Assembly (NCBI GenBank): GCA_026125665.1
Contig: JAHCKS010000027.1
Span: forward strand, 1 to 56,426
Length of the DNA: 56,426 nt
Reading direction: 5' to 3'
Origin: Rubrivivax sp.
GTDB lineage: Bacteria > Pseudomonadota > Gammaproteobacteria > Burkholderiales > Burkholderiaceae_C
Shown here piece after piece: positions 1 to 56,426 of this stretch; the stretch's first letter is position 1; every line of letters starts with the position of its first letter. A program made the position numbers and the translations under genes. The notes under the pieces are model-generated. The model saw nothing but the letters and a program-made list of their open reading frames with translations, ran no database searches and was not told where the DNA came from.

Positions 1-1326
1 GCTCTGCGCCGGCTCGCGCGGGCGCGCGCCGTACAGGTCGGGGCTGCCCATCAGGCGGTCTGCCAGGCGCGGCACCATGCCGGGCTCGCCGCGCACGAAC
101 GAGCGCACGTCGTCGCGGAATTGGCCGTTCCACTCCTTCCAGCGCTCGCCGAAGAACTGCCCCACCTGGTACAGCCCGGCCGCGTCCCAGGCCTCGGCGA
201 TGAGCTTGGTGCCGGCCAGCACCGGGTCGGTCTCGATGTCCCACAGCACCGGCGGGTTGTGCACCGGGTGCCCGTACTCGTCGCGCGACAGGATCGACGC
301 CAGGTCGAAGCGGAAGCCGTCGACGTGCATCACACGCACCCAGTAGCGCAGGCTGTCCATGATCAGGCGCCGCACCACCGCGTGGTTGGCGTTCAGCGTG
401 TTGCCGCAGCCCGAGTGGTTGGCGTAGCGGCCTGCGCGGTCGAGCAGGTAGTAGGTGGCATTGTCCAGCCCGCGCAGGCCGAAGGTGGGGCCGCGCTCGT
501 CGCCCTCGGCGGTGTGGTTGAACACCACGTCGAGGATGACCTCGAGCCCCGCCCGGTGCAGCGCGCGCACCATGTCGCGGAACTCGTCCAGCACCGCCAG
601 CGGCGCGGCACCCGCGGCGTAGCCCGCGTGCGGCGCGAAGAACGAGATCGGCGCGTAGCCCCAGTAGTTGCGCTTGCCCGGCGGCGCGTCGGCCGGGTCG
701 AACTGGAACACCGGCATCAGCTCGACCGCCGTGACGCCGAGGTCGAGCAGATAGGGGATCTTGTCGACCACGCCGGCGTAGCAGCCGCGCCGCGGCGCCG
801 GCACGCCCGAGGATTCGTGCTGCGTGAAGCCGCGCACGTGCAGCTCGTAGATCAGCGTCTGCGCGAACGGGCGGCGCAGCGGCTGGTCGCCCTGCCAGTC
901 GTAGGCCTGGTCGTCGGCGACGACGCTCTTGCAGGCTTGCGCGTCGTTGGGCCCGGCGAGCGAGCCGGCGCCGCGCTGCCAGTCCGACGGGATGGCCACG
1001 GCGCGGCCGTACGGGTCGAGCAGCACCTTGTGCGGGTCGAAGCGGTGCCCGCGCACCGGGTCGAACGGCCCGTGCATGCGGTAGCCGTAGACCTGCCCCG
1101 GCCCGACGCCGCGCACGAAGGCGTGCCAGTAGTTGCCGGTTCGGTGCTGCGCGGGATCGAGCGCGATGCGGCTATCGGGTCGCGCGCTGTCGGCTTGTTC
1201 GTAGAGCAGCAGCTCCACGCGTTCGGCGTGCCGCGAGTACACGGAGAACGCCACGCCGTCGGCCAGCGGCCGCGCGCCCAGCGGGTGGGGTCGCCCCGGC
1301 GCTATGGCCTGCCTGGGGTGTGGCAC
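1..1326 (-). CDS. glgX: Glycogen debranching enzyme GlgX, N-terminal part (runs off the window)
   Basis: Isoamylase-type GH13 enzyme that cleaves alpha-1,6 branches during glycogen breakdown in the cytoplasm. Only the first 442 codons lie in the window; the 3' end continues past base 1. The N-terminal part reads as the usual carbohydrate-binding beta-sandwich (VAFSVYSRHAERVELLLY), followed by the GH13 barrel with YELHVRGFT, VELMPVFQ, DVVFNHTAEGD and DGFRFDLAS (nucleophile Asp near residue 341) and IAEAWDAAG (acid/base Glu near 378). No ATG precedes the domain in this frame. The GTG at 1324-1326 is the most plausible start and overlaps the 3' end of the upstream SnoaL-like gene by 25 bp, suggesting co-transcription. 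The family call is firm; the exact start is not. Confidence 0.9.
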   Translation of the reverse strand, partial: MPHPRQAIAPGRPHPLGARPLADGVAFSVYSRHAERVELLLYEQADSARPDSRIALDPAQHRTGNYWHAFVRGVGPGQVYGYRMHGPFDPVRGHRFDPHKVLLDPYGRAVAIPSDWQRGAGSLAGPNDAQACKSVVADDQAYDWQGDQPLRRPFAQTLIYELHVRGFTQHESSGVPAPRRGCYAGVVDKIPYLLDLGVTAVELMPVFQFDPADAPPGKRNYWGYAPISFFAPHAGYAAGAAPLAVLDEFRDMVRALHRAGLEVILDVVFNHTAEGDERGPTFGLRGLDNATYYLLDRAGRYANHSGCGNTLNANHAVVRRLIMDSLRYWVRVMHVDGFRFDLASILSRDEYGHPVHNPPVLWDIETDPVLAGTKLIAEAWDAAGLYQVGQFFGERWKEWNGQFRDDVRSFVRGEPGMVPRLADRLMGSPDLYGARPREPAQS

Positions 1327-1823
1327 GCGTGCCCTCGGGCCGCGGGGCCTTCGTGATCGGGCGCGCCGGCGGGGACGGCGGCACTCCGGCCGGGTTCGAA
1401 CGCCCCCGCATGGCCGAGCTGCCGCAGGCCGGCCAGGTTGTCCCACTCGACCCAGGCTTCGGCGAGCCGGCCCGCGCTGACGCGGTAGATGGCGAGGTAG
1501 GTCGCCGTCATCCGTCTGCCGCTCGGGGGATGGGCACCCATCGGGCCGAGCTGCGTGCCCGAGAAGAGGTGACGGGCGGCGACCTTGTCGCCCTCGGCCA
1601 CCAGGTCCAGCAGCTCCTCGCGCGCGTCCGGAAAGGTGGCGAGCTCCTGCTCGAGGAAACGAACGAGCTCGCTGGCCGATCCGACCGCGGGTTCGCCGGC
1701 GGCCACGCTGTGCCTGACGAACGCCGGCGCGAGCAGGTCGGCCAGGCCCGGCCAGTCGTGCGCGTTGACGGCATCGACGAATGCGCGCACCAGGGCCTTG
1801 TTCGTGTCGGCGGGGTTCACCAC
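1302..1823 (-). CDS. SnoaL-like / ester cyclase family protein
   Basis: About 173 residues with an NTF2-like fold of the SnoaL polyketide-cyclase-like type. Family hallmarks are an N-terminal helix (NKALVRAFVDAVNAHDW), FVRHS, the segment ELATFPDAREELLDLVAEGDKVAARHLFSG (quoted in pieces: FPDAREELLDLVAEGDKVA, then ARHLFSGTQ), GRRMTATYLAIYRV and the closing WVEWDNLAGLRQLG. Proteins of this group are usually annotated by similarity only, and no substrate can be inferred here. The start is a GTG (1821-1823, with a second GTG at 1818-1820); no ATG is available and no strong Shine-Dalgarno is visible. The 3' end overlaps the start of glgX. The C-terminal 25 residues are low-complexity. Confidence 0.72.
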   Translation of the reverse strand: MVNPADTNKALVRAFVDAVNAHDWPGLADLLAPAFVRHSVAAGEPAVGSASELVRFLEQELATFPDAREELLDLVAEGDKVAARHLFSGTQLGPMGAHPPSGRRMTATYLAIYRVSAGRLAEAWVEWDNLAGLRQLGHAGAFEPGRSAAVPAGAPDHEGPAARGHACHTPGRP

Positions 1824-2032
1824 GGCGGGTCGTGTGCGGTTCCGACGCGTTCGATGCGGGGCGGCCGCAAAGCCGGCGGCGGCATCGCGCGCCGGCCCGA
1901 TGATGAACAACGCCGGGCCGGCGGGCAAGGCGGTCGCGGGAGCGCCCGCCTGGCGAAGCACCGCCTTCGGCCCGGCCGCTTGCGATGCGGCCCGCGCGCC
2001 TGCCGCAGGGGCGGTTGCGGCGCCGCGCACGG

Positions 2033-3076
2033 TCAGCGCTGCTCGACCCAGCCCACGCGCCCGAACCGCTGCCGGTAGCGGGCCGGCGTGATGCCCGTGC
2101 GGCGCTTGAACAGGCGGCGAAAGAAGGCCGGATCGCCGTAGCCGACCTCGTGGGCGATCTGCTCCACCGGCGCGTCGGAGGTCTCCAGCATCTGTTTGGC
2201 CTCCTCGACGCGCAGCGCATGCACGTAGCCGAGCGGGGTGTAGCCGGTGGCCTTGGCGAACCGCCGCGCGAACGTGCGCGCCGGCAGCCGCGCCCGCGCC
2301 ATCATCTCGGCCACCGGGTTGCGGCTCGCGTAGTGATCGGCGGCCCAGGCCTGGCAGCGGTGGATCAGCCCGTCCTCGTGGTACCGGTGGCCGGTCATCG
2401 TCGCGAAGGGCAGCTGGCCGTCGCTGTGGTCGCCGAGCACGAAGATCTTTGCGATGCGCTGCGCCTCGGGCTGGCCGCAGTAGCGCGCGATCACGTACAG
2501 CGCCAGGTCCGCCCACGCGGCCGAACCCCCGCTCGTGACGATGCGCTGCTCGGGGCCGGCGGGGCACAGGATGCGCTCGGGGCGCAGGTCCACTTGCGGG
2601 TAACAGCGCTCGAAGATCGAACGCGCCGCCCAGTGGGTGGTAGCCGGCCAGCCGTCCAGCAGCCCCGCCTCTGCCAGCAACACCGAGCCGGTGCACACCG
2701 ATGCCACGGCGGCGCCGCGCTCGAACCGGGCTCGCAGCCAGCTCGCCTCGGCCGGCCAGAGCCCGCGCGCGTCTTCGTGCGGCGCGAGGCTCAGGTCGGA
2801 GACGATCACGAGGTCGCTGGCGGCAGCGGACGCCAGCGAGGACGCAGGAACGATCGGCACGCCGAGCGACGCGGTGAACGGCTCGCGGCGACTGGCCACG
2901 ACGCGCGCCTGGATGCGCCGCGCCGGCGCCTGCTCGCCGGTGAGCCGGCCCCAGGCCACCCCCACCGCGGCAAACACCTCCCACAACCCGTACAGCGCCG
3001 CCGGCGTCGTCTGCGGCACCGCCAGCAGCGCCACCGACAGCGCAGCCTCGGTGCGGACGGGAGCACGGCGACGCAT
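2033..3076 (-). CDS. GlxA/FtrA-type AraC-family regulator with DJ-1/PfpI-like domain
   Basis: A 347-residue transcriptional regulator. The N-terminal half has the DJ-1/PfpI (class I amidotransferase-like) fold, including the nucleophile-elbow segment VASVCTGSVLLAEAGLL. The C-terminal hundred residues carry the two AraC helix-turn-helix motifs (LPARTFARRFAKATGYTPLG and VEQIAHEVGYGDPAFFRRLF). The ATG at 3074-3076 starts right at the conserved domain; an in-frame upstream ATG would add 21 Arg-rich residues and is less likely. It is divergent from the beta-lactamase-like gene across a 116-bp gap, so it may control that gene. The effector is unknown; GlxA-type proteins are typically ligand-responsive, but the DJ-1 domain need not be catalytic. 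Confidence 0.88.
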   Translation of the reverse strand: MRRRAPVRTEAALSVALLAVPQTTPAALYGLWEVFAAVGVAWGRLTGEQAPARRIQARVVASRREPFTASLGVPIVPASSLASAAASDLVIVSDLSLAPHEDARGLWPAEASWLRARFERGAAVASVCTGSVLLAEAGLLDGWPATTHWAARSIFERCYPQVDLRPERILCPAGPEQRIVTSGGSAAWADLALYVIARYCGQPEAQRIAKIFVLGDHSDGQLPFATMTGHRYHEDGLIHRCQAWAADHYASRNPVAEMMARARLPARTFARRFAKATGYTPLGYVHALRVEEAKQMLETSDAPVEQIAHEVGYGDPAFFRRLFKRRTGITPARYRQRFGRVGWVEQR

Positions 3077-3192
3077 CGGGCGAGGTTGGCACGATCGGAC
3101 CGCCCTTGTCCAATGCAGCTCTCGTGCGCCGCCGGCCACGTCAAAAGAATCGTTCGCTCCGATGCCTCACATCACCCGACGGAGCACACGCC

Positions 3193-4440
3193 ATGACCTT
3201 CCCGCACCTGCGGCGGCCCCGCGCGCCGTTCGCCGCCCTCCTCGCCTCGCTCGCGCTCGGCGCGCCGGGCACGCTGCCCGCGCAGGCCGCACCCCGCTTC
3301 GCCGAGCGGCTCGACCGCGTCATCGACCGCTGGGTGGCCGACGAGAGGATCGTCGGCGTCGTGGCCCTCGTGCACCGGGCGGGGCGGCCGGTGTACCGCC
3401 GCGCCGCCGGCCACGCCGACCGCGAGGCGGGCCGTCCGGCGACCGAGGACACGATCTTCCACCTCGCCTCGTTGAGCAAGCTGTTCACCAGCGCCACCGC
3501 GCTGGCGCTCGTCGATCGCGGGCTGCTCGGCCTGGACGACCCGGTGCATCGCTGGCTGCCGTACTTCACGCCGCGCCTGCCCGACGGCACGCAGCCCACG
3601 ATCACCGTGCGGCAGCTGATGAGCCACACGTCGGGCCTGAGCTACGCGTTCCAGGAACCTCCGGGCAGCCCCTATCACCGGCTCGCCGTGACCGAGGGCC
3701 TGGCCGGCGGCGGAAAGACCCTCGGGCAAGCCCTGCGCGACCTGGCCGCGGCGCCGCTCGTGTCCGCTCCCGGCACGCAGTGGCGCTACTCGATGTCGAC
3801 CGATGTGCTCGGTGCGATCATCGAAAAGGTCACCGGGCTGTCGCTGCCGCAGGCTGTGGCGCGCCACGTGAGCGCGCCGCTCGGACTTGCCGATACAGGC
3901 TTCGGCGTGGTCGATCGGACCCGGCTCGCCGTGCCCTACCGCGACGGCGATCCCAGAGCCGTGCGCATGCGCGCTTGCGGCGACACGATTCCGATGGGGC
4001 CCGGCATCCAGGTCTCGCCGCAGCACCTGCTCGACACGCGGGCCAGCCCGTGGGGAGGCGCCGGCATGAGCGGCACCGCGCGCGACTTCATGCGCCTGCT
4101 CGAGGCCCTGCGCACCGGCGGCGCGCCGATCCTCTCGCCGCGCTCGATGCGGCACCTGTCCACCCACCGCATCGGCCACCTGCGCGCCTGGACCGAGGGC
4201 GAGGGCTGGGGCTTCGGCCTCGGCGCCGCGGTGCTGCTCGACCCCCGCGCCGCCCGCACGCCCCAGCACGCCGGCACGTGGCAGTGGGGCGGCGTGCTCG
4301 GCAGCCACTGGTTCGTCGACCCGCAGGCAGAGCTGAGCGTCGTCGTGATGACCAACACGGCCGTCGCCGGCGTGATCGGCGAATTCCCGCAGGCCATCCG
4401 CTACGCCATCTACGACGGTATCGCCTCGGCGCGTCCGTGA
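3193..4440 (+). CDS. Secreted serine hydrolase, class C beta-lactamase-like
   Basis: A 415-residue protein of the beta-lactamase/DD-peptidase-like serine hydrolase family. It has a signal peptide (hydrophobic LLASLALGAPGTLPAQA, cleavage after about residue 34) and should act in the periplasm. The catalytic SxxK motif is ASLSKLF near residue 93, the second motif is WRYSMSTD near 199 (Tyr present, the usual Asn replaced), and the third-motif region is QHAGTWQWGG near 358. The start is the ATG at 3193, preceded by GGAG at 3181-3184; an upstream in-frame ATG at 3106 would bury the signal peptide. The 3' end overlaps the convergent MBL gene by 31 bp. Members can be esterases, peptidases or lactamases; the substrate cannot be read from sequence. 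Confidence 0.88.
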   Translation: MTFPHLRRPRAPFAALLASLALGAPGTLPAQAAPRFAERLDRVIDRWVADERIVGVVALVHRAGRPVYRRAAGHADREAGRPATEDTIFHLASLSKLFTSATALALVDRGLLGLDDPVHRWLPYFTPRLPDGTQPTITVRQLMSHTSGLSYAFQEPPGSPYHRLAVTEGLAGGGKTLGQALRDLAAAPLVSAPGTQWRYSMSTDVLGAIIEKVTGLSLPQAVARHVSAPLGLADTGFGVVDRTRLAVPYRDGDPRAVRMRACGDTIPMGPGIQVSPQHLLDTRASPWGGAGMSGTARDFMRLLEALRTGGAPILSPRSMRHLSTHRIGHLRAWTEGEGWGFGLGAAVLLDPRAARTPQHAGTWQWGGVLGSHWFVDPQAELSVVVMTNTAVAGVIGEFPQAIRYAIYDGIASARP

Positions 4441-5276
4441 CGCGCCGGGGGTGCGGCCTCCTCGAGCGTCGCGGCGATCAGCGTGTCGAGCAGTTCCTGC
4501 CCCGCGGTGGGGATGATCGGCGCACCGGCCAGGCCGCGCACGCGGTCGAACGCGTCGTCCAGCGCCTGGTCGCGCAGCACCGGGCCATGTGCCGAGGCCA
4601 CCACGGTGGCACCCAGGGCCTCCACGGCATCGACGTGCCGCGCATAGACGGCGCGGTCGAGCCAGGCGTGCCACGGCGAGACGGCGCTGTTCATCGCCGG
4701 CATGCACTCGGCGAGCAGCTCGGCAGGCATGTCGGCGGCGTCCAGCGTGCCAGGGGTCAGGCAGGCGAACGAGTCCACCGCCCACATCGCCCGGGTTCTC
4801 GCGTCGAACAGGCCGCGCGTCGTCGGCCCGTCGAAGATCGGCGGGCGGAACAGGTGCAGCACGCGGTCGCCGGCGTCGAACCGGCCGCCCGGCTCGATCC
4901 AGCGCATGCGCGCCAGCGGCAGCGCCGGCTTCTCCAGCGCCAGCCGCTCGACGCTGAAGAAGTTCGTCACCAGCGTCGCGTTCGGGCAGCGCTCGAGCAC
5001 GTCGAGCAGCGCGCCGGTGTGGTCGCCGTCGTCGTGCGAGAGGAAGATCCATCGCACGTCCTCGGGCTCGACGAGCGCGAACACCTTCTCGAGCCACGAA
5101 GCGCGATGCACCGGCGCGCCGGTGTCGACGATCACCGGCTCGCGGCCGCGGATCAGCAGCGAGTTGACAGGCAGGAACAGGCCGTCGCCGGCCGAGGCGA
5201 AGTGCGGGATCAGCCAGGTGTCGGGGGCGATCGGGTGGGCCGGCAGGGCGGGCACGGCAGGGCTCGTGGCGTTCAT
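4410..5276 (-). CDS. MBL-fold metallo-hydrolase (SHDDGDH variant)
   Basis: A 288-residue metallo-beta-lactamase-fold protein. The metal motif reads LSHDDGDHTG, so the second His of canonical HxHxDH is Asp, a variant seen in MBL proteins related to the diiron/ODP type. Other ligands appear as VDTGAPVHR near the N-terminus, MWAVDSFACL (bridging Asp) and ASAHGP (C-terminal His). No flavodoxin or rubredoxin domain is attached. The ATG at 5274-5276 has GAGG 9 nt upstream; the ATG at 5288 is possible. Role unknown: it could be a hydrolase or a small redox enzyme. Confidence 0.8.
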   Translation of the reverse strand: MNATSPAVPALPAHPIAPDTWLIPHFASAGDGLFLPVNSLLIRGREPVIVDTGAPVHRASWLEKVFALVEPEDVRWIFLSHDDGDHTGALLDVLERCPNATLVTNFFSVERLALEKPALPLARMRWIEPGGRFDAGDRVLHLFRPPIFDGPTTRGLFDARTRAMWAVDSFACLTPGTLDAADMPAELLAECMPAMNSAVSPWHAWLDRAVYARHVDAVEALGATVVASAHGPVLRDQALDDAFDRVRGLAGAPIIPTAGQELLDTLIAATLEEAAPPARHGRAEAIPS

Positions 5277-5516
5277 GGCAATCCTCATGGCAGACGTGGC
5301 AGCGGTCGCGTCGGGCAGGGCTTGCCGACGGCGCCGCGGCGCCGGCAGGCCGGTCGGGGGTGCGAGGCGCGGGCCGCGGCGCCCGCTGGGCGGGCGGCGG
5401 CTCGTGTTCGATGGGCCGCATCTTCGGCCGCGGAGCCCCGGGCCGGCATCGCCCGCGAGAGCCATTCGCTGCACCGGCGCCGGGCCATGGCATGGCCCGG
5501 CCCGGTACCGGGCGAT

Positions 5517-6197
5517 TCACGCCAAGCCGGCCGCCTGACCTTGCAGTCGCCGTGCCAACGCGCCGCCCTGCCGCTGGATGAACGCGCGCAGCAGCGCCTC
5601 GTGGCGCGGATGCGCCGCCTGCCTCACCGACGGACGCGCGGCCAGGGCGCGGCGCCAGGCGCGGACCTTGGGCGTGGCGGCGAAGAAGCCGAAGTCGCCG
5701 AGGGTGTCGAAGAGGTCGAAGTAGCGGAACACCGGGCCGAACACCACGTCGACGAGGCCGAACGCGCCGTCGAAGAAGGGGCCGTCGGCGAGCACGGCCT
5801 CCAGGCGCGCGAAGCGCGTGCGGATCTCCTGCGCCCGCTGCCCCAGGGCGTCGTCATCGGCCGCCCGGTAGAAGGCGGCGATGAGGTCGAGCAGGCCGGA
5901 GCCGAACTCCATCCACGCGCGATGCCTGGCGCGCCGCAGCGCGTCGGCCGGGTGCAGCCGCGGCAGGGCGGTCTCGTCGAGGTACTCGCAGATCGCCGCC
6001 GACTCGAAGAGCGCCTCGCCCTGCACCAGCAGCATCGGCGTCCTGCCGGTGGGCGACAGGCGCAGGAACCACGCCGGCTTGTGCGCCAGGTCGATGTCCC
6101 GGCGCTCGAAGGCGATCCCCTTCTCCGCCAGCACGATGGCCGCCCGCTGCACGTAGGGGCACAGCGCGTGCGAGACGAGAACCGGCACGGCGCTCAC
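5517..6197 (-). CDS. Glutathione S-transferase family protein
   Basis: A 226-residue cytosolic GST. The N-terminal thioredoxin-like domain has SHALCPYVQRAAIVLAEKG (a CPY-type active-site region near residue 12) and the cis-Pro region SPTGRTPMLL, then ALFESAAICEYLDE that binds the gamma-glutamyl group. The C-terminal helical domain follows. The GTG start at 6195-6197 overlaps the stop of the upstream GST as GTGA, so the two are translationally coupled and probably function together. The substrate is unknown. Confidence 0.87.
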   Translation of the reverse strand: MSAVPVLVSHALCPYVQRAAIVLAEKGIAFERRDIDLAHKPAWFLRLSPTGRTPMLLVQGEALFESAAICEYLDETALPRLHPADALRRARHRAWMEFGSGLLDLIAAFYRAADDDALGQRAQEIRTRFARLEAVLADGPFFDGAFGLVDVVFGPVFRYFDLFDTLGDFGFFAATPKVRAWRRALAARPSVRQAAHPRHEALLRAFIQRQGGALARRLQGQAAGLA

Positions 6198-6805
6198 TTC
6201 TTCCCCAGGCCTTCGGCGCGCAACGCCGCCTGCACCGCCGGCCGCGCGGCCACGCGCGCCAGGTAGGCCTGCAGGTGCGGCTGGGCGGTGATCGGGATGG
6301 CCAGGAAGTTCACCCAGTTGAGGATGGCGAAGGCGTACGCGTCGGCGACGCTGTAGTCGCCGGCGATGAAGGCCTGCTTCGCGAACAGCCGGTCGAGCTC
6401 GGCGAAGCGCGTGGCCAGCTTCTCGCGCACGGCGGTGCGCGTCGACTCGGCCGTCTCCTTGTGCCACAGCCACGGGCTGAACACCTTGTGCAGCTCGGTG
6501 GCGACGAAGGCCAGCGCCTCGGTGACCGCCAGGCGCCGCGCGCTGCCCACGGGGCCGATCAGCGCCTGCGCCGGGCCGCGGTCGGCCAGGTACTGCAGCA
6601 GCGACGCCACCTCGCTGTGGCGCGCGCCGTCGTCCAGCTCGAGCACCGGGACGTAGCCGCGCGGCGAGATGTCGTGGTAGGGCCTGCCGTCGTCGAGCCG
6701 GTGCGTGGCGAGGTCGACCTTCACGGCCTGGAACGGCAAGCCGAGCTCGCGCAACGCGATGTGCACGGCCAGCGAGCAGGCTCCGGGAGCGTAGTACAGC
6801 TTCAT
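6194..6805 (-). CDS. Glutathione S-transferase (GstA-like)
   Basis: A 203-residue GST of the bacterial beta/GstA-like type: MKLYYAPGACSLAVHIALRE has the CxxxxH-like active-site region of beta-class enzymes (Cys10), followed by SPRGYVPVLELDDG and HSEVASLLQYLADR. The C-terminal domain includes FIAGDYSVADAYAF, the N-capping motif region. Beta-class GSTs bind glutathione and detoxify electrophiles or act as thiol-disulphide enzymes. It is first in a two-GST operon and divergent from a LysR gene 70 bp away, which is the obvious candidate regulator. Confidence 0.9.
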   Translation of the reverse strand: MKLYYAPGACSLAVHIALRELGLPFQAVKVDLATHRLDDGRPYHDISPRGYVPVLELDDGARHSEVASLLQYLADRGPAQALIGPVGSARRLAVTEALAFVATELHKVFSPWLWHKETAESTRTAVREKLATRFAELDRLFAKQAFIAGDYSVADAYAFAILNWVNFLAIPITAQPHLQAYLARVAARPAVQAALRAEGLGKK

Positions 6806-6840
6806 GGGTGGTCCTTTCGATGGGGTTGGAAGACGGGATG

Positions 6841-6869
6841 AATGTAGGATTGCACTGCTGCCACTGGAA
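6841..6869 (-). promoter_or_regulatory. Candidate sigma-70-type promoter of the GST operon
   Basis: On the minus strand, TTCCAG (6864-6869) and TACATT (6841-6846) are separated by 17 bp in the 70-bp gap between the divergent GST and lysR starts. The -10 match is good and the -35 match is weak. The location fits LysR control of the GST pair, but no convincing T-N11-A LysR box was identified. Confidence 0.33.
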
Positions 6870-6875
6870 TAGACG

Positions 6876-7766
6876 ATGAAGCAAAGAGCCATTGCGGGAT
6901 CGCAATACCGTCTCGCCCCCGGCGACCTGCAGGTCGTGCTCGCGCTCGCGCGCGCCAGGACGCTCGCCGCGGCGGGCGAGCGCCTGGGCGTCGATGCGTC
7001 GACGGTCTTCCGCAGCCTGCAGCGGCTCGAACGCAGCGTCGGCCAGGCGTTGTTCGAGCGCACGCGCGCCGGCTACCTGCCCACCGAGACGGCGTCGCAG
7101 CTGGCCGCGCATGCCGAGGAGATGGAGCGGGCGCTGGAGGCGGCGCGCTCGTCGCTCGAGCAGTCGCCGACGCAGGTCGCCGGCTCGGTGCGCATCACCA
7201 CCACCGACACCGTGCTGCACGGCCTGGTCGCGCCGGCACTGCGTTCGCTGCAGCAGACGCACCCGCTGCTGAGCTTCGAGCTGCACACAGGCAACGAGCT
7301 CGCCAGCCTGACGCGGCGCGACGCCGACGTGGCCGTGCGCGCCACGAAGCGCCCGCCGCAGCACCTGGTGGGGCGCCGGGTCGGGCCGATCCGCGTGGCG
7401 CTCTATGCGGCGAAGCGAGGCGCGCCCCGGTGGGCCGACGTGCAGGCCGGCCGGGCGGACTGGATCGCCGTGGACGACGCGCTACCCGACCACCCCTCGG
7501 TCGTCTGGCGCAAGCGCCACTTTCCGAAGGCGGTGCCGCGCTACACCGTCAGCAGCGTGCTGTCGGTGCTCGAGCTCGCGGCACTCGGCCTGGGCGTGGG
7601 CATCGTGCCCCTCTTCCTCGGCGGACCGCGCGGCGACGTGACGCCGCTGACCGACGCCCTGGCCGACGCGGAGACGGAGCTGTGGCTGCTGACGCATCCG
7701 GAGTCGCGGCACCTGCGCCGCGTCGCCGCCACCTACACCCATCTCGCCCAGGCGCTGCAGTTGTGA
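6876..7766 (+). CDS. LysR-family transcriptional regulator
   Basis: A 296-residue LTTR. The N-terminal winged helix-turn-helix is LALARARTLAAAGERLGVDA plus STVFRSLQRLERSVGQALFE (residues about 17-65), followed by a linker helix and a two-lobe effector domain (RITTTDTVLHGLVAPALRSL, DADVAVRAT, LGLGVGIVPLFLG). It is divergently transcribed from two coupled GST genes, the classic LTTR arrangement, so it likely controls them and itself. The effector is unknown. Confidence 0.92.
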   Translation: MKQRAIAGSQYRLAPGDLQVVLALARARTLAAAGERLGVDASTVFRSLQRLERSVGQALFERTRAGYLPTETASQLAAHAEEMERALEAARSSLEQSPTQVAGSVRITTTDTVLHGLVAPALRSLQQTHPLLSFELHTGNELASLTRRDADVAVRATKRPPQHLVGRRVGPIRVALYAAKRGAPRWADVQAGRADWIAVDDALPDHPSVVWRKRHFPKAVPRYTVSSVLSVLELAALGLGVGIVPLFLGGPRGDVTPLTDALADAETELWLLTHPESRHLRRVAATYTHLAQALQL

Positions 7767-7772
7767 CGGGCC

Positions 7773-7791
7773 ACCGCCGGCATGCGGCGGT
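7773..7791 (+). terminator. Short GC hairpin downstream of lysR
   Basis: A perfect 6-bp stem (ACCGCC/GGCGGT) with a 7-nt loop lies a few bases after the lysR stop, between two convergent genes. There is no T tract, so this is at best a weak terminator. Confidence 0.25.
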
Positions 7792-7860
7792 CCTGGCGCA
7801 TGGCCTTGCGCGCGATGGCCGGCCGACGCCCGGCGCGGGCGGTGTGGAAGCGGCCGGTCC

Positions 7861-8331
7861 TCAGCGGTACTTCGCCGCGGTGATGAACTGCGAGAAGGTC
7901 TCGCACCACACGATGACGCTCGTGTAGCGCGCCGGGTCCACGCCGGCGGGCAGCTCGACGAGGAAGTTCTCGAAGGTCTTCACGTCGCCCACGCGCTGCA
8001 TCTGCGGCTTCAGGCGGTTGAAGTCCACCTCGGTCTCGACGAACTCGGGCGAGAGGTAGAGCTTGTAGTCGGGCCCCGGCGCCAGGCGACCCATCAGCGC
8101 GATGCTCCGCGGCCCCACCGTCACCTCGCCTTCGCCCCAGTGCAGGGCGTCGCTGTCCTTCAGGTCGCGCCGGAACCGGCCCTTGAAGCTGGCGGCGGCG
8201 GCCTGCGCGGCCACCTCGGCCGTGCTCGGCGCGGGCGGGGCGATGAGGATGGGCAGCGCGTAGATGCCGAGCGCGAAGCCCACGGCCAGCATGGCCACGT
8301 GCGTGGCGGCAAGGACGAGGAATCGCTTCAT
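7861..8331 (-). CDS. DM13-domain protein, membrane-anchored
   Basis: A 156-residue protein with one N-terminal membrane segment (FLVLAATHVAMLAVGFALG) and a DM13 domain. Hallmarks are GRFRRDLKDSDALHWGEGEV, GPDYKLYLSP, VELPAGVDP and the closing YTSVIVWCETFSQFITAA containing the conserved Cys. DM13 has been proposed to be a redox/electron-transfer domain related to DOMON/cytochrome modules, and the single Cys fits that. The ATG at 8329-8331 has GGAG upstream; an in-frame GTG three codons earlier is possible. No redox partner gene is adjacent. Confidence 0.82.
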   Translation of the reverse strand: MKRFLVLAATHVAMLAVGFALGIYALPILIAPPAPSTAEVAAQAAAASFKGRFRRDLKDSDALHWGEGEVTVGPRSIALMGRLAPGPDYKLYLSPEFVETEVDFNRLKPQMQRVGDVKTFENFLVELPAGVDPARYTSVIVWCETFSQFITAAKYR

Positions 8332-8433
8332 CGGCGGCACTCCGGTTCGGCTTTCGTCGGCGAACCCCGGCCCGGATTACACAACCGCGGCTCGCCCGGC
8401 GCCGCGGCCCGCAGCCCGCAGCCCGCCGCCCGC

Positions 8434-9138
8434 TCAGGGCCGCGGCTGCGGCGACGACACCTGCGTGCGCGAAGCCTGCCGCAGTTGCCGCTCGTACGAC
8501 AGCCGCTCCTGCCAGGCCACGATGGGCCGGCCGCGGTAGCGCGCGTACTCAGCGATGTACTCCTCGGTGCTCGTGTACGGGCCGGCGATATGGCCCGGGC
8601 GCTTGGAGTCGGCGAAGTAGTAGTGCTGGCCGTCGCGCTCGAAGCCGGCCACCCAGTGCCGGCGCAGCACCTGGCCGCCGATCACGCGCGGATCGAACTC
8701 GATCATCACGTAGCTGGCGCGCGCCGCGGGGTCGATGCGCCGCAGCGTCTCGACGCCGAAGCGCGCCAGGTCGATGCACACGCCGCGCGGGTGCGCGAAG
8801 AACAGCGCCGGCTCGGTGATCGGCAGCCGCAGGCCCCGCTCGCGTTGTGTCTCGGACAGCAGCAGCGCGCGCTCGGGGTCGTACTGGAAACGTGCGCCGA
8901 TCCACGCGTTGACGTCGGTGGCGTTGCGCCACACGCGCAGCGCCTCGGCGTACGAGGGCGCGTCGAGCACCGGGCGCGAGAGGTCGGGCGCGGTCTCGGG
9001 GGCGTCGGAGTACGGGTCGGCCAGCGGCGGTGCGGCGCAGGCGGCCAGCAGCGCGAGCAGCGCCGCCAAGCATGCCGCGCGGCCCGCGGCCCGGCGGGCC
9101 GGCCGGCCCGCCGCGGAAAGGTTCAGGATTCGGTGCAT
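8434..9138 (-). CDS. Lipoprotein with transglutaminase-like Cys-His-Asp pattern
   Basis: A 234-residue protein with a lipoprotein signal (LAALLALLAACAA, lipobox LAAC). The mature part contains GVCIDLARFGVETL, RHWVAGFERDG and YYFADSKRPGHIAGPY, the order Cys...His...Asp of a transglutaminase-like (papain-fold) catalytic triad. This suggests a periplasmic, outer-membrane-anchored peptidase or isopeptidase, inferred from the motif order alone. The ATG at 9136-9138 places the signal at the N-terminus; the ATG six bases upstream is equivalent. Confidence 0.65.
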   Translation of the reverse strand: MHRILNLSAAGRPARRAAGRAACLAALLALLAACAAPPLADPYSDAPETAPDLSRPVLDAPSYAEALRVWRNATDVNAWIGARFQYDPERALLLSETQRERGLRLPITEPALFFAHPRGVCIDLARFGVETLRRIDPAARASYVMIEFDPRVIGGQVLRRHWVAGFERDGQHYYFADSKRPGHIAGPYTSTEEYIAEYARYRGRPIVAWQERLSYERQLRQASRTQVSSPQPRP

Positions 9139-9292
9139 GGGCATCCGCCGAGCGCGAGGCCCGCAGTGTCGCTCAGAGCAACCGGCCTGAGGCAATGCTT
9201 TGCACCGGGCCGGATCAGTGCTTGCCCGGGGCTGCCGGGCGGCTCGCAGCCCGTGGGGCCGAGCCCGCACCGGCCAGCCCGGGCAGCGCCGT

Positions 9293-10795
9293 TCAGGGCC
9301 GCGTGCGCGTGGCCGGCGCCAGCCGACGGAACGGCAGGTCGCCCGGGTCAGCCGCCATCGGGCCGGCGGCCTTGGCCACGAGCACGTGGCTGGCGTTGGG
9401 CTGGAAGTCGGCGCGGAAGTGCACCGAGCTCTTCACGACGATGAGCTTCATCTGCTCGGCCTGGATGCCCACCATGCGCAGCAGCTCGCGGTCCAGCAGC
9501 TGCTTCTTGCCGCTGGTCACGGCGATGCGGATGCCTTCGATCTCCAGGCACGCGCTCGGGCCCAGGCCGACGGTGAGCCCGGTCATCATCGGCCCTTTCA
9601 GCGTGACGCGGCCGTCGGCCAGCGCCAGCACCTTGAAGCGGCCCTGCACCGGCGGGTCGCTCGGCTGGCCGGTGAAGGTGGGCACGGCCTTGCCGAGCGG
9701 CAGGTCGATCTCGGCGCCGAGCCCGGCCTCGTGTGCCGCCCGCGCGGCCGCGGGGTCGAACATCAGGCCGAGCGCCACTTGGCCGGGAAAGCGCCGGCCG
9801 GCGCCTTGCGCCAGCAGCGCGTGCAGCACGCCGGTGGTGTTGCTGTCGCCGCCGGCGCCGGGGTTGTCCTGCGTGTCGGCCAGCACCACCGGCTTGCCCG
9901 CCGATGCGGCCAGGCCCAGCGCCTGCGCCACGGCGTCGCGCGCCGGAAGCACCTCGATGCGCCACTGCGCCGGCTCGCCGGCGCGCGCCCACAGGCGCTC
10001 GGCGGCCGTCTCGGCACGTTCGCCGTGGCTCCACAGCACCGGGCCGCACTCGTCGAAGTCGGCGGCCGGGAAGCCGGGGCAGAAGCTCGTCACGGTGCCG
10101 AGCTCGCGATCGAGCGCCTTCAGCTCGTCGTACAGCCCGGCCGCCGGCTCGAGGAGCGTGCTCTGCGCGTTGAGCGGGATCAGGTACGGGAAACGCCGCG
10201 CCGCCTGCGGCTCCTTGCGCCCGGCGGCCAGCCGCCGCGCCAGGAGCTGCGCGGCCAGTGCGCCGGTGTCGGCCATGTCCACGTGCGGGTAGGTGCGGTA
10301 CGAGACCAGCGCATCGGCGAGCTCGAGCATGCGCCGCGTGACGTTGGCGTGCAGGTCGAGGCTGGCCACGACCGGCAGCGCCGGCCCGACGATGGCGCGC
10401 AGGCGGGCCAGCAGCTCGCCTTCGCTGTCCAGCGCATGCTCGGCCACGGCGGCGCCGTGCAGGTCGAGGTAGATCGCGTCGAGCCCGCCGCGGTCCTTCG
10501 CGGCCCGCACGTCGTCGCAGATCGCTTCGGCGATGCGCTCGAAGGCGTCGAGCGTGACGTACGACGACGGGATCGCGCCGGCCCAGGCCGAAGGCACGAG
10601 CGTCCAGCCGTGCGTCCTTGCCGCGTCGATGAAGCCGGCCACCGGGATGTTGATGCCGGCGAGCTGGCGCACCATCTCGTCGCCGCGCGTGAACGCCGGG
10701 AACGAGTCGCCGCGCGTGAAGGCGGCCCAGTCGGCCAGGCTCGGCGCGAAGGTGTTGGTCTCGTGCTGGTAACCGGCGATGAGGATGCGCGTCAT
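9293..10795 (-). CDS. M81-family metallopeptidase (MlrC-like)
   Basis: A 500-residue protein of the M81 family, named after MlrC (microcystinase C), with the older DUF1485 region. Diagnostic segments are ILIAGYQHETNTFAPS at the N-terminus (metal-binding His), AIYLDLHGAAVAEH, VVASLDLHANVTRRM (Asp/His ligands), YRTYPHVDMADTG, VLADTQDNPGAGGDSNTTG and the C-terminal VVKSSVHFRADFQP. Family members are common in Burkholderiales beside binding-protein genes; natural substrates are mostly unknown peptides or amides. Its ATG overlaps the stop of the DUF2277 gene (ATGA), so the two are translationally coupled. Confidence 0.9.
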   Translation of the reverse strand: MTRILIAGYQHETNTFAPSLADWAAFTRGDSFPAFTRGDEMVRQLAGINIPVAGFIDAARTHGWTLVPSAWAGAIPSSYVTLDAFERIAEAICDDVRAAKDRGGLDAIYLDLHGAAVAEHALDSEGELLARLRAIVGPALPVVASLDLHANVTRRMLELADALVSYRTYPHVDMADTGALAAQLLARRLAAGRKEPQAARRFPYLIPLNAQSTLLEPAAGLYDELKALDRELGTVTSFCPGFPAADFDECGPVLWSHGERAETAAERLWARAGEPAQWRIEVLPARDAVAQALGLAASAGKPVVLADTQDNPGAGGDSNTTGVLHALLAQGAGRRFPGQVALGLMFDPAAARAAHEAGLGAEIDLPLGKAVPTFTGQPSDPPVQGRFKVLALADGRVTLKGPMMTGLTVGLGPSACLEIEGIRIAVTSGKKQLLDRELLRMVGIQAEQMKLIVVKSSVHFRADFQPNASHVLVAKAAGPMAADPGDLPFRRLAPATRTRP

Positions 10796-11094
10796 GGAGT
10801 GGGGTCGGGGCGGGCGAGGCTGGCGAGGCGCGCGGAGCGTAGCCGAAAGCGCTGGCGCGCCCGTTCGGCCTCCACCACGCGGTCACGCGGCGGCGCGCTC
10901 GTCACGAGCGAGCCGATGAGCCGGCGCGCCACCGCCGCCACGTCGGCGACGGCGGCGTCGAACGCGGCTTCGTTGGCCTTCGAGGGCACGGTGAAGCCCG
11001 AAAGCTTGCGCACGAACTGCAGCGAGGCGTCGCGGATCTCCAGCTCGGTCGCCGGCGGCTCGAAGTTGAACAGGGTCTTGATGTTGCGGCACAT
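10792..11094 (-). CDS. DUF2277 family small protein
   Basis: A 100-residue soluble protein of the DUF2277 type. The N-terminus MCRNIKTLFNFEPPATELEI and FVRKLSGFTVPSKANEAAFD are characteristic. Its function is not known. It is coupled to the M81 gene by an ATGA overlap and lies 65 bp after a GST gene, so the three probably form one unit. No membrane segment or signal. Confidence 0.83.
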   Translation of the reverse strand: MCRNIKTLFNFEPPATELEIRDASLQFVRKLSGFTVPSKANEAAFDAAVADVAAVARRLIGSLVTSAPPRDRVVEAERARQRFRLRSARLASLARPDPTP

Positions 11095-11159
11095 GGCGGG
11101 CTCGCCGCGCGGACAGGTGGCCCGCGCGGCCCTTCGGCAAGGCGAGGGGGTCGACGAAC

Positions 11160-11840
11160 TCAGGGCGGGCCGTTGCGCCCGTGCACGAGGAAGGCCGGGC
11201 GCTCCGACAGCCGCTCGTACCACGCGCGCACGGCTGGAAGCTCGGCGTGCTCGATCGGCGTCATCAGCCAGCGGTGCGTGGCCAGTCCCAGCACGATGTC
11301 GGCCAGCGTGAAGGTGCGGCCGGTGACGTACGGCCCGCTGTCGCGCTCGGCGGCCCGGCGCAGTGCCTGCTCCAGGAAGCCCATCTGCCGGTTCCACTCG
11401 GCCGCGCTGGCGGCGATGGCCGTGGCGTCCTGGTGCGCCGGGCTCTTGCGCACGAGGCCGAGAAAGGCCGTGCGCCACGCGTTGTTCAGCTCCGTGGCCA
11501 TCCAGTCCATCCACTGCTCGACGCGCGCCCGGTCGGCCGGCACCTCGGGCAGCAGGTCGTGCCGCCGCTCTCGCGCAGCCAGGTAGCGGCAGATCGTGTT
11601 GCTCTCGCGCAGCACGAGGCCGCGGCCGCTGCCGACGCTCGGGTCGACGAGCACGGGCACCAGGCCATGCGGGTTGAGCGTGCGGAAGTCGGAGCTCGCC
11701 AGCGAGAGGTCGCCCTCGCCCCAGGGCGTGTGCGTGATCTCCAGGCCGAGCTCGGCGCAGGTCCACAGCACCTTGCGCACGTTGATGCTGGTGGCGCGGC
11801 CGAGCACCTCGAGCCGCTGGTCGGAGGGGGTATCGGACAT
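11160..11840 (-). CDS. Glutathione S-transferase family protein
   Basis: A 226-residue GST. The N-terminal domain RATSINVRKVLWTCAELGLE has Ser/Asn in the active-site region, as in theta-like or GstB-like bacterial enzymes, followed by TLNPHGLVPVLVDP and VLRESNTICRYLA. The C-terminal helical domain includes YVTGRTFTLADIVLGLATHR. It heads the GST-DUF2277-M81 run. The ATG at 11838-11840 begins at the domain; one nine bases upstream is possible. It is the third GST in 6.5 kb but not a recent duplicate of the other two. Confidence 0.88.
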   Translation of the reverse strand: MSDTPSDQRLEVLGRATSINVRKVLWTCAELGLEITHTPWGEGDLSLASSDFRTLNPHGLVPVLVDPSVGSGRGLVLRESNTICRYLAARERRHDLLPEVPADRARVEQWMDWMATELNNAWRTAFLGLVRKSPAHQDATAIAASAAEWNRQMGFLEQALRRAAERDSGPYVTGRTFTLADIVLGLATHRWLMTPIEHAELPAVRAWYERLSERPAFLVHGRNGPP

Positions 11841-11934
11841 GGCGCGCATTGTGGCCCCGGCGACAAAGACGCAAGAGTCAGCGCGGGCTCTCGCCGCGCC
11901 GCCGGGGCCCGCCCCGGCCGCCGGCGGGCGCGCG

Positions 11935-12546
11935 TCAGAACGGGCTCGGCGGCAGCTCGCCGCCGGCGCGCAACGGCACGCGCAGCCAGAACGTGCCGAG
12001 CACGTTGTCCTCGTGGTCGAAGGCCAGCCGCGTGAACGGCCCGCTGTGCCGCCCGCCGGTGGTGTGGAAGTCGAACAGCAGCTGCGCGCCGCCGCCCGGG
12101 CTGGCAAGGAAGACCTCGGCGTTGGGGAAGTCGTCGCCGCTGACGATGCCGTTGACCAGCAGCTCGTGGCCGAAGAACAGCACGCCGATCTCGACGAAGG
12201 TGTCGATGTTCGGCGCCAGGAAACCGAGCATCGGGTTGCCCCCTGCGCTGCTGGCGCGAAAGCGCAGATAGCCCGAGCGGCGCGCGATGACACGCACGTT
12301 GGCGGCCACTTCGGAGGTGTGCCGGCCGAGGAACTCGCGCACGCGCTGCCCGGCGGCCACGTACTCGGTGCCCGAGCTGGTCGCGCTGATCGACGTGACG
12401 TCGTGCTCGTCGAAGACGACGACGCCGATCGTGCGCGCCGTCACGTCCAGCCGCGTCGAGGCGGCGCTGCGGCCGTCGCCCTCGAAGCCGAGGCCGAACG
12501 AGTCGAACGGCGCGTAGCGCCTGAAGATCAGCGTGTAGCTGGCCAA
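11935..12546 (-). CDS. Hypothetical protein of about 203 residues, TTG start
   Basis: The conserved-looking part begins LASYTLIFRRYAPFDSFGLG and continues through FEGDGRSAASTRLDVTARTI, GRHTSEVAANVRVIARRSGY, LGFLAPNIDTFVEIGVLFFG and FLRVPLR-like ends (TFWLRVPLRAGG). It looks like a soluble beta-rich domain; I suspect a DUF3238-type relationship but cannot confirm it. No ATG or GTG lies near the domain start; the TTG at 12544-12546 fits best, because further upstream the frame turns into Arg/Pro-rich low-complexity sequence. No signal peptide. Confidence 0.55.
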   Translation of the reverse strand: MASYTLIFRRYAPFDSFGLGFEGDGRSAASTRLDVTARTIGVVVFDEHDVTSISATSSGTEYVAAGQRVREFLGRHTSEVAANVRVIARRSGYLRFRASSAGGNPMLGFLAPNIDTFVEIGVLFFGHELLVNGIVSGDDFPNAEVFLASPGGGAQLLFDFHTTGGRHSGPFTRLAFDHEDNVLGTFWLRVPLRAGGELPPSPF

Positions 12547-12937
12547 CGTCGGGGCCCTGGTTGTGCGGTGCGTCGCATGGCCGAAGCATGCCAAAGCGCG
12601 GCGCGCCGCGGGGCCCCGGCCGACCTGGGCCTTCTGCACTCGTGGGGAGGCAGCGCGGGGCGCCGGGCCTGCGCCGGCACGCGGCGCTCGCCTCGTCGGC
12701 CACGCGCCGCAGGATACCCCCCCGAGCGGGGGGCTCGGCGAACGTGCCCGAACACTCGAAGTCGTGGGGCGGGCATCGCTTTCGGGGAGTGGGAGGCGCT
12801 CGGCGGCCGCGGAGAATGCCGCCAAGTCGTTCCCTGGTTGCCCGCATCGATGTTCCCCGCGCCTCCTCCGCTCATGCTCTCGACCCGCCACGGGGTGGCC
12901 GATGCTGGCAGCCGCTGAAATGCAACGGGGGCGCGGC
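12547..12937. other. 391-bp divergent intergenic region
   Basis: No gene is convincing here: open frames on both strands are Arg/Pro/Ala-rich with no recognisable domain. It separates the divergent hypothetical gene and the cupin gene, so it should hold both promoters; I could not place a clear -10/-35 pair. Its only clear structure is a C-run/G-run hairpin at 12717-12733. Confidence 0.5.
12717..12733. repeat. C-run/G-run hairpin
   Basis: Seven C, the loop GAGC, then six G form a perfect 6-bp all-GC stem in the middle of the divergent gap. It could be structural or a cruciform site. It lies far from any gene end and lacks a T tract, so a terminator role is not supported. Confidence 0.4.
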
Positions 12938-13783
12938 ATGCAACTGGTCCGGCTGCAGGACAGCGTGCGGCACGAGCCGCCCGCGGGCACGCGTGCGCCC
13001 GAGAGCAGCGTGGCCTACAACGAGCTGCTCACCGGCACCGAAGGCCGGCCGGACAACTTCCGGCTGCAGCTGATGGAGGTGGGCGGCGGCTACTTCACCG
13101 CGCACCACCGCCACAACTTCGACCAGGTGCGCGTGATGCTCGAGGGCTCGTTCGGCTTCGGCCCGGGCCTCGTGCAGCCGCACGGCAGCGTCGGCTACTT
13201 CTGCGAAGGCACCTGGTACACGCAGGAAGGCGTGGGCCGCAGCCTGACGCTGCTGCTGCAGGTGGGCGGCGCGTCGGGCGCCGGGCTGATGAGCCGGCGC
13301 CAGATGGGCGAGGGCATCGAGGCGCTGCGCGGCAAGGGCGAGATCGGCGAGCGCACCTTCACCTGGTACGACGCGCACGGCATGCGGCACGAGAAGGACA
13401 GCTACGAGGCGCTGTGGGAGCACGTGCACCGCCGGCCGCTGATCTACCCGAAGCCGCGCTACTCGGCGCCGGTGTTCATGGACCCCGAGCGCTTCACCTG
13501 GGTGCCGATGCCCGGCCGCGGCGGCGTGTGGCTGCGCACGCTCGGCCGCTTCAACGAGCGCGGCCTCGGCCTGACGCAGCTGCGCTTGGCCGCCGGCGCC
13601 GAGCTGGTGGTGCCGCGCGGCGAGCAGGTGCTGCTGCTGTTCTGTGCGCAGGGCACCGGCTTCGTCGAGCAGCGCCCCTACGAGCGGCTGAGTGCGTTGC
13701 GCATCGGCATCGGGGAAGGCCCGCTGATCCGCGCCACGCGCGAGTCGCTGTTCTACGGGTTCGAGCTGCCGCGGTTCGACTGA
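12938..13783 (+). CDS. Cupin-like protein (probable two-domain)
   Basis: A 281-residue soluble protein. The first half has a cupin-type strand pattern with a His pair (GGGYFTAHHRHNFDQVRVML, then EGSFGFGPG) and the second half a weaker repeat (LRLAAGAELVVPRGEQVLLL, FCAQGTGFVEQ), suggesting a bicupin. Cupins of this kind can be dioxygenases, isomerases or binding proteins; only the first half has candidate metal ligands. The ATG at 12938 is preceded by GGGG at 12927-12930; an in-frame ATG 18 bases upstream lacks a Shine-Dalgarno. Confidence 0.6.
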   Translation: MQLVRLQDSVRHEPPAGTRAPESSVAYNELLTGTEGRPDNFRLQLMEVGGGYFTAHHRHNFDQVRVMLEGSFGFGPGLVQPHGSVGYFCEGTWYTQEGVGRSLTLLLQVGGASGAGLMSRRQMGEGIEALRGKGEIGERTFTWYDAHGMRHEKDSYEALWEHVHRRPLIYPKPRYSAPVFMDPERFTWVPMPGRGGVWLRTLGRFNERGLGLTQLRLAAGAELVVPRGEQVLLLFCAQGTGFVEQRPYERLSALRIGIGEGPLIRATRESLFYGFELPRFD

Positions 13784-13872
13784 GCATCCCGGGCGCGTGG
13801 CTGCGACGGCCCGGCGAGACGCGCCGAGCGCACCGGCCGGGCGCCGCGGGGCCGCGGGCCCGAAGGGTGGGC

Positions 13873-14247
13873 TCAGGCCTTCTTCGGCGACCCCTTGACC
13901 GGCTTCGCGCTCGCCTTCGCGCCGGCCTTCGCCGCCACCTTCCTGCCGCCGCCGGCTCCCTCCGCCAGCAGCGTGTCCAGCGTCTTCTGGATCTCGCCTT
14001 CGATCGTCTTGGCGAACGCGCCGAGCAGGAAGCCGAGCTTGGCCTCGAGGTCGAAGTGGTCTGCAGCGACGATGAGCCGGCCGCTCACGCCGGTGCGCGT
14101 GAACTCCACGGTGTCGGAGTACTCGCCTTCGATCACCGTGCACTCCATGTCGAACTTCTTCTCCGCCTCCTCGGCCCACTTCCAGGCCACCTTGCGGGCC
14201 CGGGCGAGGCCGAGCTCGTGTTCGCGGTGGATGCGCAGGTCGGCCAT
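13873..14247 (-). CDS. Polyhydroxyalkanoic acid system family protein
   Basis: A 124-residue protein of the PHA granule-associated region family. MADLRIHREHELGLARARKV, AWKWAEEAEKKFDMECTVIE and GVSGRLIVAADHFDLEAKLG match that small family, where the body is about 90 residues. A Lys/Ala/Gly-rich tail (KVAAKAGAKASAKPVKGSPK) follows, resembling the basic tails of PhaF-like or histone-H1-like proteins. The role is probably at or near PHA granules, but no phaC/phaP gene is nearby. It is last in a run with the peptidase and molybdoenzyme genes. Confidence 0.82.
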   Translation of the reverse strand: MADLRIHREHELGLARARKVAWKWAEEAEKKFDMECTVIEGEYSDTVEFTRTGVSGRLIVAADHFDLEAKLGFLLGAFAKTIEGEIQKTLDTLLAEGAGGGRKVAAKAGAKASAKPVKGSPKKA

Positions 14248-14303
14248 GACTTTCTTCTCCTCGTCCTCGTCGTTCCGGAACCGTCGCGTCCGCTTCGCGC
14301 CCT

Positions 14304-15428
14304 TCAGCGCCTGCCGCCGGCCGGCGCCGCGGCCGAAGCTGCCGCCAGCGCGGCGCGCCGCTCGGCCTTCGGCAGCTCCGCCAGCCGCTTCACCTCGGCA
14401 TAGAAGCGCTCGAAGTCGCGCCCCTGGCGCTCGAACAGCTGCTCGAACTGCGGCACGAGCTCGTTGTACGCCGCCTGCACGCCGAGCGAGGCGTTGTTGG
14501 CGCGCGCGAACCAGCCGTCGTAGCCGGCGAAGCCGTTCCAGCGCGTCGCCTTCACCTGCTCGTACTCGGCGCGCATGGCGGCGAGCAGACCGGCCTTGCG
14601 CTCGCGCTTCTCGGCTTCGGTGATGGCGCTGGCGTACAGGGTCTCGAGGCTGGTGCGGGCGCGCTGCGTGATGGCGCGGAAGTCGACCCGGCGCTGTGCC
14701 GCGTCGGCATCGGCCTGGCGCACCTCGGGTGTGGCGTGCTGCTCGAGCCAGCGCGCGCCGCCGATGCGCTCCACGGCCACGGCGAAGCTCTCGTTGAAGG
14801 TCGTGTCGTCGCCGGCGTAGGCCACCTGGTGCGCCAGCTCGTGGAACATGAGCTTGGCGAGCTCGCCTTCGCCCCAGTAGATGAAGGTGTTCAGGATCGG
14901 GTCGCCGCCCATCCAGTTGGTCTGCCCGAGCGTGCTGTAGGCCGGCACGCCGTAGACGTTGACGTCCAGGCCCTGCGCCTTCAGCTCCCCGGCCAGCGCG
15001 TCGGCGCCGGCGCGGTCGAAGTAGCCGCGGTAGCCGACGCAGCCGACGACCGGGAAGCACCAGGTCTTCAGCGTCAGCGAGAGCTCCGGCGCCGCGACGA
15101 CGTTCCACACCACGGCGCTGCGACCGAGGTCGGCATAACGCCGGTAGCTCGCGTTGTCGGGCAGCTTCAGCTCCTGCACGGCGAAGTCGCGCATGCGCTG
15201 CGCGAGCTGCAGCCGTTCGCGCAGGCGCGGCTCCGTGCCTTCGGCATCGATCCAGCCCGAGATCGAACGCGACTTGCCGACGATCTCCAGATGCCCGCCG
15301 ACGGCCTGCGCGTAGTAGCCGATCGTGCCGCAGCCGCTTGTCAGGCACACGGTGCCCGCGGCGAGCGCCGCGAGTGCGACCACGCCTGCCGCCGCCATCA
15401 GCGCGATGTGCTTGCCGGTGAAGCGCAC
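14304..15428 (-). CDS. Predicted zinc aminopeptidase (HExxH), membrane-anchored
   Basis: A 374-residue protein related to the COG4324 putative aminopeptidases. An N-terminal hydrophobic segment (LMAAAGVVALAALAAGTVCL) with LTSGCGTIGYYAQAVGGHLE just behind it suggests a membrane anchor or lipoprotein facing the periplasm. The zinc motif MFHELAHQVAY lies near residue 190 and the third ligand Glu in TTFNESFAVAVERIGG follows about 12 residues later. The start is a GTG (15426-15428), 8 bp after the molybdoenzyme stop; the next in-frame ATG would cut the hydrophobic segment. Confidence 0.8.
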   Translation of the reverse strand: MRFTGKHIALMAAAGVVALAALAAGTVCLTSGCGTIGYYAQAVGGHLEIVGKSRSISGWIDAEGTEPRLRERLQLAQRMRDFAVQELKLPDNASYRRYADLGRSAVVWNVVAAPELSLTLKTWCFPVVGCVGYRGYFDRAGADALAGELKAQGLDVNVYGVPAYSTLGQTNWMGGDPILNTFIYWGEGELAKLMFHELAHQVAYAGDDTTFNESFAVAVERIGGARWLEQHATPEVRQADADAAQRRVDFRAITQRARTSLETLYASAITEAEKRERKAGLLAAMRAEYEQVKATRWNGFAGYDGWFARANNASLGVQAAYNELVPQFEQLFERQGRDFERFYAEVKRLAELPKAERRAALAAASAAAPAGGRR

Positions 15429-15435
15429 GGCGCGG

Positions 15436-17565
15436 TCACGCTGCGGGTCCGGCAGCCGGCGCGGCCGCCCGCTCCACCTGCACCAGGCAGTCGTAGAACG
15501 CCGGCGCGCGGCCGATGTCGGTGAGCCGCTGGTGCGTGAGCTGGTTGACGTTCGTGCCGTCGCGGCCGTACTTGCGCCACCACACCCCGAGGCCGTTGAC
15601 GACACCCGGGCGGGCGCGCCCGGCGTCCTTGCCGGCGCCCTCGCCCGCCGTGCCCACGACCGCACGCGCCAGCGTGCTGCCGCGGTCGTTGAAGATGCGC
15701 ACGATGTCGCCGTCGGCGATGCCGCGCACGGCGGCGTCGTCGCCGTGCATCTCGAGCACGGGCTCGCGCTCGGTGGCGCGCAGGCTCGGCACGTTGACGA
15801 AGCTGGAATTGAGGAAGTTGCGCGCCGGCGGCGAGATCATCGCCAGCGGGTAGCGCGCGGCCAGCTCCGGTGCCGAGCGCACGCTCTCGTAGTTCGGCAG
15901 GTGGTCGGGCACGCCGCAGCCCGGCGCGTCGACGAGGGCCTTGCCGTTCGGCGTCGGGAAGCCGCCGGCGGCGAACGGCGCGTCGGCGATGGCCAGCCGG
16001 CTCCAGCCCTTCTTCGCCAGCTCGTCTAGCTTCACGCGCGAAGGGTCGAACGCGGCCATCGCCATCGTCTCGTCGCTGTCGGCGAAACACGGCTCGGTGA
16101 AGCCCATGCGCGCGGCGAGCTGGCGGAAGACCTCGGCGTTCGAGCGCGCCTGCCCGAGCGGCGCGATGGCCGGGCGGTTGAGCATCGCGTAGACATGCCC
16201 GTAGGTGACGTGCGCGTCCCAGTGCTCGAGCTGCGTCGTGGCCGGCAGCACGTAGTCGGCGTGGTCGGCGGTGTCGGTGAGGAAGTGTTCCAGCACCACG
16301 GTGAAGAGGTCCTCGCGCGCGAAGCCCCGGGCCACCTTCGCGCTCTCCGGTGCCACGGCGACCGGGTTGCTGTTGTAGACGACGATCGCCTCGATGCGCG
16401 GGCCGAAGTCGGGCGAGGCCTCGCGCAGCAGGTCGTCGCCGATCGTGCTCATGTTCACCGTGCGCGGGCGGCGGCCCTCGAGCAGGTCCGGCCGCTGCAG
16501 CCACGCATCGCGCCGCGCGCTCCTGAACCAGCCGCTGGACGACAGCAGTAGGCCGCCGGCGCGGTGGCGCCACGCGCCGACGAGGCACGGCAGCAGCGCG
16601 ATCAGCCGCACCGCGTTGCCGCCACCGCGCACGCGCTGCATGCCGTAGTTCAGGCGGATGGACAGCGGCCGCGTCGTTCCCACTTCGCGCGCCAGCTCGC
16701 GGATGGCGCCGGGGTCGATCCCGCACTCGGCCGCGGCGCGCTCGGGCGTCCAGGCGAGCGCTCGCTCGCGCAGCTTTTCGAAGCCTTCGACATGGCGCTC
16801 GATGTAGTCGTCGTCGAGCCAGCCGTGCGTGACGAGCTCGTGCATCAAGGCCAGCGCCAGCGCGCCGTCGGTGCCGGGCAGCAGCGCGACGTGCTGGTGG
16901 CACTTCTCCGCCGTCTCGGTGCGGCGCGGGTCGATGCAGACGAGCCGGGCGCCGGCACGCTTGGCCTGCTGCGCCACGTTCCAGAAGTGCACGCTGCTGG
17001 TGATGGGGTTGCTGCCCCAGATCAGGATCAGCCGGCTCTCGGCGAAGAACTCGACGTGCATGCCGACCTTGGCGCCGTAGGTGGCGGCCAGCGCCTCGCC
17101 GCCGGCGTTCGAGCAGATCGTGCGGTCGAGCTGGCTCGCGCCGAGCTTGTGCCAGAAACGTGCCGCCATGCCTTCGCCCTGCACGAGGCCCATCGTGCCG
17201 GCGTAGCTGTAGGGCTGGATGGCCTGCGCCGCGTCGGGTCCGCGCGCGGCGATCGCCTTCAGTCGGCCGGCGATGTCGTCCAGCGCCTCGTCCCAGCCCA
17301 CCGGCACGAAGCGCCCCTCCCCCTTGCGCCCGACACGTTTCAGCGGCGTGAGCACCCGCTCCGGGTGGTACGTGCGCTCGGCGTAGCGGCTGACCTTCGT
17401 GCACAGCGCGCCGTTCGTCGGCGGGTGCTCGGGGTCGCCGGCCACGCGCACGACGCGGCCGTCGGCCACGGTGACGTGCAGCGCGCAGGTGTCGGGGCAA
17501 TCGTGCGGGCACACCGCCTGCACGGTGCGCGTGTCGCCCGCGGGGGCGGCGGAGGTCGGCGGCAT
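15436..17565 (-). CDS. Molybdopterin oxidoreductase (DMSO reductase family, 4Fe-4S)
   Basis: A 709-residue catalytic subunit of the DMSO-reductase/formate-dehydrogenase-like superfamily. CPHDCPDTC (residues 19-27) and Cys55 (GALCTKVSRY) form the N-terminal 4Fe-4S site. IWGSNPITSSVHFWN and VCIDPRRTETAEKCHQHV are the molybdopterin-guanine-dinucleotide-binding segments, and the C-terminal domain (EPVLEMHGDDAAVRGIADGD) is the typical cofactor-binding barrel. There is no Tat signal, so the enzyme is probably cytoplasmic. No electron-transfer subunit gene is adjacent, so it may act as a single subunit with a soluble partner. The ATG at 17563-17565 sits just before the Fe-S motif. Substrate unknown. 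Confidence 0.9.
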   Translation of the reverse strand: MPPTSAAPAGDTRTVQAVCPHDCPDTCALHVTVADGRVVRVAGDPEHPPTNGALCTKVSRYAERTYHPERVLTPLKRVGRKGEGRFVPVGWDEALDDIAGRLKAIAARGPDAAQAIQPYSYAGTMGLVQGEGMAARFWHKLGASQLDRTICSNAGGEALAATYGAKVGMHVEFFAESRLILIWGSNPITSSVHFWNVAQQAKRAGARLVCIDPRRTETAEKCHQHVALLPGTDGALALALMHELVTHGWLDDDYIERHVEGFEKLRERALAWTPERAAAECGIDPGAIRELAREVGTTRPLSIRLNYGMQRVRGGGNAVRLIALLPCLVGAWRHRAGGLLLSSSGWFRSARRDAWLQRPDLLEGRRPRTVNMSTIGDDLLREASPDFGPRIEAIVVYNSNPVAVAPESAKVARGFAREDLFTVVLEHFLTDTADHADYVLPATTQLEHWDAHVTYGHVYAMLNRPAIAPLGQARSNAEVFRQLAARMGFTEPCFADSDETMAMAAFDPSRVKLDELAKKGWSRLAIADAPFAAGGFPTPNGKALVDAPGCGVPDHLPNYESVRSAPELAARYPLAMISPPARNFLNSSFVNVPSLRATEREPVLEMHGDDAAVRGIADGDIVRIFNDRGSTLARAVVGTAGEGAGKDAGRARPGVVNGLGVWWRKYGRDGTNVNQLTHQRLTDIGRAPAFYDCLVQVERAAAPAAGPAA

Positions 17566-17733
17566 GGCGGCACTTTGCCACAGAGATCCGGCGCCGGCGG
17601 CGGGGCGGCGGCCCCTCAAGAACGCGGAATCGACGGTCGATAACCGGTCTGATTCGCGGAACAGGCGCGTGCGGCTGCGCCCAGACTCCGCCCCACCCGA
17701 AAACCGCCCACGCCGCACGCAGGAGCCTGCCCC

Positions 17734-18870
17734 ATGCGCCTCTTCCCGATGATCACCTCCACCGCCGTCGCCCTGGCCGCCGCGCTCCCCGCGCTGGCGC
17801 AGGACGGCATCTCCGCCGCCGAGATCAAGCTCGGCATGGTCAACGTGCAGACCGGCCCGGCCTCGGCCCTGGGCAAGGGCATGCGCGCCGGCGCGGAGGC
17901 GGTGTTCAGCGCCGTCAACGCCAAGGGCGGCGTGAACGGCCGCAAGATCTCGCTCGTCGTCGGCGACGACGGCTACGAGCCGAACCGCGCCGTCGACGAG
18001 ACGCTGAAGATGATCGAGGAGAACAAGGTGTTCTCGCTCTTCGGCTACGTCGGCACGCCGACCTCGAACGCCGTGCTGCCGATCGTCAAGGAGATGGACG
18101 TGCCGCTGGTGGGCGCCTTCACCGGCGCGATGAGCCTGCGCCAGCCCGTCACCAAGCAGGTGTTCAACGTGCGCGCCAGCTACGACGACGAAGCCGAGGC
18201 GCTGGTCACGCACTTCCTCGCCAACGGCGCGAAGACGGTGGCCGTGTTCTACCAGGACGACGGATTCGGCCTGGCGGTGCTCTCCGGCACCGAGAAGGCG
18301 TTGGCCAAGCGCGGCATGAAGGTGGCCGCCAAGGGCACGTTCCAGCGCAACACGCTGGCCATCCAGGGGGGCATGGCCGCGATGCTGGAAGCCAAGCCCG
18401 ACGCCGTGGTGATGGTCGGCACCTACGCGCCGCTGGCCGCGTTCATCAAGGAAGCGCGCGCCGCCGGCCTGAAGTCCCAGCTGGCGACCGTCAGCTTCGT
18501 CGGCACCGACAGCCTCGTCGCGCAGGTCGGCAAGGAAGGCGACGGCGTGCTCATCTCCCAGGTGGTGCCGTTCCCGGCCGACGACGACCTGCCCGTCACG
18601 CGCGAGTGCCGCGAGGCGGTCAAGGCGCACAGCGGCGAGTCGCTCGGCTTCGTCAACTTCGAAGGCTGCATCACGGCCAAGGTGATGGTCGCCGCGCTCG
18701 AGCGCGCCGGCAAGGACGTCAGCCGCGAGGCCCTCGTCGGCGCGCTGCGCGCGATGCAGGGCGTGGACCTGGGCGGCATGCGCGTCGGCTTCGCCGCCGA
18801 CAACCACCAGGCCTCGAACTCGGTGTTCCTGACGCAGATCCGCGACGGCCGCATCACCAAGCTGAAGTGA
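17734..18870 (+). CDS. LIV-type ABC substrate-binding protein (orphan)
   Basis: A 378-residue periplasmic binding protein (Peripla_BP_6/LivJ type) with a clear signal peptide ending ALPALAQ. Family features are [56 protein letters not shown] and [22 protein letters not shown] precedes the ATG. There are no permease or ATPase genes beside it. It is followed by a large chemoreceptor gene and then by a second binding protein sharing the DDGYEP and FGY(V/I)GTPTS blocks. This context suggests ligand presentation to the chemoreceptor rather than, or in addition to, transport. Confidence 0.9.
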
Positions 18871-18889
18871 TGCCGCCCCGGCCGGGCCG

Positions 18890-18904
18890 GCACCCTCGGG
18901 GTGC
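18890..18904 (+). terminator. Short hairpin after the first binding protein gene
   Basis: GCACCC and GGGTGC pair around a three-base loop, 20 bp after the stop codon. There is no T tract, so it may only partly terminate or stabilise the transcript before the chemoreceptor gene. Confidence 0.25.
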
Positions 18905-18949
18905 GGGCCCGGGCCCGAGCCCGCCTGCCGCCGAAGACACGCTCCCGCC

Positions 18950-21418
18950 ATGAAGATCTCCCATCGCCTCGTCGCGCTGTCGGCCCTCTCCGGCGTCGGC
19001 CTCGCCTGCGTGGCCGCCGTCAGCTTCTTCGCCGTCACGTCGATCCAGAGCGACCTGCGGGGGCTCACGACGCAGGCGGCTCCGCTGCAGGCGCGCACGC
19101 TGGAGCTGCAGGAGCGCAGCGAGCGCCTGATGGGCTCGCTGCTGCGCCTGAGCCATGCGCGCAGCGCCGAAGAGCTGCAGAAGGTGACGCAGGCCGCCGC
19201 CGGCGAGCTGGAGCGCATCGCCCGGCTGCGCGAGGAGATCCGCACGCTCGACCCCGAGGCGGCGAAGGCCACGGCCGGTGAAGGCGGCGGCGAATTCGCT
19301 GCCGCGCACGAACAGATCGCCGCGGCCGCGAGGCGGCGCCTGGCCGACGACGCCGCCTACCGCAGCGAGACCGACGCCGCGCGCGCCGCACTCGCCAAGG
19401 CCGAGGAGCAGATCGGCACCACGCGCCAGGCCGTCAACGGCATCGGCGTGGAGGCCGGCCAGGCCGCCGACCGGGCGCAGGATGCCGCCCGCCGGCTGAC
19501 CATGCAGTCCAAGCTCGCGCTGCAGGCGCAGACGCGCCTGAAGGACGTGGCGCTCGTCGTCAGCGAGGTCGACGTGGCGACGAACCGCTTCCGCCTGACG
19601 CCGCTGCGCGAGAAGGTGAAGGCGCCGCTGGACAGCATCCAGCGGCTCGAGGCCACGGGCAGCAGCGTCCGCCCCGCCGGCGCCGGCACGCCCGAGGACC
19701 CGCTGAAGGACACGCGTGCCGCCGCGGCCAGGCTGTGGGAGATGATCACGCGCGAAGGCGACGGCCTGCTCGCGCAGCGCACGAAGGCGCTGGCCAAGGC
19801 CGAAGGCGGCGAGGCCGCCTACGCCGCGCAGCGCAAGGCGGTGCTGGCGCTGGTGGACGACCAGGTGACGCGCCTGGGCACGCTGGCCGACACGCTGGAG
19901 GTGCACAGCGTCAAGCAGCGCCAGGTGCTCGAGGCGGCGCTGCGGCTGCGCAACGAGCCGGGCGGCGTCGTCGCCACCAGCGAATCGGTGGCCCTGGCCA
20001 TCCGCGACATGGGCGCCGGCCTGCGCCAGCTGATGCTGGCCGCCGACACGAAGGAACTGCAGGCCACGCACGAGGCGCTGCGCAAGAAGGGCGAGGCGCT
20101 CGTCGCCGACATGAAGACGATGCGTGCCGGCCTCACGAAGATGGGCCGGCCGCAGCTCGCCGAGCAGGTGCAGGCGGCGCAGATGGCGATGGGCATGGTC
20201 GCGACCTCCATCGACAAGCTGGCGGCCAGCCGCACCGGCCTGCTGGCCAGCGAGGAGGCGATGGCGCAGTCGCTGGCCCAGCTGAAGGCCGTGGCGGCGC
20301 GCCAGGCCGAGCTCGGCGAGAAACAGGTGAAGAGCGTCGGCGAGCGCCAGGCCGACGTCAGCGCCGCGGTGGACCGCCGCGTGAACTGGTCGCTGACGAT
20401 GATCATCGGCATCTCGCTGGCGGCCGTGGCCTTCATCGGCGTGCTCAGCTGGCACACGGTACGCCGCGTGACGCGCCGCCTGAACGCCGCGGTGGAGGTG
20501 GCCGAGCAGGTCTCGCGCGGGCACCTCTACGCCGTGCCGGCCGCCGAAGGCGGCCGCGCTTCCGACGAGACGGCGCGGCTGCTGGCGGCGCTCGCAGGCA
20601 TGGTCGGCACGCTGAAGGGCATCGTCGCCGACATCCAGGGCGCGGCCACCGAGATCGACGTCGGCGCGCGCGAGATCAGCCGCGGCAACCAGGACCTGAG
20701 CCAGCGCACCGAGCGCCAGGCCAGCGCGCTGCAGGAGACGGCCGCGTCGATGGAGCAGCTCGGCGGCACGGTGCAGCAGAACGCCGCCAACGCGCAGCAG
20801 GCCAACGAGCTGGCGGCCGGCGCCAGCGGCGTCGCCGCGCGCGGCGGCGAGGTCGTCGGTGCCGTGGTGCAGAAGATGCGCTCGATCAGCGCCAGCAGCG
20901 ACAAGATCGCCGAGATCATCGGCACCATCGACGCCATCGCCTTCCAGACCAACATCCTGGCGCTCAACGCCGCCGTGGAAGCGGCGCGCGCAGGCGAGCA
21001 GGGGCGCGGCTTCGCCGTCGTCGCCGGCGAGGTGCGCAGCCTCGCGCAGCGTTCGGCCGAGGCGGCGCAGCAGATCAAGGGCCTGATCCAGGCCAGCGTG
21101 GACCAGGTGGCCGAAGGCGCGAAGCTCGTCGACGAAGCCGGCGCGACGATGCAGGAGATCGTCGGCGCGACGCGGCGCGTCTCGGACATCATGCGCGAGA
21201 TCAGCGGCGCCAGCGCCGAGCAGAGCGCCGGCGTGGCGCAGGTCGGCCAGGCGGTGCAGCAGATGGACGAGGGCACGCAGCAGAACGCCGCGCTCGTCGA
21301 GCAGTCGGCCGCCGCGGCGATGAGCCTGCAGCAGCAGGCGCAGCAGCTGACACGCGCCGTCGCGGTGTTCAAGCTCGTCGAGCAGGCCGCCGCCGAGCCC
21401 GAGGCCCTGCCCGCCTGA
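18950..21418 (+). CDS. Methyl-accepting chemotaxis protein with very long sensor domain
   Basis: An 822-residue chemoreceptor. Membrane segment 1 is near residues 8-30 ([20 protein letters not shown]) and segment 2 near 480-503 ([19 protein letters not shown]), so the periplasmic sensor is about 450 residues, far longer than the usual 150-280. It is Ala/Leu/Gln-rich and almost entirely helical. A HAMP-like stretch follows, then the cytoplasmic coiled coil with the hairpin tip [20 protein letters not shown] (near 660), which contacts CheA/CheW. No C-terminal NWETF-like CheR-docking peptide is present. It lies between two orphan LIV-type binding proteins, which may be its ligand-loaded partners. 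Confidence 0.93.
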
Positions 21419-21531
21419 GCCCGCGAGGGAGCAATCCCTAGAAGCGAGGCGCCTGACGCGCGCCGCACCCTCCCGCAAGTGCGCGTCACCCCTCTTCGCG
21501 GGCCACGCGCTTTGGCACTAGTCTCGCCCGC

Positions 21532-22710
21532 GTGAACGTGCCGCCCCGATCCCGCCCGCCGGCCGCCGCCTGCGCGCCCCAGTTCTGCCGGCGCCGGGTG
21601 CTGCAGCAACTCGGCGCCGTCGGTGCCGCGGCCCTCGCCTCCCCGGCCCTGCTGGCGCAGGAGGCTCGCGGGCGCATCGTGCTCGGCCAGTCGGCGGCGC
21701 TGTCGGGCCCGGCGGCGCAGCTCGGCCAGCAGTTCCAGGCCGGCGCGCGGCTGCACTTCGCGCGGCTGAACGGCCGCGGCGGCATCAACGGCCGCACCGT
21801 CGAGCTGAAGAGCCTGGACGACGGCTACGAGCCCGACCGCTGCGCGCAGAACACCACGCAGCTGCTCGGCGAGAACGTCGCAGCGCTGTTCGGCTACATC
21901 GGCACCCCCACGTCGCTGGCGGCCTTGCCGCTGGCCACCGCGGCGCGCGTGCCGTTCATCGCCCCGTTCACCGGTGCGCAGGCGCTGCGCGAGCCGTTCA
22001 ACCGCTACGCCTTCCACGTGCGCGCCTCGTACTTCGACGAGACGGCGCGCATCGTCGGCCAGCTCACCAGCGTGGGCATGAAGAACATCGCGGTGTTCCA
22101 CCAGAACGACAGCTACGGGCAGGCCGGGCTGGCCGGCGTCGTGCGCGCGCTCGAGGCGCAGAAGAGCCGGCCGGTGACCACCGCGACCGTGGAGCGCAAC
22201 TCGGTGGACGTGGCGCAGGCGGTGAAGACCATCGTCGCCGCGCGGCCCGAGGCGGTCGTGCAGATCAGCGCCTACAAGAGCTGCGCGGCCTTCGTGCGCG
22301 AGGCGCGCAAGGCGGGCTTCGTCGGCCAGTTCTACAACGTCTCGTTCGTCGGCACGGCGGCGCTGGCCGCCGAGCTGGGCGCCGAGGCACGCGGCGTCGT
22401 CGTCAGCCAGGTCATGCCCTACCCCTTCGCGGCGACGACGCCGATCGCCGGCGAGTTCCTCGCCGCCGCGGCCAGCGCCAACGTCGACGTCAACTACAGC
22501 AGCATGGAAGGTTTCGTCGCCGCCCGCACTATCGCCGAGGGCCTGCGCCGCAGCGGCGGCGCCGGCGGCGAGGCGCTCGTCGCGGCGATGGAGACGATGC
22601 GCGAGTTCAACCTCGGCGGCTTCTTCGTCGACTTCGGCCCGGCCAAGCGCACGGGCTCGAGCTTCGTCGAGCTGACGATCCTCGGCGCCGACGGCAAGGT
22701 GCGGCGCTAG
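21532..22710 (+). CDS. LIV-type ABC substrate-binding protein with Tat-like signal (orphan)
   Basis: A 392-residue periplasmic binding protein of the Peripla_BP_6 type. The N-terminus CRRRVLQQLGAVGAAALASP followed by ALLAQ looks like a twin-arginine signal. The binding fold shows IVLGQSAALSGPAAQLGQQF, GRGGINGRTVELKSLDDGYE, FGYIGTPTSLAALPL and AVFHQNDSYGQAGLAG. It is related to the binding protein at 17734 and likely an older duplicate with a different signal type. The start is GTG at 21532 (a second in-frame GTG at 21538); no ATG is available. The gene converges on the histidine kinase gene. Confidence 0.88.
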   Translation: MNVPPRSRPPAAACAPQFCRRRVLQQLGAVGAAALASPALLAQEARGRIVLGQSAALSGPAAQLGQQFQAGARLHFARLNGRGGINGRTVELKSLDDGYEPDRCAQNTTQLLGENVAALFGYIGTPTSLAALPLATAARVPFIAPFTGAQALREPFNRYAFHVRASYFDETARIVGQLTSVGMKNIAVFHQNDSYGQAGLAGVVRALEAQKSRPVTTATVERNSVDVAQAVKTIVAARPEAVVQISAYKSCAAFVREARKAGFVGQFYNVSFVGTAALAAELGAEARGVVVSQVMPYPFAATTPIAGEFLAAAASANVDVNYSSMEGFVAARTIAEGLRRSGGAGGEALVAAMETMREFNLGGFFVDFGPAKRTGSSFVELTILGADGKVRR

Positions 22711-24817
22711 CCGCGCCGGGCCGCGGCCACGCCGGGCCGGTGCCCCGCTCCGCTAGAAGGCGGCGCGCGCGGCAGCGGCGCCGGGCGCGTCGGGCGCATC
22801 GGGCCCGTCGGGGTACATCGCGCGCACCGGGTGCACCACCCGCGACCGCCGTTTCCGGCGGACCCGCCTCCGGCATCACCAGAGCGAAGCAGCTGCCCTC
22901 GCCCGCGCGCGAAGTGATCTCGATCGTGCCGCCATGCTGCTCGGCGATGCGCCGGCAGATAGCCAGGCCGAGCCCGGTGCCCGGGTACTTGCGGCGTGCG
23001 TGCAGGCGGTGGAACGGCGTGCCGAGCTCGCCCACCCGCGCGGCGTCGATGCCGATGCCGTTGTCGTGCACCTCCAGGCGCAGCGTGCCGCCTTCGCGCC
23101 GGGCGGCCACGCGCACCTGCGGCGCACGCCCCGGCGGCACGAACTTCAGCGCATTGGCCACCAGGTTCTGCAGCAGCACCGCGAGCAGCGCACGGTGGCC
23201 GGGCACGGTGCCGAGCGGCCCCGCCTGCACCGTGGCACCGCTGCCGGCGGCGATCGCCTGCAGCGCGGCCAGCACCTCGTGCAGCACGGCGTCGAGGTCG
23301 ACCTCCCGGGGCGCCGGCGGCGCGGCCTGCTCCAGGCGCACGTACTGCAGCACGTCGTCCAGCATCTCGCGCAGGCGCGCCGCGCCGCCGCGCACCTGCT
23401 CGAAGTACAGGCGCCCTTCGTCGTCCAGCGCGGCGGCGTGGCGCTGCTCGATGAGGCTGCAGAACTGCTGGATCGTGTTCAGCGGCTCGCGCAGGTCGTG
23501 CGAGGCGATGCGCACGAACTGCTCCAGGTCATTGTGGCTCGCGCGCAGCGCGTCGGCGGTGCGCTGCAGCTCGCGGCGCGACGCCTCGACCTCCGTCACG
23601 TCGGTCGAGCAGAAGAGCACGCCGACGCGCTGCCCTTCCTCGTCGTGCGCCGGCTGCACCGTCAGCTCCATCGTGCGCCGCCCGCGCGCCGGAAAGTCGA
23701 TCTCGGCGCGCCGGCGCACGGTCTCGCCGGCGGCCGCGCGCGCGACGATCGGGCCGAGCACTTCGTTCCAGTAGGCGGCCGGCGTGACGTCGCGGCCGTT
23801 GCGCCCGATGACGCTGGCGTTCGGCACGCCCCAGTAGATCTCGCGCGCCTCGTTGGCCCACAGCAGCACGCCGTCGCGGTCTGAGACGACGACGATGTCG
23901 TCGACCCGGCTGCCCACGGCGGCCAGCGTGCGCGACAGCGTGCGCTGCCGCGCCACGGCCACGGCCACGACCAGCGGCGGCAGCAGCACGAGCAGCACGC
24001 CGAGGAACAGCTGCAGGTGCGCCTGCGGCGAGTCGACGACCGACAGGCGCCCGGTGGCCAGCAGCAGCGCCAGCACGACCACCGTGACGGTGACGCCGGC
24101 GAACGCTTCGACGCGCGGCCGGACGAAGGCCACGGCGACCAGCACCACGCCGATGGCCGCGAACGGGTGGTGCAGCCACTGCACCGCCGCCACGACAGCC
24201 AGCGCCACGGCGCCGAGCACGGCCAGGCCAGCCGGAGCGGCCAGGCGGCGCAGCGTGGCGGCGGCGTCGCCGCCGCGCAGGGCCAGCACGAGGGGCAGCG
24301 TGGCCAGTGCGCCGATGGCGTCGCCGATGTACCAGTCGGGCCACACGCGCGCGAACGGCGCGAAGCCCAGCGCCTGCAGCGTGGCCGCACCGACGGTGGC
24401 GCCCAGCAGCGGCGGCACGAACACGCCGGCGGCGATGACGCGCAGGAAGCTGCCCTGGTGCTCGAGGAAGCGCTCGGCCAGCCCGGTGCGGCGCACGAGC
24501 CACACGCCGGCGGCGACCTCCAGCACGTTTGGCGGCAGGAAGGCCAGCGACAACCTCACGGTGTCGCCGTAGGCCACGTTGCCGGCGAGGTTCGCCGCCG
24601 CCGCCGTGGCCAGCAGCGCCAGCGTGCGTTCGCGCGGCGCGCTGGCGACGAGGGCAATGACGGCGCCGTTGGCCAGCCAGATGACGGCGACCGTCCCCGG
24701 CAGCCGCGCCACGGCGATGGCGGCCCAGGAGAGCAGGAAGCCGCAGCCGAAGACGAGCGCGGCGTCGAGCCCGGGCGGGCGGCGCGGCCAGCGCACGGGG
24801 GCCGGGTCGGCGTGCAT
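22607..24817 (-). CDS. MASE1-type sensor histidine kinase with PAS domain (3' end probably frameshifted)
   Basis: A membrane histidine kinase. Residues about 15-300 form a MASE1-like multi-pass sensor (ALVFGCGFLLSWAAIAVARL, VIWLANGAVIALVAS, PPNVLEVAAGVWLVRRTG). A PAS domain follows (AAVGSRVDDIVVVSDRDGVL), then HisKA (IASHDLREPLNTIQQFCSLI, phospho-His) and HATPase_c (NLVANALKFVPPG, DNGIGID, GTGLGLAICRRIAEQHGG). As sequenced, the frame runs on into about 70 Arg-rich residues and overlaps the convergent binding-protein gene by 104 bp. The +1 frame from about 22830 instead gives VHPVRAMYPDGPDAPDAPG and a TAG at 22753-22755, leaving a normal 42-bp gap. The receiver gene upstream (36 bp away) is its likely partner. 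Confidence 0.88.
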   Translation of the reverse strand: MHADPAPVRWPRRPPGLDAALVFGCGFLLSWAAIAVARLPGTVAVIWLANGAVIALVASAPRERTLALLATAAAANLAGNVAYGDTVRLSLAFLPPNVLEVAAGVWLVRRTGLAERFLEHQGSFLRVIAAGVFVPPLLGATVGAATLQALGFAPFARVWPDWYIGDAIGALATLPLVLALRGGDAAATLRRLAAPAGLAVLGAVALAVVAAVQWLHHPFAAIGVVLVAVAFVRPRVEAFAGVTVTVVVLALLLATGRLSVVDSPQAHLQLFLGVLLVLLPPLVVAVAVARQRTLSRTLAAVGSRVDDIVVVSDRDGVLLWANEAREIYWGVPNASVIGRNGRDVTPAAYWNEVLGPIVARAAAGETVRRRAEIDFPARGRRTMELTVQPAHDEEGQRVGVLFCSTDVTEVEASRRELQRTADALRASHNDLEQFVRIASHDLREPLNTIQQFCSLIEQRHAAALDDEGRLYFEQVRGGAARLREMLDDVLQYVRLEQAAPPAPREVDLDAVLHEVLAALQAIAAGSGATVQAGPLGTVPGHRALLAVLLQNLVANALKFVPPGRAPQVRVAARREGGTLRLEVHDNGIGIDAARVGELGTPFHRLHARRKYPGTGLGLAICRRIAEQHGGTIEITSRAGEGSCFALVMPEAGPPETAVAGGAPGARDVPRRARCARRARRRCRARRLLAERGTGPAWPRPGAASAAPCRRRRGSSARRSSSPCAWPGRSRRRSRRG

Positions 24818-24853
24818 GCCGTGTCGACGCGTGGGGCCCGCGGGCGCCGCGCG

Positions 24854-25291
24854 TCAGCGCTCGGCCCGGCCCGGGCCTTGCCGGGCCGCGGTGGAGCCAG
24901 GACCCGGCAGCCGCGCCACCAGCGCACGCACCTCCTCGACCTGCACCGGCTTGACGAGATACCCGCTCACGCAGGCGTAGCGCGCCGCGCGCTCGCGGTC
25001 AGCCGGATCCGGCGAGGACGTGAGCATCGCCACCCTGGCACGCGACCGCCCGGCCTCCACCTGAGGACAGTAGGCTTCGAGGAACTCGAAGCCGCTCATC
25101 TCGGGCATGTTGATGTCCACCAGCACCAAGTCGACGTCGGCCCCGGCCTGGCCCTGCAGCAGCTCGAGCGCCTCTGCGCCGGTGCCGGCGGTGACGACCG
25201 AGTCGGCCACCCCGGCCGCCTCGAGCACGATGCGCGCGTACAGCAGGTCGGGGTCGCTGTCGTCGACGACGACGATGGTCCTGAGCGTCAT
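24854..25291 (-). CDS. Single-domain response regulator (receiver only)
   Basis: A 145-residue CheY-like receiver with the acidic pair VVVDDSD, the phosphorylatable Asp in LVLVDINMPEMSGFEFLEAY, the switch Ser/Thr in VAMLTSSPDP and the Lys in GYLVKPVQVEE. There is no output domain; a Pro/Gly-rich tail of about 17 residues follows. It lies immediately upstream of the MASE1 histidine kinase in the same direction, so both are probably co-transcribed. Output must come from protein-protein interaction, perhaps with the nearby chemoreceptor or c-di-GMP enzyme; this is inference from proximity. Confidence 0.92.
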   Translation of the reverse strand: MTLRTIVVVDDSDPDLLYARIVLEAAGVADSVVTAGTGAEALELLQGQAGADVDLVLVDINMPEMSGFEFLEAYCPQVEAGRSRARVAMLTSSPDPADRERAARYACVSGYLVKPVQVEEVRALVARLPGPGSTAARQGPGRAER

Positions 25292-25527
25292 GAAGCGGTG
25301 CCGGCCGGCGTACGCTGATTCTCGCCGGATAGGCCGTCATTTCCGACGCCATCGAAAGACCCCCCGGGGTTTCCCGCATGGGGTTTCCGGCAGGCTGGGG
25401 CGCAACAGGCCGCGGCGCCGGCCGGCGCCGCGGGCACCGCCGCACCGCGCCCCGGCAGCCCGCCGAGTGCTTCACGAATCAACGGCAATGCCATTCAGTT
25501 CTCGCCCGTACGGCCGATCACCCGCGC

Positions 25528-26007
25528 ATGCCCCTCGCCGTAACCGGGGTCGCGCGTGCCCGCACCGCGCGCGGCTTCACGCTGATCGAGCTGATGACCG
25601 CCATCGCCCTGGTGGCGGTGCTGGCGAGCCTCGCCGTCTCCGGCTGGGACGGCTGGAGGAACAAGGTGCGCACGAAGAAGGCGCAGGAGGACATCATCGC
25701 CATCGGCGCGGTGGTCGACCAGCACCTGCAGGACACCGGCGCGCTGCCGGCCGATCTGGCCGCCATCGGCCGCAGCGGCCTGCGCGACCCCTGGGGCAAC
25801 GCCTACGAGTACCTGCCGCTGGTCACTCCCGCGGCCAAAGGTGCGGCGCGCAAGGACCACTCGCTGGTGCCGCTGAACAGCGACTACGACCTGTACAGCA
25901 AGGGCCCGGACGGCGCCACGGCGGCGCCGCTGACGGCCAAGGCCAGCCGCGACGACATCCTGCGCGCCAACAACGGCCGCTTCGTCGGGCCGGCCTCGAT
26001 GTACTGA
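25528..26007 (+). CDS. GspG-like type II pseudopilin / type IV pilin-like protein (orphan)
   Basis: A 159-residue prepilin. The leader MPLAVTGVARARTARG is followed by the prepilin-peptidase site and hydrophobic helix G-FTLIELMTAIALVAVLASL (Gly-1, Phe+1, Glu+5 all present). The C-terminal part has DPWGNAYEYLPL and YDLYSKGPDG, the arrangement of major pseudopilin GspG and its calcium-binding loop. No other type II secretion or pilus gene is in the window. The ATG at 25528 gives a normal 16-residue leader. It is 7 bp upstream of a GGDEF-EAL gene, so the two are very likely co-transcribed. Confidence 0.88.
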   Translation: MPLAVTGVARARTARGFTLIELMTAIALVAVLASLAVSGWDGWRNKVRTKKAQEDIIAIGAVVDQHLQDTGALPADLAAIGRSGLRDPWGNAYEYLPLVTPAAKGAARKDHSLVPLNSDYDLYSKGPDGATAAPLTAKASRDDILRANNGRFVGPASMY

Positions 26008-26014
26008 GCCCGGC

Positions 26015-28795
26015 ATGCAGCCCCGCGCGTGGCGCGCCGCGCTCGGCCGCCAGCTCTTCCTCGGCAGCCGCATCGCCCGGCGCATGTTCCGCGTGCTGCT
26101 GCTGGCCGCGCTCGTGCCCACGGCCGGCTCGGCGCTGCTCGTGCTGGAGGCCGTGGTCTCGCGCGACGAGGCGCAGGCGCAGCACCAGGCACGCGAGCGG
26201 CTCAAGCAGATGGGCTTGCGGCTGCACGACCGGCTGGAGGCGGCACGCACGACGCTGGCCGTGCACGCCGCCGGCTCCGACTGGCGCGCGCCGCCGGTGC
26301 TCGACCCGCATGGCGGCGTGCACCTCGTCGGCGTGCGGACCCTCGCCACCGACGCGCTGGCCGGCCCGCCGCCACCGCTGCAGTGGCTACCCGTGCCCGA
26401 CGGCCCGGCGCAAGTGCAGCTGGCCGTGCGCGACGACTCCGGCCGCGCCTGGTGGGTGGCCGAGGTCTCGCCGAAGTACCTGTGGTCGGACTTCCGCGCC
26501 GACGGCGCCGGCGCCGGCCTGTGCGTGTTCGGCCCGGCGGGCGAACGGCTCTTCTGCCCGCATGGCGCGCCGGACCCGACGGCCAGCGCCGACTGGCGCC
26601 TCTTCCTGCGCGCCAGCTTCGACGCCGCCGACTGGCACATCGTCGGCCCGCGCATGGCCCCGCTGGCCGGCGAGGCCGGCTCCGGCGAGAGCCTGCCGGT
26701 CGCCCGCCTCGTCGTGCTGGCGCTCGCCGGCACGCTGCTTGTCGCCATGCTGCTCGGCCTGGTGCTGGTGCGCCGCACGCTCGTGCCGCTGGAGCGGCTG
26801 GCCGACGGCACGCGCCGGCTCGCCCGCGGCGAGCTGGGCACACGCGTCGCGCTGCCGCACGGCGAGAACGGCGACGAGTTCGGCGAGCTGGCCGCGGCAC
26901 TGAACGGCATGGCCGCGCGCGTGCAGCGCCAGGTGACGGGACTGGAAGTGCAGGCGCGCGTGGACCGCGAGATCCTGGACGGTGCTCCGCTGCCGCAGAC
27001 CTTCGCCCATGTGTGCGCCCGCCTCGCCGAGCTGGCGCCCGGCGCGCGGGCGGCGATCCTGGCACGCGACGTCGCCAGCGGCGAGTGGCTCCTGCACGCC
27101 GGCGCCGAGGGCATCGCCCCGCTCCGGCTGATGCCCGACGATGTCGCCTGGCGGTTGCCGCCCGGCGAGCTGGCCCGGCACTGCGCCGTCGCCTCGCACA
27201 GCCCGGCCTGGTTGCGCGAGGCCTACACGCGCACGACCGGCCGGCCGGCCCGGGGCGCCGCGCACCTGTGCTCGGTGCCCGCCGTGTGGCGCGGCGAACC
27301 GGTGGCGCTGCTGCTCGTCTGCGCCGAGGGCGCACCGGAGCTCGACGCCGGTGCCCGGCAGGAGGTGGAGACGCTGCGCGACCGCATCGCGCTGGCGCTC
27401 GCGGCCGCGGCGCGCGAGCACCACCTCGTCGAGCGCGCCGTGCGCGACAGCCTCACCGGCCTGTTGAACCGCAACGGCCTGCACGACGCCTGCGACCGCC
27501 GCATCGCCGAGGCGGCCGGCGGCGATGGCGCCGATGCCGGCACCTTCACGCTGCTGCTCATCGACCTGGACGGCTTCAAGGAGGTGAACGACACGCTCGG
27601 CCACCCGGTGGGCGACGCCGTGCTCACCACCATCGCGTCGCGCCTGCGCGAGGAGGCGCCGGCCGGCGCCACGCTGTCGCGCATCGGCGGCGACGAGTTC
27701 GTCATGCTGCACGCCGGCCCCGCGGACGAGGCCGAGGCACTGGCCGGGCGCCTGTGTGCGCTCGTCGCCCGGCCGATCGGGCACGGCGGGCATGTCGTGC
27801 ACCTGGGCGCCAGCGTCGGCCTGGCGTGCCACCCGCGGGACGCCGCCGACCGCGACGAGCTGCTGCGCCGCGCCGACGTGGCGATGTACGCTGCCAAGGC
27901 CGCCGGGCGCGGCAGCTGGCGCCGCTACGCCGACGCGATGGACGAGAAGGCGAGCGAACGCGCCTGGATCACGCGCGAGCTGCGCCTGGCGCTGGCCGGC
28001 GCCACGCCGGGCGCGCTGGACGTGCACTTCCAGCCGCGCATCGACCTGAAACGCGGCCAGGTCAGTTCGACCGAGGCGCTGGTGCGCTGGACGCACCCCG
28101 AGCGCGGCGCCGTCTCGCCCGGGCGCTTCGTGCCGGTGGCCGAGGACGCCGGCCTCATCGAGCGGCTCGGCGACTTCGTGCTCGACACCGCGCTGGCGCA
28201 GCGCCGGCGTTGGCGCGACCAGGGGCTGGCCTGCGGCCGCATCGCCGTCAACGTCTCGGCGCGCCAGCTGCGCGACGCCGAGTTCGCCACGCGCATCCTG
28301 GCTGCGCTCGAACGGCACGGCCTGCCGCCCAGCGAGCTCGAGCTCGAGATCACCGAGAGCCTGTTCGCCGGCGACGCCGCGGCCGTGCAGCGGGCGCTGC
28401 AGCCGCTGCGCGAGCGTGGCGTGTGGGTGGCGCTCGACGACTTCGGCACCGGCTACTCGTCGCTGGCGGCGCTGCAGAGCCTGCCGATCGACGTGCTGAA
28501 GATCGACCGCAGCTTCGTCATCGAGCTCGGCACGCGCGAGAGCGCGCACGCCGTCGTGCGCTCCGTCATCGCGCTGGCGCGGGCGCTGGGCAAGCGCGTC
28601 GTCGCCGAAGGCGTGGAGACGGCCGAGCAGGAGCGCCACCTGGTGGCGCTGGGCTGCGACGAGTTCCAGGGTTTCCTCTACGCGAGGCCGATGCCGGGCG
28701 GGCCGTTCGCGGCGCGCGTGGCAGCCGGCTTCGGCGGCAGCGCGGCACCGGCCGCGCCCGCGCCGACCCGGCCGGCCGACCTCGCCCCGGCTTGA
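26015..28795 (+). CDS. Membrane GGDEF-EAL protein with HAMP and GAF-like domains
   Basis: A 926-residue dual c-di-GMP protein. TM1 is about residues 24-46 (MFRVLLLAALVPTAGSALLV), with a periplasmic sensor to about 228 and TM2 at VVLALAGTLLVAMLLGLVLV. HAMP follows (LVPLERLADGTRRLARGELG), a GAF-like region of about 150 residues, then the cyclase domain with intact SRIGGDEFVM near residue 557 and the phosphodiesterase domain with STEALVRW near 686, ELEITESLF, ALDDFGTGYSSLAAL and KIDRSFV. Both active sites look complete, so net activity is undetermined. It immediately follows the pseudopilin gene. Confidence 0.93.
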   Translation: MQPRAWRAALGRQLFLGSRIARRMFRVLLLAALVPTAGSALLVLEAVVSRDEAQAQHQARERLKQMGLRLHDRLEAARTTLAVHAAGSDWRAPPVLDPHGGVHLVGVRTLATDALAGPPPPLQWLPVPDGPAQVQLAVRDDSGRAWWVAEVSPKYLWSDFRADGAGAGLCVFGPAGERLFCPHGAPDPTASADWRLFLRASFDAADWHIVGPRMAPLAGEAGSGESLPVARLVVLALAGTLLVAMLLGLVLVRRTLVPLERLADGTRRLARGELGTRVALPHGENGDEFGELAAALNGMAARVQRQVTGLEVQARVDREILDGAPLPQTFAHVCARLAELAPGARAAILARDVASGEWLLHAGAEGIAPLRLMPDDVAWRLPPGELARHCAVASHSPAWLREAYTRTTGRPARGAAHLCSVPAVWRGEPVALLLVCAEGAPELDAGARQEVETLRDRIALALAAAAREHHLVERAVRDSLTGLLNRNGLHDACDRRIAEAAGGDGADAGTFTLLLIDLDGFKEVNDTLGHPVGDAVLTTIASRLREEAPAGATLSRIGGDEFVMLHAGPADEAEALAGRLCALVARPIGHGGHVVHLGASVGLACHPRDAADRDELLRRADVAMYAAKAAGRGSWRRYADAMDEKASERAWITRELRLALAGATPGALDVHFQPRIDLKRGQVSSTEALVRWTHPERGAVSPGRFVPVAEDAGLIERLGDFVLDTALAQRRRWRDQGLACGRIAVNVSARQLRDAEFATRILAALERHGLPPSELELEITESLFAGDAAAVQRALQPLRERGVWVALDDFGTGYSSLAALQSLPIDVLKIDRSFVIELGTRESAHAVVRSVIALARALGKRVVAEGVETAEQERHLVALGCDEFQGFLYARPMPGGPFAARVAAGFGGSAAPAAPAPTRPADLAPA

Positions 28796-28905
28796 GGGTC
28801 GCGGCGGCCGCCGAGGCCACCGCGACCGGAAGGGAAACGAGGCGGGCAGTAACATGCCCCGCACCCTCTTCCCTGCCGCTTCGCCCCCGCGCGAGGCCCG
28901 CCGCC

Positions 28906-30099
28906 ATGAACCTCATCGAGCCCATCCTCGCCGATGCCGCGAGCATCGCCGCCATCCGACGAGACATCCACGCGCACCCCGAGCTGTGCTACGAGGAGAA
29001 CCGCACCGCCGACGTGGTGGCCAAGGCGCTGGCGGACTGGGGCATCCCGTGCCATCGCGGCCTGGGCAAGACGGGCGTGGTCGGCATCGTCAAGAACGGC
29101 ACGAGCTCGCGTGCCGTGGGCCTGCGCGCCGACATGGACGCGCTGCCGATGACCGAGCACAACACCTTCGCGCACGCCAGCCGCCACGCCGGCAAGATGC
29201 ATGCGTGCGGGCACGACGGCCACACGGCGATGCTGCTCGCTGCGGCCAAGCACCTGGCCAAGCACCGCAACTTCGACGGCACGGTGTACCTCGTGTTCCA
29301 GCCGGCCGAGGAAGGGGGCGCGGGCGCACGCTCGATGATCGAGGACGGCCTGTTCGACAAGTTCCCGATGGAGGCCATCTTCGGCGCGCACAACTGGCCG
29401 GGCTACGAGGTCGGCACGTTCGGCGTCAGCGTCGGCCCGATGATGGCCTCGGGCAGCCAGTTCACGCTCACGGTGCGCGGCAAGGGCTCGCACGCGGCGT
29501 TGTCGTACCTCGGCGTCGACCCGGTGCCGGTGGCCTGCCAGATCGTCATGGCCTGGCAGACCATCGTCAGCCGCAACCTGCGCGCCATGGAAGCGGCGGT
29601 GATCTCGGCCACGATGATCGACGCCGGCGAGGCCTTCAACGTCATCCCCGACTTCGCCACCGTCAAGGGCACGGTGCGCACGCTCAGCGACGAGGCCGTC
29701 ACGCTGATCGAGCGGCGCATGCGCGAGGTGGCCGAAGGCCTCTGCGCGGCGCACGGCGCGCGCTGCGAGTTCCAGTTCAACCGCGGCTACCCGGTGACGG
29801 TGAACCATCGCGCCGAGACCGAGTTCGTGCAGCGCGTGCTCGGCGAGGTGGTGGGCCCGGCCAACGTCAAGCCGTTCGAGCCGACGATGGGCAGCGAGGA
29901 CTTCAGCTTCTTCCTGCAGGCCAGGCCCGGCTGCTACTTCATGATCGGCAACGGCGACGGCACGCACCGCGTGCACGGCCACGGCGAAGGCCCGTGCACG
30001 CTGCACAACCCGAGCTACGACTTCAACGACGAGCTCATTCCCCTGGGCGCCACGGCCTGGGTGCGCATCGCCGAGGCGTGGCTGCGCGAGCCGCGCTGA
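28906..30099 (+). CDS. M20-family amidohydrolase (hippurate hydrolase-like)
   Basis: A 397-residue M20D-type metal-dependent amidohydrolase. RRDIHAHPELCYEENRTA, GLRADMDALPMTE, MHACGHDGHTAMLL (metal ligands), QPAEEGGAGARSMIEDGLFD (catalytic Glu pair) and GAHNWPGYEVG are all conserved. Such enzymes hydrolyse N-acyl amino acids such as hippurate or N-acetyl amino acids. No signal peptide, so cytoplasmic. The ATG at 28906 starts at the domain. A DUF2817 peptidase gene follows after 16 bp, suggesting a peptide or amide scavenging unit. Confidence 0.92.
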   Translation: MNLIEPILADAASIAAIRRDIHAHPELCYEENRTADVVAKALADWGIPCHRGLGKTGVVGIVKNGTSSRAVGLRADMDALPMTEHNTFAHASRHAGKMHACGHDGHTAMLLAAAKHLAKHRNFDGTVYLVFQPAEEGGAGARSMIEDGLFDKFPMEAIFGAHNWPGYEVGTFGVSVGPMMASGSQFTLTVRGKGSHAALSYLGVDPVPVACQIVMAWQTIVSRNLRAMEAAVISATMIDAGEAFNVIPDFATVKGTVRTLSDEAVTLIERRMREVAEGLCAAHGARCEFQFNRGYPVTVNHRAETEFVQRVLGEVVGPANVKPFEPTMGSEDFSFFLQARPGCYFMIGNGDGTHRVHGHGEGPCTLHNPSYDFNDELIPLGATAWVRIAEAWLREPR

Positions 30100-30115
30100 C
30101 ATCGGGGCAACGACG

Positions 30116-31225
30116 ATGGCCTCCGTGAACGCCGCAAGCGCCGAACCCTTCTTCGCGCAGAGCTACGCCGAAGCGCGCGCGAAGTTCACCGAGGCCGCGG
30201 CGGCCGCCGGGCTGGACGTGGTGCCGCACATTCACCCGCTGCTCGGCCGCGACGGCGAGCAGCTGGCGATGGACGTGGCGCGTTTCGGCCCGGTCGACGC
30301 GCGCGCGCTGCTCGTGCTCTCGAGCGCCTGCCACGGCGCCGAGGGCTTCTGCGGCGCCGGCGTGCAGAACGCGCTGCTCGCCGACGCCGCGTTCCACGCC
30401 GCGGCGCGCGAAGCCGGCGTGGCCGTGCTCTACGTGCACGCGCTGAACCCGTACGGCTTCTCGTGGATCCGCCGCACGACGCAGGAGAACGTCGACCTCA
30501 ACCGCAACTGGCAGGACTTCGACCACCACCTGCCGCTGCCGGCGAACGCCGGCTACGAGGAGATCGCGCGTTTCGTCGTGCCGCCGACGTGGCCGCCTTC
30601 GGCCGAGAACGAGGCGGGGCTGGCGGACTACGCGAAGCGGCACGGCGAACGTGCGCTGCAGGCGGCGCTGAGCCAGGGCCAGTACACGCACCCCGAGGGC
30701 CTTTTCTTCGGCGGCCACCGGCCCACGTGGAGCCGGCAGACGCTGGCGCACGTGCTCGAGGAGCACGGACAACGCTGCGCGCGCATCGGCTGGATCGACT
30801 TCCACACCGGCCTCGGGCCCAGCGGCCACGGCGAGCGCATCTTCGCCGACCGCAACGACGGGCAGGCGCTGGCGCGGGCACGCGCCTGGTGGGGACCGCA
30901 GGTCACGTCGATGTACGACGGCTCGTCGAGCTCGGCCGAGCTCACCGGGCTGCTCTACAACGCCGCCTACCTGCACTGCCCGCAGGCCGAGTACACCGGC
31001 ATCGCGCTGGAGTACGGCACGCTGCCGATGCCCGAGGTGATGCGGGCGCTGCGCGGCGACCAGTGGCTCTACAACCACCCCGAAGCGCCGCCCGAGCTGC
31101 GTGCTTCGATCAAGCGGCAGATGCGCGACGCGTTCTACGTCGACACGCGCGAGTGGAAGCAGCAGGTCGTCGAGCAGGGGGTCGAGGCGGCAATGCAGGC
31201 GGTGGCGGGGCTGGGCGGCAAGTAG
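30116..31225 (+). CDS. DUF2817 / M14-like metallopeptidase
   Basis: A 369-residue protein of the DUF2817 family, related to zinc carboxypeptidases. LVLSSACHGAEGFCGAGVQN carries the HxxE zinc motif region, NPYGFSWIRRTTQENVDLNR the RxxxNVDLNRN substrate segment, IGWIDFHTGLGPSGHGERIF the third zinc His, and YTGIALEYGTLP the region of the catalytic Glu. No signal peptide, so cytoplasmic. It is 16 bp downstream of the M20 gene. It probably trims amino acids from a peptide or amide; the substrate is unknown. Confidence 0.88.
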   Translation: MASVNAASAEPFFAQSYAEARAKFTEAAAAAGLDVVPHIHPLLGRDGEQLAMDVARFGPVDARALLVLSSACHGAEGFCGAGVQNALLADAAFHAAAREAGVAVLYVHALNPYGFSWIRRTTQENVDLNRNWQDFDHHLPLPANAGYEEIARFVVPPTWPPSAENEAGLADYAKRHGERALQAALSQGQYTHPEGLFFGGHRPTWSRQTLAHVLEEHGQRCARIGWIDFHTGLGPSGHGERIFADRNDGQALARARAWWGPQVTSMYDGSSSSAELTGLLYNAAYLHCPQAEYTGIALEYGTLPMPEVMRALRGDQWLYNHPEAPPELRASIKRQMRDAFYVDTREWKQQVVEQGVEAAMQAVAGLGGK

Positions 31226-31307
31226 CCCCGCTTCGTGCGCCACGGGTCACGCGGCGCGCCTGCGCGGCGCACTGCGGTACTCGAGCTCGCAGGGGCAGGT
31301 CGTGGCG

Positions 31308-31422
31308 CGCCAAGGACGCCGGGTGGTCGGCTCCGCGAATGTCCTCTTTGGGCGGCCCAGCTTCGCTGGTCCCCCCAATGCCCCCTTGATTTCGCTGCGC
31401 CGACCACCCGGCGTCCTTGGCG
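31308..31422. repeat. Stem-core repeat unit A, copy 1
   Basis: Perfect 24-bp inverted arms (31308-31331 and 31399-31422) enclose a 67-bp core (31332-31398). The core contains its own hairpin, CCAGC-TTC-GCTGG. The core is identical, base for base, to that of the unit at 33595-33709, and is 63/67 identical to the reverse complement of the core at 31491-31557. It lies in the 414-bp gap between the convergent DUF2817 and telA genes. Confidence 0.92.
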
Positions 31423-31465
31423 TGGCACCGTGGTCTGTCTTCGATGGGAAACCACTGCGGGTGCC

Positions 31466-31582
31466 GGATCGGGACGGCGGGGTGCCCTGCGCAGCGAAAT
31501 CAAGGGGGCATCTGGGGGACCAGCGAAGCTGGGCCGCCAGAAGAGGACATTCGCGGAGCAGGGCACCCCGTCGGCCCGATCC
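31466..31582. repeat. Stem-core repeat unit B, copy 1
   Basis: Arms of 25 bp at 31466-31490 and 31558-31582 pair with two mismatches and have a sequence unrelated to the arms of unit A. The 67-bp core (31491-31557) is the unit A core in the opposite orientation, with four differences. A 43-bp spacer separates units A and B. Confidence 0.9.
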
Positions 31583-31639
31583 CGCCACCGTCCGTGGGAG
31601 TAGGCGGTGCGCGTCCGACAGCGCACCCCCACGAAGCCG

Positions 31640-32863
31640 CTACATCTTCACCGGCCCCACCGCGATCGTCGACTCCGAAGCCGCATCCCGCGCCAGGTTC
31701 TGCCGCGTGCGGTCCACATAGCTGTCTGCCCGCGCCAGCTGGTCGCGGATCAGCGCGTTGTTCTGCCCCATCACGTCGATCGCCTTGGCGCGGAAGCTGT
31801 CCATCGCGTCCATCGCCTGGAACGTCTGGTCGAACATCTCCTTGATCTTCTCGATGCCGAGCATCGGGTTGCTGGCGAAGTTCGTCGTCGCGTCGACGTG
31901 CTGGTTCAGCGCACGCCCGGTCTCGGTGATGAGGTTGCCGATGGTCGCGTTGACGCCCTGCAGCATCTCCATCACGCGGATCTGGTTGCCGGTGGCGCGC
32001 GCCACGGTCTGCGCCACCGCCAGCGCGCTCATCCCGGTGGTGGCCACGCGCGTGCAGCCGTTGATCATCTCGCGGCCGGTCTTCTTCAGCACGTCCAGCG
32101 CCAGGTAGCCGTTGACGCACACCGCCTGCTGCGTCTGGATGTCGGTGAGGTTCTGGCGCGCGTAGAACAGCACCTCCTGGCGCAGCGCCTGCGCCTTGGC
32201 CGGGTCGGTGGGTTCGAGCGACTTCACCTTCTCCTCCAGCCGCGTGTCCAGTTGCGTCGCGAAGCGCGACGCGGCCGCGAGCTTCGTCATCGCGTCCCAC
32301 AGTTTGCCGCGTGTGGCCTCGATGTCCACCACGTCCTTCTGCATGTCGTCGCGCGCGGCGTAGAGCTGGCCCATGCTCGTCTTCAGCTGCTCGGCGGCGC
32401 TCTGGTACTTACGGAAGTAAGCCTCGAGCTTGTTGCCGAACGGGATCAGCCCGAGCAGCTTGCGCGGCTGCAGCAGGTCGCCTTCCTTGCCCGGATTCAG
32501 CTCGTCGAGCTGGGCGCGGATGGCGGCGATGGCCTGGTAGGCGGGGCTCGCCTCGATGCCGGCGAAGTTGCGCTGCATGAAGCGGCCCTGCATCAGCGCC
32601 GAGGCGTTGCTGATCTCCTCCTTGCCGAGCGCGAAGGCGCTGTCCAGGCGTGCCTTGAACGCGTCGCTGTGCACGTCTTCGCTCATCAGCGCGTCGATGA
32701 AGCGCAGCACCTGGTCGTCGACCTGCTGCGCCAGCTCGGGCTTGAGCGGCACCACCTCGCGCGCCGCTTCCACGGCCACCGGCGTGATGACCTCGGGCGG
32801 TTCGAGCTTGAAGGGGGCCGGCGCGGCCGGCGAAGACGGCGCGGTGGAAGGCGTGTCGCTCAT
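31640..32863 (-). CDS. telA: Toxic anion resistance protein TelA
   Basis: A 407-residue cytoplasmic helical protein of the TelA/KlaA family, linked genetically to tellurite and other stress resistance; its biochemistry is unknown. Family landmarks are KLLGLIPFGNKLEAYFRKYQ, QAVCVNGYLALDVLKKTGRE, MINGCTRVATTGMSALAVAQ, MEMLQGVNATIGNLITETGR and SNPMLGIEKIKEMFDQTFQA. The N-terminal 25 residues are Pro/Ala/Ser-rich. The ATG overlaps the xpaC stop (ATGA), so xpaC and telA are translationally coupled, a pairing found widely. The gene ends 57 bp from repeat copy 1. Confidence 0.9.
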   Translation of the reverse strand: MSDTPSTAPSSPAAPAPFKLEPPEVITPVAVEAAREVVPLKPELAQQVDDQVLRFIDALMSEDVHSDAFKARLDSAFALGKEEISNASALMQGRFMQRNFAGIEASPAYQAIAAIRAQLDELNPGKEGDLLQPRKLLGLIPFGNKLEAYFRKYQSAAEQLKTSMGQLYAARDDMQKDVVDIEATRGKLWDAMTKLAAASRFATQLDTRLEEKVKSLEPTDPAKAQALRQEVLFYARQNLTDIQTQQAVCVNGYLALDVLKKTGREMINGCTRVATTGMSALAVAQTVARATGNQIRVMEMLQGVNATIGNLITETGRALNQHVDATTNFASNPMLGIEKIKEMFDQTFQAMDAMDSFRAKAIDVMGQNNALIRDQLARADSYVDRTRQNLARDAASESTIAVGPVKM

Positions 32864-33558
32864 GGTTTCGATTCCTTGCTGCGGGGCAACGTGAGGGCCG
32901 GGGCTTCGGCGCCCGGCGGCGCGAACTTCTGGCTCAGGAACTTGCTGTGCACGAGGAAGGCGTGCGCGTCCTGCGCCGCCAGGTCGTCGCCGAGCTGGCG
33001 CACCTTCGCTTCGAGGTCGGCCACGGTGTCCTTGAAGGTGTCCACCGCCGTCTTGCCGTTGTCGAGCACACGCGTGGTGGCATAACGCGCCGGGATCGAG
33101 AGGTACGTGTTCAGCGCCTCGGGCAGGTAGCTGATGGCGATGTGCCGGGCGTGAAAGCTGTCCTGCAGCGACAGCGTGCCCTTGCTGCGCTCCCACTGGC
33201 GCAGCAGCTCCTCCAGCGCCTTGCACAGCTCGAGCACGCGCGCCTGCAGGCTCGCGGGGATGCGGTTCTCGGGGTTGAACTCGGTGAGCCGGCGCACGCC
33301 GTCGAGCGCCCGCTCCATCGCCTCGCGCGCGTCGCCTTCGTCCCTGAACTGCAGCTCTTCCCACGCCGGTGCCTTCGTGCTCGGGAAGCCGAGCCACAGG
33401 CCGCCGACGACGAAGCCGACCGCGTAGCCGAGCACCGCGACGCCGAGGCCGAGGTTGCCGAGGAAGCCGAGCGACTTGAGGACCAGCACGGCGATGGCCA
33501 AGCCCAGGCCGCACCAGTTGGCGGGTGCGGCGATCAGGCGCAGGAGTTTCTGGGCCAT
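32860..33558 (-). CDS. XpaC family membrane protein
   Basis: A 232-residue protein of the XpaC family ('5-bromo-4-chloroindolyl phosphate hydrolysis' is a historical name; no hydrolase motif is visible). Two N-terminal membrane segments lie within residues about 14-56 (GLGLAIAVLVLKSLGFLGNL, GLGVAVLGYAVGFVVGGLWL). The rest is helical and cytoplasmic (RVLELCKALEELLRQWERSK, YLPEALNTYLSIPARYATTR, TFKDTVADLEAKVRQLGDDL). It probably anchors or partners TelA. The ATG lies at 33556-33558, 37 bp from repeat copy 2, which separates it from the VWA gene upstream. Confidence 0.86.
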   Translation of the reverse strand: MAQKLLRLIAAPANWCGLGLAIAVLVLKSLGFLGNLGLGVAVLGYAVGFVVGGLWLGFPSTKAPAWEELQFRDEGDAREAMERALDGVRRLTEFNPENRIPASLQARVLELCKALEELLRQWERSKGTLSLQDSFHARHIAISYLPEALNTYLSIPARYATTRVLDNGKTAVDTFKDTVADLEAKVRQLGDDLAAQDAHAFLVHSKFLSQKFAPPGAEAPALTLPRSKESKP

Positions 33559-33594
33559 TGCGGTTCCGAGACCTTGACAACCACGGCCCGCGCG

Positions 33595-33709
33595 CGCCGA
33601 GGCCACCGGGTAGTCGGCTCCGCGAATGTCCTCTTTGGGCGGCCCAGCTTCGCTGGTCCCCCCAATGCCCCCTTGATTTCGCTGCGCCGACCACCCGGCG
33701 TCCTCGGCG
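33595..33709. repeat. Stem-core repeat unit A, copy 2
   Basis: Arms 33595-33618 and 33686-33709 (24 bp, 21 paired) enclose a 67-bp core (33619-33685) identical to the core at 31332-31398. Relative to copy 1, base 5 of the left arm changed A to G and the partner base in the right arm changed T to C, keeping the pair. It lies in the 340-bp gap between the VWA gene and xpaC. Confidence 0.92.
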
Positions 33710-33749
33710 GGAAACGTGGTCTGCCGTCGACGAGGTGCATCACGGTGCC

Positions 33750-33866
33750 GGATCGGGCCGATGGGGTGCCCTGCGCAGCGAAATCAAGGGGGCATTCGGG
33801 GGACCAGCGAAGCTGGGCCGCCGAAAGAGGACATTCGCGGAGCAGGGCACCGCATCGGCCCGATCC
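33750..33866. repeat. Stem-core repeat unit B, copy 2
   Basis: Arms 33750-33774 and 33842-33866 (25 bp, 24 paired) resemble the unit B arms of copy 1. The core (33775-33841) is the reverse complement of the unit A core with two differences. The 40-bp spacer to unit A shares GTGGTCTG and TCGA blocks with the copy 1 spacer, so the whole 272-bp element is one mobile or duplicated entity. Confidence 0.9.
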
Positions 33867-33898
33867 CGCCACGACCTCGGGACGCATCACGCACAACA

Positions 33899-35590
33899 TC
33901 ACTGATGCGCCCGGATGTCCTTGAACACGCTGTACAGGCTCCTCTTTCGCGCGTCGAACACCTGCCCGCCCGTCAGCTTGGCCAGTTCCTTCAGCGCCGC
34001 CTCGTTCGCCTCGCCGAACAGCACCCAGAACACCGGGATGCCGCGCACGTCCTCGGGCAGCGCGGCGTAGTCGCGCTTGAAGTCCTCGAGCCTGCGCCCG
34101 GCCGTGTTCTCGCCGTCGGTGAAGGCCACCACCGAGTACTGGTAGCCGGGGTGGCGCTCGCGCTCGCGCAGCATGTTCTGCAGCGCCAGGTACACCGCGT
34201 CGTACAGCGCCGTACCACCTTTCATCTGCAGCGCTTCGGCGTAGTTGCGCACGTCGGCCAGCACGCGCTGCTTGGCCTCGCTGTCGGCCTGCTCGGCCAC
34301 GCCGCGCGCCACCGGGGCGGCGGCCGGCACCTCGAAACGGACCAGGCCGTACGGCGCCGAGCTGAACGGCTGCAGCCACACGCGCTCGCGGTTCGTCAGC
34401 TTGGCGATGCGGCCGGTGAGCGAGTTGTCCACGCCGGCGATGTAGTGGATGGCCTGGATCAGCTGCTCGCGGCGTTGGCCCTGCATGCTGCCGCTGGTGT
34501 CGAGCACGAAGGTGCTGGCGATCGGCGCGCGGAACTCGTTCAGGTAGGCGGCGATCAGCCCGTCGGCGAGCGCCCGGTCGGGCGAGAACGGCAGCTCCAC
34601 CTGCAGGCCCTGGCGCGGCAGCAGGTCCTCGACCTTCGCGGCGACCTCGGGGCGGATGGGTCGGCGGCGCGTCTCGCGCGCCAGCCACGTCTGCGCCGCG
34701 TCACCCTTCAGGTACTCCACCACCTTCAGGTACTCGGCGCGCCGGCCCTCCTCCAGCAGCATGAACGGGAAGTCGGCCGTGCTCACGCCCTCGAACGGGT
34801 AGATCGGATGCAGCTTCTCGCGCAGCTTGCCGCTGGCGTTGAGGCTCATGATCCAGCTCTCGTAGTTGATGAAGGTGTTGACCTTGGTGCCCTGGTACAG
34901 CGTGAACTGCTCGGCGAGGTACGTGGAGTTGTCGCCAGGGATCTTGTAGCCCTTCAGGAAGTCGGCGATGGCACGGCGGTCCACGTCGGCGGCGGAGAGG
35001 GCCTCGGTCTTGCCGCCGGCCGCCGCCACCACGCCCATCAGCGCCATGAAACCCTGGTTGCTGGTCGCCGGGTTGGCGATGGCGTAGGTCAGCCGGCCGG
35101 CCTTCGCGGCGTCGGCAGCGTCCTTCCACGTCATGCGGAAGTCGGGTTTCGTCCAGCCGTACTTGCGCGCGTCGCTCTCGCTGACGCCGATGACGATCGG
35201 CGAGAGCATGATCTTCTCCTGCAGCTTCACGCGCTGCTGGCCCTGCGGATTGGCCAGCAGGTACTTGGCATTGGCGAACCAGGCCGCCGCGGCATTGGCC
35301 TGGCCGGTGAGCACGGCCTCGGTGCTTTCCATCGTGCCGCCGAAGCGGAACTTCAGCTTCACGCCGGTGGCCTTCAGCACCATCTCCTCCAGCGGCTGCA
35401 CGTCGCGCAGGTCGCTGGTGGCCAGCACGGTGAAGGGGGGCGCGTCGGCCGCGGGCCTGGGCGGCGGCGGGGGCGGGGGCGGCTCGTTGCGTCCGCAGCC
35501 GGCCAGCGCCAGCCCGAGCAGCAGCGGCGCGAGCACGCGCCCGGCGAGATGCACGAACCGGGGCGCGTCGGCCCGGGGCTGGCAGTTCAT
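33899..35590 (-). CDS. Lipoprotein with substrate-binding-like and VWA domains
   Basis: A 563-residue protein. A lipoprotein signal (LAPLLLGLALAGCG) precedes a Pro-run linker, then a periplasmic-binding-protein-like domain (TVLATSDLRDVQPLEEMVLK, AAWFANAKYLLANPQ, LTYAIANPATSNQGFMALMG). The C-terminal VWA domain (about residue 365 on) has a complete MIDAS: DTSGSM, the Thr in MKGGTALYDAVY and the Asp in VAFTDGEN. It should sit in the periplasm on a membrane, with a metal-dependent ligand site. It overlaps the upstream gene by ATGA and lies upstream of xpaC-telA, interrupted by the repeat. The ligand is unknown. Confidence 0.85.
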   Translation of the reverse strand: MNCQPRADAPRFVHLAGRVLAPLLLGLALAGCGRNEPPPPPPPPRPAADAPPFTVLATSDLRDVQPLEEMVLKATGVKLKFRFGGTMESTEAVLTGQANAAAAWFANAKYLLANPQGQQRVKLQEKIMLSPIVIGVSESDARKYGWTKPDFRMTWKDAADAAKAGRLTYAIANPATSNQGFMALMGVVAAAGGKTEALSAADVDRRAIADFLKGYKIPGDNSTYLAEQFTLYQGTKVNTFINYESWIMSLNASGKLREKLHPIYPFEGVSTADFPFMLLEEGRRAEYLKVVEYLKGDAAQTWLARETRRRPIRPEVAAKVEDLLPRQGLQVELPFSPDRALADGLIAAYLNEFRAPIASTFVLDTSGSMQGQRREQLIQAIHYIAGVDNSLTGRIAKLTNRERVWLQPFSSAPYGLVRFEVPAAAPVARGVAEQADSEAKQRVLADVRNYAEALQMKGGTALYDAVYLALQNMLRERERHPGYQYSVVAFTDGENTAGRRLEDFKRDYAALPEDVRGIPVFWVLFGEANEAALKELAKLTGGQVFDARKRSLYSVFKDIRAHQ

Positions 35591-36723
35591 TGCGTCATCT
35601 CCCGCGCCACCACGTCGATCATCTCGGCCATCAGCTCGAAGGCCGGCGGGTCCACCACCTGCGTCACGCGCGCCTCCACGGCCAGCCCGGTGGGCCTGAC
35701 AGCCGCGACGAAGCGGTCGCTGTCGGCAATGCGAAAGCCGTACTCGACGGCAATGCCCTGCAGCTCGGCGTCGTTGGCCAGCGCCGCGGCCAGGGCCTTG
35801 GCGCGTTCGTTCATCGCCACGAAGACGACCTTGTTGACGATGGTCGGCTGCGGGTACAGCAGCACCATGTCCTGTGCCACGCCGCCCTTGGTGAGCGCGT
35901 AGCGCACGAGCTGGTTCTCGTAGATGAAGGCCATCGGCGTCTTGCCGATGCCGATGGCGACGTAGTCGTCGAAGTTGCCGTCGACGTAGTTCTCCTGGTA
36001 GCCCTGGCGCTTGAAGAGCTCGGCGAGCTTCAGCGCCGCGGCCTGCGCGGCGGCGCGGTCGGTGACGATGTCGCCGGTGAGCGCGTGGCTCGTCAGCGCC
36101 AGGTACAGCGCGCCGGAGTTGCTGCGCCTCAGGTCCGTGGTGGAGACGAGCACGCTGCGGCTCACGTCGTAGAGGCCGGCGCTGCCCTTCAGGTCCTTCC
36201 AGCGCGTCTTGGCGAGCATCGTCTGCGTGAGCTTCGTCATGTCGAGCCCGTAGACCTTCGGCGACAGCGGCCGCGCGATGCCGTTGGCGACGAGGATCTT
36301 GGCGATCGGCTCCCACGAGGCGATGACGAGCGGCGTGTGGAACGGCGCGCTCTGCGTGGCGGGCAGGTTGGCCTTGCGCGCCGCGTCGACGACCTGGTTG
36401 GCGGCGACGACGCCCGACGAGAAGAAGAAGTCGGGCGTGCCGCCCGGCACGACGCGGCCGGCCATGTCGCGGCTGCCGATGCGCTGCACGGCCACCGGCA
36501 CGCGCCTGGCGGCCAGCGCCTTGATGACGCGCGGGTCCTTGAAGTAGCCCTCGACGTCGAGCGCGATGAGGCCCTTCAGCGGCACCACCGAGGCAGCCTC
36601 GGCTGCCTCGCGCTGCTCGGTGCGCGCGGCCTGCTGCCCGCGCAGCGCGAAGTACAGCGCGGCGCCGAAGGCGGCGACCAGCAGGAGCGTGATCGCTGCC
36701 CGCTTGGGCATGCTCAGGGCCAT
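35587..36723 (-). CDS. Membrane-anchored substrate-binding-like protein
   Basis: A 378-residue protein with one N-terminal membrane anchor (AAITLLLVAAFGAALYFAL) and a binding-protein-like periplasmic body: VPLKGLIALDVEGYFKDPRV, DFFFSSGVVAANQVVDAARK, FDDYVAIGIGKTPMAFIYEN and VLLYPQPTIVNKVVFVAMNE. This resembles type 2 periplasmic binding folds seen beside VWA/TelA genes rather than transporter components; no ABC permease or ATPase is nearby. It is first in the four-gene module and coupled to the VWA gene (ATGA). The start ATG at 36721-36723 or the second ATG at 36711 are both possible. Ligand unknown. Confidence 0.78.
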   Translation of the reverse strand: MALSMPKRAAITLLLVAAFGAALYFALRGQQAARTEQREAAEAASVVPLKGLIALDVEGYFKDPRVIKALAARRVPVAVQRIGSRDMAGRVVPGGTPDFFFSSGVVAANQVVDAARKANLPATQSAPFHTPLVIASWEPIAKILVANGIARPLSPKVYGLDMTKLTQTMLAKTRWKDLKGSAGLYDVSRSVLVSTTDLRRSNSGALYLALTSHALTGDIVTDRAAAQAAALKLAELFKRQGYQENYVDGNFDDYVAIGIGKTPMAFIYENQLVRYALTKGGVAQDMVLLYPQPTIVNKVVFVAMNERAKALAAALANDAELQGIAVEYGFRIADSDRFVAAVRPTGLAVEARVTQVVDPPAFELMAEMIDVVAREMTQ

Positions 36724-36838
36724 GGGAGGTCTCCGGCGGCGCTCGACGTGAGTGCCGGCGGCAGTATAGGGAGGGCGGCCTTCGCCGCGGCGTGACGGCA
36801 GCCTTCGCAGCGTGCAAGGCGGCGCGCGGCCGCCGCCC

Positions 36839-38068
36839 TCATGACGGCGCCAGCCGCACGTGGCTCGAGCGGTGCAGCGCGAAGCCGATCTGCACGATGC
36901 CGGCGGCGAGACCCGTGGCCACGCCGACGTGCACGGCGGTGTTGTACGAGCCGAGCAGGTCGTACAACAAACCGCCGCCGTAGGCGCCGACGAAGCTGCC
37001 GACCTGGTGGCTGACGAAGGCCACGCCGCCGAGCATCGCCTGCCAGCGCAGCCCGAACACGTCGATGATCCAGCCGGTGACGAGCGGCCCCACGCCGAGC
37101 CACAGGAAGCCCATCACCGCCGCGAAGGCGAGCGTGCCCGCGGGCGTGGGCTGAAGCGCGAAGTACCACAGCAGCACCAGCGAGCGCGCGAGGTAGATGC
37201 CGCCCAGCAGCACCAGCTTGTTCCAGCGCCCGCCGGCCCAGCCGAAGAAGAGGCTGCCGAGCACGTTGAAGCCGCCGATGACGCCCAGCGCCTGCGCGCT
37301 CAGCATCGGGTCCATGCCGCAGATCTGCAGGTACGAGGGCAGGTGCGTCGTGAGGAAGATCAGCTGCATGCCGCAGACGAAGAACGCCACCGTCAGCACG
37401 ACGAACGGCACGTGCCTGATCGCCGTGCCGAGGGCGGCGCCGGCGCTGTCGCCCACGTTGCCGGGCGACGGCGGCAGCGGCACCCGGTCCACCCGGCCGG
37501 CCACCCACGCCGCCGGCAGCATGATCAGCGCCAGGACGGCGAAGCCGATGACGCCGACGCGCCAGCCGTAGGCCTGGTTGAGCGCCTGGCCGACGGGCGC
37601 CGCCAGCATCGCGCCCAGTGAACCGGCAGCGGACACCGCACCGAGCACCGCGCTGCGCATCGCCGCGCTCACCGGGCGCGACACCGCGGCCGAGGCCAGC
37701 GCCGGGCCGGTACAGGCCATCGAGGCGCCGATGAAGATGCCGGCGCCGAGCACGACGCCGGTGGTGCCCGTGGCGCCGGCCAGCATCAGCATGCCCACGA
37801 GGTACAGCACCGAGCCGCCCAGCATCAGCGGGCGCAGGCCCCAGCGCACCGAGAGCGCGCCGGCCACCGGCTGCAGCACGCCCCACAGCAGGTTCTGCAC
37901 CGCGATGGCGAGGGTGAAGTCCGACACCGAGATGCCGATGCCCCTGGTGAGGTCGGGCATGAAGATGCCGAGGCTCTGCCGCAGGCCCATCGCGAAGGTG
38001 AGCATCAGCGACGCGCCGATCAGGATCGGCATCGCGGGTTTCAGGCTCTCGAAGCGGCTCGACGACAA
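36839..38068 (-). CDS. MFS transporter
   Basis: A 12-helix major facilitator of about 409 residues. The first helix LIGASLMLTFAMGLRQSLGI and the loop 2-3 region SVRWGLRPLMLGGSVLYLVG are typical, and the central loop (RVDRVPLPPSPGNVGDSAGA) divides two six-helix halves. It resembles the oxalate/formate-antiporter-like and related anion or drug carriers, but the substrate is not readable. The TTG at 38066-38068 is preferred because GAGGAG lies 6 bp upstream; the ATG at 38032 lacks such a site. Confidence 0.85.
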   Translation of the reverse strand: MSSSRFESLKPAMPILIGASLMLTFAMGLRQSLGIFMPDLTRGIGISVSDFTLAIAVQNLLWGVLQPVAGALSVRWGLRPLMLGGSVLYLVGMLMLAGATGTTGVVLGAGIFIGASMACTGPALASAAVSRPVSAAMRSAVLGAVSAAGSLGAMLAAPVGQALNQAYGWRVGVIGFAVLALIMLPAAWVAGRVDRVPLPPSPGNVGDSAGAALGTAIRHVPFVVLTVAFFVCGMQLIFLTTHLPSYLQICGMDPMLSAQALGVIGGFNVLGSLFFGWAGGRWNKLVLLGGIYLARSLVLLWYFALQPTPAGTLAFAAVMGFLWLGVGPLVTGWIIDVFGLRWQAMLGGVAFVSHQVGSFVGAYGGGLLYDLLGSYNTAVHVGVATGLAAGIVQIGFALHRSSHVRLAPS

Positions 38069-38226
38069 GCGATCTCCTCGGTGTGTTCTTCCGGCCGACG
38101 GCACGCTGACCGAAGTGCGATCTCCGGGCAGACGGATCTGTCGGCGGCCGCCAACGATGCGCACCACCGGGCCTTGCCGACGATCCCCGCCCGAATGCGC
38201 GCCGCTGCGGCATCATCCGCGGCGCC

Positions 38227-39333
38227 ATGTTCGCCCTGTGGTTGCTGGCGCTGCTGCACCTGTACATCGGCTGGCGCATCGCCCCCGGGCTGCCCGGCAC
38301 CGCGGCGCCTTGGCTCTTCGCGGCGCTGCTGCTGGCCTCGGCGATCTTGATCCCGCTGGCGTGGTTCGGCCGTCGCTCACGTGACAGGGCACGTGCCGAC
38401 CGCCTCTCGTGGGCCGGCATGCTGGCGCTCGGCCTGTTCTCGACGCTGCTGGTGCTGACGCTCGTGCGCGACGTGGTGCTGCTCGCCGCCTGGCCGCTCG
38501 GCCTGGTGGCCCTGGCGGAGTGGTCGGCCGTTGCGGTGGTGGGCGGCGCGGCACTCTTCATGGCCATCGGCGTCTTCAACGCGCGCCGCACGGCACGCGT
38601 GCGCGAGGTCGAGCTGCCGCTGGCCAACCTGCCCGTCGCGCTGCACGGCTTCACGATCGCGCAGATCAGCGACATCCACGTCGGCCCGACGATCAAGCAG
38701 GCGTACCTGCAGGCCATCGTCGATGTGGTGAACCACCTGCAGGCCGACGCCGTGGCGGTGACCGGCGACCTCGTCGACGGCCGCGTGCAGGACCTGGCGC
38801 CGCACGTGGCACCGCTGGCCCAGCTGCGCTCGCGCCACGGCACCTTCTTCGTCACCGGCAACCACGAGTACTACAGCGGCGCCGACGAGTGGATGGCCGA
38901 GCTCGAGCGGCTGGGCGTGCAGGTGCTGATGAACGAACACGTGGTGCTGCGCCACGGCGGCGCAAGCCTGGTGCTGGCCGGCGTGGCCGACACCACCGCG
39001 CACCACTTCAACCCGCGGCACCGCAGCGACCCGCAGCGCGCGATCGCGGGTGCGCCGGCCGACGCCGGCGTGCGCGTGCTGCTGGCGCACCAGCCGCGCA
39101 GCGCACGGGCCGCGGCGCAGGCCGGCTTCGACGTGCAGCTGTCGGGCCACACGCACGGCGGGCAGTACTGGCCGTGGAACCTGTTCGTGCGGCTGCAGCA
39201 GCCTTACACCGCCGGCTTGCACCGCCTGGAGCAGCTGTGGGTCTACACCAGCCGTGGCACGGGGTACTGGGGGCCGCCGCTGCGCTTCGGGGCGCCGAGC
39301 GAGATCACGCGGCTGAGGTTCGTGGCGGGCTGA
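38227..39333 (+). CDS. Metallophosphoesterase with N-terminal membrane domain (YaeI/YkuE-like)
   Basis: A 368-residue protein. About 115 N-terminal residues form four predicted membrane helices (MFALWLLALLHLYIGWRI, PWLFAALLLASAILIPLAWF, MLALGLFSTLLVLTLVRDVV, AVAVVGGAALFMAIGVFNA). The calcineurin-like catalytic domain has all metal motifs: QISDIHVGP, VTGDLVDG, VTGNHEYYSG, LLAHQPRSA and LSGHTHGGQ. Related enzymes cleave phosphodiesters such as UDP-diacylglucosamine or membrane-linked substrates. Location: inner membrane; the side of the active site is uncertain. Confidence 0.9.
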   Translation: MFALWLLALLHLYIGWRIAPGLPGTAAPWLFAALLLASAILIPLAWFGRRSRDRARADRLSWAGMLALGLFSTLLVLTLVRDVVLLAAWPLGLVALAEWSAVAVVGGAALFMAIGVFNARRTARVREVELPLANLPVALHGFTIAQISDIHVGPTIKQAYLQAIVDVVNHLQADAVAVTGDLVDGRVQDLAPHVAPLAQLRSRHGTFFVTGNHEYYSGADEWMAELERLGVQVLMNEHVVLRHGGASLVLAGVADTTAHHFNPRHRSDPQRAIAGAPADAGVRVLLAHQPRSARAAAQAGFDVQLSGHTHGGQYWPWNLFVRLQQPYTAGLHRLEQLWVYTSRGTGYWGPPLRFGAPSEITRLRFVAG

Positions 39334-39407
39334 GGGGCGCGATGCGCGGTGCGGCGGGCGCGCACCGCGGGCATGGGCGCCCCAGGTGGGCCAGAGTGTT
39401 CAGCCGG

Positions 39408-40829
39408 TCAGGCGGCCGGCCGGCGTGGCAGGTGTGCGATCGAGTTGGCGTAGTAGCGCAGCAGCGGCAGCTCGGCGGAGCGGATGCGGTAGAGCCCACC
39501 CTCGTCGTCGACGAGACGGCGTGTGACCAGCATGCGCAGGCCCGCCGTGACTGCGTAGTCCCAGTCGCTGCGCGGCAGGTAGATGCGGGCGCCGCCGGCC
39601 TCCAGCTGCCCGACGAGCGCACCCACGCCGGCCTTGATCTCGAGTTCGCTGCACGCGAGGTCGGGGCGGGCGAGCATAACGCTGGCAACCAGCGGCACCG
39701 GGAGCACGGGGACGAGCAGGCCCACCTGCTGCATCAGGTGGCGGCCGAGCGCCGCGACCTCCTCGTGCCGCTGCGGCCCCTCGAGCTGCTCGAACACGGT
39801 GCCGCGCGCCCGGCTCCACTCGCGCACCGACACCGGCGTACCGAAGTTGACGCACGCGTAGCCGAACCGGTGCCAGCGGCCGCGCAGCAACAGCACGAGT
39901 TGGCTGCCGGCAAAGCGCAGCGTCGTCGCCAGCGCACGCACCAGCCCGGGGCGGGGTGCGAGGGTATCGCCCGCCAGCAGCTGCGTGCGGTCCTCGAGCA
40001 CACGGTCGTAGTTCAAGCCGAGCGGCACGAACACGAGGTCGCGCTCGCCATCGTGCCGCCAGCCGCGCAGCATGTAGTCGAGCACGCCGAAGCGCGGCTC
40101 GCGCAGGGCCCCGTCGCGCGTCAGCCCGCCTTCCGGGTAGACCGCCTGCGTGACACCGGCCTCGGTGGCCATGGCGATGTAGCGCTCGAGCACGCGGCGA
40201 TACAGCGGGTCGCGCGAGTTGCGGCGAACGAAGTAGGCGCCCATCGCACGGATCAGCTGCTGCAGGCCCAGCACCCGCGCCCACTCGCCCACCGCATAGC
40301 TCAGCACCGCCCGCTCGGCCGCCAGGTAGCTGGCAATGATGTAGTCCATGTTGCTGCGATGGTTCATCACGAACACGACCGTCGCCGTCTCGGGGATCGC
40401 CTCCAGCCCGGCGTCGTCCGTGTAGCCGATGCGCACGCGGTACAGCGCCTGCGACAGGCGCTTGCCGAGCCAGTAGCCGACGCGGAAATAGACGAACGCG
40501 TTGAACGCCGGAACAATCTCGCGCGCGTACCGCTGCGCCTGATCGAGCGCGATCTCGCGCGGCATCTGGCGCTCCTCGGCGAACGCCTTCGCCGCGGCCT
40601 GCACCTTGTCGTCGAAGACGAGGCGGTCGATGAGGGCCTGGCGGCGGATCTGCTGGAACGGCCGCGGCTGGATCTTCAGGCGCTGCTGCACCTCGGCCAG
40701 CACGCGCGACGCCCGGCTGCGCACCCACCAGCGCGCCGAGGGCAGCAGCAGCCGGTCGAGCAGCGCCCACGCCGCGAGCACCCCGCCCGCCAGGACGAGC
40801 CACAGAGGGAGCTCGATGCTCGTGGTCAT
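39408..40829 (-). CDS. PlsB-like glycerol-3-phosphate acyltransferase family protein
   Basis: A 473-residue acyltransferase with an N-terminal membrane helix (PLWLVLAGGVLAAWALLDRL). The catalytic HX4D motif lies in VFVMNHRSNMDYIIASYLAA and the glycerol-3-phosphate/acyl motif in QAVYPEGGLTRDGALREPRF, close to PlsB's EGGRSR. The C-terminal region is longer than in PlsC. It is shorter than E. coli PlsB (about 800 residues) and lacks its N-terminal domain, so it may be an accessory GPAT-like enzyme in phospholipid synthesis. Confidence 0.82.
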   Translation of the reverse strand: MTTSIELPLWLVLAGGVLAAWALLDRLLLPSARWWVRSRASRVLAEVQQRLKIQPRPFQQIRRQALIDRLVFDDKVQAAAKAFAEERQMPREIALDQAQRYAREIVPAFNAFVYFRVGYWLGKRLSQALYRVRIGYTDDAGLEAIPETATVVFVMNHRSNMDYIIASYLAAERAVLSYAVGEWARVLGLQQLIRAMGAYFVRRNSRDPLYRRVLERYIAMATEAGVTQAVYPEGGLTRDGALREPRFGVLDYMLRGWRHDGERDLVFVPLGLNYDRVLEDRTQLLAGDTLAPRPGLVRALATTLRFAGSQLVLLLRGRWHRFGYACVNFGTPVSVREWSRARGTVFEQLEGPQRHEEVAALGRHLMQQVGLLVPVLPVPLVASVMLARPDLACSELEIKAGVGALVGQLEAGGARIYLPRSDWDYAVTAGLRMLVTRRLVDDEGGLYRIRSAELPLLRYYANSIAHLPRRPAA

Positions 40830-41062
40830 CGCGGGCGTGCGCCGCCGCCGCCATGCTCGAGACGGTGCCCCGCCGGCGCCTGCGGCGCGGGTCCGCGGGC
40901 GTGCAGAGCACCGGACCGATCCTGCATGTCCGCTTCACCGACCTGTGCGGGCGCCGCCTCGCTTCGCGGCCACGAGGCGGCGGGTCGCTTCGAACGTTCG
41001 AGCACACTCATCGGGAACATCACCTTCTGCGCGACCGCCTCGGGAGTCCGCTTCGCGCGCGT

Positions 41063-41084
41063 GGTGATTATGGGGACCGTCACC
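41063..41084. repeat. REP-like 22-bp motif at a pseudogene edge
   Basis: A 22-bp motif with terminal GGTGA/TCACC inverted ends around TTATGGGGACCG. It is far less GC-rich than its surroundings. It sits exactly where the recognisable cytochrome c peroxidase remnant stops. Similar TTATGGGGAC-type motifs occur near REP-associated transposases in other proteobacteria as far as I recall; only one copy is seen here. Confidence 0.3.
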
Positions 41085-41087
41085 GCT

Positions 41088-41262
41088 CGAATGCCGGCCA
41101 CCCAGCGGTCGAACGGCGAGTCGTTGCTCACCACCGCGCGCTCGAAGCTGGCGATGGCCTTGCACACCGTGGACGCGGGGCGAACGCGGCACGGTATCCC
41201 TCGTTGCCGTTCAGGAAGGCGGACAGCTTGGCCATGTCGCAGCGTCATCTCGACGCTGGCCC
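41088..41262 (-). pseudogene. Remnant of a di-heme cytochrome c peroxidase / MauG-like gene
   Basis: Read on the minus strand, the pieces VEMTLR (one frame), MAKLSAFLNGNEGYRAAFA (second frame, from 41235) and STVCKAIASFERAVVSNDSP plus FDRWVAG (back in the first frame) align in order with the middle of bacterial cytochrome c peroxidases/MauG-like proteins. About six residues are lost between the last two pieces. The CxxCH heme motifs, the N-terminal half and the end are gone. At least two frame changes make it a pseudogene. Recognition rests on remembered family sequence, not a search. Confidence 0.55.
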
Positions 41263-41402
41263 ACCCGGGCAGCCAGGGCCCGACGGCCCCCACGCCGCGT
41301 GAGCGTCGGGAAGGCCCGGCACGACAGGCCGGCCTCTTCCGATCGCTTCCCTAACCGCTGCCGGCGAAACCCCACGGTTGCCACCACCGCGGAGTCCTCC
41401 CC

Positions 41403-41921
41403 ATGATCGACTGGTTCAAGAAGCTCGCCGCGCTCGGCACCGTGGCGCTCGTCGCCGCCTGTGGCGGCGGCAGCGACGACCCGCCGACGGGCACCCTCGC
41501 CGCCGAAGCCTCGGCCCGCGGCTTCACGGCCCTCGTGGCCGCCGCCGACAAGGCCGGCTTGGTGCCGGCGCTGAGCAGCCCCACCGCGAGCCTGACCGTG
41601 TTCGCGCCCACCGACGACGCCTTCGCCGCGGCGCTCGCCGAGCTCTCGCTGAGCAAGGCGCAGCTGCTGGCGAGCCCCGACCTCGCAGGCATCCTCACCT
41701 ATCACGTCGTCGCCGGCGACGTGCGCGCCGCGGACGTCGTTGCGCTGCCCAAGCCGGCCCAGGTGAGCACGGTGCAGGGCTCGGCCTTCACGGTGGACGC
41801 CGCGCTCGCCATCACCGACGGGCGCGGCCGCACGGCCGGCCTCGCGGCCACCGACGTCGTCGCCAGCAACGGCGTCATCCACGTCATCGACAAGGTGCTG
41901 CTGCCGCCGGCGGCACCCTGA
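41403..41921 (+). CDS. FAS1 (fasciclin) domain lipoprotein
   Basis: A 172-residue protein. The signal LAALGTVALVAACGGGSDD has a lipobox (VAAC), so it is a lipid-anchored envelope protein. One FAS1 domain fills the rest: GFTALVAAADKAGLVPALSS, LTVFAPTDDAFAAALAEL (the H1 box), TYHVVAGDVRAADV and ATDVVASNGVIHVIDKVLLP (the H2 box). Secreted FAS1 proteins mediate adhesion or matrix contacts. It is followed by a broken paralogue. Confidence 0.92.
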   Translation: MIDWFKKLAALGTVALVAACGGGSDDPPTGTLAAEASARGFTALVAAADKAGLVPALSSPTASLTVFAPTDDAFAAALAELSLSKAQLLASPDLAGILTYHVVAGDVRAADVVALPKPAQVSTVQGSAFTVDAALAITDGRGRTAGLAATDVVASNGVIHVIDKVLLPPAAP

Positions 41922-41984
41922 ACGCCCAGCCGAGCTGGTTCACAGGTTCTTCTTCTCCACCACTCAACCTCGAGGAAAGCAGCC

Positions 41985-42123
41985 ATGAAGAGACTCATCA
42001 CCGTCACCGCCCTTTCGCTGGCCGCGCTGTCGGCCCAGGCCAAGGACCAGGGTCACGGCGACCGACATCGTCGCCGACAACGGCGTCATCCACGTCATCG
42101 ACAGCGTCGTGCTGCCGAAGTGA
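41985..42123 (+). pseudogene. Internally deleted FAS1 (fasciclin) gene
   Basis: The gene starts normally with a signal peptide (MKRLITVTALSLAALSAQAK) and then jumps, in the +1 frame, to the last FAS1 segment TATDIVADNGVIHVIDSVVL ending in a TGA at 42121-42123. The roughly 100 central residues of a FAS1 domain, including the H1 box, are missing. The unshifted frame runs on as Arg-rich nonsense. This is a deletion of about 300 bp plus a frameshift in a second fasciclin gene, directly after an intact one. Confidence 0.82.
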
Positions 42124-42130
42124 GGCCGGC

Positions 42131-42160
42131 GCGGCGGGGCACCCGTGCGGGCCCCGCCGC
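42131..42160 (+). terminator. GC-rich hairpin after the FAS1 remnant
   Basis: A perfect 10-bp stem (GCGGCGGGGC/GCCCCGCCGC) with a 10-nt loop lies 8 bp after the FAS1 remnant stop and before the gntR promoter. It lacks a T tract but is the strongest hairpin near a gene end here and could insulate gntR. Confidence 0.4.
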
Positions 42161-42195
42161 GATGTCGCGGGCCCGGCCGTGCGACCCCTGTTCCA

Positions 42196-42224
42196 TTGAC
42201 AGGACATTGGGACAGCCCTAGCCT
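42196..42224 (+). promoter_or_regulatory. Candidate gntR promoter with leaderless start
   Basis: TTGACA (42196-42201) and TAGCCT (42219-42224) are spaced 17 bp. A transcript starting about 7 bp later would begin at or next to the GTG start codon at 42232, i.e. be leaderless; no Shine-Dalgarno is visible. GGACA and GGGACA steps between the boxes could be part of an autoregulatory operator. Confidence 0.4.
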
Positions 42225-42231
42225 GTGCCCC

Positions 42232-43050
42232 GTGACGCCGGTTGCCGCCCTGCCCCTGCCGAAGTACCACCAGATCTACCTGGTGCTGCGCGAGCAGCTG
42301 GCCGAGGGCCGCTTCGCCACCGGCCTGCCCGGCGAGCTGGCGCTCGCGGGCCAGTTCGGCGTGGCGCGCATCACCGTGCGCAAGGCGCTCGGGCAGCTGG
42401 CCGCCGAGGGGCTGATCGAGCGCGCGCCGGGCCGCGGCACCGTGCCGCGGCGCACCTCGTCTTCCGCCGCCGCCGCGCCTGGCAAACACCCAGTCGGCGC
42501 CCGCCCTGCCGGCCGCGCCCAGCTCACGGGCCTGCTCGAGAACATCGTGACGATGGGCCTGGCGACGAAGGTCAGGGTGCTGGCCTGCGAGACCGTGCCC
42601 GCCTCGGTGGCCGTGGCCGAGGCACTGAAGCTCACCCCCGGCACGCCCGTGCAGAAGGCGCAGCGCGTGCGCTCCACCCGCGAAGGGCCGCTGTCGCTCA
42701 TCACCACGCACGTGCCGGCGGCGCTGGCACAGGGCTTCGGCCGGCGCGAGCTGGCGAAGAAGCCGATCCTCATCCTGCTCGAGGAAGCCGGCGTGCGCAT
42801 CGGCGGCGCCGTGCAGACGATCAGCGCCTGCCTCGCCGACGCCGCGGCGGCGCGCCACCTCGACGTGCGCGTCGGCTCGGCGCTGCTCGCGGTGACGCGC
42901 CTCATCCACGACACGCGCGGCCGGCCGGTGCAGTGGCTGCACGGCCTGTACCGCCCCGACCGCTACCAATACGAGATGCAGCTCTCGCGCGTGGGCAGCA
43001 TCGACGCCAAGGTGTGGGTGAGCAAGGCCCTCACCGCGCAGTTCCACTAG
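42232..43050 (+). CDS. GntR-family (HutC/UTRA) transcriptional regulator
   Basis: A 272-residue regulator. The N-terminal winged helix (YHQIYLVLREQLAEGRFATG, ITVRKALGQLAAEGLIERAP, GRGT) is GntR-type, and the C-terminal UTRA effector domain (TGLLENIVTMGLATKVRVLA, VQKAQRVRSTREGPLSLITT, VQWLHGLYRPDRYQYEM) marks the HutC subgroup. These sense small metabolites of the pathway they control. It precedes the LIV-type transporter, LeuCD-like and amidohydrolase genes in the same orientation, so it most likely regulates them. The start is GTG at 42232. Confidence 0.9.
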   Translation: MTPVAALPLPKYHQIYLVLREQLAEGRFATGLPGELALAGQFGVARITVRKALGQLAAEGLIERAPGRGTVPRRTSSSAAAAPGKHPVGARPAGRAQLTGLLENIVTMGLATKVRVLACETVPASVAVAEALKLTPGTPVQKAQRVRSTREGPLSLITTHVPAALAQGFGRRELAKKPILILLEEAGVRIGGAVQTISACLADAAAARHLDVRVGSALLAVTRLIHDTRGRPVQWLHGLYRPDRYQYEMQLSRVGSIDAKVWVSKALTAQFH

Positions 43051-43212
43051 AAGGGCGCATGAACCTGCTGCGCGCCCCGATCTTGCGCCTGTGCTCCTCG
43101 CCGTACCTGCGTACGGCTGCGGTGCTCGGCGCAAGCTCGGGGCGCTCGCGACGGTTCCTGCATCCCTTCTGATGACCGCCCACCGACCCACCGGACAAAC
43201 CAGGAGAGACCG

Positions 43213-44424
43213 ATGAGCACACGCCTCTTGCCCCGCCGCCGCTTCATCCAGCGTTCCGCCGCCGCGGCCACCGCGCTCGCCTTCCCGCTCGTCGGCGGCG
43301 CGCAGCCCAAGCCCGTGAAGGTCGGCATCCTGCACCCGGTGACCGGTGCGCTCGCCTTCTCCGGCCAGCAGTGCCGCGAAGGGGCACTGCTCGCCGTGCA
43401 GGACATCAACCGCACCGGCATCAGGAGCCTCGGCGGCGCCAAGCTCGACGTCATGCTCGGCGATGCGCAGAGCTCGCCACAGGCCGGCTCGGCCGAGATC
43501 GAGAAGATGAACGAGGCCGGCTGCTCGGCCGTTGTGGGCGCCTACGCCAGCGCCATCTGCCTGGCCACCACGCAGGCGGCGGCGAAGTACGGCCTGCCGC
43601 ACATCGTGGACGTGGGCGTGGCCGACCAGATCGTGCAGCGCGGGCTGAAGAACACCTTCCGCTTCGGCCCCGGCTACCGCACCTGTGCCGATGTCGCCGT
43701 GAACAACCTCGGCGTGCTCAACACCGTGGCCGGCAAGCCGGCGAAGACGGTGATGATCATCCACGAGGAGAGCCTGTTCGGCACCGGCACGGCCAACCTG
43801 CTGAAGGAGAAGCTGCCGACCTTCGGCTTCGAGGTGGCCGAGGTCATCAAGCACGCCAACCCGACGCGCGACTTCAACAACATCGTGCTGCGCATGAAGG
43901 CACTGAACCCGGACATCGTCATCCCGGCCAACTACTACAACGAGTACGCGCTGCTGGTGCGCACGATGCAGCAGCAGAAGGTGGTGCCGAAGGCCATCTA
44001 CTCGGTGCTCGGCGGCGCCGCGTCGAGCTACAAGTTCCTGAAGGAGTTCCCCGACGCGGCCAACGGCATCATCGACTGCAACCACTGGTTCAACCCGAAG
44101 GACGCGCGCAGCGCCGCGCTGAGGAAGCGCGTCGAGGCGAAGAAGCTCTTCTACACCTACGAGATCTTCAACACCTACACGGCGGTGCGGCTGCTGGCCG
44201 ACGCGCTGGAGCGGGCGAAGAGCGCCGACCGCGCCGCCATCACGGCGGCGCTCGAGTCGAGCACCTTCAGCGACCACTTCATGCCCTACGGGCCGACGAA
44301 GTTCGTGAATGGCCAGAACGAGGGCGCCCAGCCGCTGATGACGCAGGTGATCAAGGGCGACATCCGCGTCATCGTGCCGCGCGAGTACCGCGAAGCCGAG
44401 CCGATCTTCCCGCTGAAGGCCTGA
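43213..44424 (+). CDS. LIV-type ABC transporter substrate-binding protein
   Basis: A 403-residue periplasmic binding protein. The N-terminus (LLPRRRFIQRSAAAATALAF) is a twin-arginine signal. The binding fold includes VKVGILHPVTGALAFSGQQC, SAVVGAYASAICLATTQAAA, KTVMIIHEESLFGTG and PDIVIPANYYNEYALLV. AGGAGAG precedes the ATG. It heads a complete ABC operon (SBP, LivH, LivM, LivG, LivF). The specificity is probably a small amide or carboxylate, inferred from the downstream enzymes. Confidence 0.92.
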   Translation: MSTRLLPRRRFIQRSAAAATALAFPLVGGAQPKPVKVGILHPVTGALAFSGQQCREGALLAVQDINRTGIRSLGGAKLDVMLGDAQSSPQAGSAEIEKMNEAGCSAVVGAYASAICLATTQAAAKYGLPHIVDVGVADQIVQRGLKNTFRFGPGYRTCADVAVNNLGVLNTVAGKPAKTVMIIHEESLFGTGTANLLKEKLPTFGFEVAEVIKHANPTRDFNNIVLRMKALNPDIVIPANYYNEYALLVRTMQQQKVVPKAIYSVLGGAASSYKFLKEFPDAANGIIDCNHWFNPKDARSAALRKRVEAKKLFYTYEIFNTYTAVRLLADALERAKSADRAAITAALESSTFSDHFMPYGPTKFVNGQNEGAQPLMTQVIKGDIRVIVPREYREAEPIFPLKA

Positions 44425-44464
44425 CCCCGCCCCTTTCCCGCCGCCCGCGAGCGGGCGAGGCCGA

Positions 44465-45337
44465 ATGCTCGATTTCGCGATCCTCTTCCCGTCGGTCCTG
44501 AACGGCCTGACGACGGGCGCGGTCTACGCGCTGATCGCGCTCGGCCTCACGCTGATCTACGGCGTGTTGCACATCATCAACTTCGCGCACGGCGCGCTGC
44601 TGATGGTGGCGCTGTATGCCGTGTACCTGCTGAAGGCGCAGCTCGGGCTCGACCCGTACCTGGCACTGCCGCTGCTGGTGCCCGGCATGTTCGCGCTCGG
44701 CTACGCGCTGCAGCGTGGCGTGATCAACCGCGCCAGCCACGGCAAGGACGAGAACATCCTGCTCGTCACGCTGGGCATCGCCATCGTGCTCGAGAACCTG
44801 GCGCTGATGGCCTTCAAGAGCGACACGCGCACGATCGAGACGGCGTACACGCTCGCCACCGTGCCCATCGGCCCGGCGTTCATCGCGCTGCCCAAGCTCG
44901 CCGCCTTCGCCGGGGCGCTCGTGGCGTCGGCGGTGCTGCTGCTCGTCGTGCACCGCACCGACCTCGGGCGCGCCATCCGCGCCGTGGCCAAGGAGAAGCA
45001 GGGCGCGCGGCTCGTCGGCATCGACGTCGACCACGTCTACGCGATGAGCTTCGGCATCGGCCTGGCGTGCCTGGGCGCGGCGGCGTGTTTCCTGCTGCCC
45101 GCGTACTACGTCAACCCGCAGGTCGGCGGCGGTTTCGTGCTCGTCGCCTTCACCATCGTCGTGCTCGGTGGCATGGGCAGCTTCACCGGTGCGCTGCTGG
45201 GCGGGCTGATCATCGGTGTCGTCGAGTCGCTGGGCGGCCTCTTCCTCGGCGAGTCGCTCGGGCAGATCGGCATCTTCGTCATCTTCATCGCCGTGCTGCT
45301 GTTCCGGCCGCAGGGGCTGTTCGGGGCTCGTGCATGA
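44465..45337 (+). CDS. Branched-chain-type ABC transporter permease (LivH-like)
   Basis: A 290-residue integral membrane protein with about eight hydrophobic segments. VLNGLTTGAVYALIALGLTL, IYGVLHIINFAHGALLMVAL and GMGSFTGALLGGLIIGVVES are hallmark LivH segments. It forms the inner-membrane channel with LivM. The stop overlaps the livM start (ATGA). Confidence 0.93.
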   Translation: MLDFAILFPSVLNGLTTGAVYALIALGLTLIYGVLHIINFAHGALLMVALYAVYLLKAQLGLDPYLALPLLVPGMFALGYALQRGVINRASHGKDENILLVTLGIAIVLENLALMAFKSDTRTIETAYTLATVPIGPAFIALPKLAAFAGALVASAVLLLVVHRTDLGRAIRAVAKEKQGARLVGIDVDHVYAMSFGIGLACLGAAACFLLPAYYVNPQVGGGFVLVAFTIVVLGGMGSFTGALLGGLIIGVVESLGGLFLGESLGQIGIFVIFIAVLLFRPQGLFGARA

Positions 45338-46461
45338 ACAGCGCCAGGGCACCCGGCCCGCCCCCCGCCCGCGGACTCTCCCGCGGGCTTTCTCGCGGAC
45401 TCTCCCGCGGACCGGCCCGCGATCTCGCCGGCATCGCCTGCTTCGCCGCGGCGACGGGCGCGATCCTCGCGGTGCTCGACTCGGGCGTGTGGCTCAACTT
45501 CGTGATGATGGCGCTGTACGCCACGCTGCTGGCGCAGAGCTGGAACATCCTCGGCGGCTTCGGCGGCCAGTTCTCCTTCGGGCACGCGCTCTTCTTCGGC
45601 TGCGGTGCCTACGCGCAGGCCGTGGCGCAGATCTCGCACGGCGTCAACCCGTGGGCGGCGCTGGTTCTGGCGATGCTGGTCGCCGCGGCCGTGGGCGCGG
45701 CGGTCGGGGCGCTGACCTTCCGCTATGGCCTCAGGGGCTCGTACTTCGCGCTGGTGACGCTCGCCTTCGCCGAGGTGTTCCGCATCCTCGCCGTCTCGGC
45801 CGGCTTCACCGGCGGCGGCGTCGGGCTGATGGTGCCGCTGAAGGAGGGCTTCGGCAACCTGCAGTTCGGCTCGCGCCGCGGCTTCGCGCTGCTGGCGCTC
45901 GCCTTCGTCGTCGCGGCGCTGCTCGTCACCTGCTGGCTGCGGCACGGCCGCTTCGGCGCCTGGCTGCAGGCGGTGCGCGACAACGAGGACGCGGCGCGCG
46001 CCGTCGGCGTCGATGCCAACCGCGTCAAGCTCGGCGCCATCACGCTGTCGGCGGCGTTCATGGGTGCCGCCGGTGCCTTCTACGTGCAGGTCTTCCAGTA
46101 CATCGACCCGGCCATCGCCTTCGGCCCGCACGTCTCGGTGGAGGCGCTGGTGGCCGCCATCGTCGGCGGCATGGGCACGTTGTGGGGGCCGCTGCTGGGC
46201 GCCGCGGCATTGCACCTGCTGGCCGACGCGACGCGCAACCTCTTCGGCGAGCTGCCCGGCCTGAACATGGTGATCTACGGCAGCGTGCTGGTGCTCATCG
46301 TCATGTTCATGCCGCGTGGCCTGGTGGGGCTTGCGGACGTGGCGGCACGCTGGCGGCGCGGTGGCACGCCGCAGGCGCAAGACGCCGGGCCGTCCGCGAT
46401 CGGTGGCCATGCCGCCGCGGCCACGCCAGGCCGGCCGGCGAGCGAAGCGCGCGATGGCTGA
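45334..46461 (+). CDS. Branched-chain-type ABC transporter permease (LivM-like)
   Basis: A 375-residue permease with LivM signatures: LLAQSWNILGGFGGQFSFGH, GAYAQAVAQ, GLRGSYFALVTLAFAEVFRI, RDNEDAARAVGVDANRVKLG and VAAIVGGMGTLWGPLLGAAA. The N-terminus carries an unusual short repeat, RGLSRGLSRGLSRG, before the first helix, encoded by near-identical 12-bp units (45372-45410). A hydrophilic tail of about 45 residues follows the last helix. The livG ATG lies inside its last codons (8-bp overlap). Confidence 0.93.
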   Translation: MNSARAPGPPPARGLSRGLSRGLSRGPARDLAGIACFAAATGAILAVLDSGVWLNFVMMALYATLLAQSWNILGGFGGQFSFGHALFFGCGAYAQAVAQISHGVNPWAALVLAMLVAAAVGAAVGALTFRYGLRGSYFALVTLAFAEVFRILAVSAGFTGGGVGLMVPLKEGFGNLQFGSRRGFALLALAFVVAALLVTCWLRHGRFGAWLQAVRDNEDAARAVGVDANRVKLGAITLSAAFMGAAGAFYVQVFQYIDPAIAFGPHVSVEALVAAIVGGMGTLWGPLLGAAALHLLADATRNLFGELPGLNMVIYGSVLVLIVMFMPRGLVGLADVAARWRRGGTPQAQDAGPSAIGGHAAAATPGRPASEARDG

Positions 46462-47226
46462 CGAACCGCTGCTGCACGTGGAGCACCTCACGCGCGCCTT
46501 CGGCGGCCTGCGTGCCGTCGACGACGTGAGCCTGCGCGTGCCGGCCGGCACGCTCACGGCGCTGATCGGCCCCAACGGCGCCGGCAAGACGACGCTGTTC
46601 GCGCTGATGAGCGGCTTCCTGCGCCCCGACACCGGCCGCGTGGTCTTCGCCGGCCGCGACATCACGGGCCACGCACCGCACGTGAACGCACGCGCCGGCC
46701 TGACGCGCACCTTCCAGATCGTGCAGCCGTTCGCGGCGCAGACGGTGCGCGAGAACATCGCCGTGGGCGCGCACCTGCACGAGCGCGGCCGCCGCGCGGC
46801 GCTGGCGGCGGCGGAGGCCGTGGCCGAGCGTGTCGGCCTCGCCGCGCAGCTCGACAAGCCGGCCGGTGACCTGACCGTGGCGGGGCGCAAGCGGCTGGAG
46901 CTCGCGCGCGCGCTCGCGACGAGGCCGCGCCTGCTGCTGCTCGACGAGGTGCTGGCCGGCCTCAACCCGCAGGAGGTGGCGGAGATGATCCCGGTCGTGC
47001 GCTCGCTGGTGGCCGGCCATGGCGACGGCAGCGGCGGCCCCGGCACCACCGTGCTGATGATCGAGCACGTGATGCAGGCCGTGATGCACCTGGCCGGGCA
47101 CGTGTGGGTGCTGGCGCAGGGGCAGCTCATCGCCGAAGGCACGCCGGCGGCGATCACCAACGACGCGCGGGTCATCGAGGCCTACCTCGGGCACGGCACG
47201 GCGGCGCGCTTGCGCGCGGCGGCGGC

Positions 47227-47230
<4 letters not shown>
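46454..47230 (+). CDS. ABC transporter ATP-binding protein (LivG-like)
   Basis: A 258-residue ATPase. Walker A is GPNGAGKTT, Walker B is LLLLDEVLAGL (Glu present), and the LivG-type region is ARAGLTRTFQIVQPFAAQTV. The signature motif is DLTVAGRKRLELARAL, where the usual LSGGQ is replaced by LTVAGRKR, a variation common in LivG. It pairs with LivF to drive the importer. The stop overlaps the livF ATG (ATGA). Confidence 0.93.
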
Positions 47231-47976
<746 letters not shown>

Positions 47977-48046
47977 ACGCCATGACGACGAGTCGACCTT
48001 CGTCCCCTGGCGCCGTCGCCGCCGCCGCTGCGAAGGAGCCTCGGCC

Positions 48047-49372
48047 TTGCTGAACTCTGCCTTCGGCGCGTTCGGTGGCGCGCCGCCGCCGCCCCCCACC
48101 GGCGCGCCGCCGGCGACGCTGGCGCAGAAGCTCGTCGCGCGCGCCGCCGGCCGCGCGAGCGTGGCGCCGGGCGAGATCGTCAACTGCCGCGTCGACCTGG
48201 CGATGTTCCACGACTCGAGCGGCCCGCGCCGGCTGGCGCCGATGCTCGCCGAGATCGGTGCGCCGATCTGGGACAAGGACAAGGTCGTGCTCGTCATCGA
48301 CCACTTCGTGCCCGAGGCGGACGACGAGTCGCGGCGCATCGTGCGTTTCGCGCGCGACTGGGCGGCCGAGCAGCGGCTGCCGCACGTGCACGACAGCCAG
48401 GGCATCTGCCACATCGTGCTGCCGCAGGGCGGGCACTTGAAGCCGGGCATGTTTGCCGTCGGTGGCGATTCGCACTCGCCGACCGGCGGCGCGTTCGGCG
48501 CCTACATGTTCGGCATCGGCGCCACCGAGATGCTGGGCGTGGTGGCCACCGGCGAGATCTGGGTGCAGGTGCCGCAGACGATCTTCATGCGCTGGATCGG
48601 CCGCCTCACCGCGGGCGTGAGTGCCAAGGACATGGTGCTGCAGATGCTGGGCCGGCATGGGATGAACGGCGGCCAGTACCAGGCCATCGAGTTCTGCGGC
48701 GAGGCGGTGGCCGCGCTCTCGATGCCCGAGCGCATGACGCTCGCGAACATGAGCGCCGAGCTCGGCGCGCAGGTGGGGCTCGTGGCACCGGACGCGACGA
48801 CGCAGGCGTGGCTGGCGACGCACGGCGTGCACGTCGGCGCGGCGGACATCGCGGCGTGGCACAGCGACGAGGGTGCGCCCGGCATGCGCCACGCCTTCGA
48901 CGCCAGCACGCTCGAGCCGCAGGTGGCGCTGCCGCACAGCCCGGCCAACGTGCGGCCGGTGACGGATGTGCTCAACACGAAGGTGGACATCGCCTACATC
49001 GGCGCGTGCACCGGCGCCAAGATCGACGACCTGCGTGCCGCGGCGCGCGTGCTCGCGGGCTACAAGGTGGCGCCCGGCGTGCAGCTCCTCGTGGCGCCGG
49101 CCAGCCTGCGCGACCGCGAGCTCGCGGAGCGCGAAGGCATCGTGCGCATGCTGGTCGATGCCGGGGCGACGTTCCTGCCCAGCAGCTGCGGGGCCTGCGC
49201 GGGCTACGGCAGCCGCATTCCCGAGGGCGCCACCGTCATCTCTTCGACGGCGCGCAACTTCAAGGGGCGGATGGGGGCGGCAACGGCGCAGGTGTTCCTC
49301 GGCTCGCCGTTCACGGTGGCGGCTTCGGCGCTGCGGGGCGTGATCTCGGATGCGCGGGAGGTGCTGCGGTGA
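48047..49372 (+). CDS. Aconitase-superfamily dehydratase, large subunit (LeuC-like)
   Basis: A 441-residue large subunit of the LeuC/homoaconitase/maleate-hydratase group. HDSQGICHIVLPQGGHLKPG and GGDSHSPTGGAFGAYMFGIG are active-site segments. The 4Fe-4S Cys are in YIGACTGAKIDDL and PSSCGACAGYG. The TTG start at 48047 is favoured by GAAGGAG at 48032-48038. The first 20 residues are Pro-rich (GAPPPPPTGAPP) and absent from typical LeuC. With the adjacent small subunit it should hydrate or dehydrate a small dicarboxylate. The transporter and amidohydrolase context argues against leucine synthesis. Confidence 0.9.
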   Translation: MLNSAFGAFGGAPPPPPTGAPPATLAQKLVARAAGRASVAPGEIVNCRVDLAMFHDSSGPRRLAPMLAEIGAPIWDKDKVVLVIDHFVPEADDESRRIVRFARDWAAEQRLPHVHDSQGICHIVLPQGGHLKPGMFAVGGDSHSPTGGAFGAYMFGIGATEMLGVVATGEIWVQVPQTIFMRWIGRLTAGVSAKDMVLQMLGRHGMNGGQYQAIEFCGEAVAALSMPERMTLANMSAELGAQVGLVAPDATTQAWLATHGVHVGAADIAAWHSDEGAPGMRHAFDASTLEPQVALPHSPANVRPVTDVLNTKVDIAYIGACTGAKIDDLRAAARVLAGYKVAPGVQLLVAPASLRDRELAEREGIVRMLVDAGATFLPSSCGACAGYGSRIPEGATVISSTARNFKGRMGAATAQVFLGSPFTVAASALRGVISDAREVLR

Positions 49373-49508
49373 GGCAGGGTCGCGGCCTTGCGCCTTCGGA
49401 GGCGGTGGCTGCAAAGGGCTGTGCGGGCTCGGTGCGGCGCCGCTCGGCCGCCCGCGGCCTTGCCCGCCACGACCTGCGAACGCAGCTCACCCGACGGAGG
49501 GGCAGCCG

Positions 49509-49994
49509 ATGAGAACCTGGCGCCTCCCCCCCGACGTCGACACCGACCAGCTCGCCCCCGGCCACGCAATGAAGGACGGCCGCATCGAGACCGTCGCTCG
49601 CCATTGCCTCGAGACCGTGCGCCCCGGCTTCGGCCGCAGCGTGCGCCCCGGCGACGTCATCGTCGCCGGGGCCAACTTCGGCATCGGCAGCTCGCGCGAG
49701 CAGGCGGCGAGCGTGCTCGTGCACCTGGGCCTGGCCGCGGTCATCGCACCGAGCTACGGCGGGCTCTACTTCCGCAACGCCTTCAACGTCGGCCTGCTGC
49801 TGCTGACCTGCCCGCGTGCGCTCGACATCGCCGACGGCGTGGCGCTTCGCTTCGACGCGCGCGCAGGCTGCATCACGCTTGCCGGCGGGGTGCGCCTGGC
49901 CACCGAACCCATCCCCGGCTTCCTGCTCGACCGCATCGACGCCGGCGGCCTGCTGCCCGAGCTGAAGAAGCGCTTCCGACCGGAGACGACATGA
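49509..49994 (+). CDS. Aconitase-superfamily dehydratase, small subunit (LeuD-like)
   Basis: A 161-residue small (swivelling) subunit: DVDTDQLAPGHAMKD, VIVAGANFGIGSSREQAASV (the GSSREQA substrate-binding loop) and AVIAPSYGGLYFRNAFNVGL. It is shorter than biosynthetic LeuD (about 200 residues), as in the archaeal and hydratase-type small subunits. GGAGGGG precedes the ATG. Its stop overlaps the amidohydrolase ATG (ATGA). Confidence 0.9.
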   Translation: MRTWRLPPDVDTDQLAPGHAMKDGRIETVARHCLETVRPGFGRSVRPGDVIVAGANFGIGSSREQAASVLVHLGLAAVIAPSYGGLYFRNAFNVGLLLLTCPRALDIADGVALRFDARAGCITLAGGVRLATEPIPGFLLDRIDAGGLLPELKKRFRPETT

Positions 49995-51496
49995 CCCGCG
50001 CGCGCAAGAACGACCTCCCCGAGTTCGACCTCCTCATCCGCAACGTGCGCGTCGTGCGGCCACACGGCAACGTCGTGCACGACGCCGACATCGCCATCGC
50101 CGACCAGAAGATCGCGCTCGTCGCACCAGGCATCGACGCCACGCGCGCGAAGGCCGTGCACGAGGGGCGGGGCCAGCTCGCGTTTCCGGGCGTCGTCGAC
50201 GCGCACATGCACGCCGGCATCTACTCGCCGCTGGCCGAAGACGCGGTGAGCGAGTCGCAGGCCGCGGCCATGGGCGGCGTGACGAGCTCGCTCAACTACT
50301 TCCGCACCGGCCAGTACTACCTCAACAAGGGCGGGCCGTACCGCAGGTTCTTCCCCGAGGTGCTGGCCATCGCCAAGGGCCGCTTCCACGTCGACTACGG
50401 CTTCCACCTCGCGCCGATGGACCGCACGCACATCGACGAGCTGCCGATGCTCGTGGAGAAACACGGCGTGGCGAGCTTCAAGATCTTCATGTTCTACGGC
50501 AGCCACGGCCTGCACGGCGCCAGCAGCACGCAACGCGACTTCCTGATGATCGGCGAGGACGAGCGCTACGACGTCGCGCACTTCGAGTTCGTCATGCGCG
50601 GCCTGCAGAAGGCGCGCGAGGCGATGCCCGCCGGCAAGGCGCGCCAGGTGTCGCTGAGCCTGCATTGCGAGACGGCGGAGATCATGACCGCCTACACCAG
50701 GATCGTCGAGCGCGACAAGTCGATGAAGGGCCTCGCGGCCTACCACGCGAGCCGCCCGCCGCACAGCGAAGGGCTCGCGGTGTTCACGGCGGCGTATCTC
50801 GCGCACGAGACGGCGCTGCCCAACATCAACCTGCTGCACCTGAGCTCGCGCAAGGCGGTGCAGGCGGCGATGATGATGAGCGAGACCTTCCCGCACATCG
50901 ACTTCAGGCGCGAGGTGACGATCGGCCACCTCATGCTCGACATCACGAGCCCGGCGGCCGAGCTGGCGAAGGTGAACCCGCCGATCCGCCCGCGCGAGGA
51001 CGTCGAGTACCTCTGGGAAGCGCTGCTCGCCGGCGAGCTCGACTGGGTCGTCAGCGACCACGCCTGCTGCCGCCACGAGCTGAAGGTACCGAAACCCGCG
51101 GCACGCTACTTCGGCACGCAGATCTGGCTCGCCAAGAGCGGCTTCGGCGGCACCGAGTACCTGCTGCCGGCGCTGGTGAGCGAAGGCACCAAACGCGGCA
51201 TGGGCTACAACCACATGGCGCGCGTGACGAGCTGGAACCCGGCGCAGCGCTACGGCCTGAACCGCAAGGGCGACATCGCGCCCGGCTTCGACGCCGACAT
51301 CGCGCTCGTCGATCCGGCACGCACGTGGACCATCCGCGCGGCCGAGTCGCCCTCGACGCAAGGCTACACGCCGTTCGAGGGGCTGGAGCTCAGCGCACGG
51401 GTCGAGGCCACGTTCCTGCGCGGGCACAAGATCTGCGAGAACGGGCAGGTGCTCGGCAAGCCGCGCGGGCACTACCTGCACCGGCCGACGGAGTGA
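49991..51496 (+). CDS. Dihydroorotase/hydantoinase-family amidohydrolase
   Basis: A 501-residue cyclic amidohydrolase. The metal centre shows DAHMHAG (HxH), the carboxylated-Lys region VASFKIFMFYGSHG, SLSLHCETAE, NLLHLSS and the Asp of WVVSDHACC. The Ser/Asn-rich PPIRPREDVEYLW region is typical of hydantoinase/dihydroorotase-like enzymes. It hydrolyses a ring amide, e.g. hydantoin, dihydropyrimidine or cyclic imide. Translationally coupled to the LeuD-like gene. The pairing with a LeuCD-type hydratase is the clue to the pathway. Confidence 0.9.
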   Translation: MTRARKNDLPEFDLLIRNVRVVRPHGNVVHDADIAIADQKIALVAPGIDATRAKAVHEGRGQLAFPGVVDAHMHAGIYSPLAEDAVSESQAAAMGGVTSSLNYFRTGQYYLNKGGPYRRFFPEVLAIAKGRFHVDYGFHLAPMDRTHIDELPMLVEKHGVASFKIFMFYGSHGLHGASSTQRDFLMIGEDERYDVAHFEFVMRGLQKAREAMPAGKARQVSLSLHCETAEIMTAYTRIVERDKSMKGLAAYHASRPPHSEGLAVFTAAYLAHETALPNINLLHLSSRKAVQAAMMMSETFPHIDFRREVTIGHLMLDITSPAAELAKVNPPIRPREDVEYLWEALLAGELDWVVSDHACCRHELKVPKPAARYFGTQIWLAKSGFGGTEYLLPALVSEGTKRGMGYNHMARVTSWNPAQRYGLNRKGDIAPGFDADIALVDPARTWTIRAAESPSTQGYTPFEGLELSARVEATFLRGHKICENGQVLGKPRGHYLHRPTE

Positions 51497-51660
51497 GTCG
51501 CGAGTCGCGTGCGTGCGGCTGCCTGTCTCACGCCCCGCAGGAGAGGGTGAGGGTGGCAGCAGGCGAGAGCGCTCGCTCCCGCTGTGCGAGTGGCGCGCCG
51601 CGCCGGCGCAAGGCATCATGCGCCCCGCGCATCCTGGCCGGATGAGCGAGGGGGATGGCC

Positions 51661-53613
51661 ATGTGGACCTGCCTTCGGAGGCTCGGCTGGTTGATCGTCG
51701 CGGCGGCGTCCTGGGTCGCCTCGGCCGGGGCGGCGGCGGCCTGCGCGCCCCGCCTCCAGATCACCTTCGCCGACGGCGCGCGAGGCTGCCTCGAGGACTT
51801 CCCGCTCGGCCGGCTGCGACCCTCCGGCCAGTTGGGGAGCCTGCTCAGCGTCGCGCCCGTGCTGGGTCTGTTTCACGTGGCTCTGCCGAGGCAACCGGCG
51901 CAGTGCGCCGCAGCGATCGGCTACGCGGCCCTGTCCAGTTCGTCGGGTTTGATACACGACACGCAGGTCGCCATGCGCGAGGGCATGGCGCTTCAATCGT
52001 GCCAGCAGGCTGCGGGCAGAGCCGCCAAGGGGACCTCCTGCGAGTGCATCGTGGTGCTCGCCGACGGCCACAGCCCTCTGCCACGGGCCCAGTTCGAGCA
52101 GATGGCCCGCGACGCGGCCGTGCCGCAAAGCGCGCCGCTGGCGCAAGCGGCGCCGGTCGCGCCGCCGGCAGCAACCGCGCCGGCGCCGCGGGGACCCGCC
52201 TCGTGCTCGGCGCCGCGCTACGGCGTGGACTTCGCCGACGGCGCGCGCGGCTGCCTCGACGACTCCGTCCTGGGCCGCTTGCAGCCAGCGGGGCAGTTCG
52301 GCAGCCTGCTTCAGCTGGTTCCCCTCCTGGGCCTCTACCACGTCGCGTTGCCGCGCGAGCCGGCACAGTGCCCGGCGGCCATCGGCTTCGCGGCCCTGTC
52401 CAGTTCGTCGGGCTCGACTCACGACACGCAGGCAGGCCTCCGCGAACAGGTCGCCTTGTTGTCGTGTCAGCAGTCAACCGGCATGCGATCGCCACCAGGG
52501 AGCCCGTGCGAGTGCGTCATCGTGCTGGCCGACGGCCGCAGCCCGCTGCCCATCACCCGCTTCGAGCAGATGGCGCGCGAGGCCGGCGCGCGGGCCAGTG
52601 CGCCGCCCCAGTTCGCGGGGGGTGGCGCCGTGGTGCCGGCACGCACCGGACCAGCGTCTGCCGAACCGCGGCGCGCGCCGGCGGCGGCTCCCGTCCCACC
52701 GCCTGAGGCCGTCCCACGCGCCTCGACGCCGGCGAGCGCCGCGCCGGCTCACGTCGCGGCCGCGGCGACCGGCCCGGCCGCGGGCGCAGCTCCGGCAGCG
52801 GGTCCTTCGGCGGCGGAGTTCGCCGAGCTGCGGCAGCAGCTCGCCCGCTTGCAGGGCCAGCTGGAACGTCAGAGCACTGCCGTCACGCAACAGGCTGCCG
52901 CAGGCCGCACAGGCCCGAAGCTGCGCACACGAGCCCTGGTCATCGGCAACGGCGCATACGGCGGCTTTGCCGCCCTGCCGAATCCGCGCCGCGATGCACA
53001 AGCCATCGCGGCCAAGCTGCGCGGCTTCGGGATCGACGTCGACCTCGTACTGGACACCGACCGCGTGCGCCTCGTACGGGCGCTCAACGAATACCTCGCC
53101 ACCGCCAGCGGCACCGATGTCAACATCCTTTTCTACGCCGGGCACGGAGTGCAGGTCGGGGGCCTCAACTACCTGATCCCGGTCGATCTGCCGATGACAA
53201 GCGCATCAGTGGGTTCGATCCGCCTGAACGCCGTGTCACTGAACGACGTGCTGGAATACCTCCCCGCGCGAACGCGGGTGGTGTTTCTCGATGCGTGCCG
53301 CGACAACCCGCTGTCACGCTCGATGCTGGCGGCGCGTTCCTCGAGCAGCGTCGGCCTCGCGCCCGTGAACACGACCAGCGGCACGCTCGTGGCCTACGCC
53401 ACCAAGGATGGTTCCACGGCCGAGGACGGCACCGGCCGCCACAGCCCGTACACCACGGCGTTGCTGGAGCATCTGGACGCCGACGACGACATCGCGGTGG
53501 TCTTGCGTCGCGTGCGCCAGGCGGTGCTCAAGGCCACGAACAACCGCCAGGAGCCCTGGGAGTACGGGTCGCTCGTCGGCGAGGAGCTGGTGTTGTCGCG
53601 CCTCGCGCGGTGA
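51661..53613 (+). CDS. Secreted caspase-family (C14) protein with two six-Cys repeats
   Basis: About 650 residues. A signal peptide ends AGAAAA. Two related domains of about 125 residues follow (coding bases about 51742-52116 and 52204-52590), both opening with FADGARGCL, containing GYAALSSSSG or GFAALSSSSG and ending SPLP..FEQMAR; each has six conserved Cys, suggesting three disulphides. A Pro/Ala linker and a short coiled coil (EFAELRQQLARLQGQLERQS) lead to the caspase-like domain: catalytic His in FYAGHGVQVGG and Cys in FLDACRDNP. The ATG at 51661 is best spaced from GAGGGGG; the ATG at 51655 is possible. Role unknown; metacaspase-like proteases usually cleave after basic residues. Confidence 0.85.
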   Translation: MWTCLRRLGWLIVAAASWVASAGAAAACAPRLQITFADGARGCLEDFPLGRLRPSGQLGSLLSVAPVLGLFHVALPRQPAQCAAAIGYAALSSSSGLIHDTQVAMREGMALQSCQQAAGRAAKGTSCECIVVLADGHSPLPRAQFEQMARDAAVPQSAPLAQAAPVAPPAATAPAPRGPASCSAPRYGVDFADGARGCLDDSVLGRLQPAGQFGSLLQLVPLLGLYHVALPREPAQCPAAIGFAALSSSSGSTHDTQAGLREQVALLSCQQSTGMRSPPGSPCECVIVLADGRSPLPITRFEQMAREAGARASAPPQFAGGGAVVPARTGPASAEPRRAPAAAPVPPPEAVPRASTPASAAPAHVAAAATGPAAGAAPAAGPSAAEFAELRQQLARLQGQLERQSTAVTQQAAAGRTGPKLRTRALVIGNGAYGGFAALPNPRRDAQAIAAKLRGFGIDVDLVLDTDRVRLVRALNEYLATASGTDVNILFYAGHGVQVGGLNYLIPVDLPMTSASVGSIRLNAVSLNDVLEYLPARTRVVFLDACRDNPLSRSMLAARSSSSVGLAPVNTTSGTLVAYATKDGSTAEDGTGRHSPYTTALLEHLDADDDIAVVLRRVRQAVLKATNNRQEPWEYGSLVGEELVLSRLAR

Positions 53614-53688
53614 GCCGTCTCCGCCGTCGACGAGGGTCGGCATTCGAAGACGGCCCCTCGACCGCGCCCGGGGCGCGGCCGGCATCGC

Positions 53689-54681
53689 TCAGTTCAGCTT
53701 CACGCCCAGCTTCGTGATCACCGGCCCCCACCGCGCGACGTCGGCCTGGATGAAGCGCGCGAACTCGGCGGCGCTGCCGCCGACGATGGTGAGGCCGCTC
53801 CTGGCCATCGCCTCGCGCAGCGAGGTGTCGTTCTTCAGCAGCTCATTGACGTCGGCGTTGATGCGCGCCACGGCGGCATCGGGCAGCGAGGCCGGGCCGA
53901 CGAGGCCGTTCCACGCGAGCGCCTCCACCTTCGGGTAGCCGGCCTCGGCCATCGACGGCAGCTCCTTCAGGCTGTCGGGCTTCGCGCCGGCGCTGATGGC
54001 CAGCAGCCGCACCTTGCCGCTTTGCACGTGCGGCAGCAGCGCCGGCGCCACCATCCACGTGGCGTCGGCCGTGCCCTGCGCCACCGCCATGGCCGCCGGC
54101 GGGCTGCCGTTGAACGGCACGTGCACCGCCTTCACGCCGAGCTCGGCCAGCATCAGCTCCATCGTCAGGTGCGCCGAGCTGCCCTGGCCGAGCGAGCTGT
54201 AGTTCATCTTCCCGTCCTGCGCCTTGGCCCACGCGACGAACTCGGCGAAGGTCCTCGCGGGCACCTTCTCGGCGTTCACCGCCAGCACGTTGGCCTGCGA
54301 GGTCGTCATGACGATGGGCTTCAGGTCCTTCGCCGGGTCGTACGGCGTCTTCGCGTAGAGGAACGGCGCGTAGGCGAGCGGGCCGTTGAAGCCGATGGCG
54401 ATGGTGTGGCCGTCGGTGGCCTTGGCCGCGATGTCCACGCCGAGCATGCCGCCGGCGCCCGGCTTGTTCTCCACCACCACCGGCTGGCCCCAGCGCGCGG
54501 CGAGCTTGTCGTTCATCAGGCGCACGATGAGGTCGAGCGAGCTGCCGGGGCCGGTGGGCACGACGACCTTCACCGGCTGCGAAGGCCAGGCGGCCTGGGC
54601 GAAGGCAGGCTGCGGCGGCGCGACGAGCGCAGCGCCGAGCGCGGCGGCGAACGAGATGGCGAGCAGCGGGCGGCTTGGCAT
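53689..54681 (-). CDS. Bug-family (TctC) tripartite tricarboxylate binding protein
   Basis: A 330-residue periplasmic binding protein of the large Burkholderiales Bug family. The signal ends PAFAQ; WPSQPVKVVVPTGPGSSLDL, VVENKPGAGGMLGVDIAAKA, NYSSLGQGSSAHLTMEL and VPFNGSPPAAMAVAQGTADA are diagnostic. No TctA/TctB membrane genes are adjacent, as is usual for Bug proteins. The ligand is unknown, probably a carboxylate. Confidence 0.94.
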   Translation of the reverse strand: MPSRPLLAISFAAALGAALVAPPQPAFAQAAWPSQPVKVVVPTGPGSSLDLIVRLMNDKLAARWGQPVVVENKPGAGGMLGVDIAAKATDGHTIAIGFNGPLAYAPFLYAKTPYDPAKDLKPIVMTTSQANVLAVNAEKVPARTFAEFVAWAKAQDGKMNYSSLGQGSSAHLTMELMLAELGVKAVHVPFNGSPPAAMAVAQGTADATWMVAPALLPHVQSGKVRLLAISAGAKPDSLKELPSMAEAGYPKVEALAWNGLVGPASLPDAAVARINADVNELLKNDTSLREAMARSGLTIVGGSAAEFARFIQADVARWGPVITKLGVKLN

Positions 54682-54800
54682 GGCAGGTTTGCGAAGGCGT
54701 GAGCGGAACGGAGGTCCGATCCTAGCGGGGCAGCGCCGCCGCGCCGCCGCGCCTTCCTCCGGGATGACCCTGCCGCCGCCCGTCGATCACGAGATCGCGC

Positions 54801-56003
54801 TCACCAGCTCACTTCGCGCTCCGGCGTGGCGCCGATCCTGTGGATCGAGAGGTCGGCGCCGTCGTGTTCCTGCTCGGGCGTCAGGCGCAGGCCGACCGCG
54901 GCCTTCAGGCCGCCGTAGACGACGAACGCCGCGAGCACCGCCCAGGCCACGCCGATCAGCGTGCCGACGAGCTGCGCGCCCAGGTTCACGCCGCCGAGCC
55001 CGCCGAACGCGCCGAGGCCGAAGATGCCGCAGGCGATGCCGCCCCAGGCGCCGCACAGGCCGTGCAGCGGCCACACGCCGAGCACGTCGTCGATCTTCCA
55101 GCGGTTCTGCGTGAGGGTGAACATGGCCACGAAGATGCCGCCGGCCACTGCGCCGGTGGCCAGCGCGCCCACCGGGTGCATGACATCCGAGCCGGCGCAC
55201 ACGGCCACCAGCCCGGCGAGCGGCCCGTTGTGCACGAAGCCGGGGTCGTTGCGGCCGGCCCACGCCGCCACCAGCGTGCCGCCGACCATCGCCATCAGCG
55301 AGTTCACGGCCACCAGGCCCGAGATCTTGTCGATCGTCTGCGCGCTCATGACGTTGAAGCCGAACCAGCCGACCGTCAGCATCCAGGCGCCCAGCGCGAG
55401 GAAGGGGATGCTCGACGGCGGGTGCGCGCTCATCGCGCCGTCCTTGCGATAGCGGTTGGCGCGTGCGCCCAGCAGCACCACGGCAACGAGGCCGACCCAG
55501 CCGCCCACGGCGTGCACGACGACGCTGCCGGCGAAGTCGTGGAACTCGGCGCCGGTCAGCGCCTTGATCCAGCCCTGCACGCCCAGGCGCTGGTTCCAGG
55601 CCACGCCCTCGAACAGCGGGTAGACCACGCCGACGAGCACCGCCGTGGCCGCCAGCTGCGGCCCGAAGCGGGCACGCTCGGCGATGCCGCCGCTGACGAT
55701 GGCCGGGATGGCCGCCGCGAAGGTGAGCAGGAAGAAGAACTTGACGAGCTCGTAGCCGTTCTTCGCTGCCAGGGTCTCGGCACCCACCAGGAAGCCCGTG
55801 CCGTAGGCGACCGCGTAGCCGACGAAGAAGTAGGCGACGGTCGACACGGAGAAGTCGACCAGGATCTTCACCAGCGCATTGACCTGGTTCTTCTTGCGCA
55901 CCGTGCCCAGCTCCAGGAAGGCGAAGCCGGCATGCATGGCCAGCACCATGACGGCGCCGAGCAGGATGAACAGGGCATCGCTGCCCTGCTTGAGCGGTTC
56001 CAT
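54801..56003 (-). CDS. amtB: Ammonium transporter AmtB
   Basis: A 400-residue ammonium channel with 11 expected membrane helices. The twin-His pore residues are in HDFAGSVVVHAVGG and WPLHGLCGAWGGIACGIFG; GGTLVAAWAGRNDPGFVHNG and FVAMFTLTQNRWKIDDVLGV are typical. The N-terminus starts directly at helix 1 without the cleaved signal found in E. coli AmtB. No glnK gene lies in the 423 bases upstream, where PII is normally co-encoded. A sigma-54-type promoter lies 67 bp upstream. Confidence 0.94.
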   Translation of the reverse strand: MEPLKQGSDALFILLGAVMVLAMHAGFAFLELGTVRKKNQVNALVKILVDFSVSTVAYFFVGYAVAYGTGFLVGAETLAAKNGYELVKFFFLLTFAAAIPAIVSGGIAERARFGPQLAATAVLVGVVYPLFEGVAWNQRLGVQGWIKALTGAEFHDFAGSVVVHAVGGWVGLVAVVLLGARANRYRKDGAMSAHPPSSIPFLALGAWMLTVGWFGFNVMSAQTIDKISGLVAVNSLMAMVGGTLVAAWAGRNDPGFVHNGPLAGLVAVCAGSDVMHPVGALATGAVAGGIFVAMFTLTQNRWKIDDVLGVWPLHGLCGAWGGIACGIFGLGAFGGLGGVNLGAQLVGTLIGVAWAVLAAFVVYGGLKAAVGLRLTPEQEHDGADLSIHRIGATPEREVSW

Positions 56004-56069
56004 GGGTCGTCCTCCAGGATCTGGTGGCGGTCGAGGCGGGCGCCGTCAAGGTGCGGCGTGCACCATGAG

Positions 56070-56085
56070 AGCAATCGCCATGCCC
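56070..56085 (-). promoter_or_regulatory. Sigma-54 (-24/-12) promoter of amtB
   Basis: On the minus strand, GGGCATGGCGATTGCT matches the RpoN consensus TGGCACR-N4-TTGCW: GG at -24 and GC at -12 are exactly ten bases apart and TTGCT is perfect. It would give a leader of about 57 nt before the amtB ATG. NtrC/sigma-54 control of amtB under nitrogen limitation is well known in proteobacteria; a clear NtrC box was not found. Confidence 0.6.
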
Positions 56086-56237
56086 GCGAGTGGTGCCCTG
56101 ATCCGGCATGGTCTGCTGCCTGTCGGTGCGTCTGCGCCGCCGTTCGGTGCGTCAAGCACCGTTCTGGGCGCCCCAGGCTCGTGGCCGCGCCTGGCGTTCG
56201 CGAAGAAGCTGTGGGCGTGCCGCGATCACGGCGCAGC

Positions 56238-56360
56238 GGGCCGATGCCGTGGGGCCACTCAGGGCATGGCACCCGAACACACGACGACAGGCCGAGCGAA
56301 CGTCACCGTCGCCGCCGCGCCTCGGGTGCCATGCCCTGCGGGGCCCCACGGCATCGGCCC
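56238..56360. repeat. Long near-perfect hairpin, 39-bp arms
   Basis: Arms 56238-56276 and 56322-56360 pair at 37 of 39 positions around a 45-nt loop. The arms begin GGGCCGATGCCGTGGGGCC. They share the partial blocks GGGCCGATG and CAGGG with the unit B stem arms at 33.8 kb, but the 67-bp core is absent. It lies upstream of the amtB promoter and away from any gene end, so it is more likely a repeat element than a terminator. Confidence 0.85.
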
Positions 56361-56426
56361 TCGACATGCGCTGGTGGCGCCCGGGCGGGCGGAGACTCTC
56401 AGCGCCGTGCCGTCTTAGTTCACCCG

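Follow-up and report, generated by a model that had tools for sequence, protein, structure and literature searches.

Inverted doublets of a covarying hairpin with a conserved purine-rich loop recur in Rubrivivax and related Burkholderiales

Introduction

A 56,426-nucleotide stretch of Rubrivivax sp. DNA (assembly GCA_026125665.1, contig JAHCKS010000027.1; hereafter the window) carries four hairpin-forming units that appear to hold one core sequence in stems of changing sequence. Such an arrangement raises the question of whether the folded structure is under selection or the units are merely copied and, if structure is selected, in which molecule it acts and how it spreads. The original prediction, made from the window alone, favored selection on structure over plain copying. 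Here we examine the arrangement, covariation, strand polarity, distribution, and mobility of these repeats and weigh the explanations that they allow.

Results

Two copies of one inverted doublet

All four predicted units were found where they had been placed, the two A units have identical cores, and the closing arms of A and B are unrelated in sequence, each pairing with its own partner over about 24–25 bp. The repeat unit, however, is not the single hairpin as first supposed, since the four units form two A/B doublets that are copies of each other, at 31305–31588 and 33592–33872, with 96% identity between the A halves and 93% between the B halves. In each doublet a spacer separates hairpin A, whose sense strand is the minus strand, from hairpin B, whose sense strand is the plus strand. 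In copy 1, hairpin A (31307–31422, minus strand) and hairpin B (31467–31582, plus strand) are full-length matches to the structure model, with folding z-scores of about −10 and about −8.6, respectively; the spacer (31423–31466) is where the consensus places a weakly supported hairpin C. In copy 2, hairpin A (33594–33709, minus strand) and hairpin B (33751–33866, plus strand), separated by a spacer at 33710–33750, were likewise identified by structure-model match and folding z-score. All four units outperformed dinucleotide shuffles in folding on either strand (z −6.8 to −10.3), and a 20-mer from the core occurs four times in the window compared to 0.04 times expected from shuffles.

Copy 1 lies in the intergenic space 31226–31639, bounded by the stop codons of two convergent genes, one a DUF2817 gene and the other a TelA gene; the ends of this space, judged by eye alone, resemble degenerate terminal repeats. 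Copy 2 stands between two genes on the same strand, one encoding a VWA domain and the other lacking any Pfam match. Neither window element shows an intrinsic terminator (a hairpin followed by a T run) or a promoter pattern, and we therefore rejected a reading as either.

The hairpins are approximately 95–125 nt long. On the sense strand, a variable outer stem of about 24 bp is followed by three bases, the short helix 2, the loop segment UNAAGGRGG, a variable inner stem, and the facing loop segment GRGGACA, giving the core consensus GCGAA-UNAAGGRGG / GRGGACA-UUCGC around a purine internal loop.

Copy number and distribution

An 81-base query gave 73 BLAST matches in the host genome, an assembly of 268 contigs totaling 6.28 Mb with 88.6% completeness, and BLAST detected the element in three of the 61 genomes of a first set of relatives, the host counted. 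A pattern scan found, among the matches listed, the Rubrivivax sp. metagenome-assembled genomes JAEUPC, JAEUPD, JAEUPE, and JALHOU, and the Burkholderiales genome JACRPO. The host and these five genomes, six in all, provided 128 distinct doublets, of which 124 were complete and were aligned; the four that reach the end of a stretch were left out.

The search of Burkholderiales that the original prediction called for showed the hairpin to be widespread in the host family: a covariance model, scoring at most nine candidates per genome, matched 139 of 399 sampled genomes and 62 of 141 genera at an E-value of 0.001. At the order level, the core sequence pattern matched 19 of 399 genomes (families f1, f13, and f21, plus one chance-looking match, G620) compared to three for a reversed-pattern control. 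At the class level, it matched six of 369 genomes, namely the host, G176, two of the three f63 genomes, and two whose matches look like chance, while the reversed control matched two. Named carriers beyond the host clade include plasmids of Variovorax sp. PDNC026 and V. paradoxus, which contain doublets. Since 16 columns are invariant across 31 sequences from 30 genomes, the matches share the core and not merely a hairpin.

Compensatory change in the stems

We folded the 124 doublets using RNAalifold with RIBOSUM scoring, which recovered hairpins A and B whole and hairpin C in the spacer; default settings recover only part of this structure. Compared with shuffles of the 3′ letters, compensatory cells were strongly enriched in hairpin A (277; 85 expected) and hairpin B (271; 63 expected), with 10 in hairpin C (5 expected) and none in an outer closing stem (1.3 expected). 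Hairpins A and B are thus firm, hairpin C and the closing stem are not, and given the latter counts we do not claim a four-way junction.

Similar results were obtained with 68 individual sense-strand hairpins, comprising the four window units and 64 hairpins drawn, with balance among genomes, from 230 eligible ones; 10 loci with damaged or odd copies and hairpins outside 105–128 nt had been left out beforehand. In this set, 95.4% of structure cells were paired, compared to 79.3% in shuffled and 31–43% in slid controls, and 26 of the 42 pairs were altered on both sides. None of 500 shuffles scored as high on any of the five measures. The helix 1 signal derives partly from the A/B dichotomy, but that of helix 3 (seven of 12 pairs) is independent of it. 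Across 31 hairpins from 30 genomes, 98.8% of the outer-stem (helix 1) cells are paired and 24 of the 28 pairs are altered on both sides; the covariation score reaches 0.643, compared to 0.169 when shuffled. Of these hairpins, 29 are non-host top hits of the model itself, which favors paired stems and G.U. In this structure three pairs, two of them labeled “helix 2”, were assigned to columns that are wrong or contain gaps, an error that can only lower the totals, and all such cell counts of pairing and covariation ignore relatedness.

Covariation thus exceeds shuffled controls, as in a structured RNA, and is present both in the 124 doublets of six genomes and in the 31 hairpins of 30 genomes. 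The outcomes set beforehand as speaking against structure, i.e., copies with non-complementary flanks or with identical flanks lacking covariation, were not what we observed, and selection on structure over plain copying is supported. Two details of the prediction needed amendment. The stems do vary freely between genera, but within the host clade those of A and B are two recurring types; similarly, the loop is conserved, but the inner stem inside the supposedly constant core covaries strongly. What evolution preserves is therefore a folded single strand, with stems that change on both sides around a fixed purine-rich loop.

Palindromes may also stay matched without structural selection, through template switching or gene conversion. 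Such processes produce double changes in a single step, and inner stems at loci shared between species do sometimes differ at several pairs together. Against this, conserved mismatches persist within the palindrome (C.C at one position of A in 101 of 124 doublets; G.G at the matching position of B in 96 of 124) and the internal loop remains unpaired; the strand polarity and the exclusion between loop purines described below are not predicted either. We regard this mutational artefact as very improbable, with the conserved mismatches and the polarity largely refuting it.

Selection on the purine-loop strand

When a base pair loses one side through a transition, the result reads as G.U on one strand and as A.C on its complement, and the balance between the two reveals which strand is constrained. 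In the outer stems of the 124 doublets, which had been found by sequence rather than structure, sense-strand G.U exceeded A.C by 74 to 34 in hairpin A and 149 to 27 in hairpin B (223 to 61 together); column 188/280 alone supplies 67 of the 149 G.U in B. By column, 31 of 39 lean toward sense G.U (p = 0.0003). We extended this comparison to 113 distant hairpins, found by sequence motif at 69 of 71 distant loci and required to have Watson-Crick, G.U, or A.C at 17 of 24 outer positions. The ratio was 113:2 in the 56 that are top hits of the model and 104:8 in the 57 others.

A bias of one genomic strand does not explain this polarity, because A and B have their sense on opposite strands. If the sense strand is transcribed, mutation of its C could enlarge the G.U excess; this is unlikely to produce such ratios and would in itself imply sense transcription. 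Pairing thus has the strand polarity of a structured RNA, and selection acts on the strand that carries the purine loop.

The 113 distant hairpins also revealed linked changes in the core. Helix 2 mostly takes one of two forms, GCGAAA/TTCGC (41 hairpins) or GCGAAG/TGAGC (42 hairpins); in the latter a tandem G.A, a motif of sheared geometry, replaces two Watson-Crick pairs, and the sixth base changes along with it. Less common forms, with swapped pairs, are GTGAAG/TGAAC (six), GCGAGG/CGAGC (four), GCGGCA/GCCGC (three), and GCGACA/GTCGC (three). The two variable loop purines, R and R′, are A/G in 79, G/A in 29, A/A in four, and otherwise in one; they are never both G, compared to 20.5 hairpins expected from the margins (Fisher p = 7e-23, uncorrected for relatedness). 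Terminal loops on the sense strand are GNA in 61, GNRA in five, CUUG in two, and other in 45, the first three being stable loops; the antisense strand of the same hairpins has no GNA, GNRA, or CUUG terminal loop.

Location at gene ends and persistence

The inverted arrangement extends to distant loci, where 40 of 42 neighboring hairpin pairs are in minus-then-plus order and 35 of these 40 have centers 142–170 bases apart; 30 of the 113 distant hairpins have no partner by the pattern used. We then classified gene context, with gene orientation assigned by a codon-position heuristic. Among 114 classifiable doublets of the host clade, 61 lie between convergent, 51 between tandem, and two between divergent genes; among 36 loci outside the clade, the corresponding counts are eight, 27, and one. 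As convergent and divergent spaces must be about equally numerous, copies avoid promoter regions and sit at the 3′ ends of genes.

Twelve pairs of loci match between species on both flanks. One pair (L066/L129) is truncated on both sides. At another site, in two genomes (L118 4282–4584; L164 5990–6305), the element stands in opposite orientations, which suggests re-insertion or inversion at one site. At the other ten shared loci, the spacer is 37–74% identical, six have the same first loop segment of B in both species, and the first loop segment of A matches at 11 to 16 of 16 positions. In the inner stems there, 33 differing cells are compensated and 10 are broken in one species; in the outer stems 12 are compensated, 15 are G.U steps, and 44 are broken in one species, part of this breakage being in copies damaged by insertion or truncation. 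Elements are thus retained for long periods, without strict upkeep of each pair.

Inner stems at shared loci that differ at two to four pairs at once suggest exchange between copies. Within one element, the inner stems of A and B are identical in four of 124 doublets, compared to 17 ± 3 expected. Collapsed to haplotypes, the deficit is weak (one of 44 compared to 3.7 expected; 155 of 2,000 shuffles as low), and we accordingly do not claim that A and B avoid cross-pairing.

Two kinds of altered copies were also observed. In L025 (contig C247 of G000) and in L065 and L068 (G012), hairpin B is split at one common point by about 105 inserted bases, which include the palindrome GAACAGTCCAGTGGACTGTTC; the insert is a second small repeat nested in hairpin B, at a locus shared by two species. 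In L176 and L179 (contig C70 of G061, i.e., JAEUPC), the ends are intact and the hairpin A core is missing, a natural internal deletion.

Element ends and candidate transposases

Whether the elements have ends of their own differs among relatives. Copies in JAEUPC have long ends in common, and imperfect terminal inverted repeats occur in some relatives, with both ends recognizable in 26 of 124 copies from four genomes. The three bases just outside these 26 copies, mostly TCA or TGA, repeat directly at 61 of 78 positions compared to 52.7 ± 2.8 expected, a level reached in two of 500 shuffles; some of the 26 ends, judged by eye, seem misplaced. Of 63 settings of length and offset tried, those that include the triplet were the strongest (0–10 of 500), with a few others at 15–50 of 500. 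The triplet is a probable 3-bp target duplication. Some relatives do have MITE-like ends, and the original prediction that the repeat does not look like a MITE with fixed ends may not extend to these copies.

Such ends would suit an ordinary MITE, i.e., a non-autonomous element with terminal inverted repeats that is moved by a DDE transposase and has the hairpins as passengers. We consider this improbable. Only 26 of 124 copies have recognizable ends, and these ends diverge between species, in contrast to a hairpin core that is conserved across genera; passengers would also not keep their covariation, loop motif, and strand polarity. Moreover, an autonomous partner with the same ends was not recognized by eye, whether using one 5′ end in JAEUPC or using the end pattern at up to one mismatch in the six incomplete genomes.

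A second mode of movement is that of a REPIN-like single-stranded DNA element, mobilized in trans by a putative ssDNA transposase that recognizes the hairpins as ssDNA. Structure and polarity would then be kept because only well-folded copies move, with no host function involved. We assign this alternative a lesser, though appreciable, probability. The inverted doublet resembles that of REPINs (PMC3116915), and the strand-specific recognition and stem irregularities of TnpA-REP (PMC8266576) have a parallel in the conserved mismatches here; the element is multicopy, and its outer stems are broken at shared loci. Conversely, A.C is avoided even in very stable stems, and no GTAG tag was seen. The linked transposase that the original prediction suggested seeking was not found either: the host and G012 have no Y1_Tnp gene, and none was found in 14 of 44 further carriers. 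Such a gene is present in G009 and in 30 of 44 further carriers (15 of 24 in one set, 15 of 20 in another). At the 37 Y1 loci, searched up to 1.5 kb on either side, there was no credible hairpin; the model matched nothing in 16 and gave one weak match (E 0.36, 16 bits) in 21. With Y1 absent from the host and G012, no linkage, and different repeats around the Y1 gene of G009, we rejected membership of the RAYT/REP system.

The Y1 genes have repeats of their own, AT-rich and of the GGGGACA or GGGTCAG type. By eye, GGGGACA, a heptamer that also occurs in one loop side of the hairpin, lies in AT-rich context near 11 of 36 Y1 loci (L249, L251, L255, L259–L262, L314–L316, and L319), which favors the REPIN-like alternative and is a lead only. 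At L051 1390–2364 (G009), the Y1 transposase gene is flanked by GGGTCCGGGGTCAGGTCT-type repeats, a separate REP-like system.

Discussion

The explanation that we favor, with confidence balanced near the midpoint, is a mobile inverted doublet of one structured hairpin, likely acting as folded RNA near transcript 3′ ends. On the sequence comparisons available, the hairpin would act as a folded single-stranded nucleic acid, most likely RNA, and a transcript entering from either side would end with one sense hairpin; since the hairpins face opposite ways, the element would work whichever way round it lies. The purine loop probably serves as the recognition site of a protein. New copies would arise as whole doublets, moved by a putative transposition machinery. 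Two observations favor RNA over ssDNA, namely the 3′ location and the avoidance of A.C even in stems that are very stable. Set against this explanation, ssDNA could obey the same pairing rules, outer stems are broken at shared loci, and the element is reversed at one of them.

A more specific reading, which we hold somewhat more tentatively, is that the element constitutes an undescribed bidirectional structured RNA, carried by a mobile inverted doublet in at least 62 genera, with the purine loop a putative specific binding site for a protein or ligand that acts on mRNA 3′ ends. That site would comprise GGRGG facing GRGG, with the R/R′ exclusion and a switch of helix 2 between Watson-Crick pairs and tandem G.A.

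A structured element with strong covariation is thus common in a large bacterial family, in 139 of 399 sampled genomes, without an Rfam match. The RNA-function and ssDNA-transposase alternatives are testable in cultivable Variovorax, because doublets occur on plasmids of V. paradoxus and of Variovorax sp. PDNC026.

Comparison with known systems

The element is apparently undescribed so far. The window has no match to Rfam 15 at the gathering score, and those below it are implausible, mainly eukaryotic miRNA models; hence, we did not assign the element to a known Rfam family. Literature searches showed no description of it, and none of the six genus names looked for occurs in PMC3733652.

Among short repeats, ERIC, NEMIS, and Correia elements are MITEs. 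The present element resembles these in being short, non-coding, and dispersed and in having terminal repeats with a probable 3-bp duplication in some copies; it differs in that two internal hairpins with covariation and polarity are conserved, rather than the ends. Strong covariation and conserved internal-loop nucleotides are shared with the candidate structured RNAs of PMC2864571, from which the inverted doublet arrangement distinguishes it. A further likeness is to STAXI, for which that paper leaves undecided whether RNA or ssDNA is the active form.

The nearest kind is the REPIN, which PMC3116915 describes as an inverted doublet of palindromic units. Recognition by TnpA-REP is strand-specific, for REP and not iREP, and involves conserved stem irregularities, according to PMC8266576. 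As in REPINs and BIMEs, two inverted palindromic units and a spacer form one extragenic, multicopy repeat, as seen in the 40 of 42 distant pairs and in the doublets of six genomes; the strand-specific hairpin and its conserved irregularities are further likenesses. The differences lie in the hairpins, which are about 95–125 nt rather than 20–40 nt and contain a purine internal loop, in the foot of the hairpin, where alignments inspected by eye show no GTAG (or CGTC) tag, and in the Y1 transposase gene, which is not linked to the element and is absent from the host. A REPIN-like architecture is here separated from the RAYT transposase thought to drive it, so that one should expect either a further, as yet unrecognized ssDNA transposase or an RNA function in the host.
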